The notes beneath the pieces were generated by a model that was given only the letters and a program-made list of their open reading frames with translations, was not told where the DNA came from and searched no databases. Both the position numbers and the translations under genes were made by a program. From Thioploca ingrica (lineage in GTDB: Bacteria > Pseudomonadota > Gammaproteobacteria > Beggiatoales > Beggiatoaceae), in NCBI GenBank assembly GCA_000828835.1, contig AP014633.1, positions 4,216,001 to 4,280,000 on the forward strand: a stretch of DNA of 64,000 nucleotides. The letters run 5' to 3'. How positions within the stretch are numbered: position 1 is the first letter of the stretch; each line of letters begins with the position of its first letter. Below, in pieces: positions 1 to 64,000 of this stretch.

Positions 1-679
1 CTACACCTAAGTTATACTCTTCCACCGTACCACGACCGGTTTTACCCAATACGCCTAAACCGTGTGCATCATCTACCATCAGCCAAGCTTGGTAAGTTTT
101 AGCCAATTGCACCAATTGAGGTAAATGGGCTATATCGCCATCCATGCTAAATACGCCGTCGGTAGCAATCAATTTATGTCGAGCAGTGGATTGAGCTAGC
201 AATCTTTCTAAAACCGAGAGATCTTGATGAGGATAACGGTGGATTTGTGCACGTGACAGTAGCGCAGCGTCGATAAGGGAAGCGTGATTGAGTTTATCTA
301 AAAAGACAGCATCATGACGATCGAATAAAGCCGTAATGACACCCAAATTAGCCATGTAACCGGTTGAAAACAAGAGTGCTCGTTCGCGTCCAGTATAAGT
401 GGCTAATTCGGCTTCAAGGGCATGATGGGCTTGAGTGTGTCCAGTGATAAGATGGGAAGCGCCACTGCCTACCGCATAATGATCGGCAGCTTGTTGTAAA
501 GCCGTTATCAATCGTGGATGATTAGCCAAGCCGAGATAATCATTACTACAAAAGGCTAAGTAAGGGTTGTCTTCGATCCATAAAATGGGCGTTTGTGGAC
601 CACAATGAATTTGGCGAGTTCGGTACAAAGCCGCTCGTTGACGTTGTTGGAGTAGCGTTTGCAAAAAATCTTGCATCAT
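1..679 (-). CDS. bioF: 8-amino-7-oxononanoate synthase, partial (3' end outside window)
   Basis: PLP-dependent enzyme joining pimeloyl-ACP (or CoA) and L-alanine to form KAPA, the first dedicated ring-building step of biotin synthesis; cytosolic. The window holds about 226 N-terminal residues; the catalytic lysine lies beyond the edge. Seen: FCSNDYLGLA near residues 42-51, the glycine-rich GSGASHLITG stretch, and DDAHGLGVLG near residues 199-210, all hallmarks of the alpha-oxoamine synthase family. The start is the ATGATG pair at 679/676; no good Shine-Dalgarno precedes it. It is divergent from bioD with only 22 bases between start codons, so at least one promoter must lie inside the opposite gene. 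Identity is secure from the motifs and the bioD neighbour. Confidence 0.95.
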   Translation of the reverse strand, partial: MMQDFLQTLLQQRQRAALYRTRQIHCGPQTPILWIEDNPYLAFCSNDYLGLANHPRLITALQQAADHYAVGSGASHLITGHTQAHHALEAELATYTGRERALLFSTGYMANLGVITALFDRHDAVFLDKLNHASLIDAALLSRAQIHRYPHQDLSVLERLLAQSTARHKLIATDGVFSMDGDIAHLPQLVQLAKTYQAWLMVDDAHGLGVLGKTGRGTVEEYNLGV

Positions 680-701
680 AAATGAATTTGGAGGAGTGAC
701 A

Positions 702-1382
702 ATGAAATCAGCTTGGTTTATCACCGGCACCGATACCGGGATAGGCAAAACTCGGTGTACTTTAGCATTAATTCAACATTTTAAAAATCAAGGCGTTCGT
801 GTGGCTGGGATGAAACCCATCGCGACGGGTTGTTATCATCAACAAGACCACTTAAGGAGTAATGACGCCGAAGTGATTTTAACAGCAAGTGGGCTTGAGG
901 TACCTTATGAATGGGTAAATCCTTATGCGTTTGAACCACCGCTTGCACCTCATTTAGCCGCGACCCAAGCTGGAATAACGATTGAAGTAGCCTCTATCGT
1001 TGATAAATACCAGCAATTATGCAATCACGCGGATATCATTGTCATTGAAGGCATTGGTGGGTGGCGAGTTCCCATTAATACCCAACAAACCTTGACCGAT
1101 CTCGTATTAGCACTCGATATCCCCGTTATTTTAGTGGTCGGTTTACGGTTAGGATGTATTAATCATACTTTATTAACGGCTGAAACTATCAAAAGCGATG
1201 GTTGTACCCTAGCTGGGTGGATAGCCAATTCCATTGATCCTCAGTTTGATACGCCAAGTTCAATAGCAACCTTGAAGCAACGATTAAGGGTTCCTTTACT
1301 AGCACAAATGCCTTATTTAATTGACCCGGATCCGTTACAATTTGCTCAAACAGGGCAAAATATTACCACCAAGTTAACTTAA
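702..1382 (+). CDS. bioD: ATP-dependent dethiobiotin synthetase
   Basis: Closes the ureido ring of dethiobiotin from DAPA, CO2 and ATP, the penultimate step of biotin synthesis. The 226-residue product has the P-loop GTDTGIGKT at residues 9-17, the GMKPIATGC segment, EGIGGWRVP, and a VILVVGLRLGCINH segment that closely follows the known BioD pattern; length is normal. The reading frame is open from a GTG at 696, but ATG 702 is preferred because GGAGGA at 690-695 sits six bases upstream. It is divergent from bioF. Downstream it converges on gmhB with a 21-base gap and no clear T-rich terminator. Confidence 0.95.
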   Translation: MKSAWFITGTDTGIGKTRCTLALIQHFKNQGVRVAGMKPIATGCYHQQDHLRSNDAEVILTASGLEVPYEWVNPYAFEPPLAPHLAATQAGITIEVASIVDKYQQLCNHADIIVIEGIGGWRVPINTQQTLTDLVLALDIPVILVVGLRLGCINHTLLTAETIKSDGCTLAGWIANSIDPQFDTPSSIATLKQRLRVPLLAQMPYLIDPDPLQFAQTGQNITTKLT

Positions 1383-1403
1383 TAACTGACAACTGCCAAC
1401 GGA

Positions 1404-1958
1404 TTATTGAGGTTGATCAACTAAAAAATGATTAACAAAGTCAGCTAAATCATTATATACCGGTACGTCGTCAAAACCGAGCATTTCATCCACGGTTTGC
1501 TTACCCTTACCCGTTAATACCAAGACTGGTTTGGCACCGGAAGCAATAGCAGCTTGCAGATCACAAAGCGAATCGCCTACGACGGGGACATTGACTAAAG
1601 AGATACCTAAGCGATTAGCAATATCTTGAAACATACCCGGTCGTGGTTTACGACATTGACATTCTTCTTTGGGATGATGTGGACAAAAGAAAATAGCTTC
1701 AATAGTACCACCGACATCTTCTAAGAATTTGTGCATCTTATGATGAATTTGATGCAAATCATCCAAAGTAAATAAGCCACGTGATAGTCCTGATTGGTTA
1801 GTAACAACAACGATTCGATAGCCGGCTTGATTCAATTTAGCAATGGCTTCCAAGCTACCCGGAATCGCTTCCCATTCATCAGGAGATTTAATAAATTCAT
1901 CGGAATCATGATTAATTACACCATCTCTATCCAGAATGATCAATTGTTGCATAGCCAT
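1404..1958 (-). CDS. gmhB: D-glycero-beta-D-manno-heptose-1,7-bisphosphate 7-phosphatase
   Basis: HAD-superfamily phosphatase that removes the C7 phosphate of heptose bisphosphate on the way to ADP-heptose for the LPS inner core. Seen: HAD motif I DRDGVIN at residues 10-16, the VVTNQSGLSRG motif II region, the GmhB-specific zinc loop CPHHPKEECQCRKP around residues 91-104, and GDSLCDLQAA as motif IV. About 184 residues, normal for the family. The frame extends to a TTG at 1970; ATG 1958 or ATG 1952 is more plausible, and no strong ribosome site decides between them. It stands alone, convergent with bioD. With the GT9 transferase at 14.7 kb it indicates a heptose-containing LPS. Confidence 0.92.
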   Translation of the reverse strand: MAMQQLIILDRDGVINHDSDEFIKSPDEWEAIPGSLEAIAKLNQAGYRIVVVTNQSGLSRGLFTLDDLHQIHHKMHKFLEDVGGTIEAIFFCPHHPKEECQCRKPRPGMFQDIANRLGISLVNVPVVGDSLCDLQAAIASGAKPVLVLTGKGKQTVDEMLGFDDVPVYNDLADFVNHFLVDQPQ

Positions 1959-2083
1959 GTTAAGAGTCAATAATTCAAATTTTTTATAAGATGATATAAA
2001 TTATTTTAGCTTATTATTTATTAACTTTATATAATAAATTATAGTGATTTATTATTAGTTTTTACTCGTTAGAGAACCCGTGT

Positions 2084-3046
2084 ATGAAGCAACGAATAGG
2101 TATTTGTACCAACTTTGGTAATTGTCCTACGGCTGATAGCAAAAGGAAAGTACCCATTACTGGCGGTGAAGATTTTTGCCCAAGCTGTGGTAGTCAATTA
2201 ACCGAATACCGATCTTCTAAACGTTCACTCACTCGGTTGACTGAGCGATTTTTAGGATTATTTATTTTAGCCGGGATATTATTTTTTGCTTGGCAATACT
2301 TAAATGTTAATTCATTATGGTCAGCGATTCATGTTGAGAAAACACCGCTATTGACCAATCCGAATTGCTTATTGGATCAAAGTCCGACTCAGGATCAAAT
2401 TGTCCAGGCACAGCAAATGTTACCGATGACTCATGTCCCCGCATTAACCAAATACCCCATCCCTCGAGATATCCACCCGTGGATAAAAACAGTGGATCAA
2501 ATAACTCAAGAAGCCTTTTTCATCATGCGTCGAGAAGTGACGATAAGTGAGTTTAAACGTTATGTAGAGAGCCTTACCGAAGTAGAAAAAACCCAATTGG
2601 GTTATGATTGGCAACAAGATAGAAATGGCGTGCCACTTCCGGATGATTATCCAGTCAGTTCAGTATCTTGGACAGCAGCTCAAAGTTATGCTAATTGGCT
2701 GACTCAAATAACGGGTTGTTACCTCGCTTTACCAACCTATAATCAATGGATATCAGCGGTCGTGCAATATGCGCAACCCGAGCAAGCGGTTACCCGTCAA
2801 CAGGCTCGATCGCAATTTTTACACCCGATTCAACGTGCGCAACTACCCGATAACGTAGTCGACTTATTAGGTAATTTGCGCGAATGGTCCGTTGATACCG
2901 GCAGCAGTGAACAAGCCTGTCCTAATAATGGGCATTATATTTTAGGTGAGGATTATAAAACCTGGTTACAATATATTAGCGGTCAACCGACCTGCGAAAC
3001 GATGGCATTGGATACCATCGGATTTCGGTTAGTGCGCTTGCAATAA
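2084..3046 (+). CDS. Membrane-anchored zinc-ribbon / formylglycine-generating-enzyme-like (SUMF1) domain protein
   Basis: 320 residues in three parts. An N-terminal four-cysteine knuckle (C8, C14, C32, C35; the second pair CPSC) resembles a zinc ribbon. One hydrophobic segment lies at about 56-75. From about 145 to the end is an FGE-sulfatase fold: YPVSSVSWTAAQSYANWL, LPTYNQWISAV, DLLGNLREWS and the closing IGFRLVRL are typical. True FGE uses two cysteines to oxidise sulfatases; many bacterial relatives are non-catalytic binding domains or act in other pathways, and I cannot assign a substrate. The topology would put the zinc ribbon in the cytoplasm and the FGE-like domain in the periplasm. 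Preceded by an AT-rich 110-base leader; a possible terminator follows at 3099-3140. Confidence 0.75.
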   Translation: MKQRIGICTNFGNCPTADSKRKVPITGGEDFCPSCGSQLTEYRSSKRSLTRLTERFLGLFILAGILFFAWQYLNVNSLWSAIHVEKTPLLTNPNCLLDQSPTQDQIVQAQQMLPMTHVPALTKYPIPRDIHPWIKTVDQITQEAFFIMRREVTISEFKRYVESLTEVEKTQLGYDWQQDRNGVPLPDDYPVSSVSWTAAQSYANWLTQITGCYLALPTYNQWISAVVQYAQPEQAVTRQQARSQFLHPIQRAQLPDNVVDLLGNLREWSVDTGSSEQACPNNGHYILGEDYKTWLQYISGQPTCETMALDTIGFRLVRLQ

Positions 3047-3098
3047 GATAGAGTAATTGTCACGCTGGTACTGACTTTTCTGAGGTAGGTATCATTTT

Positions 3099-3140
3099 AA
3101 ACTCCTCCTATCCCTACTGCCATCCACTTGAGGAGTTTTC
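3099..3140 (+). terminator. Possible intrinsic terminator after the SUMF1-like gene
   Basis: AAACTCCTC at 3099-3107 pairs with GAGGAGTTT at 3130-3138 (nine base pairs, 22-base loop), followed by a pyrimidine-rich TTCCCCTTT. The loop is long and the T run is interrupted, so this is a modest candidate. Confidence 0.4.
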
Positions 3141-3400
3141 CCCTTTGAAACCGGCGGTTCGCCGGGACAAGCCGCCGCCACCGGGCGACCCGAGTAACTC
3201 ATCGCTGAAATCCCCGCTACATCACAGTGACGCCCAGCTCGCCGGCGGGTTTACGCTCCCAACCGCCGCCCAACTGGGCAATCCAACGAGCGGCTTACCG
3301 AAGGGTTGGCGGTGGTTTAGGCGCTTTCGCGGTTTTATTCAACTCACTCTCTTGGTTTTACACTAGGATATCTATAGGGGTATTTCCGGGGGAAGAACCG
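3141..3400. other. GC-rich structured intergenic island
   Basis: A gene-free stretch of about 500 bases lies between the SUMF1-like gene and proS, and its middle is conspicuously GC-rich compared with the AT-rich flanks. It contains a perfect hairpin, CCGGCG-GTT-CGCCGG, at 3151-3165, and a longer imperfect pairing between AACCGCCGCCCAAC (3261-3274) and GTTGGCGGTGGTT (3305-3317). Two overlapping short open frames (3145-3366 and 3227-3460) cross it, but neither has a ribosome site or a recognisable product. It could be a structured RNA, a mobile repeat or a transferred fragment; nothing in the sequence decides. Confidence 0.45.
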
Positions 3401-3542
3401 CTCAAAGGAAGAGGGGAAGGTGACTCTCCACTTAATTTCAGGTGTATACTACTCAAATAATGGATAATTAATTAAATTATCGCCCGAATTTTGGATATTA
3501 TTTTATTTCACTTTTCACTGACTGAGTAAAAAGGATTTAATC

Positions 3543-5243
3543 ATGCGTACCACCCGCTTATTACTGGCAACTCTTAAGGAAACCCCAGCCGATGCTGAAG
3601 TGATCAGTCATCAACTTATGCTGCGTGCCGGGATGATTCGTAAATTAGCTGCTGGATTATATACCTGGTTACCACTCGGCTTGCGGGTATTGCGGAAAGT
3701 AGAAAAAATTATCCGTGAGGAAATGGATCAAGCCGGTGCTCAAGAAGTACTGATGCCCGCTATCCAACCCGCAGAATTATGGCAAGAATCCGGTCGCTGG
3801 GAACAATATGGGCCAGAATTATTACGCTTGAAAGATCGTCATGACCGCGAATTTTGCTTTGGTCCGACCCATGAAGAAATTATTACCGATTTAATTCGCC
3901 GTGAAATTCGGAGTTATAAACAATTACCAGCGAACTTTTATCAAATTCAAACTAAATTCCGCGATGAAATTCGGCCGCGGTTTGGAATTATGCGCGCCCG
4001 CGAATTTTTAATGAAAGATGCTTACTCTTTTCATCTCGATCAAAATTCCTTGCAAGAAACTTATGATTTAATGTATGAAACTTATAATCGTATTTTCAAA
4101 CGCTTGGGGCTAAAATTTCGGGCGGTATTAGCCGACACCGGCAATATTGGTGGGAGTCGTTCCCATGAATTTCATGTGTTGGCAGAATCTGGCGAAGATG
4201 CAATTGCCTATAGCACCACTGGTCACTATGCCGCTAACGTTGAAATGGTTGAAGCTCCGCCTCCATTGGGAGAACGTCCTAAACCCACCGTCGCGATGGC
4301 GTTGATCAACACCCCGAATCAACAGACGATAGAGCAAGTGAGTCAGTTTCTCAAGGTGAAGCCTTCACAATGTATTAAAACTTTATTAGTCAATGGCAAT
4401 AAAGGCTTAGTCGCTTTGGTACTCCGGGGCGATCAGACTTTAAATATCATTAAAGCCACTAAACATCCACAAATAGCCAATCCACTGACTTTCGCAGCCC
4501 CAGAGCAAGTGAAAGAAGTACTGGGATGTAACATCGGTTCCCTCGGACCAATCGGGTTAACTTTACCGATTATTGTGGATCACAGTGCCGCTCATTTAGC
4601 CGATTTTGTGTGTGGTGCGAATAAAGATGGACAACATCTCGTGGGGGTCAATTGGGGTCGTGATTTACCTGAACCGCAGGTATTTGATCTCCGCAATGTG
4701 GAAGCCGGTGATCCCAGTCCAGATGGACAAGGGATTTTATCGATAGCGCGGGGAATTGAAGTCGGACACATTTTTCAATTAGGTGATAAATATAGTCGTG
4801 CGATGCAAGCCACCATTTTGGATGAAGAAGGTAAAGCGATTATTTTAACCATGGGTTGTTATGGGATTGGTGTTTCTCGAATAGTGGCAGCGGCGATTGA
4901 ACAAAATCATGATGATCAGGGTATTATTTGGCCCTCGGCTATTGCCCCTTTTAATGTGGCTTTATTACCCATGAATATGCACAAATCGCAACGGTTACGT
5001 GATGCAACGGTTAATTTATATGAACAATTACAATCTGCTGGAATAGAAGTGTTATTCGATGATCGCAAAGAACGCCCTGGAGTGATGTTTGCTGATATGG
5101 AATTAATCGGTATTCCTCACCGGTTAGTGTTAGGCGAACGCGGGTTAGATAAAAATGAAGTCGAATACAAAGGACGGCGCGATCAGGAATCACAAACCAT
5201 ACCGATTAACGAAGTCATTCAATTTCTACAAACTCAATCATGA
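3543..5243 (+). CDS. proS: Prolyl-tRNA synthetase
   Basis: Charges tRNA-Pro with proline; cytosolic class II synthetase. The 566 residues fit the bacterial type that carries an editing (INS/YbaK-like) insertion. Seen: motif 2 [17 protein letters not shown] near residues 139-156, the editing insertion at about 225-385 between motifs 2 and 3, motif 3 [13 protein letters not shown] near 437-449, and a C-terminal anticodon-binding domain (about 475-566) with [24 protein letters not shown] about nine bases before ATG 3543 supports the start. The stop codon TGA at 5241-5243 is close to the next gene, pbpC, on the same strand. Confidence 0.97.
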
Positions 5244-5290
5244 TTTGGCTCTCAAGCAATTCGATAACCACCAAACGGGGGAATTTTATT

Positions 5291-7498
5291 ATGCGCAAAT
5301 TCATCCGAGTAAGCCTGGTCACGCTGCTGTTAGGTTTCAGTATTGTGTTTGGAAAAACGCTGCTTGACTTAGCGCCATTGCCAACGACTTTATCGGTAAC
5401 CACTTCTCCTATCCGTAAATTACAAGTATTAGATCGTCATGCTATTCCCCTCATCATGACTTATCAAAATGACTGGAATATCTACGATTACGTGCCGCTG
5501 CATGAGATTCCCGAACTATTGCAGCGAATCTTCCTATTAGCAGAAGATAAACGTTTTTATGAACATGGCGGTCCCGATTGGCGAGCTCGCTGGCATGCTC
5601 TGTTCCAAAATATATTAGCTTTACGAATTGTGCGCGGTGCCAGTACGATAACTGAGCAAACCGTCCGGATGTTGTATTTACGTCCCAGAACCTTTTGGTC
5701 ACATTGGCTGCAAGGGATTGAAGCGAGTCGGTTAGAACGACATTTTTCTAAAGCAGATATTCTGGAATTTTATTTAAATCAAGTCCCTTATGCCAATCAA
5801 CGCCGTGGTGTAGTGCAAGCCGCTCGTTATTACTTTGATCGCGATTTGGATACTTTAAATCTTAAAGAAATGATAGCGTTAGCGGTGTTAATCCGTGCTC
5901 CCAGTCGGCTAGATTTACGGCGGAATAAGACCGAGATTGAAGCGCCTATAGTTCGACTCGCGCAACGCCTGTTCGAGTTGAATTTAATTAGCAACACCGA
6001 TTATCAAGAAATTCTAACCACACCCCTGTCTTTACGAGAGGCTTCTCTACCCATTCAAGCGACCCATTTTGTCAATTACATTTATACTTCTCATGCTGCC
6101 TCGCCATTACCGCATTTAGGACGTTTATATACTACGCTAGATGCCAAATTACAGTCGTTTGTTCAACTGATCCTGAATCAACGCATTCAAGAGTTACAAA
6201 ATCAAAATGTGAGTCATGGCGCCGTATTAGTGGTTGATCATCAAACGAATGAGGTGCTAGCTTGGGTTAATTCGGGTCGACCCTCACCGGAAATTTCAGG
6301 GAGTCAAATTGATGCAGTGACTATTCCTCGTCAGCCGGGTTCCGCGTTGAAACCCTTTCTCTACGCGTTAGCTTTGGAAAAAGGTTGGACTGCGGCTACC
6401 TTAATTGATGATGCCCCTTTAGCCGAAGCCGTTGGCGTAGGACTGCATGATTACCGCAATTATAGTCGAAGTTATTATGGGTCATTGCGATTACGAGATG
6501 TTCTGGGTAATTCCTTGAATATTCCAGCTATTCGTACCATTCAATTTGTTAGTGCTCAGTCATTTCTACAACGGTTACACCAACTGGGCATATCCAGTTT
6601 GACAGCGCGTTCGGATTACTATGGTGATGGCTTGGCTTTGGGTAACGGGGGTGTCACCTTATTAGAATTAGTACAAGCCTACACCGTATTAGCTTATCAA
6701 GGACTATTTCGTCCGCTCAAAGTACTACGTAATACTTCCCCAACTAAGGCAATTAGCGTATTTACGCCAGAAATTGCTTCTATCATTGCCGATATTTTAT
6801 CGGATTCAGATGCACGTCGGTTAGAATTTGGGCGCGGGACGTTACTGCGATTTCCGATTCAAACCGCCGTTAAAACGGGCACTTCTACCGATTATCGAGA
6901 TGCTTGGGCTGTCGGCTTTAATCATCATTACACCGTGGGTGTTTGGCTCGGTAATCTTGACCAACAACCCATGTCGCAAGTTTCTGGCGCTACCGGTTCC
7001 GCATTAATCTTGCGAGCCATCTTTGCTGAATTAAACCGTTATGAAGAAACTCAACCTTTGTTTTTAAGTCACAAGTTAGTTAAAGTGAATATTTGTCGCA
7101 CCACGGGACAACTCGCCACGCCCACTTGTCCAAGCAAATTGGAATGGTTTATACCGGGTTCTCAACCGGTATCCAGTGACCAACCCGAATTAACTCCAGT
7201 GAAGCCATTGAAAAAAGCATTTTATTTGAAGCAACCAACCCCGGATCTGCAATTAGCCATGGATCCGCGTATTCCCGATGAATATGAAGCTTTTGCTCTA
7301 ATGCTGTCAGATACATCATTAAAAGTCAATTCCATAGAATGGGTTGTCGATGACGAAGTCATTGGTACCACGGTTGCTGACACTCGTCAATTATTATGGC
7401 CAATCAAACGCGGCCAACACCTGGCTCAAGCGAAGGTATGGACTATTAATGCACCGGAACCGATGACAACACCAACCGTTAGGTTTTATGTCAAATAA
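5291..7498 (+). CDS. pbpC: Penicillin-binding protein 1C (bifunctional transglycosylase/transpeptidase)
   Basis: Polymerises and cross-links peptidoglycan in the periplasm. About 735 residues: an N-terminal signal anchor, a GT51 transglycosylase domain with AEDKRFYEHGG (catalytic Glu near 81) and RGASTITEQTVRML, a transpeptidase domain with PGSALKPF (Ser-x-x-Lys near 346) and KTGTS near 527, and the extra C-terminal domain characteristic of PBP1C (about 645-735). The frame is open from an ATG at 5240 that overlaps the proS stop, but ATG 5291 is chosen: GGGGGAA lies about eight bases upstream and the hydrophobic anchor then begins at once. The alpha-2-macroglobulin gene often paired with pbpC elsewhere is absent here. 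Confidence 0.93.
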   Translation: MRKFIRVSLVTLLLGFSIVFGKTLLDLAPLPTTLSVTTSPIRKLQVLDRHAIPLIMTYQNDWNIYDYVPLHEIPELLQRIFLLAEDKRFYEHGGPDWRARWHALFQNILALRIVRGASTITEQTVRMLYLRPRTFWSHWLQGIEASRLERHFSKADILEFYLNQVPYANQRRGVVQAARYYFDRDLDTLNLKEMIALAVLIRAPSRLDLRRNKTEIEAPIVRLAQRLFELNLISNTDYQEILTTPLSLREASLPIQATHFVNYIYTSHAASPLPHLGRLYTTLDAKLQSFVQLILNQRIQELQNQNVSHGAVLVVDHQTNEVLAWVNSGRPSPEISGSQIDAVTIPRQPGSALKPFLYALALEKGWTAATLIDDAPLAEAVGVGLHDYRNYSRSYYGSLRLRDVLGNSLNIPAIRTIQFVSAQSFLQRLHQLGISSLTARSDYYGDGLALGNGGVTLLELVQAYTVLAYQGLFRPLKVLRNTSPTKAISVFTPEIASIIADILSDSDARRLEFGRGTLLRFPIQTAVKTGTSTDYRDAWAVGFNHHYTVGVWLGNLDQQPMSQVSGATGSALILRAIFAELNRYEETQPLFLSHKLVKVNICRTTGQLATPTCPSKLEWFIPGSQPVSSDQPELTPVKPLKKAFYLKQPTPDLQLAMDPRIPDEYEAFALMLSDTSLKVNSIEWVVDDEVIGTTVADTRQLLWPIKRGQHLAQAKVWTINAPEPMTTPTVRFYVK

Positions 7499-7524
7499 CT
7501 GACATTTTTTAGGGGAAGTAAATT

Positions 7525-10473
7525 ATGTTTTCTAGAGTGGTATTGATCTTAGTGACCCTAGTTAGCTTACCACTGACTGGATGGAGTATGAATGTTCACT
7601 ATTTTCTTAATGTTCAAATCGATCCTGAGAATCAATTATTAACTGGAATGGCACGCCTCCATGCTGATGACAATTTAAATTTAACTTTGACGATAAAAAA
7701 CTTGTCTGATGTTCGAGTAGACGATCAACCTACCTCAGCGGTTGACAATAACCTAATACTTCCAATCCAAAAGGGTAAAGAAATCATTATTACTTACCAA
7801 GCGGTATTAAACGATAAATCACTTCATTTTGTTGATCCAGAGAATGTGTTTTTAGCCGGTAATTGGTATCCACAACCCGATAGATTAGTTGAATACGCCT
7901 TGTCAGTGACTTTACCCAAGGATTTTTTAGCGAATTCAGCAGCAGAAAAGATCACCGTACAAACCACTGAAAAATATTCCACTTTTACGTTTGAATTTCC
8001 TTATCCATTAGATGACTTAAGTTTAGCGGCTTCAAAAAATTATGTTTTTAAAACAGACAATTATAAAGATATCGTTATTGAAACTTACTTTTTTAAAGCC
8101 GATGCTAATCTCGCCGACACTTATATTGAATACACTAAGAAATACCTAGCCAGGTATGAAGAACAATTAGCACCCTATCCCTACCGACGCTTTGCTATTG
8201 TTGAAAATAGCTTACCCACCGGTTATTCCATGCCGACTTATACTTTATTGGGACAGGCAGTGATCCGATTACCTTTTATTGTTAACACTTCCTTAGGACA
8301 TGAAATTTTACATCAATGGTTTGGTAATTCTATTTTTGTCGATTACTCAAAAGGCAATTGGGCAGAAGGAATCACTCATTATTTAGCTGATCATGATTAT
8401 GCTAATGCAGAAGGCAAAGGCGCTGCTTATCGTAAGCAAATCTTGTTAGATTATCATGCTTATATTAATGACCAGAATGTGCAAGCGGTGCGTCAGTTTA
8501 ATACCGTTGGGGACAAAGCATCACAAGCCATTGGCTACGGCAAAGCCGCAATGATTTTTCATATGTTAAAACAAAAATATGGTGATAAATTATTTTTTAC
8601 GGCTTTACAAGATTTCATTAAAAGTTACTCATTCCGTCAAGCCAGTTGGGATCACATCCAAGCCATTTTTGAAAAACATACCGGTCATTATTTAGATCGA
8701 TATTTTGCACAATGGTTAGACCGGCAAGATATTCCTCATCTCACGGTTGAACCCGCTAAACTAGTTGTTAATCAGGGACAACTCATCCTGAATTTTACTG
8801 TGGTGCAACAAACTTCTCCTTTCCAATTGCGATTGCCAATAACACTTTATTTAAGCAGTGGCAAAAAAACGCAACAATTCATTGAAATAAGTAAAGCTAA
8901 AGAAAAAATAACGCTGACTTTAGATGAACTCCCAACACAAGTCATTCTTGATGAGGACTATGATGTCATGCGACAATTGTTACCACAAGAAATCTCACCC
9001 ACCTTAGCAGCCGCTATGGGTAAATCCAATATGCTGATCGTCGCTGCAAAAGAACAACGGACTTTATATCAACCGCTTATTGAAGCGATTAATCCCAATC
9101 CCATTAACTGGACAACCCCTCAAGCCCTGAAATTTAATCAACTCCGAAAAAATTCTCTTATCATCGCCGGTTTTGACACTTCCCCATTAGAACAACTTTT
9201 TGGTAAACAATCTCTGCCTCAAGAGGGGGTACGAGTTATCGTTCACCAGCATCCTTATAACGATAAAGAAGTGATTGTGCAGTTGCATGCCAAAGATAAC
9301 AATGAAGTTAAAGCCGCTCAGCGAAAATTATCCCATTATGGTCATTACAGTACCCTCGCCTTTACCGCTGGGGTTAATACGGAAAAAAACCTCACGGTTT
9401 CAACCGCTGGCATTCCTATTTTCAATCATTCACCTACTCAAGCATTACAACCGGATCAAACGGCTCATTTAAATGATATTATCCCCACCATTGCCAAAAG
9501 TCGGGTGATTTATGTTGGTGAACAACATGAAAAGTTCTCCCATCATATCAACCAATTAATGATAATAAAACCATTGCACGAAGCCGGTTATCCCCTGGCA
9601 GTGGGTATGGAAATGTTTCCGGTATCCTCACAAGCGATACTGGATGAATACCTAGCAAACCAGATTGATGAGCGAACCTTTTTAAAAAAATCGCGCTATT
9701 TCAGTCAATGGCGGGTCGATTATCAATTATACAAGCCGATTATAGATTATGTTAAACAAGCCGGTATTCCCTTAATTGCACTCAATATTGACCCCGCTAT
9801 AACTCATAAAGTCGTTAAAGAAGGTATCCACAACTTAACCGCCGAAGAACAGCAACATCTTCCTACGGCAATGGATTTCTCTAACAATCAGTATCGGCAA
9901 GATTTATATCAAGTATTTTTAATTCATCAACAACAATTTGATCATCAAAATTTTGACTATTTTTTCCAAAGCCAATTGCTTTGGGATGAAACGATGGCTC
10001 AATCTGCTCACCAATACTTGCTTGCTCACCCCGGAACTAAGTTAATCGTTTTAGCCGGTAATGGGCACTTAATGTATCGCTATGGGATTCCCGAACGTCT
10101 TCATCGACGCAATGGTGAACCGTTTACTGTCATTATCCAGGATGAAAAAATGGCCAAAGGCATTGCGGATTACGTCCTCCTAACCGAAGCTATTCAGGGT
10201 AAACTATCTCCTCGGTTAGGTATTTGGCTGGAAGATAAAAATAACCAAGTGATTATTAAAGCCGTTGGGGAAAAAACCCTCGCTTACCAAGCTGGATTAA
10301 AAGTCGGGGATGTGATTACTCAATTCGCCGGACAAGACGTACAATCCTCTGCCGATTTGAAACTGGCGCTCTTTTATACTCAGCCCAATAGTACCGTAAC
10401 CATACAAACCATACGAACCGGAAAAAAATTAACTCAGGAATTGAGTTTATCTGAAGAGGGGTATTTTCATTGA
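7525..10473 (+). CDS. Secreted M1-like metallopeptidase / ChaN-like / PDZ fusion protein
   Basis: 982 residues after a clear signal peptide (about 1-21). Domain 1 (to about 500) is an M1 gluzincin peptidase: HEILHQWF (HExxH) near residue 258 with NWAEGITHYLADH about 19 residues on, giving the third zinc ligand. The GAMEN substrate motif of classical M1 aminopeptidases is not seen; SLPTGYSMPTY stands where it should be. Domain 2 (about 652-870) resembles ChaN/DUF399, the haem-binding lipoprotein family: VIYVGEQHEKFSHH, VGMEMF and VLAGNGHLMYRYGIP. Domain 3 (about 890-975) is a PDZ domain: GLKVGDVITQFAGQDVQ. It probably acts in the periplasm or outside on peptides; a haem link is only suggested by family. 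Starts 26 bases after pbpC with AGGGGAAG upstream, so likely co-transcribed. Confidence 0.8.
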   Translation: MFSRVVLILVTLVSLPLTGWSMNVHYFLNVQIDPENQLLTGMARLHADDNLNLTLTIKNLSDVRVDDQPTSAVDNNLILPIQKGKEIIITYQAVLNDKSLHFVDPENVFLAGNWYPQPDRLVEYALSVTLPKDFLANSAAEKITVQTTEKYSTFTFEFPYPLDDLSLAASKNYVFKTDNYKDIVIETYFFKADANLADTYIEYTKKYLARYEEQLAPYPYRRFAIVENSLPTGYSMPTYTLLGQAVIRLPFIVNTSLGHEILHQWFGNSIFVDYSKGNWAEGITHYLADHDYANAEGKGAAYRKQILLDYHAYINDQNVQAVRQFNTVGDKASQAIGYGKAAMIFHMLKQKYGDKLFFTALQDFIKSYSFRQASWDHIQAIFEKHTGHYLDRYFAQWLDRQDIPHLTVEPAKLVVNQGQLILNFTVVQQTSPFQLRLPITLYLSSGKKTQQFIEISKAKEKITLTLDELPTQVILDEDYDVMRQLLPQEISPTLAAAMGKSNMLIVAAKEQRTLYQPLIEAINPNPINWTTPQALKFNQLRKNSLIIAGFDTSPLEQLFGKQSLPQEGVRVIVHQHPYNDKEVIVQLHAKDNNEVKAAQRKLSHYGHYSTLAFTAGVNTEKNLTVSTAGIPIFNHSPTQALQPDQTAHLNDIIPTIAKSRVIYVGEQHEKFSHHINQLMIIKPLHEAGYPLAVGMEMFPVSSQAILDEYLANQIDERTFLKKSRYFSQWRVDYQLYKPIIDYVKQAGIPLIALNIDPAITHKVVKEGIHNLTAEEQQHLPTAMDFSNNQYRQDLYQVFLIHQQQFDHQNFDYFFQSQLLWDETMAQSAHQYLLAHPGTKLIVLAGNGHLMYRYGIPERLHRRNGEPFTVIIQDEKMAKGIADYVLLTEAIQGKLSPRLGIWLEDKNNQVIIKAVGEKTLAYQAGLKVGDVITQFAGQDVQSSADLKLALFYTQPNSTVTIQTIRTGKKLTQELSLSEEGYFH

Positions 10474-11181
10474 TTGAAGGTTATAACTAACTTAAATTAA
10501 TTTTACTCATTATTATATTATTGCAATAAGCTAAATGGGGTAGGCAATAGGTTTGCCTCTACTTACCACTCAAGGGATTTTAGCAAGCGTAGCAAGCGTA
10601 GGGTGTATAAGCGAAGCGTCATACACCACTTCAGGTAGTTTTCTTCAGGCTCCACCCCTCGATTCTAAGCTGCTCGGATTACTCCCGGCGGAGTCAATTC
10701 CTCTGAACGTTTAAATACCTCAGCTCGAGTTCTTTCTCGAGCCATCACCTTGATTATCTTGGGTTGCGAGAGTGGTTCATTTAAAATTGAGGCAGGAGTA
10801 TAAACTTGGGTTAGTTTGTTGCTCCGGTTATTTAGAAAACCAGTCTCTATGGTATTGTCACCATGATAACTCACTCTAACTGAGTCAGTTTCTCACCGAA
10901 AAAAATTTGCAGACCGATTCTTTATTTTGCGCTAAAATACCCCGAGCGAGCGCATTGTTAAGTTTTTGTAAATAAAATAGTATTTATTTATGTACTATTA
11001 ACTAAATAAATTTGAATATTTTTTACCCGAAATGAGTTATAGATTAATACTAAAATTTTAACAATCTCAACTAACGACTAAGCTTAAAACGTATGAAGTG
11101 GAATGTTGAGTCCCTTGACTATTCCCTCTGTCACCCCCAAAGCGAAAGTCGAATAATAAGTGATTTTTTAAGGAGTGATAT
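10474..11181. other. Gene-poor intergenic region
   Basis: About 700 bases between the M1/ChaN/PDZ gene and glgA. It holds a REP-like hairpin (10602-10627, listed separately), two direct copies of TAGCAAGCG just before it, and an AT-rich stretch (about 10,960-11,080) that probably contains the glgA promoter. A 69-codon minus-strand frame at 10665-10874 begins with GTG, has no recognisable product and is not called as a gene. Confidence 0.5.
10602..10627. repeat. REP-like hairpin, family I, copy 1
   Basis: GGTGTAT pairs perfectly with ATACACC around the conserved centre AAGCGAAGCGTC. The same centre, with different but still complementary stems, recurs at 39731-39758 and, inverted, at 44478-44504; a variant is at 25345-25371. 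Confidence 0.75.
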
Positions 11182-12654
11182 ATGTACATCGTTATGGTTG
11201 CTTCTGAATGCGCTCCCGTATCTAAAGTTGGTGGCTTGGCTGATGTCGTTTATGGTCTCAGTCGCGAATTAGAAATCCGAGGTAACGATGTAGAAATTAT
11301 TTTACCGAAATATGATTGCATGCGGTATGACCACATTTGGGATCTTCATATTGCCTTTCATGACTTGTGGGTGCCTTGGTGGAATGGTGCTATTCGGTGC
11401 TCAGTTTGGTTTGGTTCCGTCCATGGGCGAAAATGTTTCTTTATTGAACCTCACTCCAATGAAAACTTTTTTAAGCGCAACGCTTTCTATGGTTATCCTG
11501 ACGATGCGATGCGCTTTGCATTCTTTAGTAAAGCCGCATTGGAGTTCATCCTTAAAAGTAACAAACGTCCTGATATTATTCATTGTCATGATTGGCAAAC
11601 GGGGCTAATACCGGTTTTACTGTTTGAAATGTATCAACATCTCGGGTTAGGAAACCAAAGAGTCTGTTATACCATTCACAATTTTCGCTACCAGGGCATT
11701 ACCGGCATGGATATTTTGTCAGCGACTAAGTTAGATCGCCCGGCTTACTATCTCCATTACGACCGTTTGCGTGATAATGTCTATCCCAATGCGTTAAATT
11801 TTATGAAAGGTGGCATTGTGTATTCTAATTTTGTGACGACCGTTTCACCCCAACATGCTTCGGAAGCACATCATACTGATCAAGGGCATGGATTAGGCGA
11901 TACTTTACATATCCATCAACATAAGTTTGGTGGTATTCTCAATGGATTAGATTATGAAGTTTGGAATCCAGAAATTGATCCGTTAATTCCCTATCACTAC
12001 AGCATTAACCAATTAGATAATAAATACGGTAATAAACAAGCTTTGCGTGATAGACTGTTATTACGTCAAGATTTTAAACCGATTATTGCCTATGTGGGTC
12101 GATTGGATGTTCAAAAAGGAGTTCATCTCATTCGTCATGGACTATTTTACTCATTGTGGAATAATGCGCAATTTGTTTTGCTGGGTTCTAGTCCAGAAAC
12201 CCGTATTAATAATGAATTTTGGCGCCTAAAACAAGAACTTAATGATAACCAGGATTGTCATTTAGAAATTGGCTTTAATGAAGAATTAGCGCATTTGATC
12301 TACGCTGGTGCGGATATGATTATTATGCCAAGCCTTTATGAACCTTGTGGCTTAGCTCAAATGATTGCCTTGAGATATGGGACTGTTCCTATTGTTCGAG
12401 CAGTGGGTGGTTTAATCGATACGATCTTTGATCGGGATTATTCTGACAAACCGATTACGGCTCGCAATGGCTATGTTTTTCATGAAGCCGATTACCTTGG
12501 CATCGAACAGACCATGAAACGTGCGATTGGTTTATGGTATGCTTATCCCAATGAATTTCATAAACTGATTATTCAAGGAATGCAGTATAATTACTCATGG
12601 TACTTATCGGGTCAACATTATCTCAATATCTATGAACATATTCGTAATAAATAA
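11182..12654 (+). CDS. glgA: Glycogen (starch) synthase, copy 1
   Basis: GT5 enzyme that extends alpha-1,4-glucan from ADP-glucose; cytosolic. The 490 residues carry the ADP-glucose-binding SKVGGLADV motif (Lys15), IHCHDWQTGL, YVGRLDVQKGV, and the C-terminal EPCGLAQMIALRYGTVPIVRAVGGL motif around residue 386 onward. Length is normal. GGAG lies about seven bases before ATG 11182. The next gene on the same strand, a GH57 enzyme, is about 75 bases away, suggesting a glycogen operon. It is clearly diverged from the second glgA at 16.7 kb (SEAYPLVKTGG there), so this is not a recent duplicate; the two may act on different primers or glucans, which is inference. Confidence 0.93.
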   Translation: MYIVMVASECAPVSKVGGLADVVYGLSRELEIRGNDVEIILPKYDCMRYDHIWDLHIAFHDLWVPWWNGAIRCSVWFGSVHGRKCFFIEPHSNENFFKRNAFYGYPDDAMRFAFFSKAALEFILKSNKRPDIIHCHDWQTGLIPVLLFEMYQHLGLGNQRVCYTIHNFRYQGITGMDILSATKLDRPAYYLHYDRLRDNVYPNALNFMKGGIVYSNFVTTVSPQHASEAHHTDQGHGLGDTLHIHQHKFGGILNGLDYEVWNPEIDPLIPYHYSINQLDNKYGNKQALRDRLLLRQDFKPIIAYVGRLDVQKGVHLIRHGLFYSLWNNAQFVLLGSSPETRINNEFWRLKQELNDNQDCHLEIGFNEELAHLIYAGADMIIMPSLYEPCGLAQMIALRYGTVPIVRAVGGLIDTIFDRDYSDKPITARNGYVFHEADYLGIEQTMKRAIGLWYAYPNEFHKLIIQGMQYNYSWYLSGQHYLNIYEHIRNK

Positions 12655-12730
12655 GCGAGATAGTTGTCAGTTATCGGTTATCATGGTTAATGATTGAGCA
12701 TTCACTGATAACTGTTAAAGGATTAATCTG
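12655..12730. repeat. CAGTTATCA-type intergenic repeat, copy 1
   Basis: Between glgA and the GH57 gene: GTCAGTTATCGGTTATCATGG followed about 20 bases later by TTCACTGATAACTG, so the ends are roughly inverted copies of each other. A sibling element with the same ends (CAGTTATCATGGTTA and TTCACTGATAACTG) follows the MYG-repeat gene at about 16689-16735. Confidence 0.6.
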
Positions 12731-14521
12731 ATGAGTAAGCATATAAAAAGTAAATATACAAAAAAATTAGGTGATTTATCGCAATCTGCCGCTGCTAACG
12801 ATAGGCAATCCCAAAAAAGTAATTTGACTAATATGATTGCCTCATTCCCACTAACTGCCAATATGGATAATTCAGCAATGGTAAAAAATTCTTCAACTCC
12901 CCCAGATAGTTCATCAACAACACCCCCGGAGAAAAATACTAAAACCTTACCTCAATCTGCTGCGATAACCGCAACGAGTCCCATTGAGAAAGCATCATTA
13001 AGTCCCTTAATCAACCCGAAAGAAGAAGTTTGGCCTTACCTTCCAGATTGGGAGGGTGATCTACATTCAGAATATATTAATAGCTTACCCAATATTTGTG
13101 GTTCAGAACGGCTTCTGGAAAAAATCCTACAAACCAGTCAAACACAGCCCATTTTTTTACCGGAAAGCCATATCGACTTTGGGCGGGTGCGTAGTACTTG
13201 TGCTATCGCATTACATATGCACCAACCTTTAATTCCAGCCGGTGGAGCGGATTTAAAAACCGCAGAAATTATCAGCAACTTAAAATATATGATGGATAAT
13301 CAATATATTGGTGATAATCATAATGCTCCGGTTTTTCGTTGGTGTTACAAACGGATGGGAGAATTTATTCCTCAATTGGTCAATGAAGGGAAACAACCCC
13401 GGATTATGTTGGAATATTCGGGTACCTTACTTCATGGGTTACGTCATATGGGATTACATGATGTGTTTGACAATTTGAAAACCATCACGTGTGATCATAA
13501 TTATCGACGCACAGTAGAATGGTTAGGTTGTCCGTGGGGTCATGCCGTAGCGCCTTCTACGCCAGTACAAGATTACCGTCTTCATGTTCGCGCTTGGCAA
13601 CACCATTTCGCGACGATTTTTGGTATGGATGCTTTAAGCCGAGTGCGTGGCTTTTCTCCCTCAGAAATGGCTTTACCGAATCATCCCGATGTTGCTTATG
13701 AATTTGTAAAAATTCTGCTTGATTGTGGCTATCAATGGGTTTTAGTGCAGGAACATTCGATTGAACGTCAGGAAAATGGCCATGGTCCAGATCGGCCGCA
13801 TATTCCCCATCTGTTAAAGTGTACCAATTCTCGTGGTGAAACTGCGCAAATTATTGCAATTATTAAGACCCAAGGCAGTGATACTAAATTAGTTGCCCAA
13901 ATGCAACCTTATTATGAAGCGAGAGGATTATCGCGCTGGGAAGTAGCCGGTAAGCCAATACCGCCATTAGTCGTTCAAATTGCCGATGGTGAAAATGGGG
14001 GAGTGATGATGAATGAGTTTCCCCATAAATTTTTTGAAGTCGCTAATGATTGCTCCGGTTCCGATGTACCGATGATGAATGTGACTGAGTATTTAGAACA
14101 TTTGTTTGCTATGGGTATCCAGGAAAAAGATTTTCCAGTCGTGCAACCGATTATGCAGAAGCGGATTTGGGATCGCTTTCGTCCTGGTGCTGGTCCAGAA
14201 AAAATGGCTAAAGTGATTGAAGAACTTAAACAGGAAGATAATCGATTTCATATGGAGGGTGGTAGTTGGACTAATAATATTTCTTGGGTACATGGCTATG
14301 AAAATATCCTTGGTCCGATGGAAAGATTAAGTTCACTTTTTCATGAAAAAATTTTTAAAGGTCGTATTCCCTCTAATGAACACCGATATCGTAATGCGTT
14401 ATTTCATTTGATGGTTTCACAAACGAGTTGTTATCGTTATTGGGGACAAGGATTATGGACTGACTACGGTCAAGAAGTATGTCGGCGAGCCCATGATATT
14501 TTAGTTTATGATTTTCAGTAG
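12731..14521 (+). CDS. Glycoside hydrolase family 57 protein (amylase/branching-enzyme type)
   Basis: Acts on alpha-glucans, most likely the polymer made by the adjacent glgA; GH57 includes alpha-amylases, 4-alpha-glucanotransferases and branching enzymes, and the exact activity cannot be told here. 596 residues: a low-complexity Ser/Thr/Pro/Asn-rich N-terminal stretch (about 1-105), then the GH57 barrel beginning with IALHMHQPLIPAGGAD near 158-173, LEYSGTLLHGL, GFSPSEMALP (a conserved GH57 segment) and QIADGENGG. No signal peptide, so probably cytosolic. AAAGGA lies eight bases before the ATG. A weak terminator-like hairpin follows at 14541-14580. Confidence 0.83.
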   Translation: MSKHIKSKYTKKLGDLSQSAAANDRQSQKSNLTNMIASFPLTANMDNSAMVKNSSTPPDSSSTTPPEKNTKTLPQSAAITATSPIEKASLSPLINPKEEVWPYLPDWEGDLHSEYINSLPNICGSERLLEKILQTSQTQPIFLPESHIDFGRVRSTCAIALHMHQPLIPAGGADLKTAEIISNLKYMMDNQYIGDNHNAPVFRWCYKRMGEFIPQLVNEGKQPRIMLEYSGTLLHGLRHMGLHDVFDNLKTITCDHNYRRTVEWLGCPWGHAVAPSTPVQDYRLHVRAWQHHFATIFGMDALSRVRGFSPSEMALPNHPDVAYEFVKILLDCGYQWVLVQEHSIERQENGHGPDRPHIPHLLKCTNSRGETAQIIAIIKTQGSDTKLVAQMQPYYEARGLSRWEVAGKPIPPLVVQIADGENGGVMMNEFPHKFFEVANDCSGSDVPMMNVTEYLEHLFAMGIQEKDFPVVQPIMQKRIWDRFRPGAGPEKMAKVIEELKQEDNRFHMEGGSWTNNISWVHGYENILGPMERLSSLFHEKIFKGRIPSNEHRYRNALFHLMVSQTSCYRYWGQGLWTDYGQEVCRRAHDILVYDFQ

Positions 14522-14540
14522 CGATTACAATGGTATTTAA

Positions 14541-14580
14541 GTCTCTACGAAAGAAGCCTATTTATAGAGATCTTTTCTTT
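14541..14580 (+). terminator. Possible terminator after the GH57 gene
   Basis: TCTCTA and TAGAGA form a six-base stem about 20 bases past the stop, followed by TCTTTTCTTT. Short stem and interrupted T run make it a weak candidate. The rest of the 14522-14747 gap shows nothing else I recognise. Confidence 0.35.
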
Positions 14581-14747
14581 GACAAAGGGGGGTTGGTGGA
14601 TTTCCCGAAGGTCAACTGACACCCATCCCCTTTATCATTCCCACTGTTAAGGGAATAATAACAAGGTCTTAGCTTAATAAGCTGGGGGCCAGGAGTAATT
14701 GCATAAGGTAAGTCAGTATAAGAAAATTAGGTGGTACACACAAGCCG

Positions 14748-15830
14748 CTAAAGGACTGTTTTGACCACCTGAATAACTACCTGAGCAGTTAATTCTTCTA
14801 AACAACGACTGTGGCTTTGTTTATGATGATAACATCCCTCCTGATGACAAGGCACACAATGACCAACTCCTTGTATTAACCAAACATTGCCAACTCGTTG
14901 AGTACCTTGATGTTGAAATGGAGTTGGTTCAGCCGCATAACCATAAGGCCAAGGTGCCCATTTTAAAGGATTGGTGGGCCCATAGAGTGCGATAGTGGGT
15001 ATCCCCGTGGCAGCGGCTAAATGAGTCACTGCTGTATCCGGACCAATATAAATTTGACTGGCTTTGATCAGTTGAGCAACCTCAGCAAAACTTAATTTTC
15101 CCGCAACACTCATTACAATATCAGGCCTATTTAATAAAACTTGAGAGATATAAGCCTGTTCTGCTTGGCTAGAACCGCCGGTCAGGATGACTCGTAATCC
15201 GCTTTGAGTTAAATAGTGAATTAATTGTTTCCAACCCGTTAATATCCAGCGCTTGTAATGCCACATTGGTAGTAAGTGTAGTACCGCAAAAGTTTGGGTT
15301 TGCCATGAAAAGGGTAATAATTGACTTAACTTTTCATCGACATCATGAGATGACTGAGGCAGAACTAAACTATAATGACGTGGAATAGCGAGTAAATCAG
15401 CCAATCTTAAGTTTTGAATGACCGTGTGGGTTTGCTCATTATCTAATTCTGTCCAAGCCTGAACCAGCCAACGTTTCCAACTATCTTGCCACCGTGGTGG
15501 TGGTACAACCGCTATTCGTATTGGTGCCGCTAATAAGGCATAAATAATCGGCCGATCACCAGCCAGCGTCGAAATCGCTAAGTCATAGCGGCGAAAAATT
15601 TGGGTTAATAATCGCTTATATTGGCCAAGATTGGGATGTTCAGCGACGGCAATCAAAGTATTGTAATCAAGATTACCTTCTAACATTCCCCCTTTATTAT
15701 CATAAACCAGAACATCTATTATGGCTTGGGGATAAGCTTGACGTAAAGAACGCAACAAAGGGGTGACCAACAAAACATCACCAATTTGTCTGGTGGCAAT
15801 CAGTAAAATTCGCTGGGCCGGGTATTTCAT
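14748..15830 (-). CDS. Lipopolysaccharide heptosyltransferase III-like glycosyltransferase (GT9)
   Basis: Transfers an ADP-activated heptose (or related sugar) to the LPS core at the inner face of the inner membrane. 360 residues; RILLIATRQIGDVLLVTPLLRSLR at the N-terminus (key residues: the IGDVLL loop) and YIGPDTAVTHLAAATGIPTIALYGPTNP near residue 263 (key residues GPDT-H) are diagnostic for GT9. The pattern resembles the RfaQ/WaaQ 'heptosyltransferase III' group more than WaaC or WaaF, but the acceptor cannot be read from sequence. A cysteine/histidine-rich tail (CVPCHQEGCYHHK) near the C-terminus could bind metal. It sits alone on the minus strand between glycogen genes. Confidence 0.82.
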   Translation of the reverse strand: MKYPAQRILLIATRQIGDVLLVTPLLRSLRQAYPQAIIDVLVYDNKGGMLEGNLDYNTLIAVAEHPNLGQYKRLLTQIFRRYDLAISTLAGDRPIIYALLAAPIRIAVVPPPRWQDSWKRWLVQAWTELDNEQTHTVIQNLRLADLLAIPRHYSLVLPQSSHDVDEKLSQLLPFSWQTQTFAVLHLLPMWHYKRWILTGWKQLIHYLTQSGLRVILTGGSSQAEQAYISQVLLNRPDIVMSVAGKLSFAEVAQLIKASQIYIGPDTAVTHLAAATGIPTIALYGPTNPLKWAPWPYGYAAEPTPFQHQGTQRVGNVWLIQGVGHCVPCHQEGCYHHKQSHSRCLEELTAQVVIQVVKTVL

Positions 15831-15999
15831 AATATTATTATATTATAATCCGAGGCTTGCATTATTCCTGCTGGCAGATTAAACTCCTTTTCGAGTTTTA
15901 CCGGTCTCGCTGTAGCTAATAACTTCAACGAATTGGCTAACTCATTTTGCTTCTTCAAGGACTTTAAGAGCGTTTTACAAAAAAGGATGGAAAATACCA

Positions 16000-16683
16000 A
16001 TGAGACATTTTAAAAAATCGATAGGTTTGGTTATCATCTGGGGTGCTCTAGCGGCTTTACCACCGACAACGAGTGCGGACGGTATGTATGGCATGTCTCC
16101 TATGTATGGTGGTATGTATGGAATGGTTCCCATGTATGGTAGGACGGATTCTATCTATGCTTTGTATTCAATGTATGGCCCTTATAGTATGCAAGGAAAT
16201 TCGATGTATACTATAAGTGGTATGTATCCTATGGAAGGTTACTTAGACTATCTCAGAAAAATGATGTATTCCATGTACGGTATGTATGGCATGTTACCCA
16301 GCATGTTAGGCATGGGCGGGATGCAAGGCATGATGCCCATGCAAGGTGGGATGCAAGGGATGATGCCCATACCAATCAGCATGTTACCCCTGTACGGGAT
16401 GGCCCCCATGTATGGTAGTATGTACGGGATGGCACCCATTTATGCTGGTATGTACGGGATGGCACCGATGTATGGCCAATTAGATTCTGTTCATTACTTG
16501 CTGTCAATGTATGGAATGTTGCCCCTTAACCCATCTGCTCAAAAAGCTTACACCATTGCCGGAGCTTACCCCATGACCGGTTACTCAGATTCCCTTAATA
16601 AGATGATGTATTCTATGTATGGTATGTATGGCATGTTTCCTATCTATAGTATGTCTGCTATGTATAGTGGCATGATGAGGTAA
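16000..16683 (+). CDS. Secreted Met-Tyr-Gly (MYG) repeat protein
   Basis: I do not recognise the family. 227 residues: a signal peptide (about 1-27, ending TSADG), then a low-complexity body built of MYGM, PMYG and GMQG units. By hand count about 46 residues are Met, roughly one in five, with Tyr, Gly, Pro and Ser making up most of the rest; there is no Cys, and charged residues are rare. The body is two tandem units of about 90 residues, each ending with a matching KMMYSMYGMYGM segment, joined by a GMQGMMPMQ linker. Start supported by AAAAAAGGA upstream of ATG 16000. Neighbours (GT9, glgA) give no clear role. Met-rich secreted proteins can bind Cu(I)/Ag(I) or act as oxidant sinks or structural material; all of that is inference. 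Confidence 0.75.
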   Translation: MRHFKKSIGLVIIWGALAALPPTTSADGMYGMSPMYGGMYGMVPMYGRTDSIYALYSMYGPYSMQGNSMYTISGMYPMEGYLDYLRKMMYSMYGMYGMLPSMLGMGGMQGMMPMQGGMQGMMPIPISMLPLYGMAPMYGSMYGMAPIYAGMYGMAPMYGQLDSVHYLLSMYGMLPLNPSAQKAYTIAGAYPMTGYSDSLNKMMYSMYGMYGMFPIYSMSAMYSGMMR

Positions 16684-16740
16684 GCTATTATCAGTTATCA
16701 TGGTTAGCGGCGGCTAATTCACTGATAACTGATAGTTGAA
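16684..16740. repeat. CAGTTATCA-type intergenic repeat, copy 2
   Basis: Fills the gap between the convergent MYG gene and glgA copy 2. TATCAGTTATCA and TGATAACTGATA form a near-perfect stem with the loop containing GGTTAGCGGCGGCTAATTC. It shares both ends with the element at 12655-12730 and could serve as a bidirectional terminator, although no T run follows. Confidence 0.6.
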
Positions 16741-18201
16741 TCAATGATTTAACAACTTTTGATAAAGAGATACATATTCCTGGGCGCTTTTACGCCAGCT
16801 AAAATCGCGATTCATCCCATTGATTTGTAGCATACGCCATACGGTTTTATCACGAAAAGTGCGTAGTGCTCGTTGGATGCAATATAACAATTCACGTGGC
16901 TCCTCATCTTCAAAGACAAAACCGGTGGCCGTTTGATTTTCAATATTTTCTGGGGTTGCATCTATCACCGTATCCGCTAACCCCCCGGTACGTCTGACTA
17001 TCGGAATCGTACCATAACGCATACTATACATTTGATTTAAGCCACAGGGTTCAAATTTGGAAGGCATCAGAAAAATATTCGCTCCCGCTTCAATCTGATG
17101 CGCCAATTCTTCATTATAACCAAAATAAACACTCATATTCTCAGCATAACTATCAGCTAATTGCTGGAGATGCTTTTCTAAATTTTTATCACCACTCCCT
17201 AAGATAACTAATTGAGCACCTTTTTTGATAATTTCGGGAATAATGGGCACCAACAAATCCAGACCTTTTTGTTCAGTCAGACGCGTAATGAGACCCATTA
17301 ACGGAAGTTGCTTTTGGGATGATAAACCTAATTTAGTTCGTAACAATTGAGTATTACGTGCTTTACCCGCCAAATTTTCACTGTTGAAATGACTGACTAA
17401 ATAGCTATCAGTTTGTGGATTCCACGCGTCAGTATCGATCCCATTCAAGATTCCAGTCAATTGATGTTGACGTTGAGCCAGCAATCCCTCTAAACCATAC
17501 CCATAACCCGGGGTTTGAATATTTTGAGCATAAGTTGGGCTAACCGTGGTAATCCAATCCGCGTAATACAATCCCGCTTTCAAAAAGGAAACTTGACCAT
17601 GATATTCTAATCCAAACATATTAAAACTTTCCGGGGGTAAGCCGAATAATCCAACGACCTCTGGACCAAAAACACCCTGATAAGCTATGTTATGAATACT
17701 CATCAAAGTGAGCGCACGTGGATTGGAATTAAAGGTCAGAAATGCCGGTACTAAACCGGTTTGCCAATCATTACAATGAATAATTTGAGGTTTAAAAGAT
17801 AAGTTATGTGTACCAAATAAAGCGGCTACTTTAGATAGCATCCCAAAACGTAACGCATTATCTGACCAATCATGGCCAAATTCGTCTTGATAAGGGCCAC
17901 CCCGACGATCATAAAGACGAGAATATTCGACCACATAAACTGGAGTAACCCCACCTGGCATAATCCCAGCTAACAAACGAATGGGTTCTCGTAAAGGATA
18001 TAACCGAATGTCCTCATGCACCTCAATCAAGGAAAGTTGTTTCAATACCTCAGGATAACCCGGTAATAATAACCGAATATCAACTTCCAGGTCTCGTAAC
18101 GCATTAGGTAAGGCATAACTCACATCACCTAAACCGCCAGTTTTAACCAATGGATAAGCTTCCGAGGCCACAAAGAGTACACGCAACTTTGACCCATTCA
18201 T
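16741..18201 (-). CDS. glgA: Glycogen (starch) synthase, copy 2
   Basis: Second GT5 ADP-glucose:glucan transferase in the window. The 486 residues carry VKTGGLGDVSYAL (Lys20), IIHCNDWQTGLVPAF, ITRLTEQKGLDLL, and EPCGLNQMYSMRYGTIPIVRRTGGLADTV in the C-terminal domain; this pattern is the classical bacterial GlgA one. GGAAAT precedes the ATG at 18201. It is transcribed opposite to glgA copy 1 and converges on the MYG gene. Its differences from copy 1 run through the whole length, arguing for separate origins or old divergence. Confidence 0.93.
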   Translation of the reverse strand: MNGSKLRVLFVASEAYPLVKTGGLGDVSYALPNALRDLEVDIRLLLPGYPEVLKQLSLIEVHEDIRLYPLREPIRLLAGIMPGGVTPVYVVEYSRLYDRRGGPYQDEFGHDWSDNALRFGMLSKVAALFGTHNLSFKPQIIHCNDWQTGLVPAFLTFNSNPRALTLMSIHNIAYQGVFGPEVVGLFGLPPESFNMFGLEYHGQVSFLKAGLYYADWITTVSPTYAQNIQTPGYGYGLEGLLAQRQHQLTGILNGIDTDAWNPQTDSYLVSHFNSENLAGKARNTQLLRTKLGLSSQKQLPLMGLITRLTEQKGLDLLVPIIPEIIKKGAQLVILGSGDKNLEKHLQQLADSYAENMSVYFGYNEELAHQIEAGANIFLMPSKFEPCGLNQMYSMRYGTIPIVRRTGGLADTVIDATPENIENQTATGFVFEDEEPRELLYCIQRALRTFRDKTVWRMLQINGMNRDFSWRKSAQEYVSLYQKLLNH

Positions 18202-18499
18202 TTTATATTTCCTTTCAAAATAACCTACTCGACTTTTTTATTAAATCTAAGTAGAAAGAAACGCAAACTGGCTCATTTTTTCGGTATTGCCATGCTCAAT
18301 AAATAAACAGAGTCATAACATGACTCATGATAATTAAATAGAATAACATATTTTATTGATCTAAATAATCAATCCTCTTGAATAAATTATAGAAAATCGG
18401 CAAAAAAATTTAGATGATAGTTAATAACTTAACCTATTTATTTAACAAATATTTCTTGAAAATGAGCGATTGAATAAAGGAATGGGCATCTCGAATGGG
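18202..18499. other. AT-rich intergenic region
   Basis: About 300 bases upstream of glgA copy 2 and downstream of the EamA gene. Very AT-rich; it presumably holds the glgA promoter. I see no RNA gene, repeat or convincing terminator. Confidence 0.4.
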
Positions 18500-19381
18500 C
18501 TAAATTGACATAATTAATCCCAATCCACCCATAAAAGTCAGCAGACTAGTTGCTAATAATTGACTATTGGGTTTCTCTTTAAGTATAAAAATTGAAATAA
18601 TGGTTACTAAGCTAATATGTATCATCACTATACTTTTAACATAAGTTACGCCATTATTGATAACTAACGAATATTGCACGGCTAATTGCTGAAAAACAAA
18701 TGCGATTAAGGCTAATGTCGCGTATGAAATAATAGCAAAAAAATGGTGACTCCAATTTGCCGAAGCTGTTCTAAAAAAAATTATAGGAAACAATATAATA
18801 GTAGTTATTATATGCCAGTACGCAGAATAAACCAGTCCACCCTGAGTGACGGAAGCAATCGCTATTCGATCTAATACCGTTGAGATACCAAATAACATAG
18901 CGGCGATGATTGATTCAAGCACACCGGATCCCAATAATTTAGCCTCCGTTTGAGTTTGATTAGGATGAATTAAAATTAAGGTAACGGATATTGATCCCAC
19001 AATAATGAGTATAAAAGCAAATGAAGTTAGATTGGGAACTTCCTGATACCAAATAGCGGTACAAGCTACCATAAACAAAGGGATAGCCGCTTGAATAGGA
19101 ACAACGATTGATAAATGTCCTTTTTTAAGTGAATTCAGATAAAGAATACTCGCTAATAAAGTCAGTAAGGCGGTTGTTAATGTCGTTGACCAAAATTGAA
19201 TGGGATTAATTATTTTATAATCGATAAAAAACAAAATTCCACCTAAAATTAAAGCGGGAAATAACCTAGCGTAGAATATTAATAGCCATGAATCGATTTT
19301 AGTGCATTTCATCTTAATAAATAGCACCTTGCCGACATTCACTAACATGGCAGCCACGCTCATCATTATCCATATTTTCAT
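18500..19381 (-). CDS. EamA/DMT-superfamily transporter
   Basis: Integral membrane protein of about 293 residues with about ten hydrophobic segments, as expected of the drug/metabolite transporter superfamily. Two similar halves are visible: the first ends near the IVVPIQAAIPLFMVACTAIW segment, the second ends with VTIISIFILKEKPNSQLL and a Gly-rich last helix; the IFILKEKP turn is a typical EamA second-repeat feature. Substrate unknown. The frame extends to a TTG at 19405; ATG 19381 is preferred because GGAG lies six bases upstream. Divergent from the AlkD-like gene, with 45 bases between starts, so they may share a control region. Confidence 0.78.
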   Translation of the reverse strand: MKIWIMMSVAAMLVNVGKVLFIKMKCTKIDSWLLIFYARLFPALILGGILFFIDYKIINPIQFWSTTLTTALLTLLASILYLNSLKKGHLSIVVPIQAAIPLFMVACTAIWYQEVPNLTSFAFILIIVGSISVTLILIHPNQTQTEAKLLGSGVLESIIAAMLFGISTVLDRIAIASVTQGGLVYSAYWHIITTIILFPIIFFRTASANWSHHFFAIISYATLALIAFVFQQLAVQYSLVINNGVTYVKSIVMIHISLVTIISIFILKEKPNSQLLATSLLTFMGGLGLIMSI

Positions 19382-19426
19382 GGTAAACTCCATAAACTTT
19401 ACCAATTAGCTCGTTATCTTTGAAAG

Positions 19427-20128
19427 ATGTTAGAACTCGATAAATTACAGCAACAACTCCAACAATTAGCTGATCCTAAACAACAAGCTATTTTGCAACG
19501 TTTTTTTAAAACCGCTCCAGGAGAATATGGCGAAGGCGATATTTTTTTAGGAATTAAAGTGCCTATTCTAAGAAAAATAGCGAAGCAGTATAAAGGATTG
19601 TCTCTAACTGATATCCAGATTCTATTACAGAATTCCATTCATGAATATCGATTCATTGCTTTAGTTATTTTAATTTACCAGTATACTCAAGCTGATTCTC
19701 ACCGCCGGCAAGAAATCATTTATTTCTATTTAAACCATACTCGGTATATTAATAATTGGGATCTGGTTGATATCTCTGCTCCGCAATTGCTCGGTGATTA
19801 TTTATTGACTCGTTCCAAAGAAGTTTTATATCAATTAGCCCTTTCAGAACAGTGGTGGGAAAGAAGAATCTCTATTTTGGCCACTTTCTGCTTCATAAAA
19901 CATCATGATTTTGCTGATACACTGCAGTTAGCGACCATTTTACTTCAAGATCAACACGATTTAATTCATAAATCGGTGGGGTGGATGTTGCGGGAAGTCG
20001 GGAAACGTAATATAGCGGTGGAAAAAACCTTTCTTCAGCGACATTATCAACAAATGCCTCGAACTATGCTGCGTTATGCGATTGAAAAATTTTCTAATGA
20101 AACCCGACAATTTTATTTAAAGAAATGA
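19427..20128 (+). CDS. DNA alkylation repair enzyme, AlkD-like HEAT-repeat protein
   Basis: 233 residues matching the AlkD family of DNA glycosylases that release 3- and 7-alkylpurines using a HEAT-repeat solenoid. Seen: GEGDIFLGIKVPILRKIAK near the N-terminus, YINNWDLVDISAPQ (the conserved NNWDLVD motif that contributes DNA-contacting Trp/Asp), WWERRISILAT, and HKSVGWMLREVGKR (conserved Trp/Arg region). Length agrees with the family. Only a weak ribosome site (GAAAG) precedes ATG 19427. It converges on giant protein A; ATGAATAA...TTATTCAT around the stop codon (about 20124-20157) forms a hairpin that could end both transcripts. Confidence 0.85.
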   Translation: MLELDKLQQQLQQLADPKQQAILQRFFKTAPGEYGEGDIFLGIKVPILRKIAKQYKGLSLTDIQILLQNSIHEYRFIALVILIYQYTQADSHRRQEIIYFYLNHTRYINNWDLVDISAPQLLGDYLLTRSKEVLYQLALSEQWWERRISILATFCFIKHHDFADTLQLATILLQDQHDLIHKSVGWMLREVGKRNIAVEKTFLQRHYQQMPRTMLRYAIEKFSNETRQFYLKK

Positions 20129-20185
20129 ATAACCAACCGCTGGAAGTTGATTATTCATTCGTTCTATCCAGGCGACGCTGCTCCC

Positions 20186-23100
20186 TTAAGGCTCAATGTT
20201 AACCACAATCCCTTTAGCAGGGGTAACCATCGTGCCATCTGTTAAGCGATAACCGAAATACAGAGTCACCTTACCCGTGACTGGAAACACCCCACGATAC
20301 AAACCCACTTCCTGTTTCGACTTGATAACGGTTGACCCCAACGCAACCAAGTGCTCATCTTTTCTATCCCACGGTTGCACTTCACGCTGATTGTCTAGCA
20401 TATAATGAGATTGCACTTGAGTTGAATCTAGCGGTTGATAGTCAGCATAAACGACAACCTCTGCCTCTTTTCCTAATACTTCTTTAGTAGCGCATAATAC
20501 CCCTCTAACTTCGACTTCAGCGGCTAACTTCACCGTAACCTGCGGCTCAAATAAACCACCGTTAACCGTTGCTCCACCAGCAGCTTGATATTGCATCGAA
20601 TGTGTAGTCACTTCCAGTAAAGGCAGTTCAGTATCACAAGTCAGTGTCTGCTCTGTTGTGAGCAAACGCGGATCTTGACTTGGATCTTGAAATTGTACTC
20701 CCCCACCTAAAGCAACATCGGCTGCTAATTTCACCCCTTTACCAATAATGACGTGTTCAATACGACTTCCATCAATAATTTCTAGTTGTTCCAGTACCGC
20801 CGGCGCTGATGTCTCCCCGGTGATTTTACCCGCAAGTTTACCACCAGTGATTTGCGTACCAGCCGCTAAATTAACATCTTGGAAATAGCCACCAATCTGA
20901 CTTGTATTCGTGATTTGACCCGCTAAAATCCCACCAACGACTTGTGCACCCACGAAGTTGAAGTCCTTTAGGGTTCCATGATTCACAATATAGCCAGTTA
21001 AGCGCCCACCGGTTAATATGGTATCGGGTTGAATCGTGACTTGGGAAACTAAACCTTGATTATCAATTACACCGGATAAATTACCACCGGCAATACTCGC
21101 TGCTGCACCCAGCGTAGCATTAGTAAGCGTGTGCTCGCGATTATCACATAACCCATTAATCTGACCATTGTCTGGACAAAGGTGAGTCGCTGGAACTGAG
21201 ATAACGACTGTCTCCGGTAATTTAACGATTTCTTGCTCTGCCGTGTTTGATTGTGAAGCGACAGTAACGAGTATAGTTGCCACAGAGGTAACACTCAGAT
21301 CCTCTTGCGAAGTAGCTGTCAGCGTAATTAAATTGCTGGCCCCCCGTTCATTCGGTAAGGTCACGGTAAAGGATAATTCTTGAATACCTAATTCTTTCAC
21401 TGCCACCGTAGGCGATATTTCACTCAAAGCCCAGCCTTTTTGGTTATCTACTTTTAATGTATAAGTATCTGCTTTCGGCCCATTGTTAGCGATTACTAGC
21501 GGAACTGATAGAGTTGTTCCTGGTTCACCCGAGTATTTTCCTGCACCGAGTAAAGCAACGTCGTAAAGAATCTTACTCGGACCAACTACGATATTCTTTG
21601 CAGTGATAATTTGATGCAAATTGGCTCCGGTATCTAACAAAATTTCATCGGCGAAAAGATTAACTTGACCACCGGCTTCCAATATAGAGGCTTTATTGCC
21701 ACGTAAATCGATAATGCTGTCTTTGCCGACTGCTAAGGTGATATCGCCAGTCGCTTGGATCGCTGCTTGAGATAAATTACTCAAATCAAGAACCCAATCG
21801 TCGCCACCAAATAGAGTTATGTTACCCCCATTGATTCTAGTGCTGGCTCCCGATAATGAAATGACACTGGGGTCGCTAGAACTGTTACCCGGGATTCCAT
21901 TCGTTTGACAGTGAGTACTACCTTTCCCAGCCCCGAAGTAACCACCAGACAAGTCAATTCTTTTACTGGCATTAAATCTTAGATTTCCACCATTACCACC
22001 CTGAGTTTGTTCAGTATTACAATTGCCACCATCGCCGGCGGCTACGATGACTTCACCTTGAGTGTAAAGAGAATAATCAGCAATTAAAGTCAGATTACCC
22101 CCTTTTCCAGATCGGCCAGATGAAATTTGAGTAACGTTAGTGCTTTCGTTAGTAACACTTCCATATTGATTAGAAATGTTAGTGAGTTCATTAAGAATGT
22201 CAAGACATCTTTGAGGAATGTTCTTTAGTTTGTTAATAACGTTCTCTGTTTCATTAGAAACGCTACCACCATCGCCTGATTTGATCATACCGCAATTCGT
22301 TTCGGTTAAAGAATCAATGATAGTGGCACCATAAATGTTGATATTGCCACCATAAGCATGATGTAACTTACCATCGCCGCCGTTACCAGCCTTGATAATG
22401 CCTTCATTGCGAAATAAATTTTCTGGATCATGGCCAACGGATAAGATTAGGCTGGCACCGGGTTGAGCACAATTCTCGGTGCCAATGGTATTCCAATAGT
22501 CACCTTTACATGTTGTTGCCTCTTGAGCTTCATTGGCCCCAGCTTGGCCTCGAATAGTTCCTTTATTTTCTAGATAGCTCTTAGCATGGAGAGTGAGAGA
22601 AGTTCCTTGACGATTTGGACTCTCTAATATTCCTGCTTCCTCGATACATAAAGCGTTTACGATCGCATATTCAGCGCCGGTGATAGTGTGACCGCTTTTA
22701 ATTTTGACATTATCAGTTTCAGTGGGTACTGATTTTTTGCTCCAAGTATCTGGATTATTCCAATTACCGTTGCCTAATGATTCATTGGTAATACCAGTAT
22801 CACAAGCTTCTGGTGTTTTTGCTTTGCCGCTCAGTGGAATTTTTTTTGCGTCGGGTACATTGGAAGAGGTGATAGTGAGATCGGCTTGTTTATCCCCGGC
22901 TGTTCGCGGAATAAATTGCGCCATAAAATCACACTGTTCTTGTTCATTGGGTAAGAGAACATTTTTGTAATCACAACTCCAACTATCAAAAGTAAAGTCG
23001 AGCGGATGGGTACCGGTGATAGCAAAAGCAGGTGATTTTAAGCTAACATTGCCAGAATTGGTTAGCGTAAAAGTTTGCGTGTTGGTGTTATAACCTAAAC

Positions 23101-25288
23101 TGACTTCACCGAAGTTATGTTCTGGGGGAGTTACTTTGATTTCTGGCGAACCGGAAGCAACCGCATTCGCTTTAATTGAGATCAGTGGCGTCTCCATATT
23201 CGGATCAAAAACCAATTTAAAAGCAAGGTCGTCCTTAACTCCTGCTAACTTGGGTGTAAAAGTTAAAATAAATTGGCAGGAAGAATAATGATGAGCATTC
23301 CACTCACCTTCGTAACAGTCATTTTGAGGATCGCCGGTAAAGGCAAATTCATTTTTGGAAGTGCCAACGAATTCGATGCCTTTAACTTTGAAATCACCAC
23401 AATCTTGAGAGCGAGTACTGAGGATGATGGTAGTCTGGTCATTAACGACTGCCGTACCAAAGTCAAATTTATTCGGATCGGGTTTAATCCCAAAACTACC
23501 GCCGGCTGGACATTTAAATAGTAAAAAGGTTTGCGTTTTTGCCCAGTCAGGATCTTTATTACCGGGAGCTTCGAGGAAAGCAAGGACTTCGGGTTTAGCC
23601 AGCGTGTTGAGATAATTATTACTGAGGTCGAGACAGGATTGACATAACTCCGGTTTATCTGGACATTGCGAGCAAATGTTAGTTAATTTAGTGAATGAAA
23701 GTGGAATATCGCCGCTCAGTTGGTTATTGTTTAAATAAAGATTTCCTAAGCTAGTTGGGAGAGTTGGAATTGGCCCGCTCAGTTGGTTATTGTTTAAATA
23801 AAGATTATATAAGCTAGTTGGAAGAATCGGAATAGAACCGCTCAGTTGGTTATTATTTAAATAAAGATACCCTAAACTGGTTGGAAGATTGGGAATAGAA
23901 CCGGTTAATTGGTTAGAAGATAGATCGAGAGACCATAATTGACTCAATGCAGTTAAATCTGGAATAGTTCCAGTAAGCTGATTGTTCGAGAGACTAAGAT
24001 TTTGTAATCCAGTGACTTTACTAAAGTCAGGAATAGATCCATGCAGTTGATTGCCGCCTAAAGAAAGGTTTGTTAAATTAGGTGGAAAATAGGCCGAATT
24101 AATCGTTCCAGTTAATTGTGTTCCATTTAGATCAAGACTGTTTAAATTGCTTAAAGTACTTAAATTAGGAATCGGTTGATTTAATGGAGTTCCATTTAGG
24201 CTAAGGTTTTGCAAACTAAGCGGAAATAACGAAGCATCGATAATACCTTTGAGTTGAGGATTATAACTTAGATCGAGATAATGTAGATTGTTAAGTGCGC
24301 TAAAACTCGGGATGTTTCCTTCGAGTGGGTTGCTTCCTAAACTAAGTGATTGTAGTGAAGTTGGAAAAAACGATACGTTAATCGATCCACTTAATTGAGC
24401 ATTCCCTAAATAAAGATAAGTTAAGTGAGTTAAGGAACTTAAATTAGGAATGGGTTGATTAAATGGATTACCATCTAAGTAGAGAGTGGTCAAACTTTTT
24501 GGAAAATAGTTAGCATCAATAGTCCCACTTAATTGAGTATAGCCTAGATCGAGATCAGTTAAATTAATTAAGCTACTTAAATCAGAAAGTGGTTGGTTTA
24601 GAGGAGTTCCATATAAGCTCAATAATTTTAAACTGGGTGGAAAATATAAACCATCGATAGGGCCAGTTAAAGAATTACCGCCTAAATTAAGATGTGTTAA
24701 CTTAGTGAGTTTCTCTTTGAAATTAGGAATAGGGCCTTCTAGCTGATTATATTGTAGATAGAGTTCTTGCAAACTAGAGGGTAGAGATGAAATGTTAATA
24801 GTGCCGCTGAATTTGTTACCACTAAGATCAAGAAAGGTTAGCTGGGTTAAAGCACTTAAATTAGGTAGAGTTCCGGTCAATTGACTATTATTCCAACCAC
24901 CACATCTGAGCCCACAGTTGGTTCCTAAATCGAGCGATTGCAAAAAAGTTAAAGCACTTAAATCGGGAAGAGTGCCTACTAAGTTAACATATTCTCGATT
25001 AATTTGAGTAACATGTTCATTTTCACAAGTAATCCCGGCCCATTGGCAAGGTTCGTTAGTAACGTTCCAATTATTGGTTTGGCTATCATTCCAATTGGGA
25101 CCATCAGTATTTTTATACAGTGCCACTAAGGTGTTACATTCAGGTGGGGAAATTTGATTGACTTGCTTACAGTCAGTTGCGGCTAGTGCGGGAGGGATTC
25201 CTAAACAAACTAATAAGAATAATCCTTGAGTCAAATTAGAAACGAGAGCTAGCCAGTTGATTAGATTGTTTTTAAGCCTACCTTTCAT
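20186..25288 (-). CDS. Giant secreted protein A: LRR / ASH / beta-helix / shared C-terminal module
   Basis: 1700 residues; function unknown, presumably surface or extracellular. Order seen: signal peptide (1-36); a plant-type LRR cap with Cys (NWNDSQTNNWNVTNEPCQWAGITC); about twenty leucine-rich repeats of the LDLSxNxLxGxIP type (about 80-560); two ASPM-SPD2-Hydin-like beta-sandwiches (about 600-825, e.g. HNFGEVSLGYNTNTQTFTL); a segment WNNPDTWSKKSVPTETDNV typical of secreted beta-helix proteins; a Gly/Asn-rich region (about 860-1230); an NEW3-like domain (about 1240-1340); and a C-terminal module of GG-L-x-G-x-I repeats (about 1370-1530) plus a final beta domain. The last half is homologous to proteins B and C. 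No LPxTG, T9SS or autotransporter barrel is visible, so the export route beyond Sec is open. Confidence 0.8.
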   Translation of the reverse strand: MKGRLKNNLINWLALVSNLTQGLFLLVCLGIPPALAATDCKQVNQISPPECNTLVALYKNTDGPNWNDSQTNNWNVTNEPCQWAGITCENEHVTQINREYVNLVGTLPDLSALTFLQSLDLGTNCGLRCGGWNNSQLTGTLPNLSALTQLTFLDLSGNKFSGTINISSLPSSLQELYLQYNQLEGPIPNFKEKLTKLTHLNLGGNSLTGPIDGLYFPPSLKLLSLYGTPLNQPLSDLSSLINLTDLDLGYTQLSGTIDANYFPKSLTTLYLDGNPFNQPIPNLSSLTHLTYLYLGNAQLSGSINVSFFPTSLQSLSLGSNPLEGNIPSFSALNNLHYLDLSYNPQLKGIIDASLFPLSLQNLSLNGTPLNQPIPNLSTLSNLNSLDLNGTQLTGTINSAYFPPNLTNLSLGGNQLHGSIPDFSKVTGLQNLSLSNNQLTGTIPDLTALSQLWSLDLSSNQLTGSIPNLPTSLGYLYLNNNQLSGSIPILPTSLYNLYLNNNQLSGPIPTLPTSLGNLYLNNNQLSGDIPLSFTKLTNICSQCPDKPELCQSCLDLSNNYLNTLAKPEVLAFLEAPGNKDPDWAKTQTFLLFKCPAGGSFGIKPDPNKFDFGTAVVNDQTTIILSTRSQDCGDFKVKGIEFVGTSKNEFAFTGDPQNDCYEGEWNAHHYSSCQFILTFTPKLAGVKDDLAFKLVFDPNMETPLISIKANAVASGSPEIKVTPPEHNFGEVSLGYNTNTQTFTLTNSGNVSLKSPAFAITGTHPLDFTFDSWSCDYKNVLLPNEQEQCDFMAQFIPRTAGDKQADLTITSSNVPDAKKIPLSGKAKTPEACDTGITNESLGNGNWNNPDTWSKKSVPTETDNVKIKSGHTITGAEYAIVNALCIEEAGILESPNRQGTSLTLHAKSYLENKGTIRGQAGANEAQEATTCKGDYWNTIGTENCAQPGASLILSVGHDPENLFRNEGIIKAGNGGDGKLHHAYGGNINIYGATIIDSLTETNCGMIKSGDGGSVSNETENVINKLKNIPQRCLDILNELTNISNQYGSVTNESTNVTQISSGRSGKGGNLTLIADYSLYTQGEVIVAAGDGGNCNTEQTQGGNGGNLRFNASKRIDLSGGYFGAGKGSTHCQTNGIPGNSSSDPSVISLSGASTRINGGNITLFGGDDWVLDLSNLSQAAIQATGDITLAVGKDSIIDLRGNKASILEAGGQVNLFADEILLDTGANLHQIITAKNIVVGPSKILYDVALLGAGKYSGEPGTTLSVPLVIANNGPKADTYTLKVDNQKGWALSEISPTVAVKELGIQELSFTVTLPNERGASNLITLTATSQEDLSVTSVATILVTVASQSNTAEQEIVKLPETVVISVPATHLCPDNGQINGLCDNREHTLTNATLGAAASIAGGNLSGVIDNQGLVSQVTIQPDTILTGGRLTGYIVNHGTLKDFNFVGAQVVGGILAGQITNTSQIGGYFQDVNLAAGTQITGGKLAGKITGETSAPAVLEQLEIIDGSRIEHVIIGKGVKLAADVALGGGVQFQDPSQDPRLLTTEQTLTCDTELPLLEVTTHSMQYQAAGGATVNGGLFEPQVTVKLAAEVEVRGVLCATKEVLGKEAEVVVYADYQPLDSTQVQSHYMLDNQREVQPWDRKDEHLVALGSTVIKSKQEVGLYRGVFPVTGKVTLYFGYRLTDGTMVTPAKGIVVNIEP

Positions 25289-25558
25289 AGTTGTAATCCT
25301 CCAAATATAATTTTAATCGCTTGAATGGGTCAGCAAGATTTAATGGTGGGATTCGCTACGCTCTTCCCACCTTACTCGACTTAGAAATCTTAGTCCTGAT
25401 TTTTTATTGGGTCAATTAAAATTTGAGGTGGGAGTAGCAAAGTGCTTTACACCTGACCGGATTGAAGGTTAAAATGAGGAAAATTAAGCTTATCCACTGT
25501 TTATTTTAAACCTGACCGATCTTGAAGACCGATCCGGTTTTCAGGAGGAAAAATTTTT
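25289..25558. other. Repeat-bearing intergenic region upstream of giant protein A
   Basis: Between the divergent protein A and Uma2 genes. It holds a family I hairpin (25345-25371), a degenerate relative at about 25426-25452 (GGTGGGAGTAGC...TTTACACC), and a CCTGACCGG / CCTGACCGATC direct repeat whose second copy (ending CCGGTTTTCAGG) runs into the ribosome site of the next gene. Confidence 0.55.
25345..25371. repeat. REP-like hairpin, family I, variant copy
   Basis: GGTGGG and CCCACC flank ATTCGCTACGCTCTT; on the other strand the centre reads AGCGTAGCG, one change from the AGCGAAGCG centre of the other copies. Confidence 0.65.
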
Positions 25559-26038
25559 ATGAATTGGCAAGAAGTCTGCGAACGTAGTGATTTACATAAC
25601 CTGCCGTTTAAGATAGAACTGGATGAACAAGGAAAAATAATTATGTCGCCAGTCAAGGTATATCATTCTGCTTTTCAAGGTAAAATCGGTGCACTCTTGG
25701 ATAGATTGGCCAAAGGGCATGTATTAATAGAATGTGCCATTAAAACGCCAAAAGGAACTAAAGTAGCGGATATTGCTTGGGCGTCAGGGGAAAGATTTAA
25801 ACGAATTATAGCTGAGGTAGAATGTTCTATCGCACCAGAAGTTTGTGTTGAGGTCTGGTCGTCAACAAATACCTCGGCTGAGATAGAGGAAAAGCAACGG
25901 TTATATTTTGACACGGGTTGTCAAGAAGTTTGGATGTGTTCAAAAGATGGACAAATTGCTTTTTATAATCGTGCCGGCAGAATCGAAAATTCAATTTTAA
26001 TTCCACAATTTCCGCAATTCGTTGACCTGTTTGCTTGA
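25559..26038 (+). CDS. Uma2-family (DUF820) PD-(D/E)XK nuclease-like protein
   Basis: 159 residues of the Uma2/DUF820 family, which has a restriction-endonuclease fold and is multiplied in cyanobacteria and large sulfur bacteria; no biological role is established. Seen: the acidic residue in VADIAWAS, the PEVCVEVWSSTN strand (E-x-W in place of the usual E-V-x-S), and the following helix-strand EEKQRLYFDTGCQEVWM typical of the family core. Shorter than the usual 180-200 residues because the N-terminus is compact. AGGAGG is 10-15 bases before ATG 25559. Starts a plus-strand pair with the next gene, 34 bases downstream. Confidence 0.75.
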   Translation: MNWQEVCERSDLHNLPFKIELDEQGKIIMSPVKVYHSAFQGKIGALLDRLAKGHVLIECAIKTPKGTKVADIAWASGERFKRIIAEVECSIAPEVCVEVWSSTNTSAEIEEKQRLYFDTGCQEVWMCSKDGQIAFYNRAGRIENSILIPQFPQFVDLFA

Positions 26039-26072
26039 GTTGGAGATAAATGTTATCTAGAGAGTAATTAAT

Positions 26073-26705
26073 ATGGCTTACAGCGAATTTAATTTAAATA
26101 AATTCATAAAGACTTTTAATCTACATCAAAGCCAAGAGCCTTTGTTTAACCACATTCAACCGCTTGAAGCTAATCCCTGGTTAAAAGAAACCCTCGCTAA
26201 AGGAATGCAATTAGTCATTAATTCGGAAAAATCGCGGTCCGAATTGATAGTGATGCCAATTTTGTTAGCAAGTCGAGAATTAAATCAGAATTGTTTTTCT
26301 ATTTATTCCGGTGAAAACCTCGATGTCAATCCAGAACAGGGTTTAAAAGGCGAATGTGATTTTATTTTAACCTATACGCCGGTTTTACCGACGATACAAT
26401 CACCGATTATAGTTATTGTCGAAGCGAAAAAACACGATATAGAAAATAGTTTAGGACAATGTGCTGCGCAGATGTTAGGAGCAAGATTGTTTAATAACAA
26501 TGCTATTGAGACGATCTTTGGCTGCGTTACTTCGGGAGAAATTTGGCAATTTTTAAAGCTGGAAGCAGAATGGATTCATATTGATAAGAATCATTATTAT
26601 ATTAATGAACTAGAGAATATCTTAGGTATTTTTCAAACTATCATTAATTTTTACCGCGTTTTGCTGAACAAACCGGGTGAACCAAACGAAATGGTACCTT
26701 CATGA
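26073..26705 (+). CDS. Hypothetical PD-(D/E)XK-like protein
   Basis: 210 residues; I do not recognise a named family. The centre reads GECDFILTY, then IIVIVEAKKHDIENSLGQCAAQM: an Asp, a strand and an E-A-K triplet followed by a helix with Gln, the spacing of a PD-(D/E)XK nuclease core as in type I restriction-subunit N-termini. A related core is common in hypothetical proteins of cyanobacteria and sulfur bacteria. Cytosolic, no signal peptide. Follows the Uma2-like gene by 34 bases, so probably co-transcribed. The last codons (LNKPGEPNE) include an 18-base sequence that recurs inverted at 27068-27085. Confidence 0.6.
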   Translation: MAYSEFNLNKFIKTFNLHQSQEPLFNHIQPLEANPWLKETLAKGMQLVINSEKSRSELIVMPILLASRELNQNCFSIYSGENLDVNPEQGLKGECDFILTYTPVLPTIQSPIIVIVEAKKHDIENSLGQCAAQMLGARLFNNNAIETIFGCVTSGEIWQFLKLEAEWIHIDKNHYYINELENILGIFQTIINFYRVLLNKPGEPNEMVPS

Positions 26706-26733
26706 AAACGCTGCATGGAAGTATCTCATAAAA

Positions 26734-26943
26734 TCATCGCGGTTGACTCTGGCGATCGATTTCGGCTAAGAATTCGGGATCGAAATCAATTGTGCCAAAG
26801 TGCTGAATTGCTTCAATCTGGTTACGCCGACGAACGTATTCTTTTAAAGCTTCATTAATCGTTTCGCGTTTGGTTTTATGTCCGCCTAGACGTTGAGCTT
26901 CTTCCAGGAGTTCTTTATCGGCGAGTTGGGTGTTAGTTGTCAT
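26734..26943 (-). CDS. VapB-family antitoxin, apparently orphan
   Basis: About 69 residues with the pattern of DUF2191/VapB antitoxins: ELLEEAQRLGGHKTKRETINEALKEYVRRR, a ribbon-helix-helix DNA-binding domain, then a C-terminal toxin-binding tail (FGTIDFDPEFLAEID). Such antitoxins normally precede a PIN-domain vapC, overlapping by a few bases, but downstream on this strand (below 26734) there is only the tail of the plus-strand hypothetical gene. ATG 26943 is preferred to ATG 26958 because GGAG lies nine bases upstream. It may be a solitary regulator or the remains of a module. Confidence 0.8.
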   Translation of the reverse strand: MTTNTQLADKELLEEAQRLGGHKTKRETINEALKEYVRRRNQIEAIQHFGTIDFDPEFLAEIDRQSQPR

Positions 26944-27049
26944 GGTGTTAGTCTCCATTATTTCTTGCTGTAATTCATTAAACCAGTCATCTTTTATTTT
27001 AATGGTAGTATTCTTTTATAAGCTTGAAGGTTCAAGTTACCATCAATTC

Positions 27050-27088
27050 GGGTGAACTCAACGCTGAGTTTGGTTCACCCGGTTTTTT
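27050..27088 (+). terminator. Hairpin with T run between vapB and aceF
   Basis: GGGTGAACTCA and the matching TGAGTTTGGTTCACCC form a long stem around GCG, followed on the plus strand by GGTTTTTTT. For the minus-strand aceF transcript the hairpin comes before no T run, so as an intrinsic terminator it points rightward; it may act both ways. Confidence 0.55.
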
Positions 27089-27093
27089 TAGCT

Positions 27094-28458
27094 CTACAAT
27101 AATAACCGTCTGACATCAGAAAGAATGAAACGGAGGTATTGAGTAAAGCGTGCGGCTAGAGCGCCGTCGATGACGCGGTGATCATATGATAATGAGAGCG
27201 GTAATATTAAACGCGGGACCAATTCACCATTTTGATAGACTGGCTGCAGTTGAGCACGCGATACGCCTAAAATGGCAACTTCGGGTGCGTTAATAATGGG
27301 CGTAAACGCGGTGCCACCAATGCCACCAAGACTAGAAATAGTAAAGCAAGCGCCTTGCATTTCGTGAGGAGATAACTTTTTATCCCGGGCTTTTTGACTG
27401 AGATCGCGTAAGTGAGCCGCTAATTCAAACAGTCCTTGGTTAGCAACGTCTTTTATCACCGGCACGACTAAGCCATCGGGTGTATCAACGGCGACGCCAA
27501 GGTGATAATACTTTTTCAAAATCAAGTTTTCTTTACTGCTATCCAGCGAAGCGTTGAAGGTGGGAAATTCTTTTAGCGCAGCGGCGCAGGCTTTTAATAG
27601 CAAACTTAGCAAAGTCACTTTAACTTGACGCCTTTCGCCCTCTGCCGCTAAATCGCGCCGAAACTGTTCCAGTTCAGTGATATCCGCTTCGTCAAATTGG
27701 GTAACATGAGGGATGTTAAGCCAACTGCGATGTAAACTAGCGCCCGCTAATTTTTGGATTCGACTGAGTGGCCGGATTTCAATGTCACCAAATTTGCTAA
27801 AATCAATCGCTGGAATTTCTGGAATGCCCATACCGCCGCCAGTCAGGGGTATCGCTAATCCAGGAACGCTACCTTCATTCATGACTTGTTTAACAAAATT
27901 GTGTACATCGGCTTTTAAAATTCGGCTGTGACGTCCACTACCTTTGACTCTAGCGAGATCGACGCCTAATTCGCGGGCTAAATGTCGAACGGCGGGACCA
28001 GCATGGGGTTTAGTAAAGGGTTGGTCGGCAATGGATTGTAGCGGTGGTGGCGGTAAGTTCTTTGGTCGCCTTAAATCCGCCATAATCGAAGGTGCAACCG
28101 CCGGTGCTGTACGAGATGAATCGCTACTACTAGAGGCAATCGGGGTTGAGGTTGAAGAGGGTAAAGGAGCCGGAGTGATTTTGACCGGTTCTACCACACT
28201 TGGGGACGTTAAAATCTCGGTAGTGGTATCTAAGATTAAAATAACGCTACCGACGGAGACTTTATCACCGACAGCGACTTTGATATCCTGAACTATCCCA
28301 GCATGGGAAGAAGGAATTTCCATCGTGGCTTTATCACTTTCGAGTGTGATAATAGATTGATCAACGGTAATGGGGTCACCTGGTTTAACGAGAATTTCAA
28401 GAATCGGTACTTCTTTGAAATCGCCAATATCGGGTACGGTAACTGCTTGCAATGCCAT
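27094..28458 (-). CDS. aceF: Pyruvate dehydrogenase E2, dihydrolipoamide acetyltransferase
   Basis: Core of the pyruvate dehydrogenase complex: moves the acetyl group from lipoate to CoA. 454 residues: one lipoyl domain with ESDKATMEIP (lipoylated Lys43), a Pro/Ser/Thr-rich linker (about 85-150), a peripheral-subunit-binding domain (GPAVRHLARELGVDLARVKGSG), and the catalytic domain ending with SYDHRVIDGALAARF, which carries the active-site His. E. coli AceF has three lipoyl domains; this single-domain form is common in other proteobacteria. AGGAGGG lies six bases upstream of the start. It follows aceE by 11 bases in one operon. No lpd (E3) gene follows; the E3 must be encoded elsewhere. Confidence 0.96.
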   Translation of the reverse strand: MALQAVTVPDIGDFKEVPILEILVKPGDPITVDQSIITLESDKATMEIPSSHAGIVQDIKVAVGDKVSVGSVILILDTTTEILTSPSVVEPVKITPAPLPSSTSTPIASSSSDSSRTAPAVAPSIMADLRRPKNLPPPPLQSIADQPFTKPHAGPAVRHLARELGVDLARVKGSGRHSRILKADVHNFVKQVMNEGSVPGLAIPLTGGGMGIPEIPAIDFSKFGDIEIRPLSRIQKLAGASLHRSWLNIPHVTQFDEADITELEQFRRDLAAEGERRQVKVTLLSLLLKACAAALKEFPTFNASLDSSKENLILKKYYHLGVAVDTPDGLVVPVIKDVANQGLFELAAHLRDLSQKARDKKLSPHEMQGACFTISSLGGIGGTAFTPIINAPEVAILGVSRAQLQPVYQNGELVPRLILPLSLSYDHRVIDGALAARFTQYLRFILSDVRRLLL

Positions 28459-28469
28459 CGGCTTCCCTC

Positions 28470-31130
28470 CTAAAGTGTCATGGGGTTAGGTTTATCCGCA
28501 TCCAATTCGTACTTGCGGATGGCTTCAGTTACTTGAGTGGCGGGAATTTCGCCTCTATCGGCTAAACCTTTCAGTGCAGCAACCGTGATGTAGTAACGAT
28601 CGATTTCAAAGAATTTACGCAATTGCTTGCGCGAATCACTGCGTCCAAAGCCATCGGTTCCTAAGACGTAATAAGAAGCGTGAGGGATACAAGCGCGAAT
28701 TTGATCGGCATAAAGTTTGACATAATCGGTAGCCGCGATCACTGGACCGGGTCGATCTTTAAGACATTCGTGCACATAACAAGAACGTGGCTCAGCTTCG
28801 GGATGAAGCATATTCCACCGTTGGCTCTCTAAACCTTGGCGGCGCAATTCAGTGAAACTGGTAACGCTCCAAATATCTGCCGTGACATCAAATTCTTCGG
28901 CTAATAAACTACTGGCGGCAATGGCTTCGCGAAGAATCGCACCACTGCCTAATAATTGCACTCGAGGCCCGGTTTTTTTAACGCCTTCTTTGAATAAATA
29001 CATGCCTTTGAGAATGCCGGCTTGCACCCCTTCAGGCATAGCGGGATGAAGATAATTTTCATTCATGGCAGTGAGGTAATAAAAGATATTCTCTTGCTCT
29101 TTATACATTCGCCGTAAGCCATCATGAATAATAACAGCCATTTCATAAGCAAAGGTGGGATCGTAAGCCACACAATTGGGAATATTCGCTGCCATTACTA
29201 AACTATGTCCATCTTGATGTTGGAGTCCTTCACCAGATAAAGTAGTCCGTCCCGCTGTTCCGCCGAATAAAAAGCCGCGCGCCTGCATATCGCCAGCCGC
29301 CCAAATTAAATCACCGACCCGCTGAAATCCAAACATAGAATAGAAAATATAAAATGGCACCATATTAATACCATGATTGCTATAAGCCGTGGCTGCTGCT
29401 ATCCAAGAAGAGATTGCGCCGGCTTCACAAATTCCTTCTTCTAGAATTTGACCTTTTTTATCCTCATGATAATACATGACTTGATCAGCATCTTGGGGTT
29501 CATATAACTGTCCTTGCGAGGAGTAAATGCCCAATTGCCGAAATAACCCTTCCATACCAAAAGTTCGCGCTTCATCCGGAACAATCGGCACGACATATTC
29601 CCCCATTTTTTTATCCCGAGTCAAAGCGGAAAGCATTCGCACAAAAGCCATCGTCGTCGAGATTTCTCGATCCCCGGTGCCTTTCAACATATTGTCAAAG
29701 ATACTTAAATCGGGCACTTCAATGGGTGTAGCAATCTTGCTCCGAATCGGTAAATAGCCCCCTAATGCTTGGCGCTGCTCATGCAGATACTTCATTTCCG
29801 GGCTATCGGTAGGGGGTTTATAAAAGGGAACATCGGCTAACTGAACATCTGAAATGGGAATATTAAAGCGATCTCGAAAAGCGCGAATCGCATCTTGACC
29901 CATTTTCTTTTGTTGATGAGTAATATTTTGTCCTTCGCCCGCCATGCCCATGCCGTAGCCTTTAACCGTTTTAGCTAAGATAACCGTGGGTTGGCCTTTA
30001 TGTTTAACCGCAGCGGCATAAGCGGCGTAAATTTTATGCGGATCATGCCCACCGCGATTCAACCGCCAAATGTCTTCGTCGGTCATTTTGGCAACTATCG
30101 CTTTGAGTTCGGGATATTTACCAAAGAAATGTTCCCGGGTATAAGCACCGCCTTTGGCTTTGTAATTTTGATATTCACCATCAACGCATTCTTCCATGCG
30201 TTTGCGCAATAAGCCTTGCATATCCATAGCAAATAGCGGATCCCAATAGGAACCCCAAATCACTTTAATGACATTCCAACCCGAACCGCGAAAATCGGCT
30301 TCTAACTCCTGAATAATCTTGCCATTACCCCGTACCGGTCCATCTAAACGTTGTAAATTACAATTCACCACAAAAATGAGATTATCTAGTTTTTCCCGTG
30401 CCGCCAGCGCAATGGCACCGAGTGATTCCGGTTCATCCATTTCGCCATCGCCAGTAAATGCCCACACTTTTCGGCCTTCGGTATTCGCCAAACCACGGTC
30501 ATGTAAATACTTCATAAAGCGAGCTTGATAAATCGCCATAATCGGCCCCAAGCCCATCGATACCGTCGGAAATTGCCAGAAATCCGGCATTAACCACGGA
30601 TGCGGATAGGAAGAAAGCCCTTTTCCATTGACTTCTTGCCGAAAATTCAGCAATTGTTCTTCACTAATGCGTCCTTCTAAAAAAGCCCGGGCATAAATAC
30701 CAGGCGCCGAATGACCTTGAAAATAAACTAAATCACCCCCGTGGGTAACCGAGCGCGCCTGAAAAAAATGATTAAAACCCACATCATATAAAGTCGCTGC
30801 CGAAGCAAACGAGGCAATATGTCCACCCAATTCAGTACTTTGGCGATTCGCTTGTACCACCATCGCCATGGCATTCCAGCGGACTAACGAACGAATTTTC
30901 CATTCTAACTCTGGATTACCTGGGCTTCGTTCTTCTAAATGATGAGGAATCGTATTGACATAAGCGGTAGTAGCTCGGTGAGGCAGGTAAGTGCCCGAGC
31001 GGCGTGCCTTATCGATGAGCGATTCTAAAATAAAATGCGCCCGTTCTGGGCCTTCTTTCTCTAAAACACTTTCTAACGCCTCTAACCATTCCTGCGTTTC
31101 TTGAGAATCAATGTCGGTGTAGTCTGTCAT
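28470..31130 (-). CDS. aceE: Pyruvate dehydrogenase E1, homodimeric type
   Basis: Thiamine-diphosphate enzyme that decarboxylates pyruvate and acetylates the lipoyl arm of AceF. About 886 residues, matching the homodimeric gammaproteobacterial/actinobacterial type. Seen: the thiamine-binding GDGEMDEPES...NLIFVVNCNLQRLDGPVRGNG segment (GDG...NLQ motif) near residues 220-275, HQQKKMGQ, and the GLQHQDGHSLV segment of the pyrimidine-binding half. The frame extends to 31154, but ATG 31130 (MTDYTD) is chosen because GGAG lies a few bases upstream and the length then agrees with known AceE. First gene of aceEF; divergent from the radical SAM pseudogene. Confidence 0.96.
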   Translation of the reverse strand: MTDYTDIDSQETQEWLEALESVLEKEGPERAHFILESLIDKARRSGTYLPHRATTAYVNTIPHHLEERSPGNPELEWKIRSLVRWNAMAMVVQANRQSTELGGHIASFASAATLYDVGFNHFFQARSVTHGGDLVYFQGHSAPGIYARAFLEGRISEEQLLNFRQEVNGKGLSSYPHPWLMPDFWQFPTVSMGLGPIMAIYQARFMKYLHDRGLANTEGRKVWAFTGDGEMDEPESLGAIALAAREKLDNLIFVVNCNLQRLDGPVRGNGKIIQELEADFRGSGWNVIKVIWGSYWDPLFAMDMQGLLRKRMEECVDGEYQNYKAKGGAYTREHFFGKYPELKAIVAKMTDEDIWRLNRGGHDPHKIYAAYAAAVKHKGQPTVILAKTVKGYGMGMAGEGQNITHQQKKMGQDAIRAFRDRFNIPISDVQLADVPFYKPPTDSPEMKYLHEQRQALGGYLPIRSKIATPIEVPDLSIFDNMLKGTGDREISTTMAFVRMLSALTRDKKMGEYVVPIVPDEARTFGMEGLFRQLGIYSSQGQLYEPQDADQVMYYHEDKKGQILEEGICEAGAISSWIAAATAYSNHGINMVPFYIFYSMFGFQRVGDLIWAAGDMQARGFLFGGTAGRTTLSGEGLQHQDGHSLVMAANIPNCVAYDPTFAYEMAVIIHDGLRRMYKEQENIFYYLTAMNENYLHPAMPEGVQAGILKGMYLFKEGVKKTGPRVQLLGSGAILREAIAASSLLAEEFDVTADIWSVTSFTELRRQGLESQRWNMLHPEAEPRSCYVHECLKDRPGPVIAATDYVKLYADQIRACIPHASYYVLGTDGFGRSDSRKQLRKFFEIDRYYITVAALKGLADRGEIPATQVTEAIRKYELDADKPNPMTL

Positions 31131-31227
31131 TATGACTCCGGTTCTTTTAAACAATAAGTTAATTAGAAAAGACTATTTTTCTAATCACCACAAGCGGGAT
31201 TCAATCGCAGCAAAAAGTTGGAATTAT

Positions 31228-31818
31228 ATGCCAACTTATAGCGAGTTGAAGATTGTAAGGCAAAGAAATTTTTTGTCGAATGGAGTTACCGGGTGGAGGG
31301 GGAAAAGAATGTCACTTGATAAGAAGTATGATCTCATTGCCATGGATATAACAAGTAACTGTAACCTTCGATGTCCATTTTGTCTGAAATGATTATTCTC
31401 AAATAAAAGGGAATACATTTATGACAGAGGAAATGTTTAATAAAGCCATGCAACTTCTACCACTGACTCATGATGGTTTGTTCTTTATCTCTTGCTTGTT
31501 TGAACCGACTATCCATGCTAATCTCATCAATTTTTTAGAAAAAATACCTTTAGGAATATAGGAAAAAAGTTTTTTTCACCACTAATCTTGCTAAGAAGTT
31601 GAAGGCAAGAAATTAAAAGTCATTCTTCTTGAAGAAGAAGATAATTTAGTGGCAAACAAAGTAGCCTTTTTCCAATTTGTTGACCATCACACTTTCACTT
31701 TACCACCCGATTACCAATTCCATCGAGAAGAACTCTATGAAGGAGGGGAATTCCTTAAGTGGTCTGTTGGACACGCTGCGCTTAGTCCGACCTACAAAAC
31801 TACAAAACTACAAAACTA
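31228..31818 (+). pseudogene. Radical SAM protein, frameshifted and truncated
   Basis: A broken gene. Frame 1 runs from ATG 31228 to SNCNLRCPFCLK (radical SAM CxxxCxxC), then meets TGA at 31390. Dropping one A from the AAA at 31387-31389 restores LNDYSQIKGNTF and reads on into MTEEMFNKAMQLLPL...LFEPTIHANL, as in intact radical SAM relatives. A TAG at 31559 ends that frame; dropping one base near 31556 restores YRKKVFFTTNLAKKL. Further on, after a degenerate stretch, VDHHTFTLPPDYQFHREELYEGG continues in another frame and ends in a threefold CTACAAAA repeat (about 31793-31818). Two single-base lesions plus a probable deletion argue for decay rather than one sequencing error. An intact radical SAM gene follows on the same strand. 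Confidence 0.8.
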
Positions 31819-31856
31819 AATCGATTTGGGGGACGATAACAAAAGGAATAATTTTT

Positions 31857-34430
31857 ATGTTAAGTTTTGAAAGGTATGGTGCCATTCAACCAGAATGGGA
31901 GGGTACTGTTGGTGAGATTATCAAAGACAAACCATTACGACAAAGCTTTACTTGTATTCATCCAACTTTAGTTCGACTGGAAGTATTTTTATACACTTAT
32001 CATCGAATTAACCCTTGTCGATTATGGCTAAAATTGTGGGAAGGAAATTGGCACGGTAATGATAAAAAAATCATAAACCCAATTCGGATCATTGGTCCCT
32101 TGGAAATGGAATCTGTATCAACCGATGGTTGGTTTTCTTTTGAATTTACACCACTTCCTCATAGTCGAGGCCAAATTTATACTTTTAGTTTAGAATCGGA
32201 TGCCATAACGAGAGATCAAGCCATTTCTGTTATGGGGATTAAAAATCACCACTTATACTGGTTTTTTGGTAAAAAAGTGGTTAAGGGTTCCATAGCGTTC
32301 AAGGCAGTTTGTATAAAACACCATGAGATATATGCTAATTTTAGTCAGTGTCGATCTCATTTAGAACAAGGAAAAGTCAAAGTCGATCATTTTCCCTTGC
32401 AAATGCGAGTGGAAGTGTCTAGGTTATGCAATCTCAAGTGTATCATGTGTCCACATAGTGACCCTCATTACAATCCAGCACCTAATAAAGTTTATTTTAT
32501 GAGTCTGGAGACTTTTCAATCTTTAACCCCTTTTCTTCCTTATATAACAGTGCTTTCGGCATTCGGTTTAGGTGAGCCTTTTTTAAACCCGGAATTTTTA
32601 GAGATATTACGCTACGCTAAACGTCTTAATCCTTATCTAACGATTTTTGTTTCCACGAATGGTCTGTCATTAAAAGAAGAAATCATTCAACCAATTATCC
32701 AAGAAAAACTAATTCAAATTTTACAAATTTCAATCGATAGCATCAATCCGACAACATTTGAGCATATTCGTCGAAAAGGTCACTATGACAAAGTCATACA
32801 TCATATTAAAAATTGGGTAACACAACGCGCTGTGCAGAAAGCAGAATGGCTTCATCTTCAAGTAGGTATGGTCGTAATGAAAGAGAATGCGAATGAAATA
32901 TACGATTATATTTGTGAGATGGCGGAATTGGGGGTAAATGCTATTCGGTTGGATACGGTTAAAAGTTATGAGAAACTGCGGGTGACCGATTTAGCAAGCT
33001 TACATCAAATATTAGAGCAACTTGAACGGGCTAAAGCGTTTTTAAAAGGTAAAAGAACAGTATTAGCCGGTGCAGATACTCTTATTATTGAAATTGAAAG
33101 AGATATTCAAAGAGCTAAAGAACAAACCCGTCATCATTTCTCGGTTAATAGCAAAACGATAAAAGCTTCTTCTCAAATTTTACCAAACACAAATTTGAAC
33201 GAAGCCGACAACATAAAATCTACTAATGAGTCACAACTTATTCCAATTATTCCGAATTCACAAAAAAAGAGTGGCCGTCATCGTTTACCCTTGTGTAGTG
33301 TGCCTTGGGAAAGTCTAATGGTCGCCGCTGATGGCGAGGTATTACTCTGTTGTAATAACTACAAACCCATGGGCTCGGTTAACCAGAGTATAGAAACGGT
33401 ATGGAATAATACTTCTTACCAACAGGTACGACAAGAGATGATCTTAGGTCAACCGGAACCACTGTGTCAAAGTTGTTTAGACGCATTGCTTGTGGCTGAT
33501 CAAGCTATCAAAGGAACCTATTTAGATCGTCGTTTAAGTTCAGAAAATTCTGCCATAGTCCCTCCAGCGATTGTAGGGCAAGCAGTTAATCAAATGACGA
33601 TTTCAGTTCATTCTCACCTGACCAGTCATATTATTTGTCAGAGTTTTTATGAAAATCGAAATGAAGGCTTGACTGATTGGCAGGTACCTATTTTGGGTTT
33701 CCTTGAAATCAATTCATCAACAACACCACTGCCTCATTTTATAGCTCTTGCTTTAAACGGGATTATTGAGGCAGTAGCAACAACGCATTTTTTTAATAGC
33801 AGTTGTTTAAAATGGCGGACTGAAATTAATGGTTCCCTTTTTAGGAACGGAGAAAATCATCTTGAAGTTTTTTGTGTTTATCATACTCACGATCAAATTC
33901 ATTTGAGTCGTTCTCAACCAGTACAAACTTTAAAACCTTATTCATATCTCATCACACATAATAATGGTCGAGAATTTATTGTTGACCCTCATAAAACGTT
34001 AATACCCGTCTCCCAGCAAGCGCTTATTGGACATTTAGACGAAATCGAAATAGAAAATCAAAATATTTTTTTTCGAGGGTGGGCATTAGACACAAATCGA
34101 CTTCAACTACCTGAATGGATTGTTATCTTTTTAAATAATCAGTATCTATATCGCGAAAAAACCTGGGTTGAACGACCTGATGTCGTTGCCAATGTTTATG
34201 ATCATCAATTCACCCATTTTTCTTGGAAGGAACGATTAAAAAAACGACTTGGCATTCATCAAGAAATTGGAAAAAATCATAATCGGTTATATTCAGGATT
34301 TATAATTGAATTACCTTTAGTTTTTTTTGAAAATATTTATAGTTCATCTATTCGTTTATTTGCCATTTCAAAAAGTCATATCGCTTCGGAGTTGATTTAT
34401 CCTAATCATAGCCCGTGTAAGTTAGGCTGA
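31857..34430 (+). CDS. Multidomain radical SAM/SPASM-like protein
   Basis: 857 residues. N-terminal module (about 30-160; FTCIHPTLVRLEVFLYTY, WFSFEFTPL, YTFSLES) resembles a beta-sandwich found at the ends of some glycosyltransferases and methyltransferases in surface-polysaccharide loci. Radical SAM domain from about 185, with VSRLCNLKCIMCPHSD (three Cys near 191-198) and GEPFLNPEFLEIL. A SPASM-like cluster domain follows: CSVPWESLMVAADGEVLLCCNNY and CQSC (about 479-541). The C-terminal 290 residues are beta-rich (FFRGWALDTNRLQLPEW) and occur in related sugar-modifying proteins. Substrate unknown; a peptide or carbohydrate modification is suggested by the domains. ATG 31857 is preferred to the TTG 60 codons upstream: AAAAGGA lies about ten bases before it and the upstream codons overlap pseudogene sequence. 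Confidence 0.78.
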   Translation: MLSFERYGAIQPEWEGTVGEIIKDKPLRQSFTCIHPTLVRLEVFLYTYHRINPCRLWLKLWEGNWHGNDKKIINPIRIIGPLEMESVSTDGWFSFEFTPLPHSRGQIYTFSLESDAITRDQAISVMGIKNHHLYWFFGKKVVKGSIAFKAVCIKHHEIYANFSQCRSHLEQGKVKVDHFPLQMRVEVSRLCNLKCIMCPHSDPHYNPAPNKVYFMSLETFQSLTPFLPYITVLSAFGLGEPFLNPEFLEILRYAKRLNPYLTIFVSTNGLSLKEEIIQPIIQEKLIQILQISIDSINPTTFEHIRRKGHYDKVIHHIKNWVTQRAVQKAEWLHLQVGMVVMKENANEIYDYICEMAELGVNAIRLDTVKSYEKLRVTDLASLHQILEQLERAKAFLKGKRTVLAGADTLIIEIERDIQRAKEQTRHHFSVNSKTIKASSQILPNTNLNEADNIKSTNESQLIPIIPNSQKKSGRHRLPLCSVPWESLMVAADGEVLLCCNNYKPMGSVNQSIETVWNNTSYQQVRQEMILGQPEPLCQSCLDALLVADQAIKGTYLDRRLSSENSAIVPPAIVGQAVNQMTISVHSHLTSHIICQSFYENRNEGLTDWQVPILGFLEINSSTTPLPHFIALALNGIIEAVATTHFFNSSCLKWRTEINGSLFRNGENHLEVFCVYHTHDQIHLSRSQPVQTLKPYSYLITHNNGREFIVDPHKTLIPVSQQALIGHLDEIEIENQNIFFRGWALDTNRLQLPEWIVIFLNNQYLYREKTWVERPDVVANVYDHQFTHFSWKERLKKRLGIHQEIGKNHNRLYSGFIIELPLVFFENIYSSSIRLFAISKSHIASELIYPNHSPCKLG

Positions 34431-34458
34431 CTAAGGAAGCTATTCATAGGGCAAGTAA

Positions 34459-34528
34459 CATGGATGGAACAAGGTGAGATCCAGAAGGAGATTATGCTAT
34501 TCCTGGATTCCACTGCGTTCCATCCAGG
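34459..34528. repeat. TGGATGGAAC inverted-repeat element
   Basis: CCTGGAT...ATCCAGG at 34502-34528 forms a hairpin around TCCACTGCGTTCC; a partial copy, TGGATGGAAC...ATCCAG, precedes it at about 34459-34485 in the opposite sense. It lies between the convergent radical SAM and Uma2 genes. Confidence 0.5.
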
Positions 34529-34535
34529 CTACACT

Positions 34536-35138
34536 TTACCTGAAATTGCTTAAATCTATACCGATCGTTGCCAATTTCATGGGGGTGATTCGCTCATTTC
34601 GACGGGGCTTGAGCATGATTCGGTAGCTCTCTTCATGAGGTTCTTGGTAGATTTCTAGGCGATTACCACGAATATCCAGCAACCACACTTCTACAATGCC
34701 GTAGCGGGCATATAATGGCACTTTAACATGGCGGTCATAGTTCAGGCTCGTGTCCGCCACTTCGATAATGAGCAGGACATCTTCGGCATGGGGATGGGCT
34801 TCGCGATAGGGTTGTTCACGGGGGCGTAGTAAAGCAATATCCGGTTGTGGTTCGTTATATTCGTCTAAATGGACCGGGTTTTGGATGCGTACCGTAATGT
34901 CTTCTGGTACGGTCTTGACAAAAAATTGGTTCAATCGGTCTACCCAGTCCGCGTGTTCACTGCCTATTGGAGCCATCGTCATAATCCTCGCGTCAATTAA
35001 TTCAGTTCGTTCGCCTTTAGCCCAAATACCGATTTCTCCCATGCGGTGGTATGTAGCCACATTGATGGGATAAAGGTGTGGCTCAGCAGTAGCGGCGGTT
35101 GACGAAATGTTTTCTAGATATTCAGCGATTGCACTCAT
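34536..35138 (-). CDS. Uma2-family (DUF820) PD-(D/E)XK nuclease-like protein
   Basis: 200 residues, full-length Uma2/DUF820 member. Seen in order: MGEIGIWAKGERTELIDARIMTM (family N-terminal strand pair with Glu), GSEHADWVDRLNQFF, EPQPDIALLRP (the Asp of the nuclease core), LLIIEVADTSLNYDRHVKVPLYARYGIVEVWLLD (E-V-A-D-x-S then the conserved K-x-x-x-Y-A helix). All core residues are present, unlike the shorter copy at 25.6 kb. Role undetermined: the fold implies nucleic acid cleavage, but no function has been shown for the family. It is 28 bases beyond the STAND/WD40 gene on the same strand and may be co-transcribed with it. A purine-rich GGAGG precedes the start. Confidence 0.85.
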   Translation of the reverse strand: MSAIAEYLENISSTAATAEPHLYPINVATYHRMGEIGIWAKGERTELIDARIMTMAPIGSEHADWVDRLNQFFVKTVPEDITVRIQNPVHLDEYNEPQPDIALLRPREQPYREAHPHAEDVLLIIEVADTSLNYDRHVKVPLYARYGIVEVWLLDIRGNRLEIYQEPHEESYRIMLKPRRNERITPMKLATIGIDLSNFR

Positions 35139-35166
35139 AATTCATTTACCTCCAAACCGGTTTGTT

Positions 35167-38100
35167 TCACTTATATCCATATTGAGCACAAGTCGATTGA
35201 TAAGGTTCATTATTAAAATAACGTTGCCATTCCGTTTGAGTCAAAGATCGACCCGCTATCTGACAAGCTCGGTTTAACCAAGTAGATAAATTAACTTCCC
35301 ATAATTTGACGTTTTTATCCAGACTTACACTCGCAAGCCATTGACCATTCGAATTGAAAGTGACTTTAGAAATAAAAGAAGAATGTCCTCCTAAAACCCC
35401 TATTTTTGTTTGGGTGTCAACATCCCACAATTGAATCGTTTCATCCCAACTCCCACTCGCTAACCACCGACCATTGGGACTAAAAGCAATACTGGTGACA
35501 TCTTTACTATGTCCCCGTAAAGGTTGTCCAATGAGTGTTCGCTTGTGAATATCCCAGATTCTGATAGTATCATCGCGACTGGCACTGGCAAGACGTTTAC
35601 CGTTAGGACTAAAAGCGAGACTGTAAACCGCATCTTGATGACCTTGTAAGGGTAACCCGAGTTGAGTTTGGTCTTTGACTTGCCAGAGAATGATGTTACC
35701 GTCCCAACCACCACTGGCTAACCACCGACTACTCGGGTTGAAGGCAACACTTTGCACGGCAGCCGTATGTCCTTGTAAGGGTTGTCCAAGCGGAGCTTTG
35801 GTGGCTAAGTCCCAAATAATGATAGTTTTATCGTCACTGGCACTGGCTAACCATTTACCATTGGGACTGAAGGCAATACTGTTAATCACGTCGGTGTGTC
35901 CCTGTAAAGGGGTTTCCACCGCTAGGTTTTGCTTCATATCCCATAATCTCACCGTTTTATCTCGACTGGCACTCGCTAACCATCGATTATTGGAGCTAAA
36001 GGCGAGACTGGTTATCTCTGCAGTATGTCCGGAGGGGAGTGAATCAATGGTCTGATTCTGCTCTATATCCCAAATAACTAAGGTGTTATCGATACTGGCG
36101 CCGGCTAACCATTTGCCATTTTGACTAAACGCGACACTATTCATACCACTAAATTGCCTTGGTAAAGCCAACTCTAGACGTTGCCGAGGGAATAAGTTCC
36201 AGGTTATCAAAGTATTATCTTCACTAATACTGATTAAATGTTGGTTATCCGGTTGAAAAGCTAACCAACGAACTGCCGTCTCATGACCTTGCCAAGGGGT
36301 TTCCAGCAGTTGTTTTTTTTCAACATCCCATAATCTGATGGTGTTGTCTTTACCCGCCCCGGCTAAACGCTTACCATCTGGACTAAAAGCAATTTGTTGT
36401 ATAGCCGTGTTAGGTCCGGGTAAACGATGTCCCATGGGTGTTTCTTGATCAATTTCCCATATAATCAAAGTATTATCTTGACTAGTACTCGCTAAGCGGG
36501 TACCAAATGGATTAAAAATCACCTGTTGCACAGCGGCAGTATGTCCTTGTAAAGATAAACCGGCAGAAGTTGCGGGGGGTAATTCCCAAACCCGTACCGT
36601 TTTATCGGCACTCGCACTTGCCAGTCGCTTACCGTTGGGACTAAAAGCAATACTGTTAATGGTATCCGTATGTCCTTGTAAAGGGACTCCTAACGGTTGC
36701 CGCGTGGGTAACTGCCATAGCCGGATCACTTTGTCATCACCACCCGTGGCCAGTTGTGTGCCATCTGGACTAATTGCCATCGCCCGTATTATTTCTTTAT
36801 GTTGCCAAGGTTCCCCAATGGGCAAGGGGGATTCTAAATCCCATATTCTGATGGTCTTATCTAAACTCGCACTCATGAGTTGGGTACTAAACGGATTAAA
36901 AACGAGACTCGTTATCGCGTCAGTATGTCCTAACAAAGGTTCGCCAATCGGTATTTTTTTACCAATATCCCATAAAATCAGCGAATTATCCTGATTAGCA
37001 AAGGCTAGCCGCTGTCCATCCGGGCTGAAAGCGAGATTATGAATAGTCTCTCCCGGCCAATACCAATAACCTTCCAGTTGTGGATTACTTTGTAAAACCC
37101 GCAGGAGATTAGCTTGAGTTTCTGGGGTAGATTGAAATTGGACTGCCTGGGCAGCCAGCAATAAGGCGTGATTAAAATAGCCATTACTTGGATTAGGTAA
37201 GTAAGCCGTTAATACCGCTTGAGTACTGATTTGCCGACTGAAGGCAGATTGTTTTTGCTGTTGATTAATTTGGATATTTTGATGTATTTCCCACCAACGC
37301 CAGGAGATGAAAATGGTGACGACCAATACCACTAATAATAATAAGCTCAGTTGAATATTAATACGGCGCTGCCAACGTTCTCGGCGTTGGGAAACTTCTT
37401 CTCGGGTATCTAAATCTTGTTGGCGTTGCACCAAACTCGCTTCCAAAAAAGCTTTTTCATGCTCAGCTAGCGTATCTTCCCATTGCCACAATAAATCTTC
37501 CGCTTCGGTTAATAATAAACTATCTGGCAACAGTAAATCTGGTGCTCGTTCTTGAGATTGCCAAGCGGTGGCAGCGGTGGCTAACCGCGTTCGTACTCTT
37601 AATAAATCACGCTCTTCGGTCAACCACTGTTGTAACCGCGGCCAGTGTAAAAGTAAAGCGGTTGGCCAATAACAAACCACCGGTTGCGCTTGTTCATTAA
37701 CAACTAATAATTGCGCCGCAATTAATTTATTGACCAATTCAGTACGGATTTCATTAGTCGTTAACTGCTCTTTCGCCAGCGGATGTGAGGCAATCGCAAT
37801 AAAATGAGTAGGTTCCACGGTCACTAACAGCCGATTCAGTTCTCGCCATTCTTGTTGCTCTGCTTCACTGAGTTGGGAAAAAAACTGTTCAGCATAATGA
37901 GCTAATGCGCCTTGAAGACCACCGATTTGCTGATAAGCAGCTTGAGTTAAGCAATTATTTTCATTACGTTTTTCATACAGTGCTTGTAAAGTAAATTCTA
38001 ATAAGGCGAGGTTATTCGATACGGTAGCAACCGCCTGCAATAAAGTTTTATCCAGAGCAGAATTTTCTGTATTCTCAAATTGTAAACCAGCCAGTTGAGC

Positions 38101-39315
38101 GGGTGCAGAAATAATTTGTTGTAATTCAACTGGGGTGGGGGGAAATAGCAAATAGTGCCTATTTTCTGCCATCAATTCGAGCATATCGGGAAATTCATTA
38201 AGGCAGGGCAAAAATTCACTTGGCAACGCTGCCATTACGCCAATGAGACTACGCCGAGCGAGCGAATCAATTAAACGGATCAATTCATGGCGAACTGAAT
38301 TAGACAGCGTGGCTAACGTAAACAGTTCTTCAAGTTGATCAATAAATAAAATTCCAGCGAGTTTACCTGGGGTTGGTGAACTAGAACTGGCTGAAGTGGC
38401 TGCCGGTTCTAAGTTCGCAATCACCGCTTTTAATCCCGCCACCATATCGGTAATGGCTACACTGGGGCGAAAAATTTGGTAGGGAATATTTAATTTCGCC
38501 AATAAAGGCAAGATGCCAGCACCAACCAGAGAAGATTTACCGCAGCCAATAGGGCCCATAATCAATAAAAAACTCGGCGTATTCGCTTGAAAGTTCCAAA
38601 CTTGTAAGCGTTTGAATAAGTCCGCTATGGCTTGATCTCGCCCAAATAACAGCGGAGCGTGTTCTGGTGCAAACGGTTGTAAGCCACGAAAAGGCGAATC
38701 GGTCCACCGCAGCGGCGATTGAGTCGGGAAAAAATGTTGCTGCAATAAGGGATATAACTGTTGTTCTAATAGGCGTTCAAATTCTTTAATATGCTGAAAT
38801 TGAAAATAATGTCGTTTAGATTCCCCCTGTTCATTAAAAAACCATTTCTTTCTGAAAGTCTTAACCGCTTGTTGTTGCTCTAAGCGAATATCAAATTGCT
38901 GCTCGTCAGGATTCAGAGGTGCGGTTTTAAAAACCGTGAATAACCGGGGTTTAGCGGCTGATTCATAAGCAGATAGCGCTTCTTCAAAAGTAGCCACCGC
39001 CGTTGATTCATAAACCACGCCGTTCGGTCGGCGTAGCGGTAGCCCCCCGGCAAAGGTGAGATGAGGTAGTACCGGTGAACCCAACTGTGACCACCAAATA
39101 CACATAACCAGGTCAAAATGAGGCGGGTAGGGCAGATGGCTTGATGAAGTATCCGTTGCCGGTAGGGGATCATCGTAGCTGATTTCCAACTGGAGATGAG
39201 CCGCTAATTTTTCTTGGAGATAGCTCAGAAAATGGGTGGCAATTTGCCGCTCATCGTGGACATCATTGGGAGAGGCAATAAGAATGCGTACTGTAGGAAT
39301 CGATATGGATGACAT
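35167..39315 (-). CDS. DUF4062-like / STAND NTPase / transmembrane / 14-repeat WD40 protein
   Basis: 1382 residues. N-terminal domain (about 1-200) starts with TVRILIASPNDVHDERQ and VMCIWWSQLGSP, like DUF4062-type TIR-related domains. A STAND ATPase follows: PFRGLQPFAPEHAPLLFGRD, Walker A GPIGCGKSSL near 253-262, Walker B GILFIDQLEELF. Then a charged segment, one hydrophobic segment (LSLLLLVVLVVTIFISW, near 647-668), and fourteen WD40 repeats from about 762 to 1350 (FSPDGxxLAS...IRLWD), enough for two seven-bladed propellers. STAND proteins are ligand-triggered switches in signalling, cell death or phage defence; that reading is family knowledge, not proof. The TM between ATPase and propellers would place the sensor in the periplasm. 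Neighbours: Uma2 nuclease 28 bases downstream, a small TPR-like gene upstream. Confidence 0.82.
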   Translation of the reverse strand: MSSISIPTVRILIASPNDVHDERQIATHFLSYLQEKLAAHLQLEISYDDPLPATDTSSSHLPYPPHFDLVMCIWWSQLGSPVLPHLTFAGGLPLRRPNGVVYESTAVATFEEALSAYESAAKPRLFTVFKTAPLNPDEQQFDIRLEQQQAVKTFRKKWFFNEQGESKRHYFQFQHIKEFERLLEQQLYPLLQQHFFPTQSPLRWTDSPFRGLQPFAPEHAPLLFGRDQAIADLFKRLQVWNFQANTPSFLLIMGPIGCGKSSLVGAGILPLLAKLNIPYQIFRPSVAITDMVAGLKAVIANLEPAATSASSSSPTPGKLAGILFIDQLEELFTLATLSNSVRHELIRLIDSLARRSLIGVMAALPSEFLPCLNEFPDMLELMAENRHYLLFPPTPVELQQIISAPAQLAGLQFENTENSALDKTLLQAVATVSNNLALLEFTLQALYEKRNENNCLTQAAYQQIGGLQGALAHYAEQFFSQLSEAEQQEWRELNRLLVTVEPTHFIAIASHPLAKEQLTTNEIRTELVNKLIAAQLLVVNEQAQPVVCYWPTALLLHWPRLQQWLTEERDLLRVRTRLATAATAWQSQERAPDLLLPDSLLLTEAEDLLWQWEDTLAEHEKAFLEASLVQRQQDLDTREEVSQRRERWQRRINIQLSLLLLVVLVVTIFISWRWWEIHQNIQINQQQKQSAFSRQISTQAVLTAYLPNPSNGYFNHALLLAAQAVQFQSTPETQANLLRVLQSNPQLEGYWYWPGETIHNLAFSPDGQRLAFANQDNSLILWDIGKKIPIGEPLLGHTDAITSLVFNPFSTQLMSASLDKTIRIWDLESPLPIGEPWQHKEIIRAMAISPDGTQLATGGDDKVIRLWQLPTRQPLGVPLQGHTDTINSIAFSPNGKRLASASADKTVRVWELPPATSAGLSLQGHTAAVQQVIFNPFGTRLASTSQDNTLIIWEIDQETPMGHRLPGPNTAIQQIAFSPDGKRLAGAGKDNTIRLWDVEKKQLLETPWQGHETAVRWLAFQPDNQHLISISEDNTLITWNLFPRQRLELALPRQFSGMNSVAFSQNGKWLAGASIDNTLVIWDIEQNQTIDSLPSGHTAEITSLAFSSNNRWLASASRDKTVRLWDMKQNLAVETPLQGHTDVINSIAFSPNGKWLASASDDKTIIIWDLATKAPLGQPLQGHTAAVQSVAFNPSSRWLASGGWDGNIILWQVKDQTQLGLPLQGHQDAVYSLAFSPNGKRLASASRDDTIRIWDIHKRTLIGQPLRGHSKDVTSIAFSPNGRWLASGSWDETIQLWDVDTQTKIGVLGGHSSFISKVTFNSNGQWLASVSLDKNVKLWEVNLSTWLNRACQIAGRSLTQTEWQRYFNNEPYQSTCAQYGYK

Positions 39316-39360
39316 GTAACAGTTATCAATTATCAGTTATCAATGAATAATCATAACATG
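39316..39360. repeat. CAGTTATCA-type direct repeats
   Basis: AACAGTTATCA, ATTATCAGTTATCA and a partial further copy stand in tandem just upstream of the STAND/WD40 start codon. The unit is the same as in the elements at 12655-12730 and 16684-16740. Confidence 0.5.
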
Positions 39361-39392
39361 ATTGAGTTAATTTATCTCACCAACCCGGTTTA

Positions 39393-39710
39393 TTATTTAA
39401 GTTTTGGTAAATTATACCATTTGCCGGTTTGTTCATAAATAAATTGATAACGTTGTCGTGCGCGCTTATGATCCCCTAAATGAAGTAGTAGTGCGGCAGT
39501 CCGGCGCAATAATCGAATTTTGGTGTGATTTAGGGAACGGTCTTTTAGCAGATGAGGTCGATTGAACAGTGTTAAGACTCTATTGTAATTTATCAAAGCC
39601 TCACTAAACTGATGTTTGTTGTCCAAAATAATGGCAATTTGTTCAAGCAATTCAGCACGTTTCCGGTCTAAAACAGTATTTGAGGAAACCCCGGATTGGT
39701 AGAGAAGCAT
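39393..39710 (-). CDS. Small TPR-like protein
   Basis: About 105 residues with helical-repeat character: RAELLEQIAIILDNKHQFSEALINYNRVLTLF is a plausible tetratricopeptide unit, followed by LRRTAALLLHLGDHKRARQRYQFIYEQTGKW, a second one. TPRs mediate protein contacts; partner unknown. The open frame reaches 39797, but its first 29 codons lie in intergenic hairpin repeats, so ATG 39710 (MLLYQSG) is the likely start. It lies about 75 bases upstream of the STAND/WD40 gene on the same strand and could work with it. It may also be a remnant of a longer TPR protein cut off by the repeats. Confidence 0.5.
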   Translation of the reverse strand: MLLYQSGVSSNTVLDRKRAELLEQIAIILDNKHQFSEALINYNRVLTLFNRPHLLKDRSLNHTKIRLLRRTAALLLHLGDHKRARQRYQFIYEQTGKWYNLPKLK

Positions 39711-39730
39711 TAGCGCCCGGCTTTTAGTAG

Positions 39731-39758
39731 GGTGGGTAAAAGCGAAGCGTTGCCCACC
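39731..39758. repeat. REP-like hairpin, family I, copy 2
   Basis: GGTGGG and CCCACC flank the conserved centre AAAAGCGAAGCGTTG. Lies inside the upstream extension of the TPR-like open frame. Confidence 0.75.
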
Positions 39759-39770
39759 AAAGGGTTTGCT

Positions 39771-39831
39771 CGTTACCAAGCTCCGCTTTACTACCATTAA
39801 GTTAAGGGCAGTGAAGCGGAGCTTGGTAACG
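39771..39831. repeat. Perfect 18-bp inverted repeat
   Basis: CGTTACCAAGCTCCGCTT (39771-39788) is exactly repeated inverted at 39814-39831, separated by 25 bases that include CCATTAAGTTAAGGGC. A further partial copy (CCAAGCAGAGCTTGG) follows at about 39839-39853. The block directly abuts the stop codon of giant protein B. Confidence 0.75.
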
Positions 39832-39872
39832 CATACCAGCCAAGCAGAGCTTGGCGAGCGTGGCTAACCTCG

Positions 39873-42800
39873 TTATTTAGAACCGAGCCTGGGATCATCA
39901 CTGGGATTATTAAATTGCACGCCTTCACCGAAAGTAACCGTCGCTGCTAATTCAACTCCCTCGCCAATCGTGACATATTCCAAATAACTACCGGCTTGGA
40001 TTGCTAAATCTTCCAATAAAGCCGGGGCTTGAGCGTCGCCGCTGATTTCACCACCGAGTTGACCGCCACTGAGATAAGTTCCTGCAGCCAACTGAACATC
40101 ATGGAAATAACCACCCACTTGACTGGTGTTGAAAATATCTCCCGCCAGTGTGCCACCCACAATCGCCGCACCCCGGAATTCAAAATCCGCCATCTCGCCG
40201 TGATTGATGATATAACCGGTGACGATCCCGCCGGTTAAGTGGCTTTGTGGTTCGAGGGTCAAATTGGATACCCAGCCCTGATTCGTCAGAGTACCCATTA
40301 GCATCCCGTTAGCAATCATGCCATTGGGTCCCACGATCAAATCAGTCAGTGTCTGCCCATGTGCGTTACAAACCCAATCAACTAAGCCGCTAGCGTAGCA
40401 GGGTGGGGTTTCTGGCGGTAGCGAGGAGAAGAAATTAGCGGCTGGGGTATCTAGGCTAGCGTTTTCAGTAGCTAGCGGTAATTCCACCGGACTGTCCGCT
40501 GCCGTTTCACTGGCGGTGGTAGCCGGTTGGATTTGATTTCCAACGACTGTCACCACGATCTCCGTACTGGAAGTGATGGTCGGTTCAGCAGATGAGGTAG
40601 CCGTAATCGTGATAGCGTCTTTTTCACCTATCATCGCTGGAAAAGTGAGGTTAAACATGAGCGTTTCATGTCCAAGTCCCGCTACGGAGAGAGTAGCCGG
40701 TAAAGTTGGTAAATTCCAACCCGCCGAGTCGCTAACGGTAAGATTGTAGGTATCTGCTTCGGGACCGCCATTAATGAGTTCCAATTCAATGGGCAAAGTG
40801 GCTTGGGGTTCGCCGGTAAGTTGTTTGGGGCCAGTCAGAATGACTAAGTGAAGGATCTTACTGGGGTTAGTCACGATTCCCCTTTGGGCCGCTACTAAAT
40901 TTTCTAAAGAAATTCCATTATCTAACAACAGGTTGTCGGTGAAAACCGTGAACTGCCCCCCAGCTTGGAAAACTTGGCTGGTGTTGCCTCTTAAGTCAAT
41001 GGTACTGCCCTTTCCCACTGCCAGGGTAATGTTGCCAGGGGTTGAAATCGCTCCCGGACTGAGATTGCGCAGATCCAGAATCCAATCATCACCGCCAAAG
41101 ATAAAGATATCTTCTTGGGCTTGGAGTCGAGTATTTGGACCCATGGTAATTGTGCTGGGTTCATAATATAAGTCTTTCCCTGAATTTGCTGAAGATACGT
41201 CATTGATAGCCGGAGATAGTTGAATCAAATCGCCACCGGTTCCTGGAGTGGGGATGGCTAAGGGAATATTGGTATCATCACTGACACAGGTAACCGTATA
41301 CCATCTACCATCAAATTCCTTGGCGATTAAATGCGCACCATTTGTGCACCACACATAAGCATTTCCTCCAGTACCACTCGAAGTAGTCGCTGAAGCAGCG
41401 GTATTAAGTGACTGTTGCGCCTGCAATATCGTTTTACCACCCTTTCCACCCCAAACCGGTTGGTTTCCATATACGGGTATAGCAAGTATAAAACTAGTGT
41501 GATCCCCAGAAGGATCTGTCCTATCCCACGCTGGTTGGCGAGCATTACCTTCTCCACCATGGCCAGCTGAGATGATGCCCGCTTGAGTGATATTGTTAGC
41601 ATAGATTTCTACGGAGCCGCCATCACCGGCTTTCAAGTAGCCATTACCTCCAGCACCGGCTTGGATTATGCCTAGGTGGTAAAGTTGGGTACCGGCATTG
41701 AGCTTGATATCGCTGCCATTGTCTCCTTCGTTTATCCCGTTAGTTGGAAGAGTTGATTTAGCGGTGTTACTCTGCCCGTAATCAACATTGGCCCATTGTG
41801 AACCTTGGCTAGGAGTGGTGGGAGTTGATTGAGTGGTGCTGCTCTTCCCGTTATCACCATTGGCCCATTGTGAACCTTGGCTAGGAGTGGTAGGAGTTGA
41901 TTTAGCGGTGCTACTCTTCCCGTCATCACCATTGGCCCATTGGGGTAAATATTGGCTAGGAGTGGTGGAAGTTGATTTAGCGGTGGGAGTTGATTTAGCG
42001 GTGCTGCTCTTCCCGTCTTTGCCAAGAATACGACCTTCATTGTAGATAAATCCATCCGTCGGATTCACTTGGATAGATAACAACTCACCGGCAGTTTCTT
42101 GGATCGTGCCATAATTGCAAAGTGCTTTGATTTTGATAGGCATTGAACGGCCGACGAGGTTTAGTGTGTCCGTATTTTTCACCACGGCATTTTCGTGAGA
42201 TTGACCGTCCCAAGTGATGGCATTGGCACAAGCGGTGAGAATGGCGTTATCAATGGGTGGTCGCTCCAAAGGTAATTGGAAGAAAGTGACTTGACAAGTT
42301 TGATTGTTCTCTTGATTTCTCATTATCAGCACTTGCCCTTGGTTATTGCAATCCCCACTCCATTCTTGAAATAGCCAGCCTTTCTCTGGTATCGCTGTCA
42401 AGGTGACGTTGGTATTGAGGTCGAAAAGGGATTGACATTGAGCGCCACAATCAATTCCAACGGGAGCACTGCTGACTTGTCCTTGACCAACGGTGGTTAT
42501 TATCAAGGGAGAAGGTAATAGCTCATCACCAGATAATTGGAAGAAAAGAGCTTGACACGCCTTACTTTCCTTCATCACGACGGTTCCCATTATATCGCAA
42601 TCCCCACTCCACCCCAGAAACTGCCAGCCTTTCTCTGGTATCGCTGTCAAGGTGACGTTGGTATTGAGGTCGAAAAGGGATTGACATTGAGCGCCACAAT
42701 CAATTCCAACGGGAGCACTGCTGACTTGTCCTTGACCAACGGTGATTATTCTTAAGGAAGGAGGGAAGGGTTTGAAAGTAGCTTGACAGGCTTGGTTTTC

Positions 42801-44051
42801 CTTCATCACGACGGTTCCCATTTTATCGCAATCCCCACTCCACTCCTGAAACTGCCAGCCTTTCTCTGGTATCGCCGTCAAGGTGATGTTCGTATTGATG
42901 TCGAACAGGGATTGACATTGGTCACCACAATGAATTCCAACGGGAGCACTGCTGACTTGTCCTTGACCAACGGTGGTTATTGTCAAGGGAAAACGTAATA
43001 ACTCACCGGTCAATTGGGAATCGGCCGCTGCTGTGGGAATCAGGTTGATCAAAGTGGTCGTCTCAACGGGATTGGAACATTCTGATTGGCTGCTATCGCA
43101 ATCCATATCACTGGTTGTGAAATTCAGGGTGGGGGAGAGCGGCTCATCTATGGGTAATGGTAGCGGCGTTGAAGGTGGAGAAGTGCTACCACAAGCATAA
43201 GGAGTCTGGTTCGTCCAGGCTAGATTTTTACTATTCAGAAAAGCTATGAGTGTGGGGTCAGAAGCAGTTAAATGATTATTTCTTAAGCTTAATTCAGTTA
43301 ATAACTTTAGATTAACTAGTGAGGAAGGAATCTCTCCGCAAAGTTGGTTGTAAGAGAGATAAAGTTGCTGCAATTGGGTTAAGGCACTCAAATCGGGGAT
43401 AGCACCCGTTAGCTGATTACCATACAACCAAAGGGCCTGCAATTGGGTTAAGGCACTCAAATTGGGGATAGGACCCGTGAGCTGATTACTCTGCAGAAGA
43501 AGATGCTGCAACTGAGTCAAAGCACTCAAGTCAGGGATAGCACCCGTGAGTTGATTACCATACAACCAAAGATAATGCAACTGAGTCAAAGCACTCAAAT
43601 CGGGGATAGGACCAGCTAAGTTATGTTGATATCTACTGATTGTGATAATATGCTCATCACTACAGAATATTCCTGTCCAACTACAGGGCGTATTCGTCAC
43701 ATTCCAATTATTGGTAGCACTATCAGACCAACCAGCGCCATTAGTGCTGTTATAAAATGCAATTAGCGTTTCACATTCAGCTTGAGGAATCTCTGTCACC
43801 GCAGTGCAATCCGTCGCTGCCTGAACTGAAGATAATCCCATCAACGTAAAGAATAACAATCTTTGGCCAAATGCAGAAATGGAAGCAAGCCAAGCGAATA
43901 ACCGCTTACCAGGTGAATATTTGGAAATGAAGGAATGAATTGAAATACTGTCTTTTTCCCATCGAGAAGGAAAATTGAAATGCCACTGTCGAAGGGGGCA
44001 AGCCAGGAACAGCGGAGATAACCAACCCATATCTCTATTTGGTGCTAACAT
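39873..44051 (-). CDS. Giant secreted protein B: LRR / InlB-type B-repeats / beta-helix / truncated shared C-terminus
   Basis: 1392 residues, function unknown. The signal segment is set back (about 55-78, ending SSVQAATDC), so the true start may be a later codon than ATG 44051. Then an LRR cap (NWNVTNTPCSWTGIFC), about five plant-type LRRs (LQHLLLQSNQLTGPIPNLSAL), three near-identical 75-80 residue repeats like the InlB B-repeat (VGQGQVSSAPVGIDCGAQC...WSGDCD) at about 364-590, a low-complexity PTTPSQGSQWANGD tract of 24-residue units (about 680-763), a Gly-rich beta-helix region, an NEW3-like domain (about 1067-1167) and the GGIVTGYI-type repeats shared with proteins A and C. It stops at QFNNPSDDPRLGSK, where A continues for about 150 residues. 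Confidence 0.78.
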   Translation of the reverse strand: MLAPNRDMGWLSPLFLACPLRQWHFNFPSRWEKDSISIHSFISKYSPGKRLFAWLASISAFGQRLLFFTLMGLSSVQAATDCTAVTEIPQAECETLIAFYNSTNGAGWSDSATNNWNVTNTPCSWTGIFCSDEHIITISRYQHNLAGPIPDLSALTQLHYLWLYGNQLTGAIPDLSALTQLQHLLLQSNQLTGPIPNLSALTQLQALWLYGNQLTGAIPDLSALTQLQQLYLSYNQLCGEIPSSLVNLKLLTELSLRNNHLTASDPTLIAFLNSKNLAWTNQTPYACGSTSPPSTPLPLPIDEPLSPTLNFTTSDMDCDSSQSECSNPVETTTLINLIPTAAADSQLTGELLRFPLTITTVGQGQVSSAPVGIHCGDQCQSLFDINTNITLTAIPEKGWQFQEWSGDCDKMGTVVMKENQACQATFKPFPPSLRIITVGQGQVSSAPVGIDCGAQCQSLFDLNTNVTLTAIPEKGWQFLGWSGDCDIMGTVVMKESKACQALFFQLSGDELLPSPLIITTVGQGQVSSAPVGIDCGAQCQSLFDLNTNVTLTAIPEKGWLFQEWSGDCNNQGQVLIMRNQENNQTCQVTFFQLPLERPPIDNAILTACANAITWDGQSHENAVVKNTDTLNLVGRSMPIKIKALCNYGTIQETAGELLSIQVNPTDGFIYNEGRILGKDGKSSTAKSTPTAKSTSTTPSQYLPQWANGDDGKSSTAKSTPTTPSQGSQWANGDNGKSSTTQSTPTTPSQGSQWANVDYGQSNTAKSTLPTNGINEGDNGSDIKLNAGTQLYHLGIIQAGAGGNGYLKAGDGGSVEIYANNITQAGIISAGHGGEGNARQPAWDRTDPSGDHTSFILAIPVYGNQPVWGGKGGKTILQAQQSLNTAASATTSSGTGGNAYVWCTNGAHLIAKEFDGRWYTVTCVSDDTNIPLAIPTPGTGGDLIQLSPAINDVSSANSGKDLYYEPSTITMGPNTRLQAQEDIFIFGGDDWILDLRNLSPGAISTPGNITLAVGKGSTIDLRGNTSQVFQAGGQFTVFTDNLLLDNGISLENLVAAQRGIVTNPSKILHLVILTGPKQLTGEPQATLPIELELINGGPEADTYNLTVSDSAGWNLPTLPATLSVAGLGHETLMFNLTFPAMIGEKDAITITATSSAEPTITSSTEIVVTVVGNQIQPATTASETAADSPVELPLATENASLDTPAANFFSSLPPETPPCYASGLVDWVCNAHGQTLTDLIVGPNGMIANGMLMGTLTNQGWVSNLTLEPQSHLTGGIVTGYIINHGEMADFEFRGAAIVGGTLAGDIFNTSQVGGYFHDVQLAAGTYLSGGQLGGEISGDAQAPALLEDLAIQAGSYLEYVTIGEGVELAATVTFGEGVQFNNPSDDPRLGSK
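41755..42010 (-). repeat. 72-bp in-frame tandem repeats within giant protein B
   Basis: Units begin with GCCCATTGTGAACC at 41791 and 41863, exactly 72 bases (24 codons) apart, with partial units on both sides. They encode the PTTPSQGSQWANGD-GKSSTAKS low-complexity tract. Copies differ at a few sites, mainly in the Lys/Thr codons. Confidence 0.85.
42374..43000 (-). repeat. Tandem B-repeat coding units within giant protein B
   Basis: Three units of about 230-250 bases. A 122-base block is identical between 42374-42495 and 42623-42744, synonymous sites included; the third unit (about 42860-42985) carries several changes. This indicates recent duplication or gene conversion. Confidence 0.85.
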
Positions 44052-44320
44052 ATTATATGTTCCTCAAATTCAACTGTAAGGAAATTAAGTGAATACCAAA
44101 CTTAATTTGGGGATAAAGATTGTAACAGTTGTATATCGCTACAATCTTATTTGTCAGGTTCCCAATCAGCAAGACTGAATTTCAGTTTTGGTCTGAGTCG
44201 AAGATGGAAACCTTCCTGATTACAGCAACAAGTTTCGTGCCAATAATTAACTTATTGTTTATTAAGTATTTGTTAAAATAACCTTACTAAAGCGGGGTGT
44301 GCAAAATGAACAGTTTTGTC

Positions 44321-44460
44321 GCTATTTTTTGATAAAATATTTTTTATCTTCAGATGGTTAATTAAAAAAACTAGCTAAAATCAACACGTGTTCATTTTCA
44401 ACCCTTTTTTGACGAAATATTTTTTATTTTCAGATAATTAAGTAAAAAAACTGTCTAAAA
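44321..44460. repeat. Tandem duplication, 80-base period
   Basis: 44321-44380 and 44401-44460 are closely similar (shared core AAATATTTTTTAT and CAGAT-TTAA-TAAAAAAACT). AAAATGAACA at about 44304 recurs inverted as TGTTCATTTT at 44389-44398, so the unit edge also forms an inverted pair. Confidence 0.75.
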
Positions 44461-44477
44461 CCCATAAGCCAAGTAGC

Positions 44478-44504
44478 GTGGGCAACGCTTCGCTTTTGCC
44501 CACC
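44478..44504. repeat. REP-like hairpin, family I, copy 3 (inverted)
   Basis: GTGGGCAA and TTGCCCAC flank CGCTTCGCTT; on the minus strand the centre again reads AAAGCGAAGCGTT. Confidence 0.75.
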
Positions 44505-44584
44505 AAAGAGTTGATGATTGATTCACCTAGTTAAAAAAATTCTCGGATTCAAAACATCCAAAGAAGGCGGTTTTTTATATTTTT

Positions 44585-44604
44585 GGTGGGCACCGGTGCC
44601 CACC
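44585..44604. repeat. 20-bp perfect palindrome
   Basis: GGTGGGCACCGGTGCCCACC is identical on both strands. It begins nine bases beyond the protein C stop codon and shares the GGTGGGC/GCCCACC stem of family I but lacks the AGCGAAGCG centre. Confidence 0.8.
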
Positions 44605-44612
44605 CTACCTGG

Positions 44613-47600
44613 CTACTTGTTGATGTTCACCTCAATCGGCTTCAAGTTATGTATTACCAGACCATCTTCTGCTAACCGGTAGCCAAACCCAATGTTTAGC
44701 ATTCCCATTACCGGTAATTTGTTTTGATACATCAGTACTTCTATCAATTCAGCTAGTTTGGGAATGACTTTGAAAGGTACTAAGTTGGATAGATTACCAT
44801 CCCAATCCACTGGCTTACCAGCTTCATTCAACATGACATAAATCGGTTCATTTGCGCCGACCGGCGTATAATCGACATAAACTACCACGTCACCGGCTTG
44901 TCCCACATGAGCCGGATCCACTTGAATTTGACCCTGAATAGTCACTTCATCTGCTAAGGTAGGCGTCGCTTGTGCTTCAATTGCTCCATTGTTAACAGAA
45001 ATACCACCATAAAAAGCGGCATTGCTAGGAACAGATTCTCCTTGTTCATTCGTCGCAGTGGCATCCAGGTCTGGAAGTGGAGGTAGTTCCATTTCACCGG
45101 GAAAACAAACGCCTTCTGGTGCTTGTACCCCTTCTCCACAAGTCACATTGGCTTCGACGATCACACCTTCACCGAGTTTGACGCCAGACAGGAAAGTATT
45201 GGATTTAATCGTGACGTGTTCCAATAAAGCGGGAGCGTTGTTATCACCAACGATATTTCCTTGTAAATTTACTCTGCTTATCTTGGTATTCGGTGCTAAG
45301 TTAACATTTTTGATAGTTCCTTCACTTTGACTACGATTAGTGATCGTGCCAGCCAAAGTACCCCCTTCAATTACCGCACCTACAAACTCGAAGTTTTCTA
45401 AAGTCCCTTCATTGATAATGTGACCCGTCAATTTTCCCCCAGTCAAAGTTGCCCCAGCCTGAATCGTGACTTGGGACACCAATCCTTGATTGGTGAGCAT
45501 GCCAGCTAAGGTTCCTCCCGTAATACTTGCAGAGCTTGTCAACGTAGCATCCTGAAGAATTTGACCCTGATTACTGCAAAAGAAGTCAATCACGCCAGTG
45601 GTTGGACACCCAGAACTGACAGAAACTGGCTCAATCGTAAATGGTAACACAGTCGGAGGGCTAGGAATTTCTGGCTCCACGACCTCTATGGTAGGAATTT
45701 CTGGCTCCACGACCTCTATGGGCGGAGAAGAAGGATTGGCTATTAGAAGCGTTAAATCCACAACCTCCACTTGAATATTAATCGTCGCCGTCACCGTCGG
45801 ATCAGCTTGGGAAGTAGCGGTTACCGTAATGGTATCAGTCATTCCAATCTCGGCTGGGAGCGTGACTGGTAAGGTTAAATTAGCCACTTCCAAACCGGCA
45901 ACATCAAGGGTAGCTGGTAACGTGCTTGAAATCCAACTACCTGGATCAGTTACGGTAAGTGAGAATGTATCGTTGACTGGACTACCATTAGCTAATGTCA
46001 ATATCAATGAAGTAGTCGTGTTCGGTTCACCTACAACTCGGGTAGCACCAGTTAAAGCCACATCACGTAGTATCTTGTGGGGACCAACTACAATTTGGCT
46101 AGCTTCAATTAAATCTGATAATTTTTGATTTTCATCAAGCAGGATGTTGTCAGCAAAGAGGCTAACCTGACCGACCGCATTGAAAAGCTTGCCACTGCTA
46201 CCCCGTAAATCAATGACACCGCCTTCGCCCACCGCTAACGTGATATTGCCGGTAGCTGTGACGACGGTACCACTTAAATTGCTTAGATCTAAGGTCCAGT
46301 CTGGGCCGCCGTAAATAAAGATGTCTCCACCTTCCACTTTGGTGTTGGCACCCGCTAAGGAAATGACACTGGGTTCAATTCCTACCCGACCATCACCTCT
46401 ATTTTTTGCACAGTTGTAACTACTTTTACCGGCGCGGTGGTTGCCTCCGCCGATATAGACATCAGGAATGGTCATGAGCCGAAGATCCCCGCCTTTACCA
46501 CCCATTTGAGGCTCTGTCGCACTAGAATTACAATAGCCGCCATTACCCGCCGCGATTTGAGTACTGGTTTCACTCCGCAGATAGCCTTTGCCACCGAAGT
46601 TGCCCAACACTTGGGTAAGACCACCTGGTCCGGATTCTCCTTCAAGAGTACCTGAAATATCACCACCATCACCAGCTTGGATGATATTTTTATTCAAAAC
46701 GTTACGACCGAGTACGATAGCATCACCGCCAGCTGCGGCATATTGCGAACCACTACCGCCTTTACCCGCTTTGATGGTGCCTTCATTGACGATGGGACCA
46801 CCTGAATCGGCGGTGCTCACTTTCAAAATAACACTGGCACCCCGTTTGGCACACGAGCCGGTACCCAATGCAGTTCTCGTGGGACAAGGTTCAGTTTCAT
46901 TCGCGCCATCCTGACCGAGAATGGTTCCCCAATTACCAATAAAATCGGTAGCACGAATGGTTAAAGAAGTTCCTTGATTATCTATACTTTGAAGCGTTGC
47001 TCCTGATTCTATGCACAATGTCTTGACAACAGTATTTGGATTAGCTGAACCAAAGAAAGTATGACCACTCTTAATTCGCACCACGTCCTTGTCAGTGGGA
47101 GGAGCGGAGCTAGTCAAGTTTGGCAATCTCTTCCACGCTGCGTTATTCGTATCATCAGAATCCCAATAATAGCCGCTGCCAGAGGATTCGATAGTAATAT
47201 TAGCCTCAGCACAATCGGTCGCTTCGATACTGTTTCCGGTCAAAGTGACGGTGGTGGCATAAGATTTATCTGGCGCAATAATCAAGCTAGCTTGTTTGTT
47301 ACCAACAGTACCTTGTGGAACAAATTGAACACTCAAGTTACATGAGTTTCCCGGGAATAATACTCTTTGAGAAGTACATTCCCCACCAATGACAGAAAAA
47401 TCCGCTGCATCGCTATCAGTTAATTTAATAGAGGGAATCAAATTGACGTTGCCGGTATTTTTGATAGTGAGGGTGCTCTGAGGAGAGGAGCGATATAATG
47501 TTACTTCTCCGAAATTCAGTGAACTAGCAGAAACCTCTAGTTTAGGTTGAGCAGAACTGGTTGCTACTGCCACGCCGGCAAGTGGTACTGAAGAAGTTGG

Positions 47601-50576
47601 TAACGAAGGATCATTAAGGGCATAATCCAACTGAGCATTTTTAGCACCTTCTAGGGTAGTTGGCAAGAACTTGACATTCACCTGACAGGTGGAATAAGTG
47701 GTTTTATTCGGTTTATCCGTTTTATCATCCCAGGCAGCGTAGTAGCATTCTTTGAGGATTATATTAAAATCAGTAGCATTTGTTCCATTCAGCTTGAATT
47801 TGTTTTGGTCTATCAAAGCGCCACAACCGTCGGTCCAAGTTTTAATCCATTGTGTTTGTGTTGAAGAGTTACCAACTACCTCTGTTCCAAAATCAAGATT
47901 GGTGGGAGAAACTTCAGTTTCTTGGGTAGTCGAACCGTAGGCACCCGCACAAAATGGAATAGTCAAAGGTGTCTCCGGGTCATCAGAGGAAATCCAAAGG
48001 GTTGCAGTTTGAGTCACATCGGTATGAGGTTCATAAGCGACACTGATTTTACAATTTTCGTTAGTGGCTTTACTGGTATTGGAACAGTTATCCTCCAGTG
48101 CTCTAAAGTCAGAAGCACCTTTTACAGCAATTGAATCGATCCGTAAATTCGTCACGCTTGTATTAGAGATAGAAAAATCCTGTGTGAGACGATTATTCAC
48201 GCCTTCAAATTTAAATTTATGGGAGGGTGGATCAACTTCAATATTTGAAGGTATTGGAGGTAATCTAAAGCTAATTGAACAATAGGCAGGTCTTCCCTTG
48301 ACCGTTACAGTTGCAGGGGAAGCAGAATTATAATATCCACCACAGTACCATTCCTTAACAATAGAACCTGGATTAGGAAAAGGAGTTAAAGTAACTGCTG
48401 TACCGTTAGGGAAATCTTTAGTACAGCTATCACTATTACAATCGATACCGGCTGGTTCACTTACTACTTTGCCACCGCTACCATCTTCACTCGTTATAGA
48501 AACATTCAAGGGATAGTTGGCTAAAAGTTTAGTAAAGGTCACTGTACATTCACGGTCTTTTGTGAGAATGAAATCTTGATTATTACAATTTATTTCAGCA
48601 GTATCCTGAGAATCAGCATCGGGTGTGGCTGTTAAAGTGACCTCGGTCAGGTTCTTATAGTTCACTGTACAAGTTGAACTTCCACAGTTTAGGTTCCCAC
48701 TTTCCGGAGAAGGTTCAACAGTCACGGTACCATTACCAGTGCCCTCTTTTTTCACAGTCAATTTACGAAGCGGTGCTTGGTCAAAGGTAGCAGTACAAGT
48801 GACCGCATTAGTGAGCGTCACTTTGGTTTTTCCCACCTGAGTTACGGGATCAATAATGGAATCAGTATTTGTGCAATTGTCACTCCAACCGGTGAAAATA
48901 GAACCTATCTGAGGTTTAGCTCGCAAAGTTACCGTTTGTTTTTGAGGATAATTGCCACTACAACTCGTACCACAATAAATTGTTCCCGTATCTGCTGTGA
49001 CGGTACCCTCTCCAGTTCCTGTTTTGTTCACGGTGAGGGAAGTTAATACGGTATTAGGCTCCACGATGAGATCTTCTATGCCGCACAGCGGCTCGTCGTA
49101 AGATATGTAGTTAGGGGCGTTAATACCCAATTGACCCCCAGAGTTATTGCCGGTGCCACATAGGATACCGTCTTCTTGGAGAAACAGTTGATGACTCCCT
49201 ATTGCAATAGTTTTCACATTTGACAAGCCAGGAATTAAAGTAGCGTTCCCGTTAATTCTATAAACTTCTTTACCTTCCGTTAGGCTCAGGTAAGAGTACC
49301 CATAATAAGGATAGTAATAGTAATAAATTTCCTTGGGATTAGATGATCCTTGAATTTGAGTAGGCATGCTCGGATTACCACTGGTACTACTATCCCAGTA
49401 CCAACTATAAACCTCTTTATTATTCAAAACGGCAAAATCACTACTACCACCGGGTATAAAGAGCGTCTTAACCTTACTAGTGCTGGGCAAAGTGATTTGG
49501 GAGGCACTAGTAGGCGCATTGGAAGACTCTTTCCATACCCAATAATATAGATCTCCGGTCAAAGTTCGAGCTAGATAAGAAGAGTATCTTCCAACAATCT
49601 CAGCGACATTAGGCAAGCCGGTGATAGGAAGAGCTACCGTGGGAACCTTATTATCTTCATTCCATTTCCACCAGACAACTGTTCCTGCTTGTGTCACCGC
49701 GAGTGTTTGATTTTTCCAACGCAAATCCTTTACCTGAGATAACTCGTTTCCGGCCGCATCTTTAACGGCGGTAACGATTGTGGGTAGATAAGTGGAAGTC
49801 GCTGGATCTAATACCCATGTCCAGCCATATACTTTACCACCAGCCAAGGCATAAGTTACGTTATTGAGATATTTTATATCTGTAACATTGGTCAGGTTAG
49901 CGATTTGGATAGCCGGATCGTATTGATTGTTACTGCTATTCCAGTTGCCATAAAATACTGTGCCAGTGTTAGTGAGTGCCACATAACGAGACGGATCAGC
50001 CGTAATTAACTTTACATCTGACAAACCGCTTAATTGTGTAGCATTATTATTTCCATCTAAGCCAAAAATAGTACCCGTGTTAGTTATCACAAAGTAGGAC
50101 GGACAATAATAACAAGAAGCGCCTAAGAAAATTTCTTTGACTTCCGACAACCCGCTCACTGGGGTAGGTTGCGATTTGGTGGGATCGGAACTGTCGGGGA
50201 ACCAAGTAAACAGCGCCCGATTTACTTCTGGGGTAGAGGCTATCGCCAACGCCATCCCGCCATAGTAACCTTCATAACTACCATGCTGATCCTTCAAAGT
50301 GGGCAGAGAATCCACATTGGTTAAAATGGCCGATTTGGGTTGAATAGGAGGAATTGCTGTTGGTGGGAGCGTGGCTGGCGTGAAAGATTGTCCACCTAGT
50401 TGAAACAACACGCCGTCGTTTCTAAGCAATAAAGACACAGACCCGCTTGCCTGAATGGTTGGCTCTACCGCCTCAGTGTATAAAGGAAAAATGGTTAGAA
50501 GAGTTAAAATTAAGGTGGTCTGCTTCCAAGGCAGGCCAAAGAAAAAACGACAGTGATTTCGCATAAGATGCCTCAA
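44613..50576 (-). CDS. Giant secreted protein C: RCC1-like / B-repeats / ASH / beta-helix / shared C-terminal module
   Basis: 1987 residues, function unknown. Order seen: signal peptide (1-36, ending YTEA); RCC1/BNR-like propeller repeats to about 490 (FVITNTGTIFGLDGNNN, VALTNTGTVFYG; one repeat per 50-60 residues); three or four InlB-type B-repeats (about 505-765; TVKKEGTGNGTVTVEPS, WSDNCTN); three ASH beta-sandwiches (about 772-1118; SNLDFGEVTLYRSSPQSTLTI-like pattern); the DDTNNAAWKRL segment; a Gly-rich beta-helix (about 1150-1500); an NEW3-like domain (about 1505-1605); a short Pro/Glu linker with a duplicated EIPTIEVVEPEIP unit; and the complete shared C-terminal module to the end. From about residue 1120 it aligns with protein A throughout. 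ATG 50576 is followed at once by the basic start of the signal peptide. Confidence 0.8.
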   Translation of the reverse strand: MRHLMRNHCRFFFGLPWKQTTLILTLLTIFPLYTEAVEPTIQASGSVSLLLRNDGVLFQLGGQSFTPATLPPTAIPPIQPKSAILTNVDSLPTLKDQHGSYEGYYGGMALAIASTPEVNRALFTWFPDSSDPTKSQPTPVSGLSEVKEIFLGASCYYCPSYFVITNTGTIFGLDGNNNATQLSGLSDVKLITADPSRYVALTNTGTVFYGNWNSSNNQYDPAIQIANLTNVTDIKYLNNVTYALAGGKVYGWTWVLDPATSTYLPTIVTAVKDAAGNELSQVKDLRWKNQTLAVTQAGTVVWWKWNEDNKVPTVALPITGLPNVAEIVGRYSSYLARTLTGDLYYWVWKESSNAPTSASQITLPSTSKVKTLFIPGGSSDFAVLNNKEVYSWYWDSSTSGNPSMPTQIQGSSNPKEIYYYYYPYYGYSYLSLTEGKEVYRINGNATLIPGLSNVKTIAIGSHQLFLQEDGILCGTGNNSGGQLGINAPNYISYDEPLCGIEDLIVEPNTVLTSLTVNKTGTGEGTVTADTGTIYCGTSCSGNYPQKQTVTLRAKPQIGSIFTGWSDNCTNTDSIIDPVTQVGKTKVTLTNAVTCTATFDQAPLRKLTVKKEGTGNGTVTVEPSPESGNLNCGSSTCTVNYKNLTEVTLTATPDADSQDTAEINCNNQDFILTKDRECTVTFTKLLANYPLNVSITSEDGSGGKVVSEPAGIDCNSDSCTKDFPNGTAVTLTPFPNPGSIVKEWYCGGYYNSASPATVTVKGRPAYCSISFRLPPIPSNIEVDPPSHKFKFEGVNNRLTQDFSISNTSVTNLRIDSIAVKGASDFRALEDNCSNTSKATNENCKISVAYEPHTDVTQTATLWISSDDPETPLTIPFCAGAYGSTTQETEVSPTNLDFGTEVVGNSSTQTQWIKTWTDGCGALIDQNKFKLNGTNATDFNIILKECYYAAWDDKTDKPNKTTYSTCQVNVKFLPTTLEGAKNAQLDYALNDPSLPTSSVPLAGVAVATSSAQPKLEVSASSLNFGEVTLYRSSPQSTLTIKNTGNVNLIPSIKLTDSDAADFSVIGGECTSQRVLFPGNSCNLSVQFVPQGTVGNKQASLIIAPDKSYATTVTLTGNSIEATDCAEANITIESSGSGYYWDSDDTNNAAWKRLPNLTSSAPPTDKDVVRIKSGHTFFGSANPNTVVKTLCIESGATLQSIDNQGTSLTIRATDFIGNWGTILGQDGANETEPCPTRTALGTGSCAKRGASVILKVSTADSGGPIVNEGTIKAGKGGSGSQYAAAGGDAIVLGRNVLNKNIIQAGDGGDISGTLEGESGPGGLTQVLGNFGGKGYLRSETSTQIAAGNGGYCNSSATEPQMGGKGGDLRLMTIPDVYIGGGNHRAGKSSYNCAKNRGDGRVGIEPSVISLAGANTKVEGGDIFIYGGPDWTLDLSNLSGTVVTATGNITLAVGEGGVIDLRGSSGKLFNAVGQVSLFADNILLDENQKLSDLIEASQIVVGPHKILRDVALTGATRVVGEPNTTTSLILTLANGSPVNDTFSLTVTDPGSWISSTLPATLDVAGLEVANLTLPVTLPAEIGMTDTITVTATSQADPTVTATINIQVEVVDLTLLIANPSSPPIEVVEPEIPTIEVVEPEIPSPPTVLPFTIEPVSVSSGCPTTGVIDFFCSNQGQILQDATLTSSASITGGTLAGMLTNQGLVSQVTIQAGATLTGGKLTGHIINEGTLENFEFVGAVIEGGTLAGTITNRSQSEGTIKNVNLAPNTKISRVNLQGNIVGDNNAPALLEHVTIKSNTFLSGVKLGEGVIVEANVTCGEGVQAPEGVCFPGEMELPPLPDLDATATNEQGESVPSNAAFYGGISVNNGAIEAQATPTLADEVTIQGQIQVDPAHVGQAGDVVVYVDYTPVGANEPIYVMLNEAGKPVDWDGNLSNLVPFKVIPKLAELIEVLMYQNKLPVMGMLNIGFGYRLAEDGLVIHNLKPIEVNINK

Positions 50577-51026
50577 ATGGTCGAATTAAGGGCAATTTTT
50601 TTCGTTAATTATCGGTCTGTTGAAAAAAACTCAACTGCTTGGGCAGGGCATAGTTTAGAATTCCTACCAAATTCATTTTAGCTATTTGAGTTCGAGATTG
50701 CAAAAAATAAGTATCCGGTCACTACCGTCAACTTAAGGAATTCCTCTTTTAGCAAAGGAGGAAGTTAATTCTTTTTATTCTCAAATGAACAGCCCATGTA
50801 GCTCACCCACGTAGGGTGCCACTGCTATTAACTTAAGCCCTAACTCCCCCCTTTGAAAAAAGGGGGGGATTCTTAACTTAATGGCATTGGAACGTAAGAG
50901 CATTGCCATTAAGTTAAGCGAAAAACTGGAAAAATTATTATCTGTAAATTGAGGAGATGATTTGATGATGGATAAAAAAAACAGACAATAGATACCGCGC
51001 TAGCAATAAATGAATCTGTTAAAAAC
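50577..51026. other. Intergenic region with inverted repeats
   Basis: About 450 bases without a gene. It holds a GC-homopolymer hairpin (TCCCCCCTTTGAAAAAAGGGGGGGA, written here as C6-TTTG-A6-G7, at 50845-50869) and a 15-bp inverted repeat (50872-50918). It must also hold the protein C promoter near 50,600. Confidence 0.5.
50872..50918. repeat. 15-bp inverted repeat element (CTTAACTTAATGGCA)
   Basis: CTTAACTTAATGGCA at 50872-50886 is exactly inverted at 50904-50918 around 17 bases. CCATTAAGTTAAG from its right arm also occurs at 39794-39806, so this is probably part of a dispersed repeat. Confidence 0.65.
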
Positions 51027-51233
51027 TTAATCTCTTAAAAAGTAAGGGATAGCTAACAGTAAGCAACCGACAATGACCAGTAAAATGGTATTGGAGACAA
51101 ACATCGGAAATACCATTAAACCGATACCACAAATGAAGGGGACTGATTTCTTTTGCTTTTTTCCGTAGAGAAAGTACCCAGTCCCGATTGAGCCAAATAA
51201 TAGGCCCCAGAGGAGTGACGCTTGACTGCCCAT
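51027..51233 (-). CDS. Small integral membrane protein (68 residues)
   Basis: Two or three hydrophobic helices: LLWGLLFGSIGTGYFLYG, then KKQKKSVPFICGIGLMVFPMF, then TILLVIVGCLLLAIPYFL. The YGKKQKK basic turn between the first two helices predicts cytoplasmic orientation of that loop. Similar tiny proteins are conserved in gammaproteobacteria and are sometimes labelled amino-acid transport proteins, but no function is established. AGGA lies about nine bases before the ATG. Downstream of the elongation operon but separated from ybeD by about 150 bases on the same strand. Confidence 0.65.
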   Translation of the reverse strand: MGSQASLLWGLLFGSIGTGYFLYGKKQKKSVPFICGIGLMVFPMFVSNTILLVIVGCLLLAIPYFLRD

Positions 51234-51386
51234 GATAATCCTTAAATAGGAGAATGATTAATTGATTTTGGAGGAAATCTTGCCAAAAATTCCTTAAAGA
51301 CAGCTAAAAATCTTATTTAAACTGACAAAGAAATTAACGATTGTCAAAAGAATTGCAGTTGCTCCAAAGTGAATTGTTTTAAAAAT

Positions 51387-51686
51387 TTAAAATACCATCA
51401 TAATCTGTTCATGGGCGCTCAGTTCCTGATACAAGGCGTCTAATTGAGCACGACTCTGTGCCATAATCGTTACGGTCACCGCTGAATATTTACCACCACG
51501 ACTAGTCCGTGTTATTAGCGTATTCTCAGTCAAATCTTGACAATGACGGTGCACAATTTCCATGATTAATAAGTCAAAATGCTCAATGGTTTTGCCCACG
51601 ACTTTAATGGGAAAGGCACACGGAAATTCAAATAAAGTGTCATTAGTTGGTATTGCCGATTCAGTGGAAGATAAATTATTAGCCAT
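51387..51686 (-). CDS. ybeD: YbeD/DUF493 family protein
   Basis: About 99 residues of the UPF0250/DUF493 family, a small ferredoxin-like fold of unknown biochemical role usually located between dacA and lipB. Seen: FEFPCAFPIKVVGK at the start, then SRGGKYSAVTVTIMAQSRAQLDALYQELSAHEQIMMVF, matching the family's C-terminal half. The open frame extends to 51776 inside dat, but ATG 51686 is chosen: it overlaps the end of dat by eight bases (ATGGCTAA), typical of translational coupling. lipB and lipA, which often follow, are not present here. Confidence 0.88.
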   Translation of the reverse strand: MANNLSSTESAIPTNDTLFEFPCAFPIKVVGKTIEHFDLLIMEIVHRHCQDLTENTLITRTSRGGKYSAVTVTIMAQSRAQLDALYQELSAHEQIMMVF

Positions 51687-52521
51687 GAGAACGTAATTGC
51701 TGTTTATAATTTTGATAGAGTTGCCAAACTTGGGACCAAATTGGCCCGGGTTTTCCTGAGCCAACGGTTTGTTCATCCAAGGTCGTGATCGGTAGAATTT
51801 CTCGAACTGAACTGGTTACCCAAATTTCAACTGCCGAACGTAATTGTGCTTCAGTAATAGCTACTTCTTGATAAGGTAGTTGATTCGCTTGCATAACTTC
51901 TAAGATTAAGTCGCGGGTAATACCCGGTAAAATGTACCGACTTTTAGGGGGTGTCATGGTAATGCCATCAATAACCACAAAAACGTTACTGGCGGCACCT
52001 TCCATAACATAACCATCGCGAATGAGGATAGCTTCTACCGCGCCAACATCAACTGCTTGCTGACGTAGCAATACATTGGCTAATAAAGCAACCGCTTTAA
52101 TATCACACCGTTGCCAACGAATATCTGGGCAAGTAATCGCTTTCACCCCGGGTGAAGGGGGTTGAGCTTGAATCGCTTCACTCATCATGAAAACGGTTGG
52201 CTGGATTAAGTGGGGAAAATTATGTTCACGCTTAGCTGGACCACGAGTGACTTGTAAATAAATCGATTGATCGCCGCCGTGATTGTGAGCAACCAACTGG
52301 GTTAATAAGTCGCTCCACTGCTGACGAGATAAAGGATTAGCTAAGCGGATTGCTTGCAAACTGTTTTCTAAGCGTTGTAAATGTTCTGCTAACCGAAATA
52401 GATGTCCATTGTAGACCGGAAGTACTTCGTATACCCCATCACCGAAAATAAAACCCCGATCAAGTACTGATATTTTAGCTGATTCTACTGGTAAAAATTC
52501 GCCATTAAGATAAACGATCAT
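51679..52521 (-). CDS. dat: D-amino acid aminotransferase (class IV, PLP)
   Basis: Interconverts D-amino acids and 2-oxo acids, commonly D-alanine and D-glutamate, feeding peptidoglycan precursors. 280 residues: VYLNGEFLPVESAKISVLDRGFIFGDGVYEV (class IV N-terminus), IYLQVTRGPAKREHNFP (a Dat-typical strand-turn), EGAASNVFVV and the cofactor-binding ITRDLILEVM region. The Dat assignment rather than branched-chain or aminodeoxychorismate lyase rests on the YLQVTRGPAKREH motif and the dacA/ybeD context. Lies 12 bases after dacA and overlaps ybeD, so within the same operon. Confidence 0.88.
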   Translation of the reverse strand: MIVYLNGEFLPVESAKISVLDRGFIFGDGVYEVLPVYNGHLFRLAEHLQRLENSLQAIRLANPLSRQQWSDLLTQLVAHNHGGDQSIYLQVTRGPAKREHNFPHLIQPTVFMMSEAIQAQPPSPGVKAITCPDIRWQRCDIKAVALLANVLLRQQAVDVGAVEAILIRDGYVMEGAASNVFVVIDGITMTPPKSRYILPGITRDLILEVMQANQLPYQEVAITEAQLRSAVEIWVTSSVREILPITTLDEQTVGSGKPGPIWSQVWQLYQNYKQQLRSHG

Positions 52522-52533
52522 AATTGTGTTAAT

Positions 52534-53682
52534 TTAATAAAAAAATAATAGAAAAGAATCCGTTAACTTTTTCCATAACTGACCCGGCTCTACTGAAGCC
52601 AGTGCCACGAGAGGACGTTTAGTAATCACTTGCTCACCTAAGTTGATTTTTAAGGTACCGTAGGCTTTCCCTGCTTCTATGGGTGCCTTCAAGTATTTAT
52701 CGACTTTGATGCTCGCATTTAATTGTTTCTGCTGATCTTTAGGCAAAGTAACGTATAAGGTTTCTCCTAAACCGAGTTGAATTTGATTGACTTTACCTTG
52801 CCAAATGCGTTCAGTCGTCAGCGGTTGTTTTGCCTGATACAAAGGATAAGTTTCAAAAAAACGAAATCCATAATCAAGCATTTCTTTACTCCCTTGAGTA
52901 CGTTCCTTACGACTTTTATTACCCATGACGACCGAAATCAACCGCATATTACCTCGTTTCGCCGAAGAAATGAGACAATAACCAGCACTGGCTGTATAAC
53001 CAGTTTTGACACCATCGACCGTGGGATCTTGCCATAATAGCTGATTGCGATTCGGCTGAGTAATATTATTATAAGTAAATTCTCGTTTTGAATACCAACG
53101 CTGATAATATTCTGGAAAATCTTGAATTAACCGTCTAGCCATCAAAGCGAGATCACGGGCCGTGCTGTAATGCTGTTCATGAGGTAAACCGGTGCTGTTA
53201 GTAAAATGGGTATTCGTTAAGCCTAATTGTTGAGCTTGTTGGTTCATTAAACTGACAAAAGCGGCTTCAGAACCGGCCACAAATTCGGCTAATGCCATAC
53301 TGGCATCATTACCAGATTGGATAATCATTCCTTGGAGTAGCTCTTCAATAGTGACACTGGTGCCAACTTCTAGGTACATTCGTGAACCGGTCATACGCCA
53401 AGCGGTTTCACTAATTTTAACGGGTTCGGTCAGTTGAATTTTATTAGCACGTAATTTTTGAAAAATTAAATAAGCGGTCATCAATTTAGTCAGACTCGCT
53501 GGTTCCAGCCGCTCATCGGCATTGTTGGCCATCAAAGTCTCACCACTGTGAAAATCTTGCAAAATATAAGCTCGTGCGGTAATCGGTGGTGCTGGGGGTA
53601 CAACGAAGCCAGTGTTAGCTTGAATAAGAACGGAATAGAGTAAAATGAAGCTAAATAATAATGAATTGAATTTTCTCTTCAT
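52534..53682 (-). CDS. dacA: D-alanyl-D-alanine carboxypeptidase (PBP5/6 type)
   Basis: Trims the terminal D-Ala of peptidoglycan pentapeptides in the periplasm. 382 residues: signal peptide (about 1-22), active-site EPASLTKLMTAY (Ser-x-x-Lys), QSGNDASMALAE (SGN motif), DGVKTGYTASAGYC (KTG motif), a beta-rich second domain, and a C-terminal amphipathic tail (LWKKLTDSFLLFFY) that anchors such enzymes to the outer face of the inner membrane. Length normal. 121 bases after rlpA; followed closely by dat. Confidence 0.95.
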   Translation of the reverse strand: MKRKFNSLLFSFILLYSVLIQANTGFVVPPAPPITARAYILQDFHSGETLMANNADERLEPASLTKLMTAYLIFQKLRANKIQLTEPVKISETAWRMTGSRMYLEVGTSVTIEELLQGMIIQSGNDASMALAEFVAGSEAAFVSLMNQQAQQLGLTNTHFTNSTGLPHEQHYSTARDLALMARRLIQDFPEYYQRWYSKREFTYNNITQPNRNQLLWQDPTVDGVKTGYTASAGYCLISSAKRGNMRLISVVMGNKSRKERTQGSKEMLDYGFRFFETYPLYQAKQPLTTERIWQGKVNQIQLGLGETLYVTLPKDQQKQLNASIKVDKYLKAPIEAGKAYGTLKINLGEQVITKRPLVALASVEPGQLWKKLTDSFLLFFY

Positions 53683-53803
53683 AATGTTGATTTCGGTTAA
53701 AAACGGAGAAGAAATAGCGGCGTGAACTAAGCAGAATTAAAAATAGTTTTAATCAGAGTTATTGCAGTGAAATAATCACTTAATGAAGTCATTGCTATCT
53801 ATA

Positions 53804-54301
53804 TTAGGTTGGTGGTAATCCACGTATTTCGACCGGTGAATGGTTGGTTACCAAGCCTAACTGGGAGGCTGCTGCGTAAGATAACTTAATCGATGCGCTC
53901 CTATCCGAGAGACGATCATTGATAGTGACTATCACACGCTGACCGGTGCGAAGGTTAGTTACTCTGACACGGCTTAACAGTGGTAACGTAGCATGAGCGG
54001 CTGTCATTTCATAAAGGTCATAAATATCACCGCTGGCCGTTTTGGCACCATTTTCGGTCACATCATACCACCTTGCTATCCCTTGCTCAAGATAACCACT
54101 CAGGTTGGGAATAGACTGTGGTTGGGTTTTTTGGGGCAAAGACTGGTTTGCTTCTCTTCTGGGGATGGACGGTTGAGGCGTTGCTTGAACCAATGGTTTA
54201 TTCGTTTCCCCCGGCTTTTTCTCTGTCCACATAGAGCAAGCGGTTAAAATTAACAAAAAAACGATATTAATTTGATTCCAAAAGCGAATTTTCTTGAGCA
54301 T
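53804..54301 (-). CDS. rlpA: Septal ring lytic transglycosylase / rare lipoprotein A
   Basis: Outer-membrane lipoprotein that cleaves peptide-free glycan strands in characterised relatives. About 165 residues: lipoprotein signal ending LLILTAC (lipobox Cys near 23), a Pro/Gln-rich linker, and a double-psi beta-barrel domain with GIARWYDVTENGAKTASGD, TAAHATLPLLSRVRVTNLRTG and VTINDRLSDRSASIKLS. It lacks the C-terminal SPOR domain of the longer form. ATG 54301 is preferred over 54346: it follows the lipoprotein signal length rule, and the gene then overlaps the mltB end by 35 bases. Between mltB and dacA as in other gammaproteobacteria. Confidence 0.9.
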   Translation of the reverse strand: MLKKIRFWNQINIVFLLILTACSMWTEKKPGETNKPLVQATPQPSIPRREANQSLPQKTQPQSIPNLSGYLEQGIARWYDVTENGAKTASGDIYDLYEMTAAHATLPLLSRVRVTNLRTGQRVIVTINDRLSDRSASIKLSYAAASQLGLVTNHSPVEIRGLPPT

Positions 54302-55304
54302 ATTGATGTGCAATCTCCTGGGCCAGTTGATAGACTGCCATGGCATAATTTTTACTATGGTTGTAACGCGTAATGACGTAATAATTTTGAAATCCCAACC
54401 AGTAGGCTGGACCTTGTTCGGTTTCTAAGTCAATAAACAGACCCGAGGTATTGGCTAATTCATCACCGTGATACTTTAAGCCAAATTGTTGTAGTTGTGT
54501 TAGCGTATATTTCGGTTCAAAGGCTAATCCCAGTAAAGTGTCTAGGGCAGTGGGGTTAATTTGGGTGGCTTTGACGATGGGTTGTCCGGATTGCCAGCCG
54601 AAACGATGAAAGTAGTTAGCCACGCTACCAATAGCATCGGCATAATTATTCCAAATATCACGTCGGCCATCACCATCAAAATCAACGGCATAGCTGCGAA
54701 AACTACTGGGCATAAATTGACCAATTCCCATCGCACCGGCATATGAACCTTGTAATTGTAAAGGATCAAATCCTTCTTCCCGAGTTAATAATAAGTAATG
54801 TTCTAATTCTTCACGAAAAAAATCGGCTCGTCTTGAAGAATGAAAACTCAGCGTGACCAAAGCATCAATAACACGAAAATTGCCTTGATTTTGCCCATAA
54901 AGGGTTTCGACACCAATAATCGCTATAATAATTTGAGGAGGAACACCATAAGTCGCTTCGGCACGTTTCAGGATTGAGGCGTGGTTGTGCCAAAAGGCAA
55001 CCCCGTCGCTAATTCGCTGATCTTGGATAAAAATCCGTCGATATTGATACCAGGGTTTAGCTTTACCGGTGGGATGAGGAGTCATCGCTTTAATAATACT
55101 TTTACGTACTTTAGCGTGGTTGAATAGGTACTCTAAATAGGATTTATCAAACTGATGTCGTTCTACCATATCGGTAATAAATCTTTCTTGAGTAATCGTT
55201 TGTGCCATCGCATTGACAGCGTTTAACAACAGAACGCTCACAACCAGGATAGTTCTATTCAAAAATATTTGTATAACATTCAATAAGTTTAATTGGTTAC
55301 TCAT
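54267..55304 (-). CDS. mltB: Lytic murein transglycosylase B
   Basis: Cleaves the MurNAc-GlcNAc bond leaving a 1,6-anhydro end; periplasmic or membrane-bound. About 345 residues: an N-terminal signal segment (LLLNAVNAMAQT), the SLT/MltB core with IIAIIGVETLYGQNQGNFRVIDAL (catalytic Glu in GVETLYG), GSYAGAMGIGQFMPSSF, and DGDGRRDIWNNYADAIGSVANYF. No lipobox Cys follows the signal, so this looks soluble periplasmic rather than an outer-membrane lipoprotein as in E. coli. ATG 55304 (MSNQ) is likelier than 55313. Follows rodA by 36 bases. Confidence 0.93.
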   Translation of the reverse strand: MSNQLNLLNVIQIFLNRTILVVSVLLLNAVNAMAQTITQERFITDMVERHQFDKSYLEYLFNHAKVRKSIIKAMTPHPTGKAKPWYQYRRIFIQDQRISDGVAFWHNHASILKRAEATYGVPPQIIIAIIGVETLYGQNQGNFRVIDALVTLSFHSSRRADFFREELEHYLLLTREEGFDPLQLQGSYAGAMGIGQFMPSSFRSYAVDFDGDGRRDIWNNYADAIGSVANYFHRFGWQSGQPIVKATQINPTALDTLLGLAFEPKYTLTQLQQFGLKYHGDELANTSGLFIDLETEQGPAYWLGFQNYYVITRYNHSKNYAMAVYQLAQEIAHQYAQENSLLESN

Positions 55305-55340
55305 GTTGACCATTGATCATTGAGTGAATGATTTGTTTAA

Positions 55341-56435
55341 TTAACCCGATAAAAATCGTCGGTGAGTATGTACTGCCATGATTAATCCAAAGCCGGCCAT
55401 TAAGGTCACTAAAGAAGTTCCTCCATAGCTAATCAGCGGTAAAGGTAAACCAACTACCGGTAATAAACCGGTAACCATTCCCATATTAATAACGATATAC
55501 ACAAAAAAAGCTAAGGTTAAACTTCCGGCTAACAAGCGAGCAGCAGTGCTTTGGGCTTGCATAGCAATATATAAGCCACGTGAGATAATAAAAAGATAGA
55601 TACCCAATAAGAGTAGTATTCCCAATAGACCTAATTCTTCACTATAAACTGCAAAGATAAAATCGGTATGTCGTTCTGGTAAAAATTCCAAATGCGATTG
55701 TGTGCCATTAAGCCAACCTTTGCCATATAATCCCCCTGAACCAATCGCAATTTCAGACTGAATAATGTGATAGCCAGTTCCTAAAGGATCTTGTTCTGGA
55801 TTTAAAAAGGTAATGATGCGTTGACGTTGATAATCATGCATAAAGAACCACATGACCGGGGCACATAAGCTACTTAAAGCGAGAACCCCAAAAATGAGTT
55901 GCCAACTCAACCCAGCCAAAAAGAGAACAAACATCCCGGATGAGCCGATCAATAAGGCGGTTCCTAAATCGGGTTGTTTAATCACTAAAGCCACTGGAAT
56001 AATAGTGATAAGTATGGCAATGATTACTCGTCCATAACTCGGTGGTAAAGATTTGCCGGTCACATACCGAGTAACCATCATGGGCACAACTAATTTCATC
56101 ATTTCTGAGGGTTGAAACCGAAACAGTCCTAAATTGAGCCAACGTTGTGAACCTTTACTAATTTCCCCGATGATCAACACCAGGATCAATAAAAGCAGCC
56201 CAACGAGATATAACCAAGGTGTCCAAGCCATGACCTGTTGGGGACGAATTTGAGCCAGTACGAACATAACCACAAATCCCATCAAGAGTCGAATGATCTG
56301 GCGAATGATTAAATCCCAATCTTGATTACCAGCACTATATAAAACGACTAAACCAATTACTGATAAACTCAAAATTCCTAATAACAACAGTTTATCTAAA
56401 TGAAAAAAATGGTTACTTGTCCAGTTGGTTTGCAT
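55341..56435 (-). CDS. rodA: Rod-shape-determining SEDS glycosyltransferase RodA
   Basis: Lipid II polymerase of the side-wall elongation complex, partner of PBP2; polytopic inner-membrane protein. 364 residues with about ten helices: GSQRWLNLGLFRFQPSEMMKLVVPMM (SEDS family; key residues in QPSEMMK), IKQPDLGTALLIGSSGM (QPDLGTA motif), LPERHTDFIFAVYSEELG (conserved PE-x-x-TDFIF loop), and VVGLPLPLISYGGTSLV at the C-terminus. All SEDS signature loops are present. Follows mrdA by 78 bases. Confidence 0.96.
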   Translation of the reverse strand: MQTNWTSNHFFHLDKLLLLGILSLSVIGLVVLYSAGNQDWDLIIRQIIRLLMGFVVMFVLAQIRPQQVMAWTPWLYLVGLLLLILVLIIGEISKGSQRWLNLGLFRFQPSEMMKLVVPMMVTRYVTGKSLPPSYGRVIIAILITIIPVALVIKQPDLGTALLIGSSGMFVLFLAGLSWQLIFGVLALSSLCAPVMWFFMHDYQRQRIITFLNPEQDPLGTGYHIIQSEIAIGSGGLYGKGWLNGTQSHLEFLPERHTDFIFAVYSEELGLLGILLLLGIYLFIISRGLYIAMQAQSTAARLLAGSLTLAFFVYIVINMGMVTGLLPVVGLPLPLISYGGTSLVTLMAGFGLIMAVHTHRRFLSG

Positions 56436-56513
56436 TTCAAATTTTGCTTAATGAGGGGGTTGTTACTTAACCATAAAATAAACTCTTCATTCCGGTCTAT
56501 CTATCCGGAAGTA

Positions 56514-58400
56514 TTAGGGAGAATTTTTAGTAGCCACTTGTAAGGATGGTTTGCGTAATAGGTAATAATCCATCACTTGTTTAGCGATAGGCGCAGCGGT
56601 TTTACTTCCCCCACCTCCATTTTCCACAATGATGGCTAGGGCAATGCGTGGCTCATCTAAGGGTGCAAATGCTACAAATAAAGCATGATCTTGAAATTTT
56701 TTAGCGATTCGCTTGGCATTATAGCGTTCATTTTGCTTGATAGTGATCACCTGCGCGGTGCCGGTTTTACCCGCTAAGTAATAAGGTGAGTGCAACCCGA
56801 TTTTACCCGCAGTTCCTCTAGAACCATGCACAACCGCTTTCATGCCACCAATAGCGGCATCCCAATAGGATTCTTGTTTGAGAGAGAGCGTTTCTTGGTG
56901 GGTCGGTACTAAACTGATTTCATTGAAGCTTTCTTCTTCTTCCATAGCAAAAACCACGCGCGGTTGTTTAAATTGACCACGAGCGCTTAGAGTTGCGGTA
57001 GCTACCGCTAATTGCAGGGGAGTCGTTAACATATATCCTTGCCCAATCCCAGCGATAATCGTTTCACCGGCATACCATTGTTTATCAAGCACAAGTAATT
57101 TTTGTTTCCATTCTGGAGAAGGAATTAATCCGCTTAACTCACCACTGATATCAATACCCGTTTTTTTACCGAAGCTAAATCGGGTTAAGAAACTATATAA
57201 CCGGTCTATTCCGAGATCATAAGCTAAGTCGTAAAAATAGACATCACAAGATTGTTCTATCGCACTATGTAAATTCATACTACCGTGTCCGCTTTTTTTC
57301 CAATCTCGATAGCGGTGACTTTGACCTTTGAGGCTATACCAACCTCGGCACCAAGTTCGACTTCGTTCGGTTCTGACACCATATTCTAAGCCGGCTAAGC
57401 CGGTAAAGGGTTTGATCGTCGAACCCGGTGGGTATTGTCCACGGATAGCGCGATTAAATAAAGGTCGATCGGGAGAATCTCGGAGTTCTCGATAAGTTTT
57501 AACGTCAATCCCATCGACAAATAAATTCGGATCATAGTAGGGCATACTCACCAAAGCTAACACACCACCACTATTGGGTTCAATGGCGACTATTGCAGCA
57601 CGGTGCTGCGCAACCAAGCTTTCCGCATATTGTTGTAAATCGATATCGATATTGAGATAAAGATTTTTACCGGGAACCGAAGGCATACTTTCTAAAATCC
57701 GAACGGTACGCCCTTGAACATTGGTCTCAACATGTTGAAAACCCGTTTTACCATGAAGTTCTTTTTCATAGTATCCCTCTACGCCGGTTTTACCGATATA
57801 ATCACTACCCATATAATTAGATTGATCGATTATCTCCAGTTCATGTTCGTTAATGCGACCCACATAACCAATCATGTGAACCCCAATGGGTCCTAATGGA
57901 TAATAGCGATTTAGATTAGAACTAATTTGCACCCCATTAAAGCGATAATTTTGCACGGAGAAACGATCTTTTTCTTCTTCAGTTAAGCGATAACGTAACG
58001 GAACCGGAATAAAACTTCGAGTTTGCTGCAAGCGTTTCTTAAACTGAGCGATATCGGTTTCATTGATGGCGATAATTTGACTTAATTCATTGAGTGTTTT
58101 ATCCATATCTTTGATTTGTTCTGGAATAATTTCCAAACTATAGGAAACTCGATTATTCGCGAGTAATACCCCATTGCGATCATAGATAAGACCTCGATTT
58201 GGCGGTAATGGCCTTATTTTTAAACGGTTATTTTCGGATAAAGTGGTATAGCGTTCATGGGCAACGACCTGTAAAAAAATTAATCGTCCTATAATAAGCA
58301 AAATCGCTACAATAACGGCTATCCACGCGATGATGACTCGATGGTAGAAAATTTGATTTTCATTAATTGAATCTTTTAGTATGAATCGAGTTGATAACAT
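56514..58400 (-). CDS. mrdA: Penicillin-binding protein 2 (elongation transpeptidase)
   Basis: Class B PBP, transpeptidase partner of RodA. 628 residues: cytoplasmic start, a TM near 25-45 (VIIAWIAVIVAILLIIGRLIFL), a dimerisation/pedestal domain containing PPNRGLIYDRNGVLLANN, then the transpeptidase domain with PPGSTIKPF (Ser-x-x-Lys), IEQSCDVYFYDLA (S-x-D/N motif as SCD) and LAGKTGTAQV (KTG). Length and motif order fit PBP2, not FtsI. Located 71 bases after mreD, upstream of rodA. Confidence 0.96.
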   Translation of the reverse strand: MLSTRFILKDSINENQIFYHRVIIAWIAVIVAILLIIGRLIFLQVVAHERYTTLSENNRLKIRPLPPNRGLIYDRNGVLLANNRVSYSLEIIPEQIKDMDKTLNELSQIIAINETDIAQFKKRLQQTRSFIPVPLRYRLTEEEKDRFSVQNYRFNGVQISSNLNRYYPLGPIGVHMIGYVGRINEHELEIIDQSNYMGSDYIGKTGVEGYYEKELHGKTGFQHVETNVQGRTVRILESMPSVPGKNLYLNIDIDLQQYAESLVAQHRAAIVAIEPNSGGVLALVSMPYYDPNLFVDGIDVKTYRELRDSPDRPLFNRAIRGQYPPGSTIKPFTGLAGLEYGVRTERSRTWCRGWYSLKGQSHRYRDWKKSGHGSMNLHSAIEQSCDVYFYDLAYDLGIDRLYSFLTRFSFGKKTGIDISGELSGLIPSPEWKQKLLVLDKQWYAGETIIAGIGQGYMLTTPLQLAVATATLSARGQFKQPRVVFAMEEEESFNEISLVPTHQETLSLKQESYWDAAIGGMKAVVHGSRGTAGKIGLHSPYYLAGKTGTAQVITIKQNERYNAKRIAKKFQDHALFVAFAPLDEPRIALAIIVENGGGGSKTAAPIAKQVMDYYLLRKPSLQVATKNSP

Positions 58401-58471
58401 TTTTTAACAACCGGGTGGCTCGGTAAATTGATGGAACCCATGGCGGTTAGATTTCCTCAACCGGCTAGCCG

Positions 58472-58960
58472 TTAAGAAACCTGGTAAAATCGCCGCAGAT
58501 CTCGTAATAAAATAAATACCCATGGCCATAGCAACATACTCGTTAACGCCGGATAAATAAATGACCCATCTACCAGTGGTTGACCCTGAATACCGCGTAT
58601 CCAGGCTATAAGTAATTGATCTAAAGTAATGAGCACCAATACACCGATGGCTTGTTGCCATAATGGAAACAAGCGAATGCGACGGTGTAATTTCACACTA
58701 ATATAAGCAATTAGGCATAAGCTCAAGGCCTGTTGTCCTAATAAAGTTTCATTGAGTACATCACTGGTCAGGCCAATTAACCAACCGGTGGCTATCCCGA
58801 TACGTTGAGGAATAGCTATACACCAATAGATCAGAACTAAAGCGACCCAATCTGGGCGCCATACACCTGCCCAACTGGGTAGCGGCATAATCGCCAGCAT
58901 AAAGCTCACCACAAAACTGAGAATAATAATCCAGCCACCATGATGTCGTTCTAAGCTCAT
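58472..58960 (-). CDS. mreD: Rod shape-determining protein MreD
   Basis: Small polytopic membrane component of the elongasome. 162 residues, about five hydrophobic segments: ILSFVVSFMLAIMPLP at the start, WRPDWVALVLIYWCIAIPQRIGIATGWLIGL (the P-D-W and G-W-L-x-G pattern of MreD), and LIAWIRGIQGQPLVDGSFIYPALTSMLLWP. MreD is poorly conserved, so position between mreC and mrdA strengthens the call. 42 bases after mreC. Confidence 0.9.
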   Translation of the reverse strand: MSLERHHGGWIIILSFVVSFMLAIMPLPSWAGVWRPDWVALVLIYWCIAIPQRIGIATGWLIGLTSDVLNETLLGQQALSLCLIAYISVKLHRRIRLFPLWQQAIGVLVLITLDQLLIAWIRGIQGQPLVDGSFIYPALTSMLLWPWVFILLRDLRRFYQVS

Positions 58961-59002
58961 ATCATCGATAGTTGCAGAGTTAAGAACTGAAAATAACTTG
59001 TG

Positions 59003-59896
59003 TTAATGAGTTAATAGCGTTTCTTTACTTTTCTCACAAGTTTTAGCATTCATTTGCTCTTCTGTCCAAACCAGTAACACTTCACGATTACGTTCTAGGG
59101 CTGAACTAGGAATAGCTTGTACTTGAGCATGTGGCGTTCCTATGTCAGGATTGATTTCAACCACAGTGCCCACCGGGTAATCTTTAGGAAAGTGTCCCCC
59201 GGAACCAGAGGTAACAATTAAATCACCCACTTTAATACCCATATTGAGTCCCGTATTAGATAAATAGAGTAAAGACAAACGATTAACCACCCCCTCGCCT
59301 TTAGCTACACTTCGTAATCCCGTTCCTACAACTTGGACGGGTAATTCATGGCTTGGATCAGTGATCAGCGTCACCACACTTGTAAAAGGGCCTAAACGGG
59401 TGACTTGCCCTACTATCCCATAGGCATCTATAACCGGTTGATTAAGACAAACTTTATCCTGTTCACCTTTATCAATGAGTATTTTTCTTTTGGAAGGATC
59501 TAAAGAGTCTAATTCAACCGCCAATACTTCTGCTACTTGGGTCTTTTCACCCGTTTTCATTGAAGAACCGAGTAATCGCCTCAGCCGAGCATTTTCATTT
59601 TTTAGGGCTTCAAATTTTTGTAAAGTGGCTTGTAAATATAAATTTTCTTCATGTAATTTATTTCTTTCATTAATGAGTTGAGAGTGACTACTGGCGGTGA
59701 CCGATAACCATTGTCCGGCTCTTACCGGTAAATCCACTAAATATTGAACCGGATAAACTAATGCCAATAAATGAGCACGTGCTATTTCTAAATAACTCCA
59801 TTGGTAGCGATCCGCAAACATTAAAAAAATGGAAGCCACAACCAATAAGCTCAATTGTAAAGAAAGTGGTTGCACGTTTTTAAGTAAATATTTCAT
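59003..59896 (-). CDS. mreC: Rod shape-determining protein MreC
   Basis: Periplasmic scaffold linking MreB/MreD to PBP2. 297 residues: N-terminal TM (LQLSLLVVASIFLMF), a coiled coil with heptad pattern (INERNKLHEENLYLQATLQKFEALKNENARL, about 80-115), then the beta-rich MreC domain with KRKILIDKGEQD, VIDAYGIVGQVTRLGPFTSVVTLITDP and VGDLIVTSGSGGHFPKDYPVG. Standard length. 53 bases downstream of mreB. Confidence 0.95.
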   Translation of the reverse strand: MKYLLKNVQPLSLQLSLLVVASIFLMFADRYQWSYLEIARAHLLALVYPVQYLVDLPVRAGQWLSVTASSHSQLINERNKLHEENLYLQATLQKFEALKNENARLRRLLGSSMKTGEKTQVAEVLAVELDSLDPSKRKILIDKGEQDKVCLNQPVIDAYGIVGQVTRLGPFTSVVTLITDPSHELPVQVVGTGLRSVAKGEGVVNRLSLLYLSNTGLNMGIKVGDLIVTSGSGGHFPKDYPVGTVVEINPDIGTPHAQVQAIPSSALERNREVLLVWTEEQMNAKTCEKSKETLLTH

Positions 59897-59949
59897 GGTT
59901 TACCAAACAATTTTTTGAAGATAACCACCGATTTCCTGGTCTTAGATGA

Positions 59950-61366
<1,417 letters not shown>

Positions 61367-61654
61367 ATGTCTCTGCAAAAAGCAGAAGTCGAAAAAATTG
61401 CTCATTTAGCGCGTATTTCTTTAAGTGAAGCGGATATTCCGCTTTACACCCATCATCTTTCTAATATATTAGCTTTTGTTGAACAAATGAATCGGGTTGA
61501 CACCGATTCACTTACCCCCATGGCACATCCATTGGAGGCAACCGCTAGACTACGTCCTGATATTGTGTCGGAAACTAACCAACGCGACCATTTTCAAACG
61601 ATTGCACCTCAAGTTGAAGCGGGGTTGTATTTAGTTCCCAAAGTGATTGAGTAA
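61367..61654 (+). CDS. gatC: Asp/Glu-tRNA(Asn/Gln) amidotransferase subunit C
   Basis: Small belt subunit of the GatCAB amidotransferase that converts misacylated Glu-tRNA-Gln (and Asp-tRNA-Asn) to the correct forms. 95 residues: [17 protein letters not shown] at the start, [27 protein letters not shown] and RLRPDIV, all typical. ATG 61367 is chosen over 61355 since GGAG is six bases upstream and the length is then the usual 95. Divergent from mreB; gatA follows after 92 bases. Confidence 0.95.
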
Positions 61655-61746
61655 GCCATTATCGATTAGCAATTTATTTTGCTGACCTTATTAATTGAGT
61701 GACGATTGATAATAACAGCAAATAGGAATAATTAACTTGACTGACT

Positions 61747-63201
61747 ATGCATAATAAAACCCTTACTGAACTTGCACAGGCATTACAACAACGTCAATGC
61801 TCAAGTGTTGAATTAACACGTTATTTTTTAGACCGAATTGAACGCTACAATGCCCAGTTGAACAGTTTTATTACCGTTACGGCTGAAATCGCTTTGGCAC
61901 AAGCTCACACCGCTGATCAGCGGTTACAATCCGGGAAAGCTGACTGGCTCACGGGTATTCCTATGGCTCACAAAGATATTTTTTGTACTCAAGGAATCAA
62001 AACTTCCTGTGGCTCTAAGATGTTAGACAATTTTATTGCTCCTTACAATGCGACCGTCGTAGAAAAATGTCAAGCGGCTGGTTTAGTCATGTTGGGTAAA
62101 ACCAATATGGATGAATTTGCTATGGGTTCTTCTAATGAAACCAGCTATTATGGCCCCGTAAAAAATCCTTGGGATTTACAAGCCGTACCCGGCGGTTCAT
62201 CGGGAGGGTCTGCCGCTGCAGTGGCTGCCCGCCTAGCACCGATTGCCACCGGTACCGATACGGGCGGGTCGATTCGGCAACCCGCTGCTTTGTGTGGGTT
62301 AACTGGCCTAAAACCCACTTATAGCCTAGTATCACGTTACGGTATGATTGCCTTTGCTTCAAGTCTTGATCAAGGTGGGCCAATTGGATTGACTGCTCAA
62401 GACGTCGCTTTATTATTAAATGTGCTAGCGGATTTTGATCCCCGTGATTCGACTTCGCTGGCTCATCCATCCGAAGATTATCAGAGCCATTTAAATGACA
62501 GTATTGCCGGTATAAAAATTGGGTTACCTCAAGAATATTTTGGTGAAGGTTTATCAAGCGATATTGGCCAAGTATTAGACGTTGCCATCAAAGAACTCGA
62601 ACAAGCTGGCGCCACTTTCCATGATATCCATTTACCGAATACCGCCTTAGCCGTTCCCGCTTATTATATCATTGCGCCAGCAGAATGTTCTTCTAATTTA
62701 TCCCGTTTTGATGGAGTACGGTTTGGTTACCGTTGTCAAGATCCAACGGATATTATTGATTTATATAAACGTTCTCGAGGCGAAGGTTTTGGTGCGGAAG
62801 TGAAACGTCGAATTATAATAGGAACTTATGCGTTATCGGCCGGTTATTATGATGCCTATTATCTTCAAGCCCAGAAAATTCGTCGATTAATTAGTCAGGA
62901 TTTTGCCGCTGCTTTTAAAGAAGTGGATATTATTTTAGGACCAACTTCACCGACCACGGCTTTTAATTTAGGTGAAAAAACCGATGATCCTGTTAAGATG
63001 TATTTATCTGATATTTATACAATTCCAGTTAATTTAGCGGGGCTACCAGCTTTATCGATACCGGTCGGTTTTGTCAAGCAACGTCCTGTGGGCATGCAAT
63101 TAATCGGTAATTATTTACGCGAAGCGCAATTGTTAAATATTGCTCATCAGTATCAACAACGCACCGCTTGGCATAGACAAATACCACCCCAATTTGCTTA
63201 A
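61747..63201 (+). CDS. gatA: Asp/Glu-tRNA(Asn/Gln) amidotransferase subunit A
   Basis: Amidase-signature subunit that releases ammonia from glutamine for GatB. 484 residues, normal length. Seen: [23 protein letters not shown] (catalytic Lys in HKD), [15 protein letters not shown], and the signature [39 protein letters not shown] containing the cis-Ser and nucleophilic Ser of the Ser-cisSer-Lys triad. Only a weak ribosome site precedes ATG 61747. GatB is 400 bases downstream rather than directly adjacent, because of the small antisense gene. Confidence 0.97.
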
Positions 63202-63235
63202 CAATGATTGAGTGGTTGGTTGATGAAACCTAACT

Positions 63236-63276
63236 AAAAAACCCTCCCTTCCTAAAAAACTCAGGAAAGCGGAGGG
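63236..63276 (-). terminator. Intrinsic terminator of the 46-residue antisense gene
   Basis: Read on the minus strand: CCCTCC-GC-TTTCCT, a loop, AGGAAGGGAGGG, then TTTTTT (63241 down to 63236). Strong stem plus T run, about 45 bases past the stop of the small gene. On the plus strand no T run follows, so it does not look like a gatA terminator. Confidence 0.8.
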
Positions 63277-63318
63277 AATAGCTAATCAAAGGTAAAGAAA
63301 TCAAATTCAATGAGTATC

Positions 63319-63459
63319 TTAGTGATTCACACTGGCTAGAGTTAAATACTTAACAGTGGATATCAGCGCTTGATACAAACCGTAGCTAAACAAACTTAAA
63401 AGCGCACTGTAATTCACTATCATAATCAAATAAGGAAGGTTTTCTATTAACGTTCTCAT
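63319..63459 (-). CDS. 46-residue putative membrane peptide between gatA and gatB
   Basis: Family not recognised. ATG 63459 to TAA 63319 encodes 46 residues with a long hydrophobic centre (LPYLIMIVNYSALLSLFSYGLYQALI, about residues 8-33), a likely single transmembrane helix, followed by TVKYLTLASVNH. Supporting evidence for a real gene: GAGGAA seven to eight bases before the ATG and a strong intrinsic terminator on the same strand about 45 bases past the stop. It is antisense to the gatA-gatB spacer. Small hydrophobic peptides can be toxins or regulators; no function is claimed. Confidence 0.6.
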   Translation of the reverse strand: MRTLIENLPYLIMIVNYSALLSLFSYGLYQALISTVKYLTLASVNH

Positions 63460-63604
63460 AAATAATTCCTCTAATAAATGTCAAGTTCGATTATGATAGT
63501 GTGTTATGATGACAAATGTATGACAATTCTTAATTAAGTACTCATTTTTAAATTTTCGTGACCCATTCAGTAATAATTAATCAGTTAAATTAAGAGGAAT
63601 TTAT

Positions 63605-64000
63605 ATGGCATGGGAAGTGGTGATTGGCTTAGAAGTTCATGCGCAGTTAGCTACCAAAAGTAAAATTTTCTCTGGTGCGGCAACTGCTTATGGTGCGCCT
63701 CCCAATACTCAAGCCTGTGCAGTTGATTTAGGATTACCCGGTGTATTACCGGTCTTAAACGCAGCCGCTGTCAGAATGGCGTGTAAATTTGGGTTAGCTG
63801 TTGGCGCAACCGTCGCAACCCGTTCCGTATTTGCCAGAAAAAATTATTTTTATCCTGATTTACCGAAAGGATATCAAATTAGTCAATATGAATTGCCAAT
63901 TGTTCAAACCGGGCAATTAAAAATTGAAGTCGATGGGATAGAAAAAATCATTGGCATCACTCGCGCTCATTTAGAAGAAGATGCCGGTAAATCGTTACAT
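63605..64000 (+). CDS. gatB: Asp/Glu-tRNA(Asn/Gln) amidotransferase subunit B, partial (3' end outside window)
   Basis: Kinase/amidotransferase subunit of GatCAB. The window holds the first 132 residues: [33 protein letters not shown], and the [21 protein letters not shown] segment with conserved YPDLPKGYQ, diagnostic for GatB, followed by [13 protein letters not shown] (conserved). AGAGGAA lies eight bases before ATG 63605. Separated from gatA by a 403-base spacer containing the antisense small gene, so it may need its own promoter. Confidence 0.97.

Follow-up and report, generated by a model that had tools for sequence, protein, structure and literature searches.

Does the open reading frame at positions 16000 to 16683 of a 64,000-nucleotide stretch of the Thioploca ingrica genome (contig AP014633.1; hereafter, the window) encode a real protein, and what could an exported chain so rich in Met, Tyr and Gly do for this bacterium? 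The features of the locus are as follows.

16000 to 16683, plus strand: Met/Tyr/Gly-rich exported protein, the subject of this work (227-residue ORF; composition, orthologue with dN/dS)
16000 to 16077, plus strand: signal peptide, residues 1-26 (MRHFKKSIGLVIIWGALAALPPTTSA), cleavage site placed by eye
16084 to 16335, plus strand: first repeat half, residues 29-112, from local alignment between the halves
16420 to 16677, plus strand: second repeat half, residues 141-226, from the same alignment
15983 to 15987, plus strand: ribosome-binding-site-like AAGGA, from the sequence
14748 to 15830, minus strand: divergent neighbor, heptosyltransferase-like by eye, also kept at the orthologue locus
16741 to 18201, minus strand: convergent neighbor, glycogen-synthase (glgA)-like by eye, also kept at the orthologue locus

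The ORF opens with an ATG and an N-terminus that, judged by eye, is of the signal-peptide type. Residues 28-227 comprise 45 Met out of 200 (22.5%), 31 Gly, 31 Tyr and no Cys, in agreement with an initial annotation that had described an exported, Cys-free protein with about one Met in five residues. Its characterization as made almost wholly of Met-Tyr-Gly repeats was overstated, given that these three residues add up to 107 of the 200 and the remainder is mostly Ser, Pro, Leu and Ala. The two tandem halves that it placed behind the signal peptide are well supported: local alignment of residues 29-112 against 141-226 yields a BLOSUM62 score of 263, against a maximum of 100 (mean 60.7, sd 10.3) when the second half is shuffled 1000 times. 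Defining Met-rich ORFs as those containing 10 Met and 8 Gly within 50 residues, the window gene is the sole such ORF in the 64-kb window and none was detected in fifteen 20-kb segments (300 kb) of the same genome, indicating that its composition is not due to chance.

The protein matches no family in Pfam or NCBIfam, so that the absence of a described family holds for the curated libraries searched. Its best match in the PDB has an E-value of just 0.51, a tblastn search of plasmids returned no match, and its AlphaFold model (mean pLDDT 32.8) is too poor for a fold search. Scans of the window region for sigma-70 promoters and terminators yielded nothing beyond what is seen in shuffled sequences. 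Elsewhere in the window, two glycogen-synthase-like genes, named by eye, flank the gene (11182-12654, plus strand, and 16741-18201, minus strand), a large leucine-rich-repeat-like exported protein, also by eye, is encoded at 20186-25288 on the minus strand, and further long tandem repeats occur at 41750-43613.

When 84,980 species genomes were scanned, a single locus closely related to the window protein was identified, in a Thioploca sp. MAG that is probably the same genome as the genus-mate (G040) in our set of 42 family genomes; in the other genomes of that set, the window protein query yielded no match better than E 0.02. Gene order around the orthologue is preserved, with heptosyltransferase-like and glgA-like neighbors (names by eye). 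The two proteins are identical at 193 of 215 aligned residues, and their length difference is due to repeat indels. The orthologue retains 40 of 42 Met, 29 of 29 Tyr, 27 of 28 Gly and 15 of 15 Pro, and just 6 of 11 Ala. Comparison of the two genes gives a dS of 0.516, a dN of 0.047 and an omega of 0.090, which falls between the values of the two neighboring genes (0.126 and 0.056). From this comparison we conclude that the window ORF is a real gene under purifying selection. The concern that it might be an expanded repeat without homologs and with a non-coding codon pattern is thus dispelled by an orthologue under purifying selection and by the wider set of Met-repeat proteins described below.

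The Thioploca genus-mate also encodes an exported Met-repeat protein of 172 residues (L008). Used as a query, L008 matches 11 of the 42 family genomes at E ≤ 0.1 and reveals, besides the window gene, three further Met-repeat genes in the T. ingrica genome, encoding proteins of 319 (L029), 279 (L030, mature part 35% Met) and 253 residues (L031). The search for other such repeat proteins proposed in the initial annotation was therefore productive, with three more in the same genome and a wider set in relatives. Since low complexity renders E-values unsafe, signal peptides were compared instead. The window signal peptide scores 41-70 against those of 8 of 27 Met-repeat proteins, including scores of 57-70 against L073 and the operon members L104, L051 and L156, compared to a best score of 38 against 344 background signal peptides. 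Likeness reaches p ≤ 0.05 for 12 of the 27; the other 15, the majority of which belong to different families, score no better than background, and their relationship hence rests on composition and gene position. Judged by these sequence comparisons, the window protein is tied to the MYG-type members of the Beggiatoaceae and to a few others, whereas a link with GMSGM-type chains in other families is suggested by composition and gene position. We regard it as a stand-alone, divergent relative of the exported Met-repeat proteins.

Met content across 14 tabulated members ranges from 18.5 to 36%, and repeat length differs between species. In 12 of the 14, between 71 and 99% of the steps from one Met to the next span three residues; at 48%, the window protein presents the lowest fraction, the other 13 spanning 57-99%. 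Tyr varies from 0 to about 16% (at most 2% in 7 of the 14), and each chain carries 0-8 His and 0-2 Cys. The set as a whole thus keeps Met and not Tyr, whereas the window protein and its orthologue keep both. In GMSGM-type members, Gly likewise recurs at every third residue. A GMSGM query matches 26 of the 42 Beggiatoaceae genomes, but many of its rows are composition-driven, some with several internal stops, and they were therefore left out of co-occurrence counts; among 11 further loci scanned after this query, four (L162, L165, L106 and L107) contain a Met-rich ORF by our criterion.

Several observations on these proteins merit separate mention. A motif of approximate form GWYERxxxGQIVLYP / YFKITPQGQIFFYP, possibly a docking site, recurs in Met-repeat proteins L031, L035, L040 and L165 and in GMSGM-type L148, L152, L153 and L155, and is absent from the window protein. 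Met-rich exported proteins without a dmsA gene nearby are encoded at L029, L037, L042, L043 and L162. At L037 7288-7752, L042 7724-8185, L043 7324-7874 and L162 2660-4518, exported Met-rich repeats of acidic or mixed character (MKGMEG, MEGMSGMDN, MAGMEG, MSSMDGM) are encoded at a distance from any dmsA observed. L044 (6129-7103) encodes a protein that by eye resembles FKBP-type isomerases and carries an exported, Met-rich head (MAGMDTMSGMTSMEG). A tandem run of three small genes of the same kind, TerB-like by eye, is found at L029 (6073-7388, T. ingrica) and L046 (5472-6781), adjoining a Met-repeat gene of the L029 type with its QRP partner but no dmsA; the one TerB-like protein searched gave a weak EF-hand_6 match below the cut-off.

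Two of the additional T. ingrica genes sit directly upstream of dmsA (L030/L104 and L031/L105). L030, like L033, precedes genes for a multiheme cytochrome, a Tat-signal molybdopterin enzyme, a 4Fe-4S protein and a TorD-like chaperone, and L031 precedes the second molybdoenzyme copy of the genome. The general operon order is Met-repeat protein, five-heme cytochrome c and DmsA-like molybdoenzyme, usually with DmsB and a TorD-like chaperone and often with a small secreted 'QRPxxAP' protein. The DmsA-like gene was detected at E ≤ 1e-60 in 16 of the 42 family genomes (22 loci). At E ≤ 1e-180, 16 of the 369 genomes in a class sample encode it, 13 of them outside the family, representing 10 families, and in a phylum sample of 398 genomes it is present in five, T. 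ingrica included.

Across the 39 dmsA loci examined from the family, class and phylum searches, 28 are of the five-heme type, defined by a gene with at least four CxxCH motifs just upstream of dmsA. A Met-repeat gene lies upstream on the same strand in 26 of these 28, at 902-2231 bp from the dmsA match and in 13 families; in the two misses (L084 and L087) the contig ends 1576 and 1025 bp upstream. Contigs frequently break within Met-repeat genes. Among the 11 loci without a five-heme gene, a Met-repeat gene is present by our criterion in two and absent in six despite at least 2.1 kb of upstream sequence; the remaining three have less than 1 kb, at most 60 bp in two of them, and one of the three (L102) shows a weaker Met-rich gene. 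Over 492 kb of dmsA neighborhoods (the first 35 loci), 24 Met-rich ORFs share the strand of dmsA and lie no more than 2 kb upstream of it, and two lie elsewhere. Of nine canonical S/N-oxide reductase loci (TIGR00509, E ≤ 1e-200), examined with up to 1.5 kb of flanking sequence (less where some contigs end), none has a Met-repeat gene. These results establish the linkage between Met-repeat and DmsA-like genes. The window gene itself lies outside any dmsA operon: the dmsA matches of its genome are at 3.94 and 0.32 Mb, and the window at 4.22-4.28 Mb.

The QRP partner is a small secreted protein with 23 invariant columns across 12 sequences and no Pfam family, whose AlphaFold model (pLDDT 59.1) is too poor for a fold search. 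Counted independently of the dmsA neighborhoods, and with three tblastn rows spanning a stop, it occurs in 12 of 13 Beggiatoaceae genomes with a five-heme-type locus and in none of the 29 others (Fisher p 1.2e-9). Met-repeat matches to L008 at E ≤ 1e-6 follow the same partition, with 6 of 13 and 0 of 29 genomes, respectively. In 12 of 21 upstream regions the best sigma-54-like site reaches p ≤ 0.05 (200 mononucleotide shuffles each), counting two rows that are the same locus (L033 and L086) and, among the 21, three regions from one operon (L153). The site lies 24 bp from the start in L149 and 430 bp away in L152, and is significant neither in the window upstream region (p ~0.38) nor in that of the orthologue (p 0.06). 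This is supportive of sigma-54-dependent operons, not proof of them. A divergent kinase-like gene of 600-670 residues was identified by eye in several dmsA loci, and Pfam matches confirm that L153 encodes a histidine kinase and L092 a sigma-54 activator, so that regulation of the operon looks two-component.

For both T. ingrica DmsA-like proteins the best NCBIfam match is TIGR02166 (dmsA_ynfE), with 582.9 and 608.8 bits, below the cut-off of 777.7; the DmsB-like protein, at 191.7 bits, likewise falls below its cut-off of 214.1. These scores make any substrate assignment putative. The BisC, TorA and PhsA models score lower than TIGR02166, and for the one protein of the two searched against the PDB the best match is a DMSO reductase. 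All 35 aligned enzymes contain WSVPSY, the Ser of which aligns with the Ser column of 1EU1, a position that we take to be Ser147 of the Rhodobacter sphaeroides enzyme, the Mo ligand. A Ser at the Mo-ligand column fits S/N-oxide reductases and argues against an enzyme that reduces polysulfide or thiosulfate. PMC7402097 describes the SYGW motif of DorA as required for sulfoxide reduction; all 35 DmsA-like enzymes have [SA]YAG instead, which tells against a simple analogy.

Together, these observations lead us to propose that the Met-repeat set, including the window protein, constitutes a disordered, exported and rechargeable thioether sink in the cell envelope, a reading that we consider about evenly balanced between right and wrong. 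Since its relatives are repeatedly encoded beside a sulfoxide-reductase-like enzyme, the window protein is probably an oxidant absorber rather than an isolated curiosity. Export would bring a flexible polypeptide bearing tens of Met side chains to the periplasm or sheath, where oxidants such as peroxide, hypohalous acids and nitrogen oxides would convert Met to Met sulfoxide. The Tat-exported DmsA-like molybdoenzyme would then re-reduce the Met sulfoxide, which would thus be its substrate within the Met-repeat chains, with electrons arriving via the five-heme cytochrome c and the DmsB-type Fe-S subunit. The oxidant sink was one of the roles suggested in the initial annotation, and it is favored by the many relatives located upstream of a gene for a DmsA-like S/N-oxide reductase, although the window copy itself lies outside such operons. 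We infer that this copy depends in trans on the enzymes from the two T. ingrica dmsA loci; given its location and the least regular Met spacing of the set, its own role is the weakest step of the argument and an extrapolation. That the T. ingrica genome yields no MsrB (PF01641) match is in keeping with the thioether sink. Counting against it, the genome encodes a catalase, whereas 38 of the 42 family genomes have no PF00199 match at E ≤ 1e-20, suggesting that this species is not the most peroxide-exposed member of the family.

Such a cycle would work like that of MrpX and YedYZ, with a different reductase. The sigF/nrsF-yedYZ-mrpX system, described in PMC4623255 for Azospira and perchlorate islands, provides a precedent for Met cycling. 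As described there, it too pairs the gene for an exported Met-rich chain with an adjacent one for a molybdenum-dependent reductase (YedYZ, or MsrPQ), and Met/Met sulfoxide cycling has been proposed or shown. The reductase is YedY there, and here a DmsA-like protein with DmsB and a five-heme cytochrome; relative to MrpX, compared by its description, the proteins reported here have long Met-x-x repeats and two-component-looking regulation, and the neighbors of the window gene are other than yedYZ and sigF/nrsF. Reductases of the Mo-bisPGD S/N-oxide type are able to reduce Met sulfoxide: DorA (PMC7402097) and Campylobacter concisus BisA (PMC10653797) reduce the protein-bound form, and Escherichia coli DmsABC reduces Met sulfoxide, with dmsA induced by hypochlorite (PMC12096835). 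The passages cited here describe no dedicated Met-repeat partner for these enzymes, in line with its absence from the nine canonical loci. In Bacillus cereus, exported Met also acts as an antioxidant, but there it resides in ordinary exoproteins (PMC5526929) and is recycled by the thiol-type MsrAB. In a more far-reaching reading that we consider unlikely, the sulfoxide/thioether couple bound in the Met-repeat proteins would act as a solid-phase redox store with a dedicated reductase, charged with oxidant under oxygen or nitrate and otherwise respired back through the cytochrome and the DmsA-like enzyme; this would amount to a polymeric electron acceptor conserved across many proteobacterial families.

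Among the competing explanations, the one that survives best, while still unlikely, is that a different oxide or oxyanion is the respiratory substrate of the DmsA-like enzyme and that reactive by-products consume the Met-repeat protein, any re-reduction being performed by another enzyme. According to PMC4623255, the DMSO-reductase-family enzyme of perchlorate islands, part of a pathway that leaks hypochlorite, has a Met-rich peptide and YedYZ encoded next to it, and the enzyme studied here matches DMSO/selenate reductase models below the cut-off and lacks SYGW. Against this stand the absence of any chlorite dismutase- or peroxidase-like partner in the operons, as judged by eye, and the lack of an MsrB (PF01641) match in the T. 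ingrica genome (reported 100% complete), which contrasts with its presence in 10 of 14 control genomes.

The initial annotation had also raised Cu/Ag binding and a filament or sheath material, both of which receive little support from genomic context and from the variability of Tyr, apart from one structural hint in the collagen match of L153. Sequestration of envelope Cu(I) or Ag(I) by thioether arrays of the MxxM type strikes us as improbable. MxxM is the commonest Met spacing and fits known Cu(I) motifs, and a copper response of E. coli Mo-enzyme genes is reported in PMC12096835. However, the linked enzyme is a molybdoenzyme, and among the first 25 of 107 families listed for 60 neighboring proteins from 10 loci (operon members left out) there is no copper family; the scarcity of His and Cys fits Cu(I) binding and a pure oxidant sink equally well.

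A shade less probable still is a structural material, be it a filament, a sheath or a collagen-like or polyglycine-II-like fiber in which Met would be sticky or cross-linking. Thioploca filaments share a common sheath, species differ in repeat length, and GMSGM-type chains have the Gly at each third residue of collagen-like PF01391 proteins, with L153 scoring 86.1 bits against a Pfam collagen cut-off of 27.2. This match may nevertheless reflect composition alone. The GMSGM-type repeats inspected by eye are Pro-poor and the window protein has no Pfam match; Tyr varies across the set and a structural role leaves the dmsA linkage unexplained. Least probable of all is that the protein coats sulfur globules or handles polysulfide, in which case stored sulfur would be the substrate of the molybdoenzyme: an exported low-complexity protein in a sulfur bacterium does recall the sulfur globule proteins, a 15-kDa example of which is noted for Beggiatoa in PMC7356093, but, going by their descriptions, these are set apart by the Met-repeat composition and dmsA linkage found here, and the Ser at the Mo-ligand column and a PhsA score far below that of the DmsA model (214.5 versus 582.9 bits) speak for an S/N-oxide reductase.

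Returning to the rechargeable thioether sink, MrpX provides a known example of this kind of mechanism, and what would be new is the type of reductase, the repeat design and the conserved operon; among the matches listed in the open-access literature, we found no description of a Met-repeat/DmsA operon. If correct, this reading would assign a function to low-complexity proteins without a specific family among the Pfam and NCBIfam models scanned, and would identify a protein as the natural substrate for a widespread branch of the DMSO reductase family. It would also mean that envelope Met cycling evolved around at least two types of reductase, and that it is used by free-living sulfur bacteria, beyond perchlorate reducers and host-associated bacteria.
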